Source: Palleronia pontilimi
GTDB lineage: Bacteria > Pseudomonadota > Alphaproteobacteria > Rhodobacterales > Rhodobacteraceae
Length of the DNA: 38,411 bases
NCBI RefSeq assembly: GCF_016412875.1
Contig: NZ_JAEKPD010000027.1
Span: 1 to 38,411 of the forward strand
Direction of reading: 5' to 3'
The notes under the pieces are model-generated. The model was not told the origin of the DNA. It saw only the letters and a list, made by a program, of their open reading frames with translations, and did no database searches. Position 1 is the first letter of the stretch. Each line of letters starts with the position of its first letter. Shown piece by piece: positions 1-38,411 of this stretch. Made by a program: the position numbers and the translations under genes.

Positions 1-202
1 AGTCCAGTTCGCAATGGCCCGGATACCGGGGAGAAGGTCATGGGCTGCCGCTCAATCTCAAGATCGTTTCATCCGCGCATGCGCCAATGCCGTTACTGCA
101 CCCGTCCAGAAGACGGTGCTGCAAATTACGTCCTTCAATTAACCGTTCTGTCAGAAAAACTGCTTAGCCCTGTCGCCAGACGCTTGCAGTAAAGGGGCAG
201 CA

Positions 203-1780
203 ATGGCGCAGGACGGGACCACCCGTGCGATGCGATGGCGCACGTGGATGACCGCGCGCAACGCGGTCGCCGTTGCCGTGGCCGCGGCATTGCTGGCGCT
301 TGACTGGATCACGTCGCTGGATCTGCTCGCCTTGGCAGTCGTGGCGCCCTTGCTTGTCCTCCTCATCAGACCCGCGCCGACCGCCGCTCCACACCAAGCC
401 GTCGACGTGCCCCTGCCGCGCGCCGAGGCCGTGGTCGCCTATCTCGAACGGCGGATCCAGGCCTCCCCCGGGTTCGCGCCGTCTTTGATCGCGCTCAAAC
501 CGCGCATGGTCGGGCGCGTCCCCGGCCTGTCGCCCGACGCCGCACTTGCCTGCGCAAGCCGCGCGATCCGGCCCATTCTGCGCGCCGAAGACCTGGTCGG
601 CGCCGAAGCGGGGGGCGTCCTGGTCATCGCCCTGTCGGCGCGTCAGTCCGGATCGCTCGAAAACCTCATCCAGGTGGCCTTGCGCCTCCAGCGGACCCTG
701 CAGATGCCGGGCCCCGATCGCGAGAACGGGGCGGTCTTTTCGACGGCCGTCGGGATCTGCTGCGAGGGCAGTCGCGCCTCGGCCATGGGCGCGCAGGACT
801 GCCTGGCGGCGACCCTTCGCGCCGTCGCGCGCGCCGAAAACCGGGGCCGGAACGAGATCGAGGTCGTGCAAGGCCACACCCTGCCGGGATCGCCACCGCC
901 ACTGGACCTTGCCCTGGATCTGGACCGGGCGCTGGCAGACGGGCAGATCGTTCCCTTCTTCCAGCCCCAGGTCTGCACCGATTCCGGCGCGCTGAGTGGT
1001 GTCGAGGCACTTGCGCGGTGGATCCACCCCGATCTCGGCGTGCTGTCGCCTGCCCAGTTCCTGCCGACCGTGAAAGCGGCAGGCGCAGACCGCACCTTGA
1101 CGGATACGATCACGCGACAGGCCCTTCGCGCGCTGGCCGAATGGGACCGGCAGGGACTGGGGATTCCGCGCGTATCGATCAACATGACGCGGGACGATCT
1201 GGACGACCCGAAACTGGCCGACCGCCTGGACTGGCTGCTGGACGGCAGCGGTCTGACCCCGAACCGCCTTGGGATCGAGATACTGGAAACCGTGCTCAGC
1301 CTCGACGCGAACGGCACCATCCCCACGACGCTTGCGAAGCTCAGCGCCAGGGGCTTCATGATCGACCTCGACGATTTCGGCACAGGGCAGGCCTCGATCG
1401 CGTCGATCCGGCGCTTCTGCGTGGACCGGCTGAAGATCGATCGCTCGTTCGTTCGCGGCCTCGACCAGGATCCCGACCAGCAAGGAATGGTGGCCGCCAT
1501 GGTGACCATGGCCGAGCAATTGAAGCTGCAGATCCTGGCCGAGGGGATCGAGACCGCGGGCGAGCATGCCCGCGCGGCGCAGCTTGGATGCGGCCACGTG
1601 CAGGGATTCGGGATCGGCAAGCCCATGCGCGCGGAAGCCCTTCCCGGCTGGCTTCGACGGTGGCGCCAGGACCACGGTGGCCGGGCGCTTCCCGACGCCT
1701 TCCGGCATTTGCCCGATCCGCCCGCCTTGGCGCCGAAAGGCAAGGCCGACTGGCCCAAGCCGACCGGCAAAACGGCTTGA
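203..1780 (+). CDS. EAL-domain cyclic-di-GMP phosphodiesterase with degenerate GGDEF-like region
   Basis: This 525-residue protein probably hydrolyses c-di-GMP at the inner membrane. Residues about 15-55 form two hydrophobic segments. Residues about 75-235 look like a decayed GGDEF domain: the fold is suggested, but no GGDEF signature is present (AGGVL stands near the expected place). The EAL domain follows from about 235 to 500 and keeps its key motifs: EALAR at 268-272, an Asn in INMT, Glu in EILET, DDFGTG starting near 390, Lys in LKIDRSF, Glu in AEGIET and the final QGFGIGKP. An active phosphodiesterase is therefore predicted. The start is set by AAAGGGGC just upstream of the ATG. It is separated from yidC by 64 bases and shares no obvious function with it. 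Confidence 0.88.
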   Translation: MAQDGTTRAMRWRTWMTARNAVAVAVAAALLALDWITSLDLLALAVVAPLLVLLIRPAPTAAPHQAVDVPLPRAEAVVAYLERRIQASPGFAPSLIALKPRMVGRVPGLSPDAALACASRAIRPILRAEDLVGAEAGGVLVIALSARQSGSLENLIQVALRLQRTLQMPGPDRENGAVFSTAVGICCEGSRASAMGAQDCLAATLRAVARAENRGRNEIEVVQGHTLPGSPPPLDLALDLDRALADGQIVPFFQPQVCTDSGALSGVEALARWIHPDLGVLSPAQFLPTVKAAGADRTLTDTITRQALRALAEWDRQGLGIPRVSINMTRDDLDDPKLADRLDWLLDGSGLTPNRLGIEILETVLSLDANGTIPTTLAKLSARGFMIDLDDFGTGQASIASIRRFCVDRLKIDRSFVRGLDQDPDQQGMVAAMVTMAEQLKLQILAEGIETAGEHARAAQLGCGHVQGFGIGKPMRAEALPGWLRRWRQDHGGRALPDAFRHLPDPPALAPKGKADWPKPTGKTA

Positions 1781-1844
1781 CCTTTCCTGCCTTGGCCTGT
1801 TGAACGCACGCTGACCCTTTTCATGCGACAGGCGGCAGTCCCCC

Positions 1845-3653
1845 ATGGACGATCAGAACAAGAATCTCATTCTTGCGACGGTGCTCAGTTTCCTCGTGAT
1901 CCTGGTGTGGTTCGTGTTCTTCCCACCCGAAGAGCCTGTCGTCGATCCCAATGCACCCGCCGTATCGGCCACGGAGACCGCGCAGCCGACCGCGCCCGCC
2001 CCGCCCGCCATCGCGGGTGCGAACGGCGAGCCCACGCCGCCCGAGCGTCCGGCCGCCGACGTGCCGCGGATCGACATCGACACGCCCGCCCTGTCGGGCT
2101 CGATCTCGTTGCAGGGTGGACGGATCGACCGGTTGGCGCTGAAGCGCTACCGCGAAACGCTGGATCCCGCATCGCCCATCGTCGAGCTCTTGTCGCCGGT
2201 CGGCGGTGACGACGCCTATTACGCCCTGTTCGGCTGGGCGCCCGGCGCGGGGCTGAACTACGAAGACGTCCCCGGCGCCAACACCCCCTGGACCCAGACC
2301 GGCGGCACCAGCCTGTCGCCCGGCGCCCCGATCATGCTGGAATGGACCAGCCCCGCGGGCCTGACCTTCGAGCGGCAGATCTCGATCGACGAGGATTACC
2401 TGTTCACCATCGACCAGAGCGTGACGAATACGGGCAGTGCCGCCCAGCGCCTTGCCCCTTACGGAACGGTCGCGCGCCACGGCGAGCCGCAGGATCTGTC
2501 CAACTTCTTCATCCTGCACGAAGGCGTCGTGCGGATGTCGGATGGCGAACTGCAAGAGCTCGACTACGACGACCTGCCCGATCTCGACCTGGTCCAGCGC
2601 GAAGCCGCCCGCGCCGACGTGATCGACGTGGCGCAGGACGGATGGATCGGCTTCACCGACAAGTATTGGATGACCACCCTGATCCCCGAGGCGGGCACGC
2701 CCTTCACGTCGGTGGCCAAATATGTCGACGGCGCGGACATCTACCAGACCGAGGCGCGCCTGCCGACGCTGGAAGTCGCACCCGGCGAGACCGTGCAGAC
2801 CCGCATGCAGCTCTTTGCGGGCGCCAAGGAATGGGAAACCATTCGCGCCTACGAAGAAGACGGGATCGACGGCTTCATCGACAGCATCGACTGGGGCTGG
2901 TTCTTCTTCCTGACCAAGCCGATCTTCGCCGTGCTGCACTGGCTGAACGCGCTGATCGGCAACATGGGCTGGGCCATCATCGGGCTGACGCTGCTGATCA
3001 AGGCCGTCCTCTTCCCGCTGGCCTACAAATCCTACGTCTCGATGGCGAAGATGAAGGAACTCCAGCCCGAGATGGAAAAACTGAAGGAAAAGGCGGGCGA
3101 TGACCGCCAGAAACTTCAGCAGGGCATGATGGAGCTCTACAAGAAGAACAAGGTGAACCCGGCCTCGGGCTGCCTGCCGATCCTGCTGCAGATCCCGATC
3201 TTCTTCTCGCTCTACAAGGTGATCTTCGTCACGCTCGAGCTGCGCCACGCGCCGTGGCTGGGCTGGATCCGCGACCTCAGCGCGCCCGATCCCAGCTCGA
3301 TCCTGAACCTCTTCGGCCTGCTGCCCTGGGGCACTCCCGAAGTCGGCTCGATCTTCTTCATCTTCTCGCTGGGCGTCCTGCCGATCCTGCTGGGCATTTC
3401 CATGTGGCTGCAGCAGAAGCTGAACCCCGCGCCCGCGGATCCGACCCAGGCAATGATCTTCGCCTGGATGCCGTGGGTCTTCATGTTCATGCTGGGCAGT
3501 TTCGCCAGTGGCCTGGTGCTCTATTGGATCGCCAACAACACGATCACATTCACCCAGCAATACCTGATCATGCGCAGCCAGGGCTATAAGCCGGACGTTT
3601 TCGGCAATATCCGCAAGAGCTTCGCGCGCAAGACCGGCGACGAGAAAAGCTGA
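1845..3653 (+). CDS. yidC: Membrane protein insertase YidC/Oxa1
   Basis: YidC inserts and folds inner-membrane proteins, alone or with SecYEG. The 602-residue length fits the Gram-negative form. There is an N-terminal transmembrane anchor at about 6-25, then a low-complexity Pro/Ala linker and a large periplasmic domain to about residue 335. The conserved insertase core with its transmembrane segments fills the C-terminal third and includes the family stretch NPASGCLPILLQIPIFFSLY. The gene has only a weak Shine-Dalgarno match, but the N-terminus is right for the family. In many proteobacteria yidC is next to rnpA/rpmH; here the upstream gene is an EAL protein and the downstream one is a cytochrome. 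Confidence 0.97.
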   Translation: MDDQNKNLILATVLSFLVILVWFVFFPPEEPVVDPNAPAVSATETAQPTAPAPPAIAGANGEPTPPERPAADVPRIDIDTPALSGSISLQGGRIDRLALKRYRETLDPASPIVELLSPVGGDDAYYALFGWAPGAGLNYEDVPGANTPWTQTGGTSLSPGAPIMLEWTSPAGLTFERQISIDEDYLFTIDQSVTNTGSAAQRLAPYGTVARHGEPQDLSNFFILHEGVVRMSDGELQELDYDDLPDLDLVQREAARADVIDVAQDGWIGFTDKYWMTTLIPEAGTPFTSVAKYVDGADIYQTEARLPTLEVAPGETVQTRMQLFAGAKEWETIRAYEEDGIDGFIDSIDWGWFFFLTKPIFAVLHWLNALIGNMGWAIIGLTLLIKAVLFPLAYKSYVSMAKMKELQPEMEKLKEKAGDDRQKLQQGMMELYKKNKVNPASGCLPILLQIPIFFSLYKVIFVTLELRHAPWLGWIRDLSAPDPSSILNLFGLLPWGTPEVGSIFFIFSLGVLPILLGISMWLQQKLNPAPADPTQAMIFAWMPWVFMFMLGSFASGLVLYWIANNTITFTQQYLIMRSQGYKPDVFGNIRKSFARKTGDEKS

Positions 3654-3662
3654 GCCATCCGG

Positions 3663-3693
3663 GTGTCGGTGCGGTGAACCGCCGCGGCGACAC
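3663..3693 (+). other. Stem-loop downstream of yidC
   Basis: GTGTCG at 3663-3668 pairs with CGACAC at 3688-3693, and inside it GCGGT (3671-3675) pairs with ACCGC (3678-3682). No T-run follows, so it is more likely an mRNA 3'-end or processing structure than a classical terminator. Confidence 0.35.
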
Positions 3694-3747
3694 TGGGAAC
3701 AGACAAAGCCCGCACTAGTTTCCCCTCTGTCGTTCGGAGGTATGCGC

Positions 3748-5577
3748 ATGTCGGGATTCTTTAATACACGGTTCGTGGTGAAATTGGTTGCGGTCGCGGG
3801 AGCGCTCGGAATTTTTGGCGGTATCGTCGCCTTGGTTCTGATCTTCACCGGATCGATAAACTTGGCGGCCAATACCAAGGATCCGAAACTTCTTTACAAG
3901 GTCGTGCACGGCACCTTCAAACAATGGGTCTCGTCGAACGCCGATGGAATCCCGGTGCCCGACGATCTGGACGATCCCGGACGAATTGCGCTCGGCGCCC
4001 AGCATTACGCGCAGAACTGCACCCGCTGCCACGGTGGCCCCGGCTTGGGACAGAACCCGATGGCCCTGGCGATGAAGCCCACGCCGCAGCACCTGCCCGC
4101 CGTCATCGACCAATTCACCGATGCCGAGCTGTTCTTCATCCTCCAAAAGGGCGTGATGATGTCCGCCATGCCCGCCTGGCCCGCCGAGGGCCGCGATGAC
4201 GAGATCTGGTCCACCGTCGCCTTCATCCGTCAAATCGACGACATGAGCGTCGCCGAATACATGAATCTCGTCACGCCCGAACCGACCGAAGTTCCGGAAA
4301 TGGATTTCGGCCTGCTCGCCAGTGCAGAGGAAATGGATTTCTACGTCACGCGCTATCCGATGGAAGAGCATCTTTACGCGGCACCGACCGGTGGATTCGC
4401 GGATTACGCGCTTTCCGGCGTCCCGGTCGCCCAATGCGCGACCTGCCACGGCACCGATGGCAGCGGCGCTCCCACGGGGGGCGAGGCGCCCAACCTGTCG
4501 ATCCAATCACCGGCCTATATCAAGGCGGCGCTGCAATCCTATGCCGCGGGCGATCGTCACTCTGGCTATATGCAGGTCGTCGCCGCGCAATTGTCCGACG
4601 CACAAATCGACGCGCTGGGCAATTACTACGGCAGGACCCTGCCCACCGTCGCGACCACGATGGACACCGCCCCCGATGCCGAGCTGGTCGCCTTGGGCGA
4701 GACGCTCGCCACGCAAGGCCGCCCGGTCGACGGCATCTCGGCCTGCTACGATTGCCACGGCAAGTCGGGCACCGACGATCCCGACGGCGTGCTCGTCCCG
4801 CAGATCGCCGCCCAGTCCGAGATCTACCTGACGCGCCAACTGCGCCAGTTCCGGTCGGGCGGGCGCGGTCAGACGGCGATCTGGTCGCCGATGACCGGCG
4901 TTGCCCACAACCTGAGCGATGCCGACATCGCCGGCGTTTCGGCCTATTTCGCCGCGCTGCAAATCGATGCGACCCCGCCGACCCAGCCCACGGACGTTCC
5001 CGCGACGGCCGAGCAGACGGCCATGGCGACGGACCTGATCTCGGGAGTCTGCTCGGAATGCCACGAGGCGGATATCCTGGGTGCGCCGTCAGGCGAGACG
5101 CCGAACCTGACCCTGCAGGGGCCGGATTACATCGAGCGCCAGCTTTATGATTTCCGTGCCGGCCGCCGCGACAACTCGCGGATGCAGCAGACCGCGATCC
5201 GCCTGGACGAAGCGCAGATCCAGGCCCTGTCGGCCTATATCGGCGGGATGGAGATCGGGTTGCGGCAGCCCCCCGAGCCGGTATCGACCGATCTTGCCCT
5301 GGGCGAACAGCTGGCCCGCCGCGGCATGCCCGACCAAGACGTGCCCTCCTGCCTGACCTGCCACGGCGAGGCGAATACCGAAAGCCTGAGCCAGGTGCCG
5401 CGCCTGCACGGTCAGAACGGTGCCTACCTGCTCACCCGTCTGGAATATTTCCAGCAGGGCGACGCAGACGACATCACCGACTACAGCCCGATGCCCTGGA
5501 TCGCGCAGGCCATGAGCGACGAGCAATTGCGTGCCGCGGCCGCCTGGTTCGCTGCGCAAGAGCCCCTGGCGAAGTAG
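3748..5577 (+). CDS. Membrane-anchored pentaheme c-type cytochrome
   Basis: This 609-residue protein has an N-terminal signal anchor (about residues 8-35) and five CXXCH haem-binding motifs: CTRCH at 91, CATCH at 230, CYDCH at 333, CSECH at 435 and CLTCH at 535. The even spacing of about 100 residues and a Met downstream of each motif (for example in MSAMPAW, SPMTG, SPMPW) suggest five class I cytochrome c domains in tandem, like fused c4/c553 units facing the periplasm. A role as an electron carrier is inferred; the redox partner is not visible. GGAGG lies 7 bases before the ATG at 3748 and only 1 base before the ATG at 3742, so 3748 is chosen. It stands between yidC and a MOSC gene and is followed by two hairpins. 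Confidence 0.9.
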   Translation: MSGFFNTRFVVKLVAVAGALGIFGGIVALVLIFTGSINLAANTKDPKLLYKVVHGTFKQWVSSNADGIPVPDDLDDPGRIALGAQHYAQNCTRCHGGPGLGQNPMALAMKPTPQHLPAVIDQFTDAELFFILQKGVMMSAMPAWPAEGRDDEIWSTVAFIRQIDDMSVAEYMNLVTPEPTEVPEMDFGLLASAEEMDFYVTRYPMEEHLYAAPTGGFADYALSGVPVAQCATCHGTDGSGAPTGGEAPNLSIQSPAYIKAALQSYAAGDRHSGYMQVVAAQLSDAQIDALGNYYGRTLPTVATTMDTAPDAELVALGETLATQGRPVDGISACYDCHGKSGTDDPDGVLVPQIAAQSEIYLTRQLRQFRSGGRGQTAIWSPMTGVAHNLSDADIAGVSAYFAALQIDATPPTQPTDVPATAEQTAMATDLISGVCSECHEADILGAPSGETPNLTLQGPDYIERQLYDFRAGRRDNSRMQQTAIRLDEAQIQALSAYIGGMEIGLRQPPEPVSTDLALGEQLARRGMPDQDVPSCLTCHGEANTESLSQVPRLHGQNGAYLLTRLEYFQQGDADDITDYSPMPWIAQAMSDEQLRAAAAWFAAQEPLAK

Positions 5578-5594
5578 CGAACATCGCCAAGCTG

Positions 5595-5622
5595 CCCGCC
5601 CCGCTTGACAAGCCGGGGCGGG
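5595..5622 (+). other. GC-rich stem-loop after the cytochrome gene
   Basis: CCCGCCCCG at 5595-5603 pairs perfectly with CGGGGCGGG at 5614-5622. The intervening bases contain CTT and AAG that can extend the stem. It is the first of two tandem hairpins between the cytochrome stop and the MOSC start. Confidence 0.5.
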
Positions 5623-5631
5623 GCTGGTCCA

Positions 5632-5658
5632 CCCGCCAGAGCAATCTGGCGGGTTTTT
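5632..5658 (+). terminator. Intrinsic terminator abutting the MOSC start codon
   Basis: CCCGCCAGA (5632-5640), loop GCAA, TCTGGCGGG (5645-5653) and then TTTTT (5654-5658) form a textbook rho-independent terminator on the plus strand. The next gene's ATG is at 5661, two bases after the T-run. The right arm GGCGGG is also the only purine-rich stretch at Shine-Dalgarno distance from that ATG. Confidence 0.8.
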
Positions 5659-5660
5659 CC

Positions 5661-6407
5661 ATGGCGCAAACGGCCACTCTTACCGAAATCTGGACCCATC
5701 CGATCAAGGGGATCGGGCGCGAGGCGCTGGCATCCGCCCCGCTTTCGGAAAACGCCCCCCTGCCCGGCGACCGCGCCTGGGCGCTGCTGCACGACGGTGC
5801 GCGCGACACCGACGACTGGCAACCGCGCGGCAATTTTCTGCAAGTGGCGTCGGGCCCAAACCTGGCCGCCATCGCCTGCGAAACGCTGGGCGGCGACCGC
5901 TTCCGGCTGACCCATCCCGACCGCCCCGCGCTGACCGTGACGCTGCCCGACGACCAGGCCGCGTTGATCAACTGGATCGCGCCGCTCTGGCCCGCGGACC
6001 GCGCCGCGCCGCACCGGGTCGTCCGCGCCCCCGCGATCGGCATGGCCGACAACGGGCACGCCACCCTGTCGATCCTGAACCGCGCATCGCTCGCCGATCT
6101 GTCGCGCCATGTCGCCACCGATCTCGAACCCGGACGCTTCCGCGGCAACGTCGTGATCGACGGGCTGGAGCCTTGGGTCGAAGAGAGCTGGCTGAACAGG
6201 ACCCTGCGCATCGGCGACGCCGAGCTACACGTCCTGATGCCCATCGAGCGCTGCCGCGCGACCGAAGCGAACACCGCCACGGGCAAGCGGGATGCCAACA
6301 CGCTGGCGGCCCTGCGCGACCACCGCGGCAACCAGGATATGGGCGTCTATGCCCGCGTCTCGACGCCCGGCTGCATCCGCACCGGCGACCGGGTCGAGGT
6401 GGTTTGA
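5661..6407 (+). CDS. MOSC domain-containing protein
   Basis: This 248-residue protein begins with a MOSC N-terminal beta-barrel signature (IWTHPIKGIG, then GDRAWAL at about 34-40), followed by a MOSC catalytic-type domain with the conserved region around RCRATEANTATG at about residue 195. MOSC proteins are linked to molybdenum-cofactor sulfuration or to sulfur transfer and N-hydroxylated substrate reduction; the substrate here is unknown. The start is fixed by the N-terminal motif although no normal Shine-Dalgarno sequence is free, because a terminator-like hairpin ends two bases upstream. The stop overlaps the engB start by one base (TGATG), so the two are probably translationally coupled. 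Confidence 0.88.
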   Translation: MAQTATLTEIWTHPIKGIGREALASAPLSENAPLPGDRAWALLHDGARDTDDWQPRGNFLQVASGPNLAAIACETLGGDRFRLTHPDRPALTVTLPDDQAALINWIAPLWPADRAAPHRVVRAPAIGMADNGHATLSILNRASLADLSRHVATDLEPGRFRGNVVIDGLEPWVEESWLNRTLRIGDAELHVLMPIERCRATEANTATGKRDANTLAALRDHRGNQDMGVYARVSTPGCIRTGDRVEVV

Positions 6408-7051
6408 TGCAACTTGCCTTCCCCGAAGCCCAGCCCGACGACACCCAGATCGAGACCGGCCGCCGCATCTTCGCGGGCGAGACGACGTTCCTGAAAGGCG
6501 TCGTCGCCATGGACGGCCTGCCGCCCGATGACCGGGTCGAAATCTGCTTCGCCGGTCGCTCGAACGTGGGGAAGTCGAGCCTGATCAACGCCTTGACCGG
6601 GCGCAAGGGACTGGCGCGCGCATCGAACACGCCCGGCCGCACCCAGGAAATCAACTTCTTCACCCTCGCGGATCTCTACCTGGTGGACCTGCCCGGCTAC
6701 GGCTTCGCCAACGCCCCCGTCGCCGTAGTCGAGACGTGGCAGCGCCTGATGAAAAGCTACCTGTCGGGCCGCGCGAATCTGCGCCGGGCCTTCCTGCTGG
6801 TCGACGCACGGCATGGCATCAAGCCGGTCGACGACGACATCATGGCGCTTCTGGACCGCGCCGCCGTGCCCTTCCAGACCGTCCTGACGAAGGTCGACAA
6901 GGTGAAGGAAAAGGACCGCGCCCGCGTGCTCGCCCAGGTGCGCGACGGCCTATCGAAGCACCCGGCCGCCTATCCCGAACTGGTGCTGACCTCGTCCGAA
7001 AAAGGCTGGGGCATCCCCGATCTGCGCGCCATCATCGCCGCGCTGGACTGA
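6407..7051 (+). CDS. engB: Ribosome biogenesis GTP-binding protein EngB/YsxC
   Basis: EngB is an essential TRAFAC GTPase involved in late assembly of the large ribosomal subunit. The 214-residue protein shows the full G-motif set: G1 GRSNVGKS at 50-57, the G2 region NTPGRTQ, G3 DLPGYGFA, G4 TKVDK and G5-like SSEKGWG near the C-terminus. The length is normal. It starts at the ATG that overlaps the MOSC stop codon by one base. An upstream in-frame extension exists but only shadows the MOSC gene. It is followed by argB after a gap of 79 bases. Confidence 0.95.
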   Translation: MQLAFPEAQPDDTQIETGRRIFAGETTFLKGVVAMDGLPPDDRVEICFAGRSNVGKSSLINALTGRKGLARASNTPGRTQEINFFTLADLYLVDLPGYGFANAPVAVVETWQRLMKSYLSGRANLRRAFLLVDARHGIKPVDDDIMALLDRAAVPFQTVLTKVDKVKEKDRARVLAQVRDGLSKHPAAYPELVLTSSEKGWGIPDLRAIIAALD

Positions 7052-7130
7052 CCGGGCCCCGCGTGCAGCGATGCGCCCTTGAGCGCCGCGCCCGCTCGGA
7101 CTACCAGTGGGACCAGCCGCGGGGGAGCGC

Positions 7131-8000
7131 ATGCCAGACACCACACCCACCAATGCCGATTGGGTCGCGACGGCCAGCACGCTGAGCCAGGCGCTGCCGC
7201 TGTTCCAGCGTTACGCGGGCGCCACCGTGGTCATCAAGCTCGGCGGTCATGCCATGGGCTCGGACGCGGCGATGCGCAGTTTCGCCCGCGACGTCGTGCT
7301 GATGAGCCATGTGGGCGTGAACCCGGTCATCGTTCACGGCGGCGGCCCGATGATCAACGAGATGCTGGAAAAGCAGGGCGTGGTCAGCGACTTCGTGCAC
7401 GGCAAGCGCGTGACCGACGCCGAGACGATCAAGGTGGTCGAAATGGTGCTGTCGGGCCTCGTGGGCAAGCGCATCGTGCAGGCGATCAACGCCGAAGGGG
7501 GCCGCGCCATCGGCATTTCCGGCAAGGATGCCAGCCTGATGATCTGCGAACAGACCGACCCCGCGCTGGGCTTCGTCGGCACGCCGGTCGAATGCAATCC
7601 GAAATTCCTGCAATCGCTGAACGACACCAAGACCATTCCCGTGATCGCGCCCATCGGGGCGGGGCGCAACGGCGAGACCTTCAACGTCAACGGCGACACC
7701 GCCGCCGGGGCCATCGCCGCCGCCCTGAAGGCGGATCGGCTGCTGCTGCTGACCGACGTGGCCGGGTTGAAGGACGCATCCGGCGAAGTCGTCAGCGAGA
7801 TGACCCCCGAGGCCATCCGCCAGATGACCGCCGATGGCGTGATCCAGGGCGGCATGATCCCCAAGACGCAGACCGCGCTCGATGCCATCGACGGCGGCGT
7901 GCGCGCGGTCGTGATCCTGGACGGGCGCGTGCCCCATGCGTGCCTCTTGGAGCTTTACACCGAGCACGGCGCGGGCAGTCTGATCCGGACCCCGCGATGA
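7131..8000 (+). CDS. argB: Acetylglutamate kinase
   Basis: ArgB phosphorylates N-acetyl-L-glutamate with ATP in the second step of arginine synthesis, in the cytoplasm. The 289-residue protein shows the amino-acid-kinase fold motifs IKLGGHAMG near the N-terminus, VHGGGPMIN at about residues 69-77, a [11 protein letters not shown] segment and the C-terminal [24 protein letters not shown] lies just before the ATG at 7131, which is better than the in-frame GTG at 7107. The stop overlaps the start of the following phosphatase gene by four bases (ATGA). The yidC/MOSC/engB/argB neighbourhood is common in Rhodobacteraceae, as far as I recall. Confidence 0.96.
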
Positions 8001-8500
8001 GCCTGCGGCTGATCCTGACACGCCACGCGAAATCCGACTGGGGCGACCCGGACCTGCCCGATCACGACCGCACGCTGAACGCCCGGGGCCACCGGGCCGC
8101 GGACGTCATCGGCCGTTGGATGGCGGACCAAGGCATCGTGCCGAAATGCGCGCTGCTCTCGACGGCGACGCGTGTCGCCGAGACCTGGGACGGGCTCGCG
8201 CCGCATCTGGACACGCCGACCGTCCAGCGAAGTGCCGGGCTGTATCATGCGGCGCCCGAGACGATAATGGACGAAATCGCAGCCCTGGAGTGCGATGACG
8301 TGATCGTCGTCGCGCATAATCCCGGCCTGGCCGCCTTGGCCCAGTACCTCGTCGTCGAGACACCGCAGCGGCCCGAATTTTACCGCTTCCCGACCTGCGC
8401 TACCCTGGTCTTGGATATCCCCGGTGAAAGCTGGCTCTCGCTCGGGCCAGCCTGCGCGCAAGTCGAACATTTCGTGGTGCCGCGCGACCTGACGGACTAG
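7997..8500 (+). CDS. SixA-type histidine phosphatase family protein
   Basis: This 167-residue protein is a short member of the histidine phosphatase (phosphoglycerate mutase-like) superfamily. It carries the catalytic LTRHAKSDW motif near residue 9 and the second histidine in VVAHNPGL at about residues 98-105. The E. coli homologue SixA dephosphorylates phosphohistidine proteins; the target here is not known. The start overlaps the argB stop (ATGA), which suggests coupling. Its TAG stop shares the palindrome CTAG with the stop codon of the convergent gene on the other strand. Confidence 0.87.
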
Positions 8501-9135
8501 TCGGCCGCCTGTTCCACCCTATCCCCGGCACCGCGCAACTGGGCGCGCGTCAGGGCGGCTGTCAGGCGCACGAACCGCTCGCGCGAACCGGCCATCGACA
8601 CCAGCGCTCCGTGATCGGTGGTCAGGCCCAGCTTGCCCGCTGCCTGCTCGGCCGGGCCGTCCAGTCGCGGATAGAACACGTCCCAGACCAGCTGCGCCTC
8701 GCGCGCGAAGATCTGCGCGCCCATGTCGCCCAGGCCCTTCGCCTCGGTCAGGCGCGCAAGCACCGTGTCCGCATCGTCGTCCAACATATTGCGCAGGTCG
8801 TCGTCATAGCGCTCGCGGATGATGGCGGCCGTGGATTTCAGGTAATCGGTCGCCACCCCGTCATAGCGCTTGTAGCCGTTTTCGCCGAGGCAGCGCATCA
8901 CGGTGACGTCGTCGGCGTCGAGCAGCCCGTCGATCTTGTGCAGCCCCTCCGCCCGCAGCGCAGACGCCGCCTGGACGGCCAGGTCGGACGAGATCCGCGC
9001 GGCCAGCAGGAGGCAACCGATCAGCCAGTGAAACAGCTCTTGCGGCGTGTCCCGGGCGATATTGGCGCCGATCTCTTCCGAAAACAGAACGCCCTGATCG
9101 GCGATCAGGGCGTCCACGATATCTTGCTGCGACAT
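8497..9135 (-). CDS. Conserved protein resembling HhH-GPD DNA glycosylase/endonuclease III
   Basis: I cannot name this 212-residue protein firmly. The segment around residues 130-155 (LTEAKGLGDMGAQIFAREAQ) resembles the helix-hairpin-helix region of endonuclease III-like proteins, and the largely helical composition fits. The catalytic Lys/Asp pair and the iron-sulfur cysteines of classical Nth are not evident, so activity is uncertain. The start has a good GGAGGT Shine-Dalgarno sequence. Its stop codon overlaps the stop of the phosphatase gene on the other strand. It lies downstream of bztD by 60 bases but is probably unrelated to transport. Confidence 0.6.
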   Translation of the reverse strand: MSQQDIVDALIADQGVLFSEEIGANIARDTPQELFHWLIGCLLLAARISSDLAVQAASALRAEGLHKIDGLLDADDVTVMRCLGENGYKRYDGVATDYLKSTAAIIRERYDDDLRNMLDDDADTVLARLTEAKGLGDMGAQIFAREAQLVWDVFYPRLDGPAEQAAGKLGLTTDHGALVSMAGSRERFVRLTAALTRAQLRGAGDRVEQAAD

Positions 9136-9195
9136 GGTCCAACCTCCGGCTTTTTGCCCTGCCCAACGCGGGCAAAGGTGGCCGGGGTCCGCGAC

Positions 9196-9984
9196 CTAAT
9201 GGCCCAGGATCTGGCTCAGGAACTGCTTGGTGCGCTCGGATTTGGGGTTCTTGAAGAATTCTTCGGGCTCGTTCTGCTCGACGATCTGGCCGTCGGCCAT
9301 GAAGATCACCCGGTTCGCCACCTGCCGCGCGAACCCCATCTCGTGGGTCACGCAGAGCATGGTCATGCCCTCTTCGGCAAGCTCGATCATGGTATCGAGC
9401 ACTTCCTTGATCATCTCGGGGTCCAGCGCCGACGTGGGCTCGTCGAACAGCATGATCCGCGGCTTCATGCACAGCGAGCGCGCGATCGCCACGCGCTGCT
9501 GCTGGCCGCCCGACAGCTGGCCGGGATACTTGTCGGCCTGCTCGGGGATCTTCACCTTGCGCAGGAAATGCATCGCCGTTTCCTCGGCTTCCTTCTTGGG
9601 GATCTTGCGCACCCAGATCGGCGCCAGCGTGCAGTTTTCCAGGATCGTTAGGTGCGGGAACAGGTTGAAATGCTGAAAGCACATGCCGACTTCCGAGCGG
9701 ATCTTGTCGATCTGCTTCAGGTCCGACGAAAGCACCGTTCCGTCGACCTCGATCGTGCCCTTCTGGTGTTCTTCCAGCGCGTTGATGCAGCGGATCAGCG
9801 TCGACTTGCCCGAGCCCGACGGCCCGCAGATGACGATCCGCTCGCCGCGATAGACCGTCAGGTCGATGTCGCGCAGCACGTGGAAGCTGCCATACCACTT
9901 GTTCATGTTCTCGATGCGGATCGCGACCTCGTCGCTGACCTTCATCTTCGACGTGTCGACAGCCATTTCTTCGGTCATGGTCAT
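9196..9984 (-). CDS. bztD: Glutamate/aspartate-type amino acid ABC transporter ATP-binding protein BztD
   Basis: This is the ATPase of a polar amino acid (glutamate/glutamine/aspartate/asparagine) importer. The 262-residue protein has Walker A GPSGSGKS at 54-61, the ABC signature LSGGQQQR at 157-164, Walker B IMLFDEP at about 177-183 and the H-loop in VTHEMGF. The ATG at 9984 is chosen because AAGGAG lies 8 bases upstream, overlapping the bztC stop codon (TAAGGAG). It is the last gene of the bztABCD operon. The final residues and the gap to the next gene contain only a weak hairpin. Confidence 0.95.
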
Positions 9985-9996
9985 GGGGCCGGCTCC

Positions 9997-11292
9997 TTAT
10001 CGGTGATCTGTGGCAAGCTGACGCTCGAGCCACTGGGAATATTGCGAAATGCCGTAGCAGACGACGAAGAACAGCAGGGCCGCGAAGCCGTAGAGCTCCC
10101 AATAGACGCCGTTCCAGTCGGTCGAGGCCAGGATCGGTCCGCGGATCATGCCCACCAGGTCGAACATCGAGATGATCGACACCAGCGTCGTGTCCTTGAA
10201 CAGGCCCACCGCCACGTTGACGATCCCGGGGATCGAGATCTTCAGCGCCTGCGGCAGGATGATCAGCCGCATGGACTGCCAGTAATCCAGGCCAAGGCTT
10301 TCCGCGCCTTCAAACTGGCCGCGCGGCAGCGCCGCCAGACCGCCCCGGATCACCTCGGCGATATAGGCCGACGCGAACATGGTGATCATGATGATGACCC
10401 GCAGGATCAGGTCGAAATTGGTGCCCGGGGGCAGGAAGTATGCCAGAACCACGTTGGCCACGAACAGCAGCGTGATCAGCGGCACGCCGCGCACGAACTC
10501 GATGAAGACGACGCAGATGCCCTTGATGATGGGAAGGCGCGACTGGCGGCCCAGCGCCAGCACGATGCCGATGGGCAGGCTCAGCGACACGCAGACCACG
10601 CCCAGGATCAGGTTCAGCATGAAGCCACCCATGTCGCGGGACTGGACGGCCTGCAGGGCCAGGACGTCCGACAGCGCCGGGGTGACGAAGCCCGCCAGCC
10701 ACCAGACGACAAAGGCCACGATGACGCCGCCGAAAAAGCCCAGCGCGAAGCTGCGATCCACCAGGGCGCGGTAGGCGAAATAGCCCGCGACCACCCCGAC
10801 CAGCGCGAAGGTCGGCACCAGGATCGTGCCGCCCCACAGCAGCCAATAGGCGGTGAACGGATAGAGCGCGGTCACGATCAGAAGCGCGCGCGGCAGCGAC
10901 GCGAACAGGACGGGCGCGGCGGCCACGAAAAGCAGAACCAAAGCCAGCGTCGGACGCCAATAGGCCTCGGACGGGTAGGAAAAGCCGAAGAGCAGCTGCC
11001 AGATGCGGTCCTCGAGCACGGCAAAGCAGCCGCCCGCCCCGTCGCCGGTGATCGCGCGGCATTCGCGGATGTCCGAGGCGAGCCAGACACCACCGGCGAT
11101 CCACGGGATCAGGATCGACAGCAGCAGGTAGATCACGTAGATCGCGGCCAGCGTCAGGATCGAGTAGAACCAGTTGGAAAACAGGTTCGTGCGCAGCCAC
11201 TTGATCGCCCCGGTCTCGGAGACGGGCGCGGGCTGCTGGGGCACCATGCTTTCGCGAACATAGGCGACGCTTTGGGAATGGGTGTCGGCCAT
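9997..11292 (-). CDS. bztC: Amino acid ABC transporter permease BztC
   Basis: This inner-membrane permease of 431 residues pairs with BztB. The N-terminal half holds several extra transmembrane segments. The C-terminal half (about residues 205-425) is a HisM-type permease domain with the EAA-like loop around ESLGLDYWQSMRLIILPQALKI, which contacts the ATPase. BztC-type permeases are longer than ordinary HisM proteins, and the length here fits. The start codon lies one base after the bztB stop, so the genes are almost certainly cotranslated. Confidence 0.94.
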   Translation of the reverse strand: MADTHSQSVAYVRESMVPQQPAPVSETGAIKWLRTNLFSNWFYSILTLAAIYVIYLLLSILIPWIAGGVWLASDIRECRAITGDGAGGCFAVLEDRIWQLLFGFSYPSEAYWRPTLALVLLFVAAAPVLFASLPRALLIVTALYPFTAYWLLWGGTILVPTFALVGVVAGYFAYRALVDRSFALGFFGGVIVAFVVWWLAGFVTPALSDVLALQAVQSRDMGGFMLNLILGVVCVSLSLPIGIVLALGRQSRLPIIKGICVVFIEFVRGVPLITLLFVANVVLAYFLPPGTNFDLILRVIIMITMFASAYIAEVIRGGLAALPRGQFEGAESLGLDYWQSMRLIILPQALKISIPGIVNVAVGLFKDTTLVSIISMFDLVGMIRGPILASTDWNGVYWELYGFAALLFFVVCYGISQYSQWLERQLATDHR

Positions 11293-11293
11293 G

Positions 11294-12523
11294 TCAGCGC
11301 TCCTTCAACGCGACGGACGCGTTGTAGACGTTCATCACCGCCGAGATCGACAGCGAGATGATCAGGTAGAACAGCATCAGCAGCAGCACGCATTCCAGCG
11401 CCTTGCCGGTCTGGTTCAGCGTGATGCCCCCCAGCGTCGCGGTGATATCCGCGTAGCCCACCGCGATGGCGAGCGAGCTGTTCTTCGTCAGGTTCAGATA
11501 CTGCGAGATCAGCGGCGGAATGATGATCCGCAACGCCTGCGGCAGGATCACCAGGTTCATCACCCGGCGCGGGCGCAGGCCCAGCGCCGCCGCCGCTTCG
11601 GTCTGGCCGGTGCTGACGGCCAGGATGCCAGCACGGACGTTTTCGGCGATGAAGGCGCCGGTATAGATCGACAGCGCCAGCCACAACGCGATGAAGGGCT
11701 TGGCGATCAGGGTCCCGCCCTGGATGTTGAAATTGTTGCTTGCGACATCGGGCATCGACAGGCTGAGCGCGCCCAGCACCAGCTGCGCAAGCACCACCGG
11801 CACGATCAGGATCAGCCAGCTGGGCCAGACCGGCAGCAGCTTGCCCGTGTCGAACAGGGTCTTCTTAACATGCGCGCGCCACCAGAAGAAGCCGACGATC
11901 CCCGCGATCAGCGCGATCAGGACGACCGGCCAACCGGCCCCCAGCTCGACCGCGGGCGCGTAGAAACCGCGATTGGTGAAGGCAAAGGCCCCCAGGATCA
12001 GCTCGGAGCTCGGCTCGACCGAGCCGCCGCGCGTCAGGAAATCACGCGGGTTCGCCCCGGAAAGGGTGACGACGGTGCCGATGATGAGGATCCAGATCAG
12101 GACGGGCACGTTGCGGAACGCTTCGACGTAGATGCTCATCAACTTGGCGACCAGCCAGTTCTTCGACAGGCGCAGCACGCCGGCGGTCACACCGATCAGC
12201 GTGGCGGCGATACAACCCAACACCGACACGAGCAGCGTGTTGATGACGCCGACGATCGCGGCGCGCAGATGGCTCGACTGGCTGTCGTATTCGATCAGCG
12301 TCTGGTTGATGTCATAACCGGCCTGTTCGCCCAGGAAGTCGTACGAGAAGGTCAATCCGGCGGTCGCGAGGTTCTGAACCAGGTTGATGCCCAGATAGGC
12401 CATGGCGAAGATGATGCCGATCAGCGCGATGAACTGGAAGGTCAGGCCACGATAGCGTCTGTCGTTGATCAGGCTCGAGATACGAAAACCCTGGTTGGTC
12501 TGCGGATCGGTCACACTTGCCAT
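11294..12523 (-). CDS. bztB: Amino acid ABC transporter permease BztB
   Basis: This is a 409-residue permease of the same transporter. An N-terminal transmembrane segment lies at about 27-50. A large periplasmic/linker insert is followed by the C-terminal permease domain with the coupling loop TEAAAALGLRPRRVMNLVIL at about residues 315-335. The insert between the first helices and the permease core is typical of BztB. It follows bztA after 134 bases that contain a strong stem-loop, a common arrangement that keeps binding protein levels above those of the permeases. Confidence 0.94.
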   Translation of the reverse strand: MASVTDPQTNQGFRISSLINDRRYRGLTFQFIALIGIIFAMAYLGINLVQNLATAGLTFSYDFLGEQAGYDINQTLIEYDSQSSHLRAAIVGVINTLLVSVLGCIAATLIGVTAGVLRLSKNWLVAKLMSIYVEAFRNVPVLIWILIIGTVVTLSGANPRDFLTRGGSVEPSSELILGAFAFTNRGFYAPAVELGAGWPVVLIALIAGIVGFFWWRAHVKKTLFDTGKLLPVWPSWLILIVPVVLAQLVLGALSLSMPDVASNNFNIQGGTLIAKPFIALWLALSIYTGAFIAENVRAGILAVSTGQTEAAAALGLRPRRVMNLVILPQALRIIIPPLISQYLNLTKNSSLAIAVGYADITATLGGITLNQTGKALECVLLLMLFYLIISLSISAVMNVYNASVALKER

Positions 12524-12617
12524 GAAGGAAATTTCCTTAGGTCATCGCGGCTTCGATCTCGCCGGGCCGTCGTAAGCCCCGCGCGGCCGCTTGTCTTTTC
12601 TTCGGGTCTTGATGTGG

Positions 12618-12645
12618 AAAGGGCGCGGAGTGACCCGCGCCCTTT
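12618..12645 (-). other. Stem-loop between bztA and bztB
   Basis: AAAGGGCGCGG at 12618-12628 is perfectly complementary to CCGCGCCCTTT at 12635-12645, with a six-base loop. It starts 12 bases after the bztA stop on the minus strand. The T-tract is only the three T of the stem, so partial termination or 3'-end stabilisation of bztA mRNA is likelier than full termination. Confidence 0.7.
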
Positions 12646-12657
12646 GCCGTGAGACTC

Positions 12658-13677
12658 TTAGCGGAACGGGGGCGAGTAGAGCAGTCCGCCGTTGGTCCAC
12701 TGCGCGTTCAGACCGCGCGCCAGACCGATCGGGGTGTTCTCGCCGATGTTCTTCTCGAAGATCTCGCCGTAGTTGCCGTTGGCGGCGATGGCGTTGACGG
12801 CCCAGTCGGCCTCGAGCCCCATCATCTCGCCCAGGTTGCCCTCGGTGCCCAGCAGGCGGTTGATCTCGGGGCTGTCGCCCGGGGCCGCGGCCATGTCCTG
12901 CACGTTGGCCGAGGTCACGCCCATTTCTTCGGCGGCGATCAGCGCGTTCAGCGTCCAGCGCACGACATCGCCCCACTCGTTGTCACCGTGGCGGACCAGC
13001 GGGCCCAGCGGCTCTTTCGAGATGATTTCGGGCAGGATCACGTGATCGGCCGGGTTCTCGAACGCGGCGCGCGTCGCGGCCAGGCCCGAGGCGTCGGTCG
13101 TGTAGGTGTCGCAGGCGCCTGCCTGGTACTGCTGCTGGCCTTCGGCGTTCGTTTCGACGGCGACGGGCTCGTAGCTGATGTTGTTCTTGCGGAAGAAGTC
13201 CGCCAGGTTCAGCTCGGTGGTCGTGCCGGTCTGGATGCAGACGGTCGCGCCGTCGAGATCCTTGGCCGACGTGACGCCCAGCGATTTCGGCACCATGAAG
13301 CCCTGACCATCGTAGTAGTTGATGCCGGTGAATTCGAACTTCAGGTCGACATCGCGGCTGAAGGTCCAGGTGGTGTTACGGGCCAGCATGTCGATTTCAC
13401 CCGAGGCCAGCGCCGTGAAGCGCGTCTTGCCCGTGGTGGGGATGAATTCAACCGCGGTGGGATCGCCCAGGACTGCAGCGGCCACGGCACGGCAAAGTGC
13501 GACGTCGAAGCCTTCCCATTCGCCGTTGGCATTCGGCGCGCCGAAACCGACCAGGCCGGTGACGACACCGCAGTTCAGTGCCCCGCGCTCTTTCACATCA
13601 TCCAACGTGGCGGCGGCAGCAGCGCCGGCCGTCAGGCCGGTTGCCGCAAGCGCGCCGAGAATAAGTTTATAGGTCAT
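12658..13677 (-). CDS. bztA: Periplasmic amino acid-binding protein BztA
   Basis: This solute-binding protein delivers glutamate, glutamine, aspartate or asparagine to the BztBC permease. The 339-residue precursor has a signal peptide of about 22 residues ending in an Ala-rich cleavage region before ATLDDV. A family 3 binding domain follows, with typical stretches such as GFDVALCRAVAAA and LASGEIDMLARN near residues 60-100. The ATG at 13677 is preferred to an upstream in-frame start at 13761 because a clear GAAGGGA precedes it and the signal peptide begins there. It heads the bzt operon. Confidence 0.95.
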   Translation of the reverse strand: MTYKLILGALAATGLTAGAAAAATLDDVKERGALNCGVVTGLVGFGAPNANGEWEGFDVALCRAVAAAVLGDPTAVEFIPTTGKTRFTALASGEIDMLARNTTWTFSRDVDLKFEFTGINYYDGQGFMVPKSLGVTSAKDLDGATVCIQTGTTTELNLADFFRKNNISYEPVAVETNAEGQQQYQAGACDTYTTDASGLAATRAAFENPADHVILPEIISKEPLGPLVRHGDNEWGDVVRWTLNALIAAEEMGVTSANVQDMAAAPGDSPEINRLLGTEGNLGEMMGLEADWAVNAIAANGNYGEIFEKNIGENTPIGLARGLNAQWTNGGLLYSPPFR

Positions 13678-13723
13678 GGATTTCCCTTCATGAGTGGCCC
13701 GCCTTGTTTCAAGCGGTTCATTT

Positions 13724-13741
13724 CGTCCGAGCGTTCGGACG
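13724..13741 (-). promoter_or_regulatory. Perfect dyad upstream of bztA
   Basis: CGTCCGA (13724-13730), GCGT, TCGGACG (13735-13741) forms a perfect 7-bp inverted repeat 47 bases upstream of the bztA start. It may be an operator or a leader hairpin. A TTGACC hexamer at 13804-13809 (minus strand) is a possible -35, but the matching -10 is poor. The whole 13678-13889 gap holds no gene. Confidence 0.4.
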
Positions 13742-13889
13742 GTGCGGTGTCGATGGAACAACAGCTCCGATCAGGCGCAAGTTTGTGGGCATTGATCGCG
13801 GAAGGTCAACCCGGACAACACGGTATGTGATGGATATTTGAGCAGTTCTGCCGGGATTTGTGGCTGCGCAAAGGCCATCTGCCGCCGCA

Positions 13890-14606
13890 TCAGCCTATCG
13901 AGCGGGCAAGTCCGACAAAGGTGTGGGCAAACAGGAAATCCTGGCGTTTGCGTTCGGCCATCTCGCCGGCCTCTTCGTCTTCGCCCCATTCCTGGGCCTG
14001 CCATTCTTCGTCGACTCGCGACTTGGACCAGATCGTGTCGGGCGCGTATCCGCCCTCGACCACGGCGAGGCCCAGCACAAGCGATCCGCTGAGCGCGATC
14101 AAGTCGTGCAGTCCGGCCAGCTCGAACGGGGACATGCCGTGCATCGGGCGCTCCAGCTTGCCCAGCGCGTCGGGGTCCTGGGCGACGGGCATGACCCCGC
14201 TGGTCGTGACCAGCCGCGCCCCGTATTCGGCCTCGGCCCAGTCGAGCATCGGGTCCCACGCCCGGGCCTGCGCGTCGATCAGCGCCTGCGGACGGTCGGC
14301 GCGGTAGGACAGAAGGTCGGTGCCGCCATATTCGGCCAGCATGGCGATGACCGCGTCCGTTTGCGGTGCCACCTTGTCGATGGCCGAATTGGCGGACCGC
14401 GTGACCGGCATCGCGCCCGGCTCGACATGGTCGCCCTGCGCGTTCCACTCGGTGGCTATGGCGTCGGCCAGCGCGCGGGTCGGCACGACCAGGGCGGACT
14501 TCGCCGGTGTGCGCAGCGGCTTGTCGTCAAGCGTGATGCCGAAGCCCGCGGCGTCTTGCCTGACACCCGCGACCTTCCAGAACCGCCTCATCTTCCATTC
14601 GCTCAT
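13890..14606 (-). CDS. ATP12-family F1-ATPase assembly chaperone
   Basis: ATP12 chaperones bind the F1 alpha subunit during ATP synthase assembly in mitochondria; alphaproteobacteria carry homologues. The 238-residue protein begins MSEWKMRRFWK and contains the family pattern GFGITLDDKPLRTPAK at about 22-37, a WNAQGDHVEPGAMPVTR stretch and the C-terminal VDEEWQAQEWGEDEEA at about 210-225. The start is fixed by GAAGGA 7 bases upstream. It follows rluC by 11 bases, so it is probably the distal gene of the rarA-fluC-rluC group. Confidence 0.9.
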   Translation of the reverse strand: MSEWKMRRFWKVAGVRQDAAGFGITLDDKPLRTPAKSALVVPTRALADAIATEWNAQGDHVEPGAMPVTRSANSAIDKVAPQTDAVIAMLAEYGGTDLLSYRADRPQALIDAQARAWDPMLDWAEAEYGARLVTTSGVMPVAQDPDALGKLERPMHGMSPFELAGLHDLIALSGSLVLGLAVVEGGYAPDTIWSKSRVDEEWQAQEWGEDEEAGEMAERKRQDFLFAHTFVGLARSIG

Positions 14607-14617
14607 CTCGCGGTCCT

Positions 14618-15664
14618 TCAGATCAGGTCTTCGAACGGATCGTCGGGCGCTTCGCCGCGCTCCCACCCCAGGAAATCCCAGGTGTGAGCCATGTGGGCCG
14701 GCATCGGAGCCGTGACGGTCATGTCGACCCCGGTGATCGGATGGCGGAAGCTCATCGAGCGGGCGTGCAGATGCAGCTTGCGCCCGATCTCTTCGCCCAG
14801 GCCCGCGCCCCAGCCGTCGCCCAGGTTTTCCTGCCCCGAGCCGCCGTATTTGCCATCGCCGATGATCGGATGCCCCAGCTCGGCCATATGCGCGCGCAAC
14901 TGGTGGGTGCGGCCCGTCACCGGTTCCAGCGCGACCCACGACACCCGCCCGCCCAGCGCCGACAGGGTGGAAAACCGCGTCTCGGCCCGCTTGGCGCCGT
15001 CGGTTTCGGCCACGTCGCGGGGATGGACGCAGAGCATCTTTTCCCCCTGCCCGCGCGCGCCGTGTCCCGGCGCCTTCACCAGTGCGAACTTGATGATCCC
15101 GCGGCGCGGCTGCGGCACGCCCGCCACGGCGGCCCAGTAGATCTTGCGCGTGGCCTTGTGGCGCAGCGCTTCGGTCAGCGCCTTGGCCGCCATGCGCGTG
15201 CGCGCCAGTAGCAGCACGCCCGACGTGTCCTTGTCCAGCCGGTGCACCAGGCGCGGCCGATCCTCCAGCCCGAAGCGCAGCGCCTCGCTCAGCTGGTCCA
15301 CGTGGCGCGTGGTCTTGCTGCCGCCCTGGGTCGCCAGACCGTGCGGCTTGTTCAGCGCGATGATATCGTCGTCGCGAAAGATTACCGCATCCCGCATCAT
15401 CTTGGCGTCGGCATCCGACACGTAGGTGGTCGATTTGTGGACCTCGGGCGCCGCCGTATCGGGCAGCGGCGGGATGCGCACTTCCTGGCCCGCCTCGACG
15501 CGGGTGTTGCCCTTCACGCGGCCCCCGTCGACGCGGATTTCGCCCTTGCGGCACATCTTGTCGATGCGGCCCTGGGGGATGTGGGGGAAGTGCTTGCGAA
15601 ACCACCGGTCCAGCCGCTGATCGCCTTCATCCGCACCCACGGTCAGGGTCTGCACACCGCTCAT
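14618..15664 (-). CDS. rluC: RluA-family 23S rRNA pseudouridine synthase (RluC-like)
   Basis: This enzyme isomerises specific uridines in RNA, probably 23S rRNA, to pseudouridine. The 348-residue protein has an N-terminal S4 RNA-binding domain (about residues 15-60) and a catalytic domain with HRLDKDTSG, in which Asp144 is the predicted catalytic residue. Further family motifs are ALNKPHGLATQGG and GRTHQLRAHM. It starts at the ATG that overlaps the fluC stop by four bases (ATGA). RluC is the likeliest member of the family, but RluA-family specificity cannot be assigned from sequence alone. Confidence 0.92.
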   Translation of the reverse strand: MSGVQTLTVGADEGDQRLDRWFRKHFPHIPQGRIDKMCRKGEIRVDGGRVKGNTRVEAGQEVRIPPLPDTAAPEVHKSTTYVSDADAKMMRDAVIFRDDDIIALNKPHGLATQGGSKTTRHVDQLSEALRFGLEDRPRLVHRLDKDTSGVLLLARTRMAAKALTEALRHKATRKIYWAAVAGVPQPRRGIIKFALVKAPGHGARGQGEKMLCVHPRDVAETDGAKRAETRFSTLSALGGRVSWVALEPVTGRTHQLRAHMAELGHPIIGDGKYGGSGQENLGDGWGAGLGEEIGRKLHLHARSMSFRHPITGVDMTVTAPMPAHMAHTWDFLGWERGEAPDDPFEDLI

Positions 15665-16038
15665 GCGAAAAGCCCCCGCGCCAGCATCATGCCCATGAAA
15701 AGTCCCCCGATCGATGCGCCGACCGACAGCAGGATATAGAAGACGGCCTGGCTGATCTCGCCGCGCTGCATCAGGGTCACGGCCTCGAGCGAGAAGCTCG
15801 AAAACGTGGTGAAGCCGCCCAGCAATCCCGCCTGGATCAACGGCCCCAGGTGCCACAGCCCGCGCTGCGCCGCGGCGACCGCGAAGACGCCCATCAGGAA
15901 CGATCCCAGCACGTTGGCCGTCAGGATCGGAAGCGGGAAACCGGGACCGACCACGCGGGCGATCCACAGCCCCCAGCCGAAGCGCAGACCCGCGCCGACG
16001 CCGCCGCCGATCATGACCTGTAGAAGCGTTGCAAACAT
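15661..16038 (-). CDS. crcB: Fluoride channel/exporter Fluc (CrcB)
   Basis: This small membrane protein of 125 residues works as a dual-topology dimer and exports fluoride. It has four hydrophobic segments and the family motifs GGGVGAGLRFG near the N-terminus, TANVLGSFLMG at about 40-50 and GLLGGFTTFSSFS at about 71-83. The length is normal. No fluoride riboswitch is visible in the short 31-base gap to rarA. The stop overlaps the rluC start codon. Confidence 0.95.
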   Translation of the reverse strand: MFATLLQVMIGGGVGAGLRFGWGLWIARVVGPGFPLPILTANVLGSFLMGVFAVAAAQRGLWHLGPLIQAGLLGGFTTFSSFSLEAVTLMQRGEISQAVFYILLSVGASIGGLFMGMMLARGLFA

Positions 16039-16069
16039 TGGCGTGTCCTCAAGGGCCGGCCCGCGATTG

Positions 16070-17386
16070 TCAATCGCCAGACCGCTTGGCGCGCTGTTTC
16101 ACGAACCAGTCCAGCCGCTTTTTCAGATCACGCTCGAAGCCGCGCTCGAGCGGGATGTAGTAAACACCGCGCTTCATGCCGTCGGGAAAGTAATTCTGCC
16201 CCGAAAACCCGTCCTCGGCGTCGTGGTCATAGGCGTAGCCGTCGCCGTAGCCCTGATCCTTCATCAGCTTGGTCGGTGCGTTCAGGATGTGCTTCGGCGG
16301 CGGCTCGGATCCGGTGCGCTTCGCGGCCTTGCGGCTTTCCTTGTAGGCCACGTAGCCCGCGTTGGATTTCGGCGCCAGCGCCAGGTAGGTCACCGCCTGG
16401 CCCAGCGCCAGCTCGCCCTCGGGGCTGCCCAGCCGCTCGAACGTCTCCCACGCGTCCAGGCAGACGCGCTGCGCCTGCGGGTCGGCCAGGCCGATATCCT
16501 CGATCGCCATGCGGGTGATCCGGCGCGCCAGGTAGCGCGGGTCTTCGCCGCCCTCGAGCATCCGCGCCAGCCAGTAGAGCGCGGCGTCGGGGTCCGAGCC
16601 GCGCACCGATTTGTGCAGCGCCGAGATCAGGTTGTAATGCGCGTCGCCCGACTTGTCGTATTGCGCCGCCCGCCGCATCAGCCGCGTCGTCAGCCCATCG
16701 GTGTCAAGCGGCGCGCTCACCTTCCAGGCCGCGATCTGCTCGACCAGGTTCAGCAAGGCCCGCCCGTCCCCGTCGGCCATCTCGATCAGGGCACGGCGCG
16801 CGTCGTCGGTCAGCGGCAACGCGGCGCCCAATTCACCCTCGGCCCGCGCGATCAGGCGCTCCAGGTCGCCTTCGTCCAGCCGCGTCAGCACCAGCACCTG
16901 GGCGCGGCTGAGCAGCGCTGCGTTCAGCTCGAAGCTCGGGTTCTCGGTGGTGGCGCCCACCAAAAGGATCGTGCCGTCTTCCATGTGCGGCAGGAAGCCG
17001 TCCTGCTGCGCCTTGTTGAAGCGGTGTATCTCGTCCACGAACAGCAGGGTGCCCTGCCCGTTCTTCCTGCGGATCTTCGCGGCGTCGAAGACCTTGCGCA
17101 GCTCGGGCACGCCGCTGAAGATCGCGCTGATCTGGACGAAATGCAGATCCGTCTCGTCGGCCAGAAGCCGCGCGATGGTGGTCTTGCCCACCCCCGGCGG
17201 CCCCCAGAAAATCAGCGACGACAACGCCCCCGAGGCCAGCATCACGCCCAAGGGCGCCTCGGGGCCGAGCACCTGCGCCTGGCCGATGACCTCGCCCAAC
17301 GCGCGCGGACGCAGCCGGTCGGCCAGGGGCCGCGGTGCGGTGCCTGATGCGGGTTCAGACGGGTGCGTATCGAAAAGATCGGCCAT
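16070..17386 (-). CDS. rarA: Replication-associated recombination protein A (AAA+ ATPase)
   Basis: RarA (MgsA) is a clamp-loader-like AAA+ ATPase acting at stalled replication forks. The 438-residue protein has Walker A GPPGVGKT at 62-69, Walker B LLFVDEIH at about 114-121, sensor-type GATTENPSF and the C-terminal tetramerisation domain with the DAEDGFSGQNYFPD segment. The length is as expected. It is the first gene of the rarA-crcB-rluC-ATP12 group and lies 45 bases downstream of luxI on the same strand, so read-through from luxI is possible. Confidence 0.95.
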   Translation of the reverse strand: MADLFDTHPSEPASGTAPRPLADRLRPRALGEVIGQAQVLGPEAPLGVMLASGALSSLIFWGPPGVGKTTIARLLADETDLHFVQISAIFSGVPELRKVFDAAKIRRKNGQGTLLFVDEIHRFNKAQQDGFLPHMEDGTILLVGATTENPSFELNAALLSRAQVLVLTRLDEGDLERLIARAEGELGAALPLTDDARRALIEMADGDGRALLNLVEQIAAWKVSAPLDTDGLTTRLMRRAAQYDKSGDAHYNLISALHKSVRGSDPDAALYWLARMLEGGEDPRYLARRITRMAIEDIGLADPQAQRVCLDAWETFERLGSPEGELALGQAVTYLALAPKSNAGYVAYKESRKAAKRTGSEPPPKHILNAPTKLMKDQGYGDGYAYDHDAEDGFSGQNYFPDGMKRGVYYIPLERGFERDLKKRLDWFVKQRAKRSGD

Positions 17387-17431
17387 GGGGCCTATCTAGG
17401 ATGCCACCCGTCCGTGCGCTACCCGGCCGCC

Positions 17432-18022
17432 TTAATGAAGCGACTCGGCGAAGTTCATCGACACGACCTGGTTGTCCACGCCGTCGATATCCATCACCGG
17501 ACCCATCGCCGTCATGTCCACGCCCACCCGCGATGCCCAGCGCGGCCAGTTCGCCGCCAGAAGCGTCAGGCAGTTGGTCGCGCCCAGTTCCCGGGCGGCC
17601 CTGGCAAGCTCGAAGACAAGCTGGCCGTGCACGCGCCTGCGCCGCGCGGCGGGCACGTGGTGCGACACGAACAGCCGCGAGCTTTCCCACACCGTTTCGC
17701 ACACGGGGGCCTTGTCGTAGAGCAGGTTGGACGGAATCGTGTCCAGAAGTCCGCGCTGCGCGTCGCGGATCATGTAGGTGTAGATGCCGCATTTCGCGGT
17801 GGTCGGCGTCAGACGATTGCCAGCCAGCACCTGGCCATCGTCGTCATGCACCACAACCCAACGGCTGGCGGGCGTGTCGTACTGGTCGAATTCCATTCCG
17901 AGCGCCTGGGGCAGATCCCAGTGATTGTGCTGGATGAACCATTCATGCCGCGCGCGCAAAAGATTTGCGAACAGCTCGCCGTGGTGGTGGATGTTTTCGA
18001 AGGAAAGAGTTGTCGTTTGCAT
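17432..18022 (-). CDS. LuxI-family acyl-homoserine lactone synthase
   Basis: This 196-residue protein makes an acyl-homoserine lactone signal from S-adenosylmethionine and an acyl donor. Conserved LuxI residues are present: Arg25, Phe29, Trp35, Glu44, Asp46, Asp49, Arg70 in NRLTPT, and Glu113/Arg116 in WESSR. The acyl chain specificity cannot be read off. An in-frame GTG lies at 18034, but GGAGG sits 5 bases before the ATG at 18022, which decides the start. The gene lies 95 bases downstream of luxR and is preceded by a TCCCC-N5-GGGGA dyad that could be a lux-box-like site. Confidence 0.9.
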   Translation of the reverse strand: MQTTTLSFENIHHHGELFANLLRARHEWFIQHNHWDLPQALGMEFDQYDTPASRWVVVHDDDGQVLAGNRLTPTTAKCGIYTYMIRDAQRGLLDTIPSNLLYDKAPVCETVWESSRLFVSHHVPAARRRRVHGQLVFELARAARELGATNCLTLLAANWPRWASRVGVDMTAMGPVMDIDGVDNQVVSMNFAESLH

Positions 18023-18052
18023 TAAAGCCTCCACAATGCACTCGGAGGGGAA

Positions 18053-18067
18053 TCCCCCAGAAGGGGA
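18053..18067 (-). promoter_or_regulatory. Candidate lux-box-like dyad upstream of luxI
   Basis: TCCCC (18053-18057) and GGGGA (18063-18067) form an inverted repeat centred 38 bases upstream of the luxI start. An overlapping GGGGA-A-TCCCC dyad adjoins it. A closely similar dyad precedes luxR. Binding by the adjacent LuxR protein is inferred, not shown. Confidence 0.4.
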
Positions 18068-18117
18068 CTCTATCTTAAGGCGAACGATTTGCGAGAGATC
18101 ACGGCCGAAATTACAGC

Positions 18118-18729
18118 CTAAAGAAGATTATAGTCTTTCGCCCGCTGGATTGCTTCAGCGGTGGTCCGGGCCATCAATTTGTCGCGCACACCCGACAGCC
18201 TGAGCTTCAACGCGCTTTCCGAAATGCCCAGAATTGCGGCCGCCGCAGTGTGCCGATGACCGTCGGCCACGCACTTCAACGCGGCAAGCTGCGCGCCGGT
18301 CAGGCGCACGTGCGGATCGGCCATGCTGTGGTAGATCTGGATCAGGCCCGTGATGTCTTCGATTTCCGCGTCGGTGAGCTCGCGATCGCTGCGCGCCACG
18401 CTGCAAACGGTGCGTGACGTGATCGGTCCGGTCGACACGGTCACCCCGTATTTCAGACCGAACTTCTTGGCTTCCGCGAATATCCGGAACGGGTCGGGAA
18501 TCTTGCGATTGGACCAGCGCGTCGCTCCGGTGCTTGCAAAGGCCCAGGCCGTCATCGGATCGCGCAGGACGTATCCGCGCTCGGTATATTGCTTCGTCCA
18601 TTCCGGTGAATAGGTCTGAAAGAACATCAGTGGCGACGTGAAACGGATATGAAGCGCCAAAAAATAGCCCGCCTGGGCGTGCTCGTTGAGTTTCTTCAGC
18701 TCGGCATCGAATCGATTGCGATCAAACAT
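18118..18729 (-). CDS. LuxR-family quorum-sensing transcriptional regulator
   Basis: This 203-residue protein has an N-terminal autoinducer-binding domain with equivalents of the invariant TraR residues: Trp44, Tyr48, Asp57-Pro58, Trp72 and Gly95. The C-terminal LuxR-type helix-turn-helix spans about 142-200 (LTGAQLAALKCVADGH, then ILGISESALKLRL and KLMARTTAEAI). The helix-turn-helix diverges from consensus at several positions, including Gln for the usual Glu after LT. It is the likely receptor for the signal made by the neighbouring LuxI. The Shine-Dalgarno region is weak and overlaps a small dyad. It lies downstream of the rplQ terminator on the same strand. Confidence 0.88.
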   Translation of the reverse strand: MFDRNRFDAELKKLNEHAQAGYFLALHIRFTSPLMFFQTYSPEWTKQYTERGYVLRDPMTAWAFASTGATRWSNRKIPDPFRIFAEAKKFGLKYGVTVSTGPITSRTVCSVARSDRELTDAEIEDITGLIQIYHSMADPHVRLTGAQLAALKCVADGHRHTAAAAILGISESALKLRLSGVRDKLMARTTAEAIQRAKDYNLL

Positions 18730-18738
18730 AAGGCAAGA

Positions 18739-18752
18739 TCCCGGAAACGGGA
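18739..18752 (-). promoter_or_regulatory. Dyad just upstream of luxR
   Basis: TCCCG (18739-18743), GAAA, CGGGA (18748-18752), extendable by one A-T pair on each side, lies 10-23 bases before the luxR ATG. It can be a protein site or an RNA hairpin over the ribosome-binding region. It resembles the dyad upstream of luxI (TCCC-N6/7-GGGA). Confidence 0.4.
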
Positions 18753-18819
18753 TTCCGAGGCAACAACTTTAGGGAGAACAAAAGGATAGGTGACGTTCGG
18801 TCAAGCGCGAAAACGACGA

Positions 18820-18846
18820 ACGCCGCGCCCTTGCGGGACGCGGCGT
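18820..18846 (-). terminator. Terminator downstream of rplQ
   Basis: ACGCCGCG (18820-18827) pairs with CGCGGCGT (18839-18846), with inner CCC/GGG pairs and a TTGC loop. On the minus strand the stem is followed by TTCGTCGTTTTCG. It lies 24 bases after the rplQ stop and separates the rpsM-rplQ block from luxR. Confidence 0.65.
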
Positions 18847-18869
18847 CTAGAAGGCGCGATGGGATGTGC

Positions 18870-19283
18870 CTATTCGGCGTCTTCGGCCTCGAGCCGGGCG
18901 CGGTCGGCCGCCCCCTTGGCGTCGCGGTCGCGATCGACGAATTCGATGATCGCCATCGGCGCCATGTCGCCATAGCGGAACCCCGCCTTCAGAACGCGGA
19001 CATAGCCGCCCTGACGCTCGGCGTAGCGGGGGCCCAGAACGTCGAACAGCTTGGCGACGTGCATGTCCTGCTTCAGGCGGCTGGCGGCCTGGCGGCGGGC
19101 GTGCAGGTCGCCGCGCTTGCCCAGGGTGATCATCTTGTCGATGATACGCTTCAGCTCCTTGGCCTTGGGCAGGGTGGTCTTGATCTGCTCGTGTTCGATG
19201 AGCGATCCGCACATGTTGGCGAACATCGCCTTGCGGTGTTCGTGGGTTCGGTTCAGGCGGCGGTATCCGCGAGCGTGACGCAT
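18870..19283 (-). CDS. rplQ: 50S ribosomal protein L17
   Basis: L17 lies near the exit tunnel of the large subunit. The 137-residue protein opens [20 protein letters not shown], characteristic of L17, and ends in a charged tail (about residues 118-137) rich in Arg, Glu and Ala that is longer than the E. coli form. It is the last gene of the rpsM-rpsK-rpoA-rplQ block, 123 bases downstream of rpoA, and is followed by a hairpin terminator. Confidence 0.97.
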
Positions 19284-19370
19284 GATTTCAATCCTTTAGC
19301 GCGTGTTTTACTTTGTCCGACCGGCGATGCGTGTCACCGGCTCTCCTTGGGGCGTTGGCCCGGGTCGGGA

Positions 19371-19396
19371 TGCGGGGGCGATCAAGCGTCCCCGCA
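19371..19396 (-). other. Stem-loop between rpoA and rplQ
   Basis: TGCGGGG (19371-19377) pairs with CCCCGCA (19390-19396). It lies at the start of the 123-base rpoA-rplQ gap, about 10 bases after the rpoA stop. No T-run follows on the minus strand. A processing or stability element is inferred. Confidence 0.4.
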
Positions 19397-19406
19397 CCTT
19401 GGCTTA

Positions 19407-20423
19407 TCAGAAGTTGTCTTCGAACTTCTTGGCCAGGTCCTCGATGTTTTCGGGGGGCCATTCTTCCACGTCCATGCCCAGGTGCAGGGCCATGCCCGAT
19501 AGCACTTCCTTGATCTCGTTCAAGGACTTGCGGCCGAAGTTCGGCGTGCGCAGCATCTCGGCTTCGGTTTTCTGGATCAGGTCCCCGATATAGACGATGT
19601 TGTCGTTCTTCAGGCAGTTCGCGGAGCGGACCGACAGTTCCAGCTCGTCCACCTTCTTCAGCAGCAGCGGGTTGAATTCCAGCCCGTCATCGTCGTCCTG
19701 GCGCGACGCGCTTTCCGGCTCGTCGAAGTTCACGAAGATCGACAGCTGGTCCTGCACGATGCGCGCGGCGAAGGCCACGGCGTCTTCGGGCGTGACCGAG
19801 CCGTCGGTTTCGATCTTCATGGTCAGCTTGTCGTAATCCAGGACCTGGCCCTCGCGGGTGGGCTGCACATCGTAGCTGACCTTGCGCACCGGCGAATAGA
19901 TCGCGTCGATGGGCATCAGGCCGATGGGCGCATCCTCGGGGCGGTTCTTGTCGGCGCTGACATAGCCCTTGCCCGAATCCACGGTCAGTTCCATGAACAG
20001 GTCCGCGCCGTCATCCAGGTGGCAGATCACGTGGTCCTTGTTCAGAACCGTGATGCCCTGACTGACCGAAATGTCGCCCGCGGTCACGACCATCGGGCCC
20101 TTGGCCGAGATCGACACCCGCTTGGGGCCTTCGACTTCCATCTTGATCGCGACGCCCTTGAGGTTCAGAACCACGTCGGTCACGTCCTCGCGCACGCCGG
20201 CGATCGAGCTGAACTCGTGCAGCACGTTGTCGATCTGCACCGACGTGATCGCGGCGCCCTGCAGCGACGACATCAGAACGCGGCGCAGCGCATTGCCCAG
20301 CGTCAGCCCGAAGCCACGCTCGAGCGGTTCGGCAATCACCGTGGCCTGACGCGTGCGGTCATTGCCCGGTTTCACCTCAAGCTGCGTGGGCTTGATCAGT
20401 TCTTGCCAGTTTTTGTGAAGCAT
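19407..20423 (-). CDS. rpoA: DNA-directed RNA polymerase alpha subunit
   Basis: The alpha subunit nucleates RNA polymerase assembly and contacts activators and UP elements. The 338-residue protein has the N-terminal domain signature [22 protein letters not shown] at about 38-59 and a complete C-terminal domain (about 255-315) with [14 protein letters not shown] and [16 protein letters not shown]. The length is normal for alphaproteobacteria. It lies 115 bases downstream of rpsK, a gap holding an 11-bp stem-loop, and upstream of rplQ. Confidence 0.98.
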
Positions 20424-20495
20424 GGTGTCTCCTCAATTCTTGTCGGGGTGCCCATGCAAGGCGGTCCCGACACCCGAGGGTGAAAATGACGACAC

Positions 20496-20520
20496 GGGGC
20501 CGCGCGAACCGCGCGACCCC
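20496..20520 (-). other. Strong stem-loop between rpsK and rpoA
   Basis: GGGGCCGCGCG (20496-20506) pairs with CGCGCGACCCC (20510-20520) around a three-base loop. The one mismatch becomes a G-U pair in the minus-strand RNA. It lies about 20 bases downstream of the rpsK stop and is not followed by a T-run. Confidence 0.5.
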
Positions 20521-20538
20521 GCAAACTTGGTAATCCGG

Positions 20539-20925
20539 TCAGACGCGGCGACGCTTGGGCGGACGGCAGCCGTTATGGGCCATGGGCGTCACGTCGCGGA
20601 TCGACGTGATGTTGAAGCCCACCGCGGCAAGCGCGCGCAAAGCCGATTCGCGACCCGAGCCGGGGCCCTGCACTTCGACTTCCAGCGTGCGGACGCCGTG
20701 TTCCTGGGCCTTCTTGCCCGCGTCTTCGGCAGCCATCTGGGCGGCGTAGGGCGTGGATTTCCGCGACCCCTTGAAGCCCATCGTGCCCGCCGACGACCAG
20801 GCGATCGCGTTGCCCTGGACATCCGAGATCAGGATCTTGGTGTTGTTGAACGAAGAATTCACATGCGCAACGCCGGCGGCGATGTTCTTGGAAACCTTCT
20901 TCTTGGTACGGGTAGGACGTGCCAT
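20539..20925 (-). CDS. rpsK: 30S ribosomal protein S11
   Basis: S11 is part of the small-subunit platform next to the E-site codon. The 128-residue protein starts [14 protein letters not shown] and contains the family segments [20 protein letters not shown] and [18 protein letters not shown] at the end. Length and sequence are normal. It follows rpsM by 12 bases and is separated from rpoA by a longer, structured gap. rpsD (S4), which in E. coli lies between rpsK and rpoA, is absent, as is usual in alphaproteobacteria. Confidence 0.98.
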
Positions 20926-20937
20926 ATCGCGGTCTCC

Positions 20938-21306
20938 TTATTTCTTCTTGCCGGCAATGGCCTTCGCGGGGCCTTTGCGGGTGCGGGCATTGGTGTGCGT
21001 GCGCTGGCCGCGAACCGGCAGGTTGCGGCGGTGACGCAGACCGCGATAGCAGCCCAGGTCCATCAGGCGCTTGATGTTCATCTGAACTTCACGGCGCAGG
21101 TCACCTTCGACGGTGAAGTTCTCGTCGATATATTCGCGGATCTTCACGACGTCGGTGTCGCTCAGTTCGTTCAGGCGCTGCGAGCGGTCGATGCCGACGG
21201 CGTCACAGATCATTTCGGCCGATGCGGGGCCGATGCCGGTGATGTAGGTCAGGGCCACGGGGACCCGCTTTGCGGTGGGGAGGTTGACCCCTGCGATACG
21301 TGCCAA
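20938..21306 (-). CDS. rpsM: 30S ribosomal protein S13 (TTG start)
   Basis: S13 sits in the small-subunit head and forms intersubunit bridges. The 122-residue protein reads [23 protein letters not shown] from residue 2, with the C-terminal [22 protein letters not shown]. The natural start is a TTG at 21304-21306: AAAGGA lies 9 bases upstream and the resulting length is exactly that of the family. No ATG lies in the right place. It heads the rpsM-rpsK-rpoA-rplQ unit behind a promoter at 21458-21486 and a leader of roughly 145 bases. Confidence 0.96.
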
Positions 21307-21362
21307 GGTAGACGTTCCTTTCGTTGCGGGCCCGTGATCCCAGGCCCTTTTTTCACAACGGA

Positions 21363-21386
21363 AGCCCGAGGGTATCCCCACGGGCT
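21363..21386 (-). other. Stem-loop in the rpsM leader
   Basis: AGCCCG (21363-21368) pairs with CGGGCT (21381-21386). Inside it GGG (21370-21372) pairs with CCC (21376-21378) around a three-base loop. It lies within the inferred transcript leader of rpsM, 57 bases before the start. It could be a ribosomal-protein-binding leader element; no T-run follows. Confidence 0.5.
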
Positions 21387-21457
21387 GCTGTCGAATTACG
21401 GTGCTGCAAGACGGGGCGCGACCCCTGAAATCTTACGATTCCCTTTCAGGATGGTGC

Positions 21458-21486
21458 GCAATAGAGCGTCGCGCCCCGATCGTCAA
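21458..21486 (-). promoter_or_regulatory. Predicted sigma70 promoter of rpsM-rpsK-rpoA-rplQ
   Basis: On the minus strand TTGACG (21486-21481) and TATTGC (21463-21458) are separated by exactly 17 bp. Transcription would begin near 21451 and give a structured leader before rpsM. This implies that the alpha block is transcribed separately from secY-adk. Confidence 0.65.
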
Positions 21487-21502
21487 GGGCAACGCGCAAA
21501 GG

Positions 21503-21533
21503 AAGGGCGCGTGGATCGTGTCCCCGCGCCCTT
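21503..21533 (-). terminator. Stem-loop upstream of the rpsM promoter
   Basis: AAGGGCGCG (21503-21511) pairs with CGCGCCCTT (21525-21533) over a 13-base loop. On the minus strand the stem is followed by CCTTTG. It lies 17 bases after the stop of the small gene at 21551-21706 and just upstream of the rpsM -35 hexamer, as expected for the end of the preceding transcript. Confidence 0.45.
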
Positions 21534-21550
21534 TGTCAGGTCATGTCAGG

Positions 21551-21706
21551 TCAGGCCTGGGTGGGGGGTCCGCTCGTGCGGGCGGACGCGGGCGCGTCCT
21601 CGCGCCCCTCCAGCCAGTTCAGGATCCTGAGGATCCCGACGCCGCACACGCCAAATCCAAAACCGACGCCACTTATGGCGACGATGATCGTCACAACATC
21701 ATTCAT
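21551..21706 (-). CDS. Putative small single-pass membrane protein (51 aa)
   Basis: This ORF of 51 residues begins MNDVVTIIVAISGVGFGFGV and has one Gly-rich hydrophobic segment at about 4-27. A charged and Pro/Ser-rich tail follows (about 32-51). The N-terminal region looks like a plausible membrane anchor. A purine-rich stretch (GAGGCAGAG) precedes the ATG, an apparent promoter lies at 21740-21768 and a stem-loop follows. I do not recognise a family. It is either a real small membrane protein between adk and rpsM or a chance ORF. Confidence 0.45.
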   Translation of the reverse strand: MNDVVTIIVAISGVGFGFGVCGVGILRILNWLEGREDAPASARTSGPPTQA

Positions 21707-21739
21707 TGCTCTGCCTCGATATTTTTTTGTTGTTCGTCA

Positions 21740-21768
21740 AACATAGCAGAGCGCGCGCCCACGGCCAA
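21740..21768 (-). promoter_or_regulatory. Candidate promoter for the 51-aa gene
   Basis: On the minus strand TTGGCC (21768-21763) and TATGTT (21745-21740) are 17 bp apart. The start of transcription would be about 25 bases before the small gene's ATG. The -35 match is only moderate. Nothing else is recognisable in 21769-21932 except an 8-bp GC dyad at 21843-21860. Confidence 0.35.
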
Positions 21769-21932
21769 AGACGTCGGCGATCACGAACGCGTATGTGGGC
21801 GGGACGACGCCAAGAAGATGCGGCGGGCCTGATCCATCGTGGGGGCCGCCCCGGCGGCCCACAGCATTTGGGGCAAGCAAAAATAAGGCGGGGAATGGGC
21901 TTTTCGCGCCCGACGGCCGAAATCGTGGCCGA

Positions 21933-21959
21933 TCTGCCCCAGGCCGCGCCCGGGGCAGA
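21933..21959 (-). terminator. Stem-loop downstream of adk
   Basis: TCTGCCCC (21933-21940) pairs with GGGGCAGA (21952-21959), with an 11-base GC-rich loop. It begins about 10 bases after the adk stop. There is no clear T-run, so it may mark the 3' end of the rpmC-adk transcript by processing or weak termination. Confidence 0.45.
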
Positions 21960-21969
21960 ATCGATCACC

Positions 21970-22607
21970 TCAGTCGAGCAGTTTCTCGATCTGTTCGCCG
22001 ACCTCGTCGATCTCGGCCAGACCGTCGATGCGCTTCAGATCGCCCTTGGCGTAGTAATAACCGATCAGCGGCGAGGTCTTCTTGTAATATTCCATCAGCC
22101 GCTGCTTCAGGCTTTCCGCGTTGTCGTCCTCGCGGCGCTTGAACTCGGTGCCGCCGCAATTCTCGCACTTGCCGTCCTCGGGGATCGGCTTCGAGATGTC
22201 GTTGTACATCTGGCCGCAATTGGCGCAGGTCGACCGGGCCGTGATCCGTTCGATCAGCGCCTTGTCGTCGACCTGCAACTCGATCACGGCGCCCAGATCC
22301 TCGTTGTGCTTGGCCAGCAGCTCGGACAGCGCGTCGGCCTGCGCCAGCGTCCGCGGGAACCCGTCGAAGATCAGGCCGCCGCCCTTGTCTTCGTTCAGCT
22401 TCTCTTCGATCAGGCCGATGACGATCTCGTCGGTGACGAGCTCCCCCCGGTCCATGATCTTGGCAACCTTCTGGCCCATCTCGGTGCCCGAATTGCGGGC
22501 CTCGCGCAGCATGTCGCCGGTCGAAAGCTGGCGCATGTCCCGCTCTTCCACGAGCCGCCGCGCCTGTGTGCCCTTGCCCGCGCCCGGCGGTCCCAGAAGT
22601 ATGATGT

Positions 22608-22611
<4 letters not shown>
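21970..22611 (-). CDS. adk: Adenylate kinase with zinc-type lid
   Basis: Adk interconverts ATP+AMP and 2 ADP. The 213-residue protein has the P-loop GPPGAGKGT at 7-15, DGFPRT at about 83-88 and a full-length lid domain. The lid carries four cysteines, C129, C132, C149 and C152 (CxxC-x16-CxxC), the pattern of zinc-binding adenylate kinases known from Gram-positives and found in a number of alphaproteobacteria. Its start overlaps the secY stop by four bases (ATGA). It is the last gene of the spc-type block. Confidence 0.97.
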
Positions 22612-23984
<1,373 letters not shown>

Positions 23985-24008
23985 GTCGGGGTCTCGCTAT
24001 GTATGAAA

Positions 24009-24044
24009 ACGCCGCGCGAACCGGCTTCCGGGCTCGCGCGGCGT
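24009..24044 (-). terminator. Terminator-like hairpin between rplO and secY
   Basis: ACGCCGCGCGA (24009-24019) pairs perfectly with TCGCGCGGCGT (24034-24044). On the minus strand the stem is followed by TTTCATAC, giving four T including the stem's last base. It sits in the middle of the operon, so it may attenuate transcription into secY-adk or define an mRNA end. Confidence 0.5.
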
Positions 24045-24068
24045 CATGAAAACCTGAGTGGTTATGTA

Positions 24069-24086
24069 AGCGGCGGCGCCGCCGCT
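24069..24086 (-). repeat. Perfect 18-bp GC palindrome after rplO
   Basis: The 18 bases AGCGGCGGCGCCGCCGCT are self-complementary. They lie 9 bases after the rplO stop and 25 bases before the terminator-like hairpin, so two hairpins stand in tandem in the rplO-secY gap. Confidence 0.5.
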
Positions 24087-24095
24087 CACAACCCG

Positions 24096-24566
24096 TTACT
24101 CGGCCGCTGGCGCGCTCGTGACGGTCAGCGAGCCACCGACCTTCTCGACCGCTTCGATCGCGGATTTTGAGGCACCGGTCACGGTGATCTGCACCTTCGA
24201 CGTGATCTCGCCCTTGGACAGGACGCGGATTCCGTCGCGCTTGCGCCGGATCAGGCCCGAATCGACCAGCTCGGTCTCGGTGATTTCCTCGCCCAGCTTG
24301 CCAGCGTCGATGAACTTCTGGATCAGGCCCAGGTTCACGACGGCGAATTGCTTGCGGTTGGGCTTGCTGAAGCCACGCTTCGGCAGACGCTGGTAGATCG
24401 GCATCTGGCCACCCTCGTAGCCGTTGATCGCCACACCCGAGCGGGACTTCTGACCCTTGATACCCCGGCCGGCGGTCTTGCCGGTGCCGGATCCCGGACC
24501 ACGGCCCACGCGCTTGCGCGGCTTGGTGGCACCCGGGTTGTCGTGCAGTTCGTTCAGTTTAACCAT
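24096..24566 (-). CDS. rplO: 50S ribosomal protein L15
   Basis: L15 is a late-assembly protein of the large subunit. The 156-residue protein begins [20 protein letters not shown] and has the Gly-rich N-terminal extension [24 protein letters not shown] that threads into rRNA, plus the [15 protein letters not shown] motif. The ATG at 24566 is set by AAGGAAG just upstream; an in-frame start 57 bases earlier is not supported. The 97-base gap from rpmD has complementary segments, including a GAGGCC/GGCCTC dyad over the rpmD stop. Confidence 0.97.
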
Positions 24567-24663
24567 TGTCGCTTCCTTTTTTTGCCGGACGCGCACCCCC
24601 AGCGACGGGAGCGGTGCGGCCACGGCGTTGCGTTGTCTTGTCTTGGGGGTCGAGGCCTTGGCC

Positions 24664-24852
24664 TCAGCCCTTTTCTTCGATGATCTGCACCATGTGCGGG
24701 ATCGAGTTGACCATGCCGCGGACGGACGGAGTGTCTTCCAGTTCGCGCACGCGGTGCATCTTGTTCAGGCCCAGGCCCTTCAGCGTCTTGCGCTGGCTGG
24801 CGGGGCGGCGGATGGGCGAGCCCACCTGCTTGACGACGATGGTTTTAGCCAT
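24664..24852 (-). CDS. rpmD: 50S ribosomal protein L30
   Basis: L30 is a small protein of the large subunit. The 62-residue sequence starts [20 protein letters not shown] and includes [24 protein letters not shown], as in bacterial L30. Length is normal. It follows rpsE by three bases and precedes rplO. Confidence 0.96.
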
Positions 24853-24855
24853 GGT

Positions 24856-25434
24856 TTAAGCCTCCTCGGCGACTTGGTCGGATGCGTGGGTCGCATCTTC
24901 GCGCTTGGGCAGGATGTCGGCGACCTTCTTGCCGCGACGCTGGGCGACGGACCGCGGCGAGGCTTCGTTCAGCAGGCCGTTCAGCGTGGCGCGGATCATG
25001 TTGTAGGGGTTCTGCGACCCGATCGACTTGGCGACCACGTCCTGGACGCCCAGCATCTCGAAGATGGCGCGCATCGGACCACCGGCGATGATGCCCGTAC
25101 CTTGCGGCGCGGTGCGCATGACGACCTTGCCCGCACCGTGGCGACCATAGACGTCGTGGTGCAGCGTGCGGCCGTCGCGCAGGGGCACGCGGATCATGTT
25201 GCGCTTGGCGGCTTCGCCGGCCTTGCGGATCGCCTCGGGGACTTCCTTGGCCTTGCCCTTGCCGAAGCCCACGCGGCCGCGCTGGTCGCCCACGACGACG
25301 AGTGCCGCGAAGCCGAAACGCTTGCCGCCCTTGACGGTCTTGGACACGCGGTTGATCGCCACAAGGCGATCGGCGAATTCGGGGGTTTCGTCGCGCTGGC
25401 CGCGACGGCCGCCCCGGTTGTCATCTCTTGCCAT
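24856..25434 (-). CDS. rpsE: 30S ribosomal protein S5
   Basis: S5 lies at the mRNA entry channel and helps decoding fidelity. The 192-residue protein has the S5 N-terminal domain ([19 protein letters not shown], near residues 31-50) and the C-terminal domain with [19 protein letters not shown] and [21 protein letters not shown]. The start at 25434 is chosen for AAGGAG at 8 bases; an in-frame ATG at 25491 has no such site. The 134-base gap upstream to rplR holds two strong hairpins. Confidence 0.97.
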
Positions 25435-25509
25435 ACGTCTGGCTCCTTCATGGCCCTCGCGGGCTTGGTTGATACGATCCTGGTGGGCCATGGGGCCCCC
25501 GGATCATCG

Positions 25510-25559
25510 AGGCGGTCGTCCGCCTGCAAAGACAGGACCGCGCCATTCAGGCGCGATCC
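25510..25559 (-). other. Tandem stem-loops between rplR and rpsE
   Basis: AGGCGG-TCGT-CCGCCT (25510-25525) is a perfect hairpin. GGACCGCGCC (25535-25544) pairs with GGCGCGATCC (25550-25559) through ten positions with one G-U in the minus-strand RNA. No T-run follows either stem. They fill most of the gap and suggest mRNA processing or a regulatory leader for rpsE. Confidence 0.5.
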
Positions 25560-25568
25560 CGTGAACTC

Positions 25569-25928
25569 TTAGATCTTCAGGCCGCCCTCGCGCGCGGCGT
25601 CGGCCAGGGCCTTCACCTTGCCGTGGAACAGGAAGCCGCCGCGATCGAAATAGGCTTCGCTGACGCCTGCCTTCTTGGCCCGCTCGGCGATCGCCGCACC
25701 GACCTTGGTCGCCGCGTCGATGTTGTTCTTGCCGACGACGCCCAGATCCTTTTCCAGCGACGAGGCCGAGGCCAGCGTCACACCCTGCACATCGTCGATG
25801 AGCTGGACGGAAATGTTCTTGTTCGAGCGGTGAACGCTCAGGCGCGGACGCCCTGCGTTGACCTTGCGAAGCTTGTTCCGAACGCGCAGGCGGCGCTTCA
25901 GAAACAGGTCTCTTTTGCTGTTTGCCAT
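25569..25928 (-). CDS. rplR: 50S ribosomal protein L18
   Basis: L18 binds 5S rRNA with L5 in the central protuberance. The 119-residue protein starts [20 protein letters not shown] and contains [20 protein letters not shown] and the C-terminal [23 protein letters not shown], all typical. The ATG at 25928 gives the family length; upstream in-frame sequence only shadows rplF. It follows rplF by 10 bases. Confidence 0.97.
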
Positions 25929-25938
25929 GTCTGCGTCC

Positions 25939-26472
25939 TTACTTCTTCTTGCCTTCCTTGCGGAAGATGAATTCACCCTTATAGCGGATGCCCTTGCCCT
26001 TGTAGGGCTCGGGACGGCGCCATTCGCGAATGTTCGCGGCCACCTGGCCCACATGCTGCTCGTCGATGCCTTCGACGATGATCTCGGTCTGCTTGGGGAC
26101 CGAGAGCGTCACGCCGTCGGGCACCTGGAAGTCGACGTCGTGGCTGAGGCCCAGGTTCAGCTTCAGGACGTTGCCCTGCAGCTGCGCGCGGTAGCCCACG
26201 CCTTGGATCTCCAGCTCTTTCTTGAAGCCGGTGGTGACGCCCGTCACCAGGTTCTGAACCATCGTGCGGCTCATGCCCCATTGCTGGCGGGCGCGCTTGG
26301 ACTTGCCGCGCGGGGTGATGGTGACGGCGTTGTCTTCGACAGCCAGCGTCACATCATCCGTCGCAGTGAAGGTCCGGGTGCCCTTGGGCCCCTTCACTTC
26401 GATTTTCTGACCGTCGATCTTGGCTTCCACGCCGGAAGGCAGGTCAACGGGTCGTTTACCGATACGAGACAT
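25939..26472 (-). CDS. rplF: 50S ribosomal protein L6
   Basis: L6 lies at the base of the L7/L12 stalk near the factor-binding site. The 177-residue protein starts [20 protein letters not shown], has two repeated alpha/beta domains and ends with the [14 protein letters not shown] signature, then a basic tail. Length is normal. It is 12 bases downstream of rpsH. Confidence 0.98.
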
Positions 26473-26484
26473 ACCAATCCCTCC

Positions 26485-26877
26485 TTAGAAGACGGTGCAG
26501 AGCACTTCACCGCCGACATTGGCGGAGCGTGCGGCGGCGTCCGTCATCACACCCTTGGGGGTCGAGACGATGGAGATGCCCAGGCCCTGGCGGACGGACG
26601 GGATGTCCGAAACACCGGCATAGACGCGACGACCGGGGGTCGACACGCGCTTGAGGTCCTTGATGACCGGAGCGCCCTCGTAATACTTCAGGCTGATCTC
26701 GATGGCCGGGTGGCCATCCTTGCCGGTCGTGGCTTCATATCCGCGGATATAGCCTTCGTCGGCAAGCACATCCAGGACCCAGCCGCGCAGTTTCGAGGCG
26801 GGAGTGATGACCGTGGACTTGCCGCGCAGCTGAGCGTTGCGGATCCGGGTCAGCATATCACCGATAGGATCGTTCAT
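26485..26877 (-). CDS. rpsH: 30S ribosomal protein S8
   Basis: S8 binds 16S rRNA in the central domain and is an autogenous repressor of the spc operon in E. coli. The 130-residue protein starts [20 protein letters not shown] and ends in the classical STPKGVMTD...GGEVLCTVF pattern. It follows rpsN by 15 bases. No obvious S8-binding mimic was identified near rplE, though this was not folded computationally. Confidence 0.97.
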
Positions 26878-26892
26878 TGTATCAAAACCTCC

Positions 26893-27198
26893 TTACCAGC
26901 TCGACTTGACCATGCCGGGGATCTGGCCATCCGAGCCAAGATCCCGGAGCGCGATCCGCGACATTTTCAGTTTGCGGTAGTAGCCGTGCGGACGGCCCGT
27001 CAGTTGGCACCGGTTGTGCAGACGGGTGGCCGAGGAATTGCGCGGCAGCTTGGCCAGCTTCAGCTGGGCCTTGAACCGCTCTTCCATGGGCTTCGATTCG
27101 TCGCGCGCGATGCCTTTCAGCTCGGCACGCTTGGCGGCATACTTGTCCACCAGGGCCTGACGCTTCTTTTCGCGCTCGATCATTGCTTTCTTCGCCAT
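26893..27198 (-). CDS. rpsN: 30S ribosomal protein S14 (zinc-independent type)
   Basis: S14 is in the small-subunit head. The 101-residue protein is the long, zinc-independent C- form: it has the full N-terminal region ([20 protein letters not shown]) and lacks the CxxC pairs of the short form. [24 protein letters not shown] is the family motif. It follows rplE by 14 bases. Confidence 0.97.
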
Positions 27199-27212
27199 GA
27201 GTTCTGTTCCTC

Positions 27213-27776
27213 TCAGCTGTTGAAGGGCATGTTGAAATGCTTCAACAGCGCTTTGGCTTGGGCGTCGTCGGACGCGGTGGTGCAGATCACGATATCAAGG
27301 CCCCAGGCTTCGTCGATCTTGTCGAAGTTGATCTCGGGGAACACGATATGTTCCTTCATGCCCATGGCGTAGTTGCCACGGCCGTCGAAGGATTTGCCGT
27401 TCACGCCGCGGAAGTCGCGGACGCGCGGCAGCGCGATGGTGATCAGGCGGTCCAGGAATTCGTACATCCGGTCGCCGCGCAGGGTCACCTTGGCCCCCAG
27501 CGGCATGTCTTCGCGGACGCGGAAACCGGCGATGGACTTCTTGGCCTTGGTGATGACGGCCTTCTGGCCCGCGATCGCGGTCAGGTCGTCGGCCGCCGAC
27601 TTGGCCTTCTTGCTGTCGCGCACGGCTTCGGCACCGGCGCCGATGTTCAGCACGATCTTGTCCAGGCGCGGGATCTGCATCGGGTTGGTGAACCCGAATT
27701 CTTCCTTCATCGCGGCCTTGATCTCGTCGTTGTACTTGGCGCGCAGACGGGGGGTGTAGTTTGCGGTATCGAGCAT
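27213..27776 (-). CDS. rplE: 50S ribosomal protein L5
   Basis: L5 binds 5S rRNA and contacts P-site tRNA. The 187-residue protein starts [20 protein letters not shown] and carries [40 protein letters not shown] and the C-terminal [20 protein letters not shown]. Its ATG shares one base with the rplX stop (TGATG), so coupling with rplX is expected. Confidence 0.98.
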
Positions 27777-28081
27777 CAGATCACGTCTCCCGTGGTCTTG
27801 GCGACGCGGACCTTCTTGCCGTCTTCGATCTTGAAGCCGACGCGGGTCGCTTTGCCGTTTGCATCCAGCAGGGCCAGGTTCGACAGGTCGATGGGCATCG
27901 CCTTCGGCGTGCGTCCACCTTGGCTGGACTGGCTTTGCTTGACGTGGCGGATGGCGATGTTGACGCCTTCGACCACCGCCTTGCCAGCGGCGGGGTTCAC
28001 GGACTGGATCTCGCCCTGCTTGCCCTTGTCCTTACCGGCAAGAACGACGACCTTGTCACCCTTTTTCAGTTTGGCAGCCAT
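27776..28081 (-). CDS. rplX: 50S ribosomal protein L24
   Basis: L24 is an assembly-initiator protein at the tunnel exit. The 101-residue protein has the KOW motif near its N-terminus ([19 protein letters not shown]) and the [19 protein letters not shown] segment typical of L24. It starts immediately after the rplN stop and overlaps rplE by one base. Confidence 0.97.
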
Positions 28082-28450
28082 TTACAGCACCTCCGGGGCG
28101 AGCGAGATGATCTTCATGAAGTTCTTCGCGCGCAGCTCGCGAACCACCGGTCCGAAGATACGGGTGCCGATCGGCTCGTTGTTATTGTTGAGGATGACGG
28201 CGGCGTTCCGATCGAACCGGATCGCGGTGCCATCGTCGCGGCGCACTTCCTTGGCGGTGCGCACGACGACGGCCTTGCGGACGTCGCCCTTCTTCACGCG
28301 GCCGCGCGGAATGGCTTCCTTGACCGACACAACGATGATGTCGCCCACGGATGCGTATTTCCGCTTCGAGCCGCCGAGGACCTTGATGCACTGAACACGG
28401 CGCGCGCCGGAATTGTCAGCGACATCCAGATTGGTCTGCATCTGGATCAT
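28082..28450 (-). CDS. rplN: 50S ribosomal protein L14
   Basis: L14 lies at the subunit interface. The 122-residue protein starts [20 protein letters not shown] and ends [11 protein letters not shown], the normal termini of the family. It directly abuts rplX. The upstream gap to rpsQ is 75 bases and contains a stem-loop, which is unusual for these otherwise tightly packed genes. Confidence 0.98.
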
Positions 28451-28468
28451 GGGGTGTCTCCCGACCTT

Positions 28469-28496
28469 TGGGGTGAGCTTCGCTCGTTACTCCCCA
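28469..28496 (-). other. Stem-loop between rpsQ and rplN
   Basis: TGGGG (28469-28473) pairs with CCCCA (28492-28496), and inside it GAGC (28475-28478) pairs with GCTC (28482-28485) around TTC. It occupies the middle of the 75-base rpsQ-rplN gap. No T-run follows. A processing or translational-control structure is inferred. Confidence 0.45.
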
Positions 28497-28525
28497 GGGT
28501 TTCGATTGACTGGAATGTCAAAGCC

Positions 28526-28756
28526 TTAGTTGGCGATGACCTCCCAGCGTTTGGTTTTCGACTTCGGCGCACATTCCTGGATACGGACCTGGTCGCCGAC
28601 GTTGAACTGGTTGGTCTCATCGTGAGCCCGGTACTTCTTGGACTTACGGATCGTCTTTTTCAGAACGGGGTGCGTGAAGCGCCGCTCGACCGACACGGTG
28701 ACGGTCTGTTCGTTCTGGTTGCTGGTGACGGTGCCGGACAGGATGCGTTTGGGCAT
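28526..28756 (-). CDS. rpsQ: 30S ribosomal protein S17
   Basis: S17 is an OB-fold primary 16S rRNA-binding protein. The 76-residue protein starts [20 protein letters not shown] and has the [20 protein letters not shown] motif and the [23 protein letters not shown]-terminal signature. It follows rpmC by three bases. Confidence 0.97.
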
Positions 28757-28759
28757 GGA

Positions 28760-28984
28760 TCAGGCCTCCGCTTCGGTGGTTGCAGCGGCCGAGGCCGCCT
28801 TTTCGTTCAGGATGGTCTTCACGCGGGCGACGTCACGCTTGACGTTGCGGATCTGCGCGGTGTTTTCCAGCTGGTTCGTGGCCGCCTGGAAGCGCAGGTT
28901 GAACGCTTCTTTCTTCAGGTTGACCAGATGATCCCGAAGCTCGTCGGGCGTCTTGTCACGCAATTCGTTGGCTTGGAGAGCCAT
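28760..28984 (-). CDS. rpmC: 50S ribosomal protein L29
   Basis: L29 lies at the tunnel exit and forms part of the docking site for trigger factor and SRP. The 74-residue protein starts [20 protein letters not shown] and has [20 protein letters not shown]; the C-terminus is extended by an Ala/Glu-rich tail (about 62-74). The ATG at 28984 is supported by AAAGGAAG; longer in-frame starts run through its promoter. It heads the rpmC-to-adk block, separated from rplP by non-ribosomal genes. Confidence 0.97.
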
Positions 28985-29062
28985 GATGTCTTCCTTTGCA
29001 ACATCACCGGAGGGCCGTGCGAACACGTCACCCTGATTCCCGGTGGAGGTGGATGAAGGGGC

Positions 29063-29091
29063 CGTATAGGAGGGTTGGCGGGGGTTGGCAA
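29063..29091 (-). promoter_or_regulatory. Predicted promoter of the rpmC-to-adk block
   Basis: On the minus strand TTGCCA (29091-29086) and TATACG (29068-29063) are exactly 17 bp apart, with five and four matches to the sigma70 hexamers. Transcription would begin near 29056, about 70 bases before rpmC. It lies immediately after the stop of the secreted-protein gene, so the L29-to-Adk genes appear to be expressed independently of rplB-rplP. Confidence 0.65.
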
Positions 29092-29104
29092 GGCCCATGA
29101 GCCA

Positions 29105-29470
29105 CTAATCGGTGGTGCAGTTCCCGAAGTGCTGAGCGGCTATGAATTCATTTAGGATCAGTGTGTTCCTTGAATGAACCGCGAGGCCATCATTGCTGAT
29201 TGTAGTAGACTGCACAGCACCCGACGGCGTTGTCTCGACGAAGCTGAACGCGTCTTCACCCACGTAGATTTGTACTTCAACGATACCGGCGTTTCCCTCC
29301 ATGAATACGCGCTCCGAAAGTGTATCCAGCCTGAAAATCAAAAAGAATTCCTCCTCAGAGCGTCCCTCTTCATCGATTCGATAGTGAAAATCGCAGTCCC
29401 AAGTGAAAACCGCTCCTTTTGCCACCGTAGACAAGTTTACTAGGAGAAATGCTATCGCAATGAGACGCAC
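29105..29470 (-). CDS. Small putative secreted protein of unknown family (GTG start)
   Basis: I do not recognise this 121-residue protein. A signal peptide of about 19 residues (MRLIAIAFLLVNLSTVAKGA) precedes a short mature domain with two cysteines (WDCDF and GNCTTD), which could form one disulfide. The start is a GTG directly after the oxygenase TAG stop, with GGGGAAG upstream, so it appears to be translated from the oxygenase mRNA. The DNA is visibly richer in A and T than the genes on either side, with less GC-biased third codon positions, which suggests recent acquisition or weak constraint. Confidence 0.65.
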   Translation of the reverse strand: MRLIAIAFLLVNLSTVAKGAVFTWDCDFHYRIDEEGRSEEEFFLIFRLDTLSERVFMEGNAGIVEVQIYVGEDAFSFVETTPSGAVQSTTISNDGLAVHSRNTLILNEFIAAQHFGNCTTD

Positions 29471-30094
29471 CTAGCTTCCCCACGCGTAATTGAAGCTCAC
29501 GCTCACCCGCTCGTCCTCGCTCATGTTCATTGGCACCTCGTGGCGGAGCCAGGATTCCCAGAGCAGCACCTCGCCCACCTGCGGCTTCACGTAGACGAAA
29601 TTGCGCAAGCTCTCGGGCGCGTCCTTTCGGCGGCCGGGGGCGGCCATCATCATGGGCAGGCGCGGGTCTTCGAACTTGATGGCGGAGGTGTCTTCGGGCA
29701 TCGCCACGTAGGTCGTGCCCGAGATCACTGAATGGGGGTGCAGGTGGCTGGTGTGGATGCCGCCTTCGGGCAGGATGTTGATCCAGATGTCTTCCAGCTT
29801 CAGCTTCTTGTCGCCCAGATCGAAGGCCAGGTCCGACGCGAAGGCGGCCACGTGCTTGTCCAGCGCCGCGACGAGATCCTTGAAGATCGAGAACCGCCAC
29901 GGCAGATCGGTGAGCGACGCGTAGGACGTGTAGCCCGGGAAGTCGTTTTCCTCGCACCAATCCTGTCCGGCCTCGTCATCCTCGGCGATGGAATTGCACG
30001 ACGCCGCCAGCTCGTTCGGGTCTATGGCGGGACCCCGCTCGGACAGGGCGGCGCGGTAAAGGCGGGTAACGAAAAGCGATGCGATCTCTGACAT
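29471..30094 (-). CDS. Putative 2-oxoglutarate/Fe(II)-dependent oxygenase (TIGR02466-like)
   Basis: This 207-residue protein resembles the TIGR02466/2OG-FeII_Oxy_5 family. The segment HTSHLHPHSVISGTTYV (114-130) matches the proximal iron-ligand region (His114/117/119/121 are candidates). LRHEVP places a distal His at 185, and ERVSVSFN has an Arg at 196 in the position that usually binds 2-oxoglutarate. The start at 30094 is chosen because the family N-terminus begins there; no strong Shine-Dalgarno is seen. Substrate is unknown. It lies immediately downstream of rplP and upstream of rpmC, splitting the ribosomal operon, and is coupled to the small secreted-protein gene. Hydroxylation of a ribosomal protein is a speculation from context. 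Confidence 0.78.
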   Translation of the reverse strand: MSEIASLFVTRLYRAALSERGPAIDPNELAASCNSIAEDDEAGQDWCEENDFPGYTSYASLTDLPWRFSIFKDLVAALDKHVAAFASDLAFDLGDKKLKLEDIWINILPEGGIHTSHLHPHSVISGTTYVAMPEDTSAIKFEDPRLPMMMAAPGRRKDAPESLRNFVYVKPQVGEVLLWESWLRHEVPMNMSEDERVSVSFNYAWGS

Positions 30095-30143
30095 GCGCCC
30101 CGCATAGCGCAGCGGCGTGCAAATGACGAGACTCCGGGATGGC

Positions 30144-30157
30144 TTGACCTCGATCAA
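30144..30157 (+). promoter_or_regulatory. FNR/FnrL-type box upstream of the DUF465 gene
   Basis: TTGAC-CTCG-ATCAA differs from the FNR consensus TTGAT-N4-ATCAA at one base, and sits within the palindrome CTTGA...TCAAG. A TAGGGT hexamer at 30181-30186 would place the transcription start near 30193, with the box centred at about -42: the class II activator position for the plus-strand gene at 30231. The divergent oxygenase starts 50 bases on the other side. Confidence 0.65.
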
Positions 30158-30230
30158 GTCGCCCCCCTTCGGCGTCGGCCTAGGGTCAGGCACGCAAGCC
30201 CGTAAATCCTGAGCAACCCCGGAGAGCCAG

Positions 30231-30470
30231 ATGCCCCACACCCCTCACGAGCTTGCCCGGGATTTGCCGTCGAACGTCGTGCAGCTCAAGAGCCTGCGGA
30301 ATTCCAACAGGCATTTCCTGCGGTTGTGCGAGGCCTATCAAGAGGTCAATCGCGCCATTCGGCGGGCCGAAACCCATGTCGAACCGACCTCGGACGAGCA
30401 CCTGTCCGAGATGCGCAGACGGCGCGTCAGGCTGCAGGATGATATCGCGCGGTGGCTGTCACAGGAATAG
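30231..30470 (+). CDS. DUF465/YdcH-family small protein
   Basis: This 79-residue protein matches the short, helical DUF465 (YdcH) family: FLRLCEAYQEVNRAIRRAE at about 29-47, then SDEHLSEMRRRRVRLQDDIARWL at the end, where the usual pattern is Lys-Asp-Glu-Ile. The function of the family is unknown. It is on the strand opposite to all surrounding ribosomal genes, with GGAGAG before the ATG, and its promoter region carries an FNR-type site, so induction under low oxygen is predicted. It ends about 130 bases before the 3' end of rplP, convergent with it, with a shared hairpin between. Confidence 0.82.
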   Translation: MPHTPHELARDLPSNVVQLKSLRNSNRHFLRLCEAYQEVNRAIRRAETHVEPTSDEHLSEMRRRRVRLQDDIARWLSQE

Positions 30471-30524
30471 CGGGCGACGGTACGCAGGGCGTCACGCGCG
30501 CCGATGGGCGGACTCCGAAAAGCC

Positions 30525-30554
30525 AAAAGCCCCCGCCAGCGAGGCGGGGACTTT
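30525..30554 (-). terminator. Intrinsic terminator after rplP (convergent with the DUF465 gene)
   Basis: CCCCGCC (30531-30537) pairs with GGCGGGG (30543-30549) over a five-base loop, and outer AAAG/CTTT pairs extend it past one mismatch. On the minus strand it reads into CTTTTGGCTTTTC, a good T-rich tail 46 bases after the rplP stop. On the plus strand CTTTCG follows, so it may serve both convergent transcripts. Confidence 0.75.
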
Positions 30555-30599
30555 CGTGATTTCAACTGACGGGCCCGGAAGTTGCGGGCCGCAAATCGT

Positions 30600-31013
30600 T
30601 TACCAGTCTTCGCGCATCACGGTGCGGGTCTTGACCGGCAGTTTCATGGCGGCCAGGCGCAGAGCCTCGCGCGCGACGTCTTCGTTGACGCCGTCGATCT
30701 CGAACATGACGCGGCCGGGCTTGACCTTGGCGGCCCAGAAATCGACCGAGCCCTTGCCCTTGCCCATGCGGACTTCGACGGGCTTCGATGTGACGGGCAC
30801 GTCCGGGAAGATCCGGATCCAGACACGACCCTGACGCTTCATGTGACGCGTCATGGCCCGCCGGGCGGCTTCGATCTGGCGCGCGGTGACGCGCTCGGGC
30901 TCGACCGCCTTCAGGCCAAAGGTGCCGAAGTTCAGGTCAGACCCGCCCTTCGCCTCGCCGCGGATGCGGCCCTTGTGCATCTTGCGGAATTTGGTGCGCT
31001 TCGGTTGCAGCAT
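30600..31013 (-). CDS. rplP: 50S ribosomal protein L16
   Basis: L16 supports A-site tRNA binding on the large subunit. The 137-residue protein starts [20 protein letters not shown] and contains [31 protein letters not shown], the loop that includes the arginine hydroxylated by YcfD in E. coli (Arg81; here the aligned position is within [11 protein letters not shown]). It follows rpsC by 12 bases. It is the last gene of the rplB-rplP block and is followed by a terminator rather than by rpmC. Confidence 0.98.
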
Positions 31014-31025
31014 GTCAATGCCTCC

Positions 31026-31733
31026 TTAGCGACGGCCGCCAGCGCCGCGCGGCGTGGGACCATCTTGAAGTTCCTGGGCGCGACGATCGCGGGCGGCGGG
31101 GTCATGCTCGAGGATCTCGCCTTTGAAGATCCAGACCTGGATGCCGATGATGCCGTACGCGGTCTTGGCTTCGACGCGGGCGAAATCGATATCGGCCCGC
31201 AGGGTATGCAGGGGCACGCGGCCCTCGCGGTACCATTCGGTCCGGGCGATCTCGGCACCGCCAAGGCGGCCTGCCAGGTTCACGCGGATGCCCAGGGCAC
31301 CCATGCGCATGGCGTTCTGCACCGAGCGCTTCATGGCGCGACGGAAGGACACGCGACGCTCGAGCTGCTGGGCGATGGATTCGCCGACCAGAGCGGCGTC
31401 CAGTTCCGGCTTGCGGACCTCGACGACGTTCAGGTGCAGCTCGCTGTCGGTCATCGCGGCCAGCTTGCGGCGCAGGGTTTCGATATCCGCGCCCTTCTTG
31501 CCGATGATGACGCCGGGGCGCGCGGTGTGGATCGTGACGCGGCACTTCTTGTGCGGACGTTCGATGATCACACGGCTGATGCCGGCGGCCTTGCACTCTT
31601 CCTTGATGAATTCGCGCATACGGATGTCTTCCAGCAGAAGATCCCCGTAATCCTTCGTGTCGGCGTACCAGCGGCTGTCCCAGGTCCGGTTGACCTGCAG
31701 GCGCATGCCGACGGGATTGACTTTGTTACCCAT
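31026..31733 (-). CDS. rpsC: 30S ribosomal protein S3
   Basis: S3 forms part of the mRNA entry channel and has helicase function with S4 and S5. The 235-residue protein starts [20 protein letters not shown], has a KH domain with [18 protein letters not shown] and the C-terminal [30 protein letters not shown]. Its ATG overlaps the rplV TAA stop by one base. Confidence 0.98.
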
Positions 31734-32113
31734 TACGCTTGCTCCTCGTTCTGGCGAACCTTGATGGTCAGTTCCGAAAACGGCTTGATGATCCGGCCGA
31801 ACCGGCCACGGGCCCGCGGGCGACCGCGCTTCATGGTCATGTTCTTGCCCACATAGGCTTCGGCGACGACCAGCTCGTCCACGTCCAGGTTGTGGTTGTT
31901 CTCGGCATTGGCGATGGCCGACTGAAGGCACTTGCGGACATCGTCCGAGATCCGCTTCTTCGAGAAGGTCAGATCCTGCAAAGCCTTTTCGACCTTCTTG
32001 CCCCGGATCATGGCCGCGACAAGGTTCAGCTTCTGAGGGCTGGTGCGCAGCATGCGGGTCTTGGCCATGGCTTCGTTGTCAGCCACGCGGCGGGGGTTCT
32101 TGTCTTTGCTCAT
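31733..32113 (-). CDS. rplV: 50S ribosomal protein L22
   Basis: L22 lines the exit tunnel with its beta-hairpin. The 126-residue protein contains [23 protein letters not shown] and the loop [22 protein letters not shown]. Overlaps of four bases with rpsS and of one base with rpsC show tight translational coupling. Confidence 0.98.
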
Positions 32114-32388
32114 TTCCGCTTCGCCTTCTTGTCGGCGGCGTGACCGTAATAGGTGCGGGTCGGGCTGAATTCGCCAAACTTCTGGCCGATCATTTCCTCG
32201 GAGACGTTCACCGGGATATGCTTCTTGCCATTATAGACGCCGAAGGTGAGGCCCACGAACTGGGGCAGGATGGTGGAGCGACGCGACCAGATCTTGATGA
32301 CCTCGTTGCGGCCGCTCTCGCGGGTTTTTTCGGCCTTCTTGAGCACGTAGGCATCAACGAAGGGGCCTTTCCAGACGGAACGCGACAT
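32110..32388 (-). CDS. rpsS: 30S ribosomal protein S19
   Basis: S19 is in the small-subunit head with S13. The 92-residue protein starts [20 protein letters not shown] and contains [20 protein letters not shown] and the [21 protein letters not shown]-terminus. It follows rplB by three bases. Confidence 0.98.
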
Positions 32389-32391
32389 CTA

Positions 32392-33234
32392 TCAGCGTCC
32401 TTTCTTCTTGGCGTGACGCGAGCGGATGATCAGCTGCTGCGACGCCTTGTTCTTGTTACGGGTCCGCGCGCCCTTGGTGGGCTTGCCCCACGGGGTCACG
32501 GGGTGACGGCCACCGGAGGTCCGGCCTTCACCACCACCATGGGGGTGGTCGACCGGGTTCATCACGACACCGCGCACGGACGGGCGGATGCCCTTGTGGC
32601 GGTTGCGGCCGGCCTTGCCGAAGTTCTGGTTGGAGTTGTCGGGGTTCGACACGGCACCGATGGTGGCCATGCATTCCTGACGAACCAGGCGCAGTTCGCC
32701 CGAGCTCAGGCGGATCTGGGCGTAGCCGCCGTCACGACCGACGAACTGGGCGTAGGTGCCCGCGGCGCGTGCGATCTGGCCGCCCTTGCCGGGCTTCAGC
32801 TCGATGTTGTGGATGATCGTGCCGATGGGCATGCCCTGGAACGGCATCGCGTTGCCGGGCTTCACGTCGACCTTGTCGCCGCTGATGATCTTGTCGCCGA
32901 TGCCCAGGCGCTGGGGCGCCAGGATATAGCGTTGCTCGCCGTCGGTGTACTGGATCAGCGCGATGAAGGCGGTGCGGTTGGGATCGTATTCGATCCGAAC
33001 CACGACGGCTTCCACGTCGTGCTTGGTGCGTTTGAAGTCGACGATGCGGTACAGGCGCTTGGCGCCCCCGCCCTTGCGTCGCATCGTGATACGTCCGGTG
33101 TTGTTGCGGCCACCGTGCTTGGTCAAACCCTCGGTAAGGGATTTGACCGGACGGCCTTTCCACAGCTCCGAACGGTCGATCAGCACCAGCCCGCGCTGGC
33201 CCGGCGTCGTCGGCTTATACGACTTGAGTGCCAT
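32392..33234 (-). CDS. rplB: 50S ribosomal protein L2
   Basis: L2 is needed for subunit association and the peptidyl transferase centre. The 280-residue protein starts [20 protein letters not shown] and contains [23 protein letters not shown] and, near the C-terminus, [18 protein letters not shown] with the conserved His of the active-site region. The ATG at 33234 is the family start; upstream in-frame codons fall in the leader. It heads the rplB-rplP block, but rplW is 2.9 kb upstream rather than adjacent. Confidence 0.98.
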
Positions 33235-33336
33235 GCTTTCTGTCTTCCGTTTATGTGGCGAGGCAGACGCGCCCCGCGATGTGAAGCGCCCTGTCGCCAG
33301 GTCGCCGGGTAGATGTCCGTGACGGACAAAAGCCAA

Positions 33337-33356
33337 GCCCCGGACGAATCCGGGGC
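33337..33356 (-). promoter_or_regulatory. Hairpin in the rplB leader (possible attenuator)
   Basis: GCCCCGGA (33337-33344) pairs with TCCGGGGC (33349-33356); on the minus strand the loop is TTCG, a stable tetraloop sequence. It is followed by TTGGCTTTTGTCC. Given the promoter at 33372-33400 it would form about 10 bases after the transcription start, roughly 100 bases before rplB. It might be a terminator/attenuator or a 5' stabiliser. A smaller dyad GTCCGT-G-ACGGAC lies at 33315-33327. Confidence 0.5.
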
Positions 33357-33371
33357 CTAGCCGATGGGCGG

Positions 33372-33400
33372 TGTCTATGGAAGGACGTGAAGCAGGTCAA
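33372..33400 (-). promoter_or_regulatory. Predicted promoter of the rplB-rplP block
   Basis: On the minus strand TTGACC (33400-33395) and TAGACA (33377-33372) are 17 bp apart. The -35 is strong and the -10 moderate. Transcription would begin near 33365 and give a leader of about 130 bases. The presence of a terminator after rplW makes an independent promoter necessary. Confidence 0.55.
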
Positions 33401-33519
33401 GGGTGACACGAAAACGCGCGAGCCGCACACGGCGCCTCGGCCGATCAGCTTCGATTTCACCGATGCGGCGGGTTCGTCTGCCGAAATATCGACACAATGA
33501 AAGTCTAGGGTCCGTTGCC

Positions 33520-34038
33520 ATGCAACGCATTTCAGACGGCCCAGCGATGGATATCCGGCGCGCGATGATCGGACTTGCCGTCGTCGGCGTGTTTGCGCTC
33601 GTCATCCTGCACCAGTTCGTGTTTTTTTCGCACGTGGTGGACCTGACCGTCATGCGCAATGATGCGCCTTCGTATTGTTCGACCGCACACCGCGACAATT
33701 GGTACCTGAGAGAGCGGGGCCGAAGCTCGGTTCCGCAAGACCCGCGTGGGTATTGCGGATCGATCCGGACGACGATGGGCAACTACAAGCTGCCCGACAG
33801 CAAATATTTCCTGAGCTTGCATCAGTCCCGTCCATATCTCGACGAGACGCTGGTCGAAGGATGCCGTTTCCGGGTGCTTGTCGTCGGCTACGGCAAGAAA
33901 TTCGCCAAGGGCGACAAGCCGCGAACGCCGATCAGGCAGAAGATTTCGCGCGTGGTCGAGGAATTGGGATGTTCCGGGAACCGGATCGGCGGCCCCGCGC
34001 CGGGTGTCAGGTTGCCAGCGCGCGCATCGGCAGGGTGA
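33520..34038 (+). CDS. Membrane-anchored four-cysteine protein of unknown function
   Basis: I do not recognise this 172-residue protein. A single hydrophobic segment at about 15-40 looks like a signal anchor. The rest is predicted periplasmic, with four cysteines at 53, 79, 115 and 151 that could form two disulfides. Middle motifs include GNYKLPDSKYFLSLHQSRPY and EGCRFRVLVVGYGKKF. The ATG at 33520 has AGGG about 9 bases upstream; longer in-frame starts have no support. It is on the opposite strand to the ribosomal genes, and its 3' end overlaps the kinase remnant by 32 bases in convergent orientation. Confidence 0.55.
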   Translation: MQRISDGPAMDIRRAMIGLAVVGVFALVILHQFVFFSHVVDLTVMRNDAPSYCSTAHRDNWYLRERGRSSVPQDPRGYCGSIRTTMGNYKLPDSKYFLSLHQSRPYLDETLVEGCRFRVLVVGYGKKFAKGDKPRTPIRQKISRVVEELGCSGNRIGGPAPGVRLPARASAG

Positions 34039-34459
34039 TCGCGCGGGACAGGCCGTGATCCGTCGCGCGCGTCTCGATCCGGCCTTCCAGCCGGACCGAG
34101 ATGCACAGGTCAATCAGTTTCGACCCGAACCCGGGCTGCGATCCGATGGCCATACCACCCCCGGGGCGATGTTCGCTCCAGTCGAGGATCACCGTGTCCT
34201 GGTCGACGATCCAGGACAGCGACAGGCTACCATCCGTGTTGCTGAGTGCGCCGTATTTCACCGCGTTCGTCGCCAGTTCGTTGATCGCCAGCGCCAGGTA
34301 TGCCGACGCATCGGGACCGATCCTGACGGCTGGTCCATCCCGGCCGATCGTCAGTCGGGCCGCGTCTGAATAGGGCTTCAGGACTTCCGAGACCAGGTCG
34401 GACAGCGCGATATCGCCCCGGCCGCTGGCGCCGTCGCGCCGCCGCGGACGGTCCGGCAC
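34007..34459 (-). pseudogene. 5'-truncated HWE-type histidine kinase remnant
   Basis: The 150 residues match only the C-terminal ATPase part of HWE-family sensor kinases: the N box NELATNAVKYGALS at 60-73, then WSEHRPGGG near 94-102 and GFGSKLIDL at 110-118, and an ITLPM ending. The phosphoacceptor His box and any sensor domain are missing; upstream the frame closes at a TAG near 34545 and has no ATG. The only start is a GTG without a good Shine-Dalgarno. It is best read as a decayed kinase, although a short stand-alone ATPase cannot be excluded. Confidence 0.6.
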
Positions 34460-34629
34460 CAGTCGCGGTGGGCGCGGGAGGGCCCGGCGGCAGGGGCTGG
34501 AGTCATCGGGTGACCCACGATCGAAACCGCCGTTACAGCTTCCCTAACGCTTGTCCGCCATCATCACGCGCGACCAAAGCCCCACTTTGACGACATATAA
34601 ATGACAATACGCGCCCGAGAGGTGGATTA

Positions 34630-35676
34630 ATGCCCGGATATATTTCCGAGCTCAGCTACGATGGGCCAAACGATTTCATCGAGGTCGTCGTTTCCGGCGG
34701 GACCGACATGTCGAGCTATGCCATCTATTACTACGACATATCGACGGGCGCGACCACCGGCACCATGTCATTCACCGCGAGCCCCGAGGCGACGATCGCG
34801 GGCAAGGACGTCTATCTCTTCGATCCCACCCATCCCGACTGGGCCGGCCTGGACGCGGGCCTTGCCTATGCGCTGGTCGATGACACCGGGACCGTGCTGC
34901 AGTTCGTGTCGGTGGATGGAAAGACGACAACCGCCACGGACGGCCCCGCAAACGGTCAGACCAGCACGAATATCGGCACTGTCACCGACGGCTCTTCGCT
35001 AGAGACCAGCGATCGCGGCGCGAGCTACGCGGTGCAACCTGCTGCAAACCCCGGAACGATCCCATGCTTCGCCACGGGCAACCTGATCGACACGCCGGAC
35101 GGCCCGCACCCGGTCGAAGACCTCGCCATCGGCGATCTGGTGATGACGGTGGACGCGGGTCCCCAGCCGGTGCGGTGGATCAACCGAAGATTCCAGTCTC
35201 TTGTGGATGCAGCGGACGACGCGCGCCCCGTCCTTTTCGCGCGCGGCGCGCTGGGGCCGGGGCGGCCGACAAGGGATCTTCTCGTGTCGCCGCAGCACCG
35301 CATCCTCGTCGGCACTGGCGGGCAACTCGAGAAGCTCTTCGACCATGCCCAACTGGTGCCCGCCAAGGCGCTGACCGGCCTGCCGGGGATCCGACACATG
35401 CGGGGCAGGAAGACGATCATCTGGGTGCATTTCCTGTGCGACGCCCACCACGTCGTCACCTCGAACGGGTGTCTCAGTGAAAGCCTTCTGCCGGGCCCAC
35501 AGGTCGTAGCGGGCCTTCGCGGATCTTCACGCACCTTGCTGTCGCAGATCCTCCAATCAGCGGGCACAGGTGACGGGCGGAACGTCGAGCCCGCCCTGCC
35601 CTTGCTGTCCGTGCAAGCCGCGCGGAAACGGGTGGCGTCGGCCAAGATCCCCGCGCGGGGACAGACACCCGCCTGA
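34630..35676 (+). CDS. Hint-domain protein with lamin-tail-like N-terminal domain
   Basis: This 348-residue protein carries a Hint (Hedgehog/intein) module from about 146 to 290: CFATGNLIDTPDG with the nucleophile-position Cys146, DLAIGDLVMTVDAGPQPVRWI, SPQHRILV (His223) and DAHHVVTSNG (His273/274). It lacks a clear C-terminal extein junction, as in roseobacter Hint_2 proteins. Residues 4-115 resemble a lamin-tail-type beta domain (ISELSYDGPNDFIEVVVSG). No signal peptide is obvious. GAGAGG precedes the ATG by 7 bases. Function of this class is unknown; secretion or adhesion roles have been suggested for related proteins. It is one of the genes inserted between rplW and rplB. Confidence 0.85.
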   Translation: MPGYISELSYDGPNDFIEVVVSGGTDMSSYAIYYYDISTGATTGTMSFTASPEATIAGKDVYLFDPTHPDWAGLDAGLAYALVDDTGTVLQFVSVDGKTTTATDGPANGQTSTNIGTVTDGSSLETSDRGASYAVQPAANPGTIPCFATGNLIDTPDGPHPVEDLAIGDLVMTVDAGPQPVRWINRRFQSLVDAADDARPVLFARGALGPGRPTRDLLVSPQHRILVGTGGQLEKLFDHAQLVPAKALTGLPGIRHMRGRKTIIWVHFLCDAHHVVTSNGCLSESLLPGPQVVAGLRGSSRTLLSQILQSAGTGDGRNVEPALPLLSVQAARKRVASAKIPARGQTPA

Positions 35677-35827
35677 CCCGAGGTGTGTTGCAGTCTCAGG
35701 GCCCCCTCTCGGAAGCCGGGCACGCCGTCGCTGACGTTGATATGGACGCCGCGGTCGGCCCATGGTGCCTGTGGAACGCAGCCCGTGCGTCTTGGGCGCA
35801 ATGCGAAGCCGTCGCTGCCGAAAAAAG

Positions 35828-35992
35828 CTAGTAACTTGGCGCGCAGTCGATGTCGGCGGACAGGTCTTGCACGGGATCGGCGGGCGAACAGGGCTGCTCC
35901 GACATTGGATAGGTCGTGGCCGGTTCCTGTTCCGCACAGGCGGCAAGGCCGAGGATCGGGACGAGGGCGAGCAGGACGGGCGCGGGTTTCAT
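35828..35992 (-). CDS. Small putative lipoprotein
   Basis: The 54-residue sequence begins MKPAPVLLALVPILGLAACA, a typical lipoprotein signal with the lipobox LAAC (predicted lipidated Cys19). The short mature part is Pro/Asp/Ser-rich with two more cysteines. An in-frame ATG at 36013 would add seven residues before the signal, so 35992 is preferred. An FNR-like dyad is centred about 68 bases upstream. The family is unknown. The 150 bases between it and the Hint gene hold no gene I can support. Confidence 0.6.
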   Translation of the reverse strand: MKPAPVLLALVPILGLAACAEQEPATTYPMSEQPCSPADPVQDLSADIDCAPSY

Positions 35993-36053
35993 GATGGTGT
36001 CCACCGGGTTCATGTCGTTTCACCGGGTGTAGCCGGACCCTTGCGCGCTCGTC

Positions 36054-36067
36054 TTGACTTCGCTCAA
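36054..36067 (-). promoter_or_regulatory. FNR-like dyad upstream of the lipoprotein gene
   Basis: TTGAC-TTCG-CTCAA, within the 16-bp CTTGACTTCGCTCAAG, differs from the site at 30143-30158 at two positions. Read on the minus strand it would be centred near -41 for a start at about 36019, with TACACC as a -10. It is a weaker FNR match than the first site. Confidence 0.45.
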
Positions 36068-36093
36068 GTCCGCATCGCGGCCCGCCACCAACG

Positions 36094-36123
36094 AAAAAGG
36101 CCCCGCGTCGCCGCGGGGCCTTT
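36094..36123 (-). terminator. Intrinsic terminator after rplW
   Basis: AAAGGCCCCGCG (36096-36107) pairs perfectly with CGCGGGGCCTTT (36112-36123) around a four-base loop, and on the minus strand the stem runs into TTTTTCG. It begins 24 bases after the rplW stop. It is as strong an intrinsic terminator as any in the window and lies in what is elsewhere the middle of the S10 operon. Confidence 0.88.
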
Positions 36124-36146
36124 CCCAATCCGTCCTGTGACCGGTG

Positions 36147-36443
36147 TCAAAGACCCGTCGATACGTCGATCGTGTTGCCTTCTTCCAGCGTCACGTAGGC
36201 TTTCTTGACGTCGCGCCGCTTGCCGGGCTGACCGCGGAAGCGCTTGGTCTTGCCCTTGGTGATGGACGTGTTGACGGCCTTCACCTTGACGTTGAACAGC
36301 GTCTCGACCGCTTCCTTGATCGCCGGTTTCGCGGCGCTCATCGCCACTTCGAAGACAACCGCGCCGTTTTCGGACGCCATGGTGGCCTTTTCGGTGATGA
36401 TCGGCTTGCGGATCACGTCGTAATGCTCTGGCTTCGTGCTCAT
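36147..36443 (-). CDS. rplW: 50S ribosomal protein L23
   Basis: L23 is the tunnel-exit docking site for trigger factor and SRP. The 98-residue protein contains [20 protein letters not shown] and [36 protein letters not shown]. It overlaps rplD by four bases. Here it is the last gene of the rpsJ-rplC-rplD-rplW block, followed by a strong terminator instead of rplB. Confidence 0.98.
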
Positions 36444-37060
36444 TTCAGGCGAGCCTCCAGTGCTTCGATACCGGCCTTGGTGATGACCAGGGTATCGCGC
36501 TTCAGGATGTCATAGACGTTGGCGCCCATCGAGGGCAGCACGTCCAGACCGTCGATATTGGCCGCGGCCTTGGCGAAATTCTCGTTCACCTCGGCCCCGT
36601 CGATGACCAGCGCACGCTTCCAGCCCAGATCCCGGATCTGCTTGGCCAGGGTCTTGGTCTTGGCGTCTGCGATGTCCAGGTTGTCCAGGATCACGACATT
36701 GCCTTCCGCCTGCTTGGCCGACAGCGCGTGGCGCAGGCCCAGCTTGCGGAACTTCTTGGTCAGCTCGTGACCGTGGCTGCGCACGACCGGGCCCTTGTAG
36801 ACGCCACCGCCGCGGAAGATCGGCGCCGAGCGCGCACCGTGGCGTGCGCCGCCGGTGCCCTTCTGGCGATAGATCTTCTTGGTCGAGTAGCTGACTTCGG
36901 ACCGGGTCTTGACCTTGTGCGTACCGGCCTGCGCGTTGTTGCGCTGCCAGCGGACCACGCGGTGCAGGATGTCGATGCGCGGCTCGAGCCCGAACAGGGC
37001 GTCGTCCAGTTCGACCGATCCGGCCTTCGAGCCGTCCAGTTTGATGGCATCAGTTTTCAT
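36440..37060 (-). CDS. rplD: 50S ribosomal protein L4
   Basis: L4 lines the exit tunnel and represses the S10 operon in E. coli. The 206-residue protein has the typical extended loop with [21 protein letters not shown] and the [24 protein letters not shown] segment. Its start lies 11 bases inside the 3' end of rplC, and it overlaps rplW by four bases at its end. Confidence 0.98.
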
Positions 37061-37931
37061 CGTCGCCCTCCTTCTTCTCGGTGGCGTCGCTGTTGTCGGT
37101 GTCCGAACCTTCGGCGTCGATCTGGGCTTCGGCTTCCTTCAGCGCGGCGGCCTGCTGCTCGGCGGCTTCCTGGGCCAGGCGCTCGGCTTCCGCGGCTTCA
37201 GCGGCGGCGGCTTCCTCGGCGGCGGCTTGTGCCAGTCTTTCGGCTTCCTCGGCGGCGGATTTCAGCGCGGCGGGATAGATCACGTTCTCGGGCGTGGCTT
37301 TCTTGACCGCGTCCTTGATCGTCACCCAACCGCCCTTCGAGCCCGGCACGGCACCCTTGACCATGATCAGGCCACGCGCGCTGTCGGTCTTGATGACCTG
37401 CAGGTTCTGCGTTGTGACACGGGCAGCGCCCATGTGACCGGCCATCTTCTTTCCCTTGAACACCTTGCCGGGGTCCTGGCACTGGCCCGTCGAGCCGTGC
37501 GAGCGGTGGCTGATCGACACGCCGTGGCTGGCGCGCAGACCGGCGAAGTTGTGCCGCTTCATGGCACCGGCAAAGCCTTTACCGATCGACGTGCCGGACA
37601 CGTCGACATACTGGCCTTCGAAGTAATGCGACGCGATGATCTCTTCACCCACGTCGATCATGTTCTCGGGGGCCACGCGGAATTCGGCGATCTTGCGCTT
37701 GGGTTCCACCTTGGCCACCGCGAAATGGCCACGCATGGCTTTCGAGGTGTTCTTGGCCTTCGCGGTGCCCGCGCCCAGCTGAACGGCGGCATAGCCGTGT
37801 TCGTCCGGGGTGCGCTGAGCGACCACTTGCAGCTTGTCGAGTTGCAGGACGGTGACGGGCACTTGCCGGCCATCTTCCTGGAAGATGCGCGTCATGCCCA
37901 TCTTCTTTGCGATAACGCCTGAGCGCAGCAT
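37050..37931 (-). CDS. rplC: 50S ribosomal protein L3 with long acidic C-terminal tail
   Basis: L3 starts large-subunit assembly near the peptidyl transferase centre. Residues 1-215 are normal L3, with the [21 protein letters not shown] motif; Gln150 is the site methylated by PrmB in other bacteria. Residues about 223-293 are an extra tail of Ala, Glu and Gln, with a repeated ERLAQ-type unit predicted to form a helix or coiled coil, ending in an acidic stretch. The total of 293 residues is well above the ~210 of E. coli. Similar tails occur in alphaproteobacterial L3. The stop lies within rplD, an 11-base overlap. Confidence 0.98.
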
Positions 37932-37932
37932 G

Positions 37933-38253
37933 TCAGCCCCCCATCACTTTGATGTCGACGGCCACACCGGCAGCCAGGTCGAGCTTCATCAGCGCGTCCA
38001 CGGTCTGGGGGGTGGGATCGACGATGTCGAGCATCCGCTTGTGGGTGCGGATTTCGAACTGGTCCCGGGACTTCTTGTCCACGTGGGGACCACGCAGGAC
38101 GGTGAATTTCTCGATCTTGTTGGGCATGGGGATGGGTCCCCGCACCGAAGCGCCGGTGCGCTTGGCGGTCGAGACGATTTCCTGGGTGCTGCTGTCGAGC
38201 ACCCGGTAATCGAACGCCTTCAGGCGGATGCGAATGTTCTGGCTGGCGGCCAT
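37933..38253 (-). CDS. rpsJ: 30S ribosomal protein S10
   Basis: S10 is a head protein of the small subunit that also binds NusB as NusE in antitermination. The 106-residue protein starts [20 protein letters not shown] and includes [29 protein letters not shown]. The ATG at 38253 has AAGGGA at 8 bases; the ATG at 38262 is too close to the same site. It is one base from rplC. The 129-base gap to tuf carries a hairpin and a TATACT hexamer at 38325-38330 with no good -35, so read-through from tuf is also possible. Confidence 0.97.
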
Positions 38254-38336
38254 TGGTGTCATTCCCTTGACAGGGTTTCAGTCGAGAGGTGGGGCGAAGC
38301 TCATCCCCCGCGCCACATCGGACCAGTATATGTGGT

Positions 38337-38359
38337 GCCGGACGCACGAGGCGCCCGGC
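38337..38359 (-). other. Stem-loop between tuf and rpsJ
   Basis: GCCGGACG (38337-38344) pairs with CGCCCGGC (38352-38359), with one position becoming G-U in the minus-strand RNA and a seven-base loop. It begins 23 bases after the tuf stop. There is no T-run, so it is not a clear terminator. Confidence 0.4.
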
Positions 38360-38382
38360 GGTCTTTGGGTCTGCGTCGCGGG

Positions 38383-38411
38383 TTACTCGATGATTTTCGA
38401 GACCACGCCGG
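38383..38411 (-). CDS. tuf: Elongation factor Tu, 3' end only (partial)
   Basis: Only the last eight codons and the stop are inside the window. They read GVVSKIIE and then TAA, the standard C-terminus of bacterial EF-Tu. The position directly upstream of rpsJ is the usual place for tuf in the str-S10 region. The rest of the gene lies beyond the window edge. Confidence 0.85.

Follow-up and report, generated by a model that had tools for sequence, protein, structure and literature searches.

The order of the genes in the S10-spc supercluster is usually presented as among the most conserved in bacteria, and the reason for its cohesion is debated. We asked what an interruption of this order means in a 38,411-nucleotide stretch of Palleronia pontilimi DNA, the whole of which we call the window. 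The ribosomal protein genes lie on the minus strand, with coordinates from the open reading frame (ORF) list. Module I consists of rpsJ (37933 to 38262, with a start codon perhaps a few codons further in), rplC (37050 to 37931), rplD (36440 to 37060), and its closing gene rplW (36147 to 36443), and module II consists of rplB (32392 to 33234) followed by rpsS, rplV, rpsC, and rplP (30600 to 32388). Pfam supported rplW and rplB, and a junction survey supported the remainder of module II. Between the end of rplW at 36147 and the start of rplB at 33234 lie 2,912 bp (33235 to 36146) filled with nonribosomal genes, as a sequence-only reading of this DNA had claimed in reporting a cut of about 2.9 kb in the S10 operon. 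The canonical contiguity of the cluster is broken a second time by 1,639 bp between rplP and rpmC. The sequence-only reading was silent on this second break, on the L2 leader described below, and on a layout that is common to much of the family.

The insert holds the four genes named in that reading. A membrane-anchored ORF with four cysteines (33520 to 34038, plus strand) and a small lipoprotein-like ORF (35828 to 36013, minus strand) had no Pfam match, a kinase-like ATPase fragment (34007 to 34459, minus strand) matched HATPase_c_2 at 20.8 bits, under the Pfam cutoff of 27.4, and a Hint_2-domain protein (34630 to 35676, plus strand) matched PF13403 with an E value of 1.2e-43. Two of the four genes are thus on the strand opposite the ribosomal protein genes, also as claimed.

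We surveyed the 14 S10-spc junctions in the window and 80 named Rhodobacteraceae loci, together with 11 loci of other families; the tree comprised 117 loci. Within the Rhodobacteraceae set, only two of the 14 junctions ever exceeded 200 bp, rplW-rplB and rplP-rpmC, with gaps of more than 500 bp in 44 of 68 and 58 of 63 loci, respectively. The comparison across the family that the sequence-only reading had proposed therefore found the rplW-rplB break recurring. Its premise that bacteria normally have no break here held in the 11 loci of other families, which are tight at both junctions and have 2 to 31 bp between rplW and rplB, but not in the Rhodobacteraceae, where the break is common, and the window genome is therefore not special. 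P. pontilimi is represented by a draft genome of 64 contigs, which could raise the suspicion of an assembly or binning artefact. We rejected this explanation and consider its probability negligible: the break lies inside a contig, the layout recurs in 80 loci and 40 further stretches, named exceptions aside, and the presence of both breaks in relatives makes an assembly join unlikely.

The inserts at rplW-rplB mostly differ from species to species. In a comparison of all frames, used because earlier ORF picks contained spurious frames, any frame was shared by 83 of 1,596 locus pairs, and the insert of the window shared none with the 56 other loci. Single linkage by shared frames united 29 of the 57 inserts, and part of their content is therefore related or was transferred jointly. 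A single mobile element common to the slot was rejected on the pair count. Repeated, mostly different inserts at one site could also reflect a mobile element or an integration hot spot, with the break as its footprint. We regard this as very improbable, given that a Pfam search of the insert of the window revealed neither an integrase-like nor a phage gene, that the 12 other junctions carry no insert, and that the leader and terminator are intact.

An intrinsic-terminator-like hairpin, found by reading the sequence and by our own hairpin scan, follows rplW at 36092 to 36127 on the minus strand. The perfect 12-bp stem described by the sequence-only reading is present, although three of the five Ts of its tail pair as well. 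A GC-rich hairpin is thus followed by a T run, as in an intrinsic terminator. A ready-made terminator scan did not list the hairpin because that scan demands a T run outside the stem. Our scan counted Ts from the stem end and found such hairpins, at most 100 nt from the rplW stop, in 56 of the 57 loci with gaps above 400 bp (shuffle rate, 0.079), in 18 of the 30 with gaps of 60 to 400 bp (shuffle rate, 0.067), and in none of the 15 tight loci (shuffle rate, 0). Module I would end at this terminator, from 36127 to 36092.

Pattern and matrix scans placed a promoter-like sequence, TTGACC-N17-TAGACA, at 33372 to 33400 on the minus strand before rplB. Its predicted start at about 33365 matches the new start that the sequence-only reading had anticipated. 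Taken alone, this putative promoter is weak, scoring 8.6 against a 95% background of 9.43 with a matrix trained on rpmC promoters, and a general sigma-70 scan of positions 29000 to 38411 returned no promoter-like site. With the same matrix, 17 of 57 long-gap loci and none of 30 short-gap loci exceeded 9.43 upstream of rplB. The pattern TTGAC-N17-T[AC] occurred 5' of rplB in 35 of the 57 long-gap loci (shuffle rate, 0.013) and was absent from the other 22; it was also present in 15 of the 30 short-gap loci. The weakness of the site in the window would suit read-through, in which the terminator is leaky, most rplB mRNA comes from the S10 promoter, and the inserted genes are passengers in one long transcript, and a contiguous rplW-rplB transcript is possible in short-gap relatives. 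Read-through is nonetheless improbable in our judgment, since two of the inserted genes face the other way, terminator-like hairpins mark nearly all long-gap loci and no tight locus, and one relative (G022) has rplW and rplB on opposite strands at a distance of 139 kb.

The region directly ahead of rplB matched the L2-Alphaproteobacteria leader, RF03142, at 33237 to 33306 on the minus strand (45.2 bits against a gathering cutoff of 37.8 in Rfam). The match ends at 33237, two bases ahead of the rplB start codon at 33234, at the head of module II. The order sample comprised 121 genomes, every one from the window's own family; RF03142 was found in 118 of them at an E value of 1e-4 or below and passed the gathering cutoff in 108. 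These counts come from the Rfam model; a crude leader pattern was discarded because leaders found by Rfam escaped it (for example, L145, the same genome as G002, at 51.7 bits). The first stem showed 24 double-change cells versus 8.0 in shuffles and a covariation score of 0.239 versus 0.062, in sequences chosen by a pattern that favors this hairpin, and two of the five measures did not exceed the shuffles. The alignment (A4) holds 41 of 49 pattern-selected sequences; 65 other loci were unselected, many with tandem or longer hairpins and others without a leader. By eye, the first hairpin is duplicated in tandem in some relatives. Two sister species, L032 (G011) and L147 (G006), carry the leader at 54.6 and 57.1 bits, respectively, with rplW-rplB gaps of about 200 bp. 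In L116 (G028), a 1.69-kb insertion is accompanied by only a 21.8-bit match, under the cutoff, and the leader is therefore not strictly required for insertion.

At the second break, the interval from 29105 to 30599 encodes a DUF465 protein (plus strand), a 2OG-Fe(II) oxygenase-like ORF, and a hypothetical ORF (both minus strand) by ORF and Pfam analysis. A covarying conserved element lies before rpmC, as the head of module III, at 28985 to 29050 on the minus strand (alignment A1; 62.6 bits with model R1), followed by rpmC and rpsQ (28526 to 28984). Upstream of it is a promoter-like TTGCCA-N17-TATACG from the matrix and pattern scans (29063 to 29091, minus strand; predicted start, about 29056); a TTG-N17-TA site, from which the element may be transcribed together with its gene, precedes the element in 56 of 78 loci. 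Model R1 matched 119 of 121 family genomes, once in each and always 507 to 623 bp ahead of the rplN element, and had no match in 24 genomes outside the family. Alignment A1 left out 3 duplicates and 17 pattern-less loci (L116, L126 to L130, and 11 outgroup loci), and a search of those 17 with R1 was also negative. The rpmC element is thus a conserved structured RNA ahead of a ribosomal protein gene, as expected of a ribosomal leader.

Two further covarying conserved elements lie on the minus strand, one before rpsJ at the head of module I (38251 to 38325; alignment A3, 60 of 73 distinct sequences; 68.2 bits with model R2) and one before rplN as the fourth head (28451 to 28507; alignment A2, 48 of 79 distinct sequences; 60.5 bits with model R3). 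The latter precedes rplN, rplX, rplE, and rpsN (26893 to 28450, minus strand, from the ORF list and the junction survey). The rpsJ element was not extracted from 28 loci, of which 2 (L069 and L084) had too little sequence, 10 were then matched by R2, and 16 had no R2 match (5 from the family and 11 outgroup loci). Rfam 15 had no family matching the rpsJ, rpmC, or rplN element, and a search of the open-licence literature returned no split S10 cluster in Rhodobacterales and no rpmC or rplN leaders. These three elements are apparently undescribed so far and are new candidate ribosomal leaders.

The conserved elements might instead be 5' hairpins that stabilize mRNA or shape the ribosome-binding site rather than leaders for protein-binding feedback. 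The sequence adjoining the rplB start, CGGAAGACAG, is also kept in five of six loci without the leader, and a crude search of 23S rRNA for a mimic of the rpmC element, based on its UNA/G internal loop, gave seven matches, none convincing. Each element, however, precedes one particular ribosomal protein gene, is present in a single copy per genome with the same gene downstream, and is conserved in internal loops and bulges as well as in stems. Such 5' hairpins are a serious possibility that we nevertheless somewhat doubt.

We consider it very likely, from the sequence comparisons, that the rplW-rplB gap is a module boundary with separate transcription in most of the family members examined. The proposal of the sequence-only reading that L3/L4/L23 and L2/S19/L22/S3/L16 are transcribed independently gains support from the terminator, the promoter-like site, RF03142, and the dispersal in G022. 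Module II would begin at its own promoter, and surplus ribosomal protein, most likely L2, would bind the RF03142 leader and lower module II expression; we put this L2 feedback at about even chances. The inserted genes would be cargo occupying a slot that separate lineages refilled independently, tolerated because the terminator, promoter, and leader already insulate both sides. A like boundary, with its own promoter-like site and covarying element, would part module II from rpmC-rpsQ, and the rpsJ and rplN elements would head their modules likewise. In three relatives, G134, G155, and G169, modules II and III are separated by 104, 518, and 639 kb, respectively. Slightly short of an even chance, in our estimate, is the broader proposal that the Rhodobacteraceae supercluster comprises four separately controlled modules, each with an autoregulatory leader, that of rplB a known candidate and those of rpsJ, rpmC, and rplN new, and that the leaders came first and dispersal later. 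A module with its own promoter and feedback would make the physical operon dispensable, and so genes could have entered the boundaries and modules could have drifted hundreds of kilobases apart in some genomes.

A family that opens the supercluster at exactly two boundaries, with RNA elements heading the pieces, raises the question of whether feedback leaders can replace cotranscription. If the four-module proposal is true, the family is a natural experiment in which leaders, not cotranscription, keep ribosomal proteins balanced. The Escherichia coli S10 operon is one transcript under L4 feedback. The genes and their order within each module are the same here, and an element precedes rpsJ here too, but the E. 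coli operon is uncut, whereas this one is cut at rplW-rplB and rplP-rpmC. The E. coli spc operon starts at rplN, a start that the fourth element likewise suggests here, but its S8 feedback target is inside the operon near rplE, whereas the structured element found here immediately precedes rplN. The rpsJ motif of Peptostreptococcaceae (PMC11109978) and the Firmicutes S10 leader mentioned in PMC7247131 also precede rpsJ; the likeness is one of position, in another phylum. The closest known system is RF03142 itself, which Eckert and Weinberg (2020; PMC7247131) placed before rplB-rpsS-rplV-rpsC, as here. In the portions of that article available to us, the L2 motif is graded borderline with the ligand basis "Closest," the ligand being a guess there too, and the operon break, terminator, insert slot, and sister elements that we found go unmentioned. 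With a terminator and a promoter-like site ahead of it, this borderline leader gains the context of a real regulatory head.

The source genome is a 3.72-Mb draft of 64 contigs, and the window is one complete 38,411-bp contig. On the minus strand, rpsJ, rplC, rplD, and rplW (module I) run up to a first gap, which is followed by rplB, rpsS, rplV, rpsC, and rplP (module II) and then, after a second gap of 1,639 bp between rplP and rpmC, by rpmC, rpsQ, rplN, rplX, rplE, and rpsN. The sequence-only reading had claimed a break between rplW and rplB with four inserted genes. The break measures 2,912 bp of non-ribosomal genes (33235-36146), and we found all four contents: a four-Cys membrane ORF (plus strand), a kinase-like ATPase fragment (minus), a Hint_2 protein (plus; E = 1.2e-43), and a small lipoprotein-like ORF (minus). 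The window's rplP-rpmC gap contains a DUF465 protein (30231-30470).

We compared the best 80 of 590 confirmed rplB loci with the window and took another 40 stretches from relatives. Among the 80 loci and the window, 12 of the 14 junctions from rpsJ to rpsN were always 200 bp or shorter, and the two that ever exceeded 200 bp were rplW-rplB and rplP-rpmC. The rplW-rplB break, for which the earlier reading had proposed a comparison across Rhodobacteraceae, is seen widely there, with a median gap of 1,052 bp (59 of 68 measurable gaps >150 bp and 44 of 68 >500 bp). The rplP-rpmC gap had a median of 2,119 bp; all 63 loci measurable on one strand exceeded 150 bp, 58 of the 63 exceeded 500 bp, and one additional locus was inverted. 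At 11 loci from other alphaproteobacterial families, the gaps were 2 to 31 bp (rplW-rplB) and 23 to 72 bp (rplP-rpmC). Six loci that branch at the base of the family in our tree (L116 and L126 to L130) had rplP-rpmC gaps of 55 to 129 bp and rplW-rplB gaps of 27 to 104 bp, except L116, with 1,686 bp.

The two gaps are filled differently. In an all-frame comparison of the rplW-rplB gap, which gave 1,596 pairings among long-gap loci, only 83 pairings had any homologous frame in common, so its content differs strongly among species; single linkage by common frames united 29 of 57 loci, and the window's insert had frames in common with none of the 56 others. At rplP-rpmC, 2,147 of 2,485 locus pairs had a frame in common, so this gap carries an old common gene set. 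An insertion of >400 bp required 20 Fitch changes at rplW-rplB (101 loci, 56 with the insertion; shuffled-label mean, 33.2) and 7 at rplP-rpmC (98 loci, 73 with the insertion; 22.3 with shuffled labels). A 49% paralogue of the Hint protein is encoded elsewhere in the same genome, and matches to the Hint protein occur in 15 of 36 genomes; the window's own is the only one that adjoins rplB.

Reading of the sequence 3' of rplW matched the hairpin described earlier, which a ready-made terminator scan did not list in the window. Within 100 nt past rplW, 56 of 57 long-gap loci (shuffle rate, 0.079) and 18 of 30 short-gap loci (0.067) carried a terminator-like hairpin, compared with none of 15 tight loci (0). 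On the other side, 35 of the 57 loci whose gaps exceed 400 bp have TTGAC-N17-T[AC] 90 to 280 nt 5' of rplB (shuffle rate, 0.013); the pattern also occurs in 15 of 30 short-gap loci. The window's promoter-like site, TTGACC-N17-TAGACA (33400-33372, minus strand; predicted start near 33365), scored 8.6, below the 95% background of 9.43 under a matrix trained on rpmC promoters, and a plain sigma-70 scan reported no promoter 5' of rplB in the window. With this matrix, rplB sites exceeded 9.43 in 17 of the 57 long-gap loci and in none of the 30 short-gap loci. Two bases 5' of the rplB start codon, Rfam places RF03142, the L2-Alphaproteobacteria leader (33237-33306; 45.2 bits versus a gathering score of 37.8). 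We read the rplW-rplB break as a boundary between modules, where a terminator closes the rplW side and a promoter-like site and leader stand on the rplB side.

RF03142 matched at E ≤ 1e-4 in 118 of 121 genomes of an order sample, all of which proved to be members of the window's own family, and exceeded the gathering cutoff in 108 of 121. In a mixed sample of 60 genomes, 24 of them from outside the family, it was above the cutoff in 25, all family members. The first hairpin covaried in 41 sequences chosen with a pattern that favors this hairpin (24 double-change cells versus 8.0 in shuffled alignments; score, 0.239 versus 0.062), with two of five measures not above shuffles. The sequence CGGAAGACAG (33240-33249), directly 5' of rplB, is almost invariant across the family and persists in five of the six basal loci that lack the leader; this conservation exceeds the needs of a Shine-Dalgarno sequence. 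By eye, six loci (L044, L052, L067, L070, L081, and L095) carry tandem copies of the first leader hairpin upstream of rplB, which suggests a putative duplicated binding site. Between the predicted rplB transcript start and the leader, a hairpin at 33325-33356 resembles a terminator, has a T-rich tail, and may be an early attenuator; similar GGCC-CGG hairpins were seen by eye 5' of the leader in many relatives.

The window's sister species (L032 and L147; supports, 0.96 and 1.00) have the leader and an rplW-rplB gap of about 200 bp, and the next relatives (L112 and L113) have 5.66 kb there, with genes unrelated to the window's. This clade fits an order of leader and short gap first and insertion later. 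That order is a tendency, since L116 has the insertion without a leader above the cutoff.

A conserved element also precedes rpmC in most family loci. It has three stems: CACCGG/CCGGUG is followed by a bulge and the second stem, and a UNA/G internal loop leads to the third, which is variable. A TTG-N17-TA site lies 5' of the element in 56 of 78 loci. In 78 sequences, 93.1% of cells were paired (81.6% shuffled), with 142 double-change cells (40.1 shuffled) and a score of 0.371 (0.152 shuffled; ≤0.157 in slid registers). At E ≤ 0.01, its covariance model, R1, matched 28 of 60 relatives, every one among the 36 family genomes, gave one weak second match in the window's own genome (E = 0.008), and had no match in the six basal or 11 outgroup loci. 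R1 had a single match in each of 119 of the 121 order-sample genomes, some of which may be species in its training set. On the tree, its presence (81 of 98 loci) required one change. Because an added conserved hairpin region (GGATTC..GGGATTCG, by eye) precedes the element in L096, L105, L109, and L111, there may be two types.

Covarying elements likewise precede rpsJ and rplN. The rpsJ element (60 sequences) had 91.0% paired cells versus 68.7% shuffled, 162 double-change cells versus 52.5, and a score of 0.574 versus 0.197, with two of the five measures (double-change pairs and pair types) not above shuffles; at E ≤ 0.001, its model, R2, had matches in 27 of 60 relatives, each of them a family member. 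For the rplN element (48 sequences), the values were 98.8% versus 93.4%, 17 versus 1.3, and 0.178 versus 0.070. Its model, R3, had a single match in each of the 121 order-sample genomes and matched six of six basal and 0 of 11 outgroup loci. The rpmC and rplN elements shared a strand in 119 of 119 genomes, with the rpmC element 507 to 623 bp 5' of the other. Only two of the 121 genomes (G073 and G168) lacked both RF03142 and R1 matches (E ≤ 1e-4), and both kept the rplN element; G113 had no RF03142 match at this threshold, with R1 and rplN element matches present.

Modules are also found apart. The rplB leader and rpmC element lie on one contig and strand in 110 of 118 genomes, at a median distance of 4,970 bp, and on different contigs in seven, which may reflect assembly. 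Three genomes have them far apart on a single contig (G134, 104 kb; G155, 518 kb, in reversed order; G169, 639 kb, inverted), and there the modules must work alone. In G022, a distance of 139 kb separates rplW from rplB, which share a contig and lie on opposite strands. The modules are predicted to be transcribed separately, and feedback control through the elements at their heads, with r-proteins as candidate ligands, is proposed.

Searches of open-licence literature listed no description of a split S10 cluster in Rhodobacterales. None of the names rpsJ, rplN, rpmC, and rplB appears in PMC8632094 or PMC6429828 (main texts), and PMC2864571 has none of rpmC, rplN, and rpsJ; of the four genes, the main text of PMC11109978 names only rpsJ, for Peptostreptococcaceae. 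In the window, Rfam 15 reported none of the rpsJ, rpmC, and rplN elements at E ≤ 1. For eight relatives, searched at gathering scores, it again reported none of them and found RF03142 alone, in six of the eight. Eckert and Weinberg (PMC7247131) grade this L2 motif as borderline and name L2 as its ligand solely because rplB is the closest gene.
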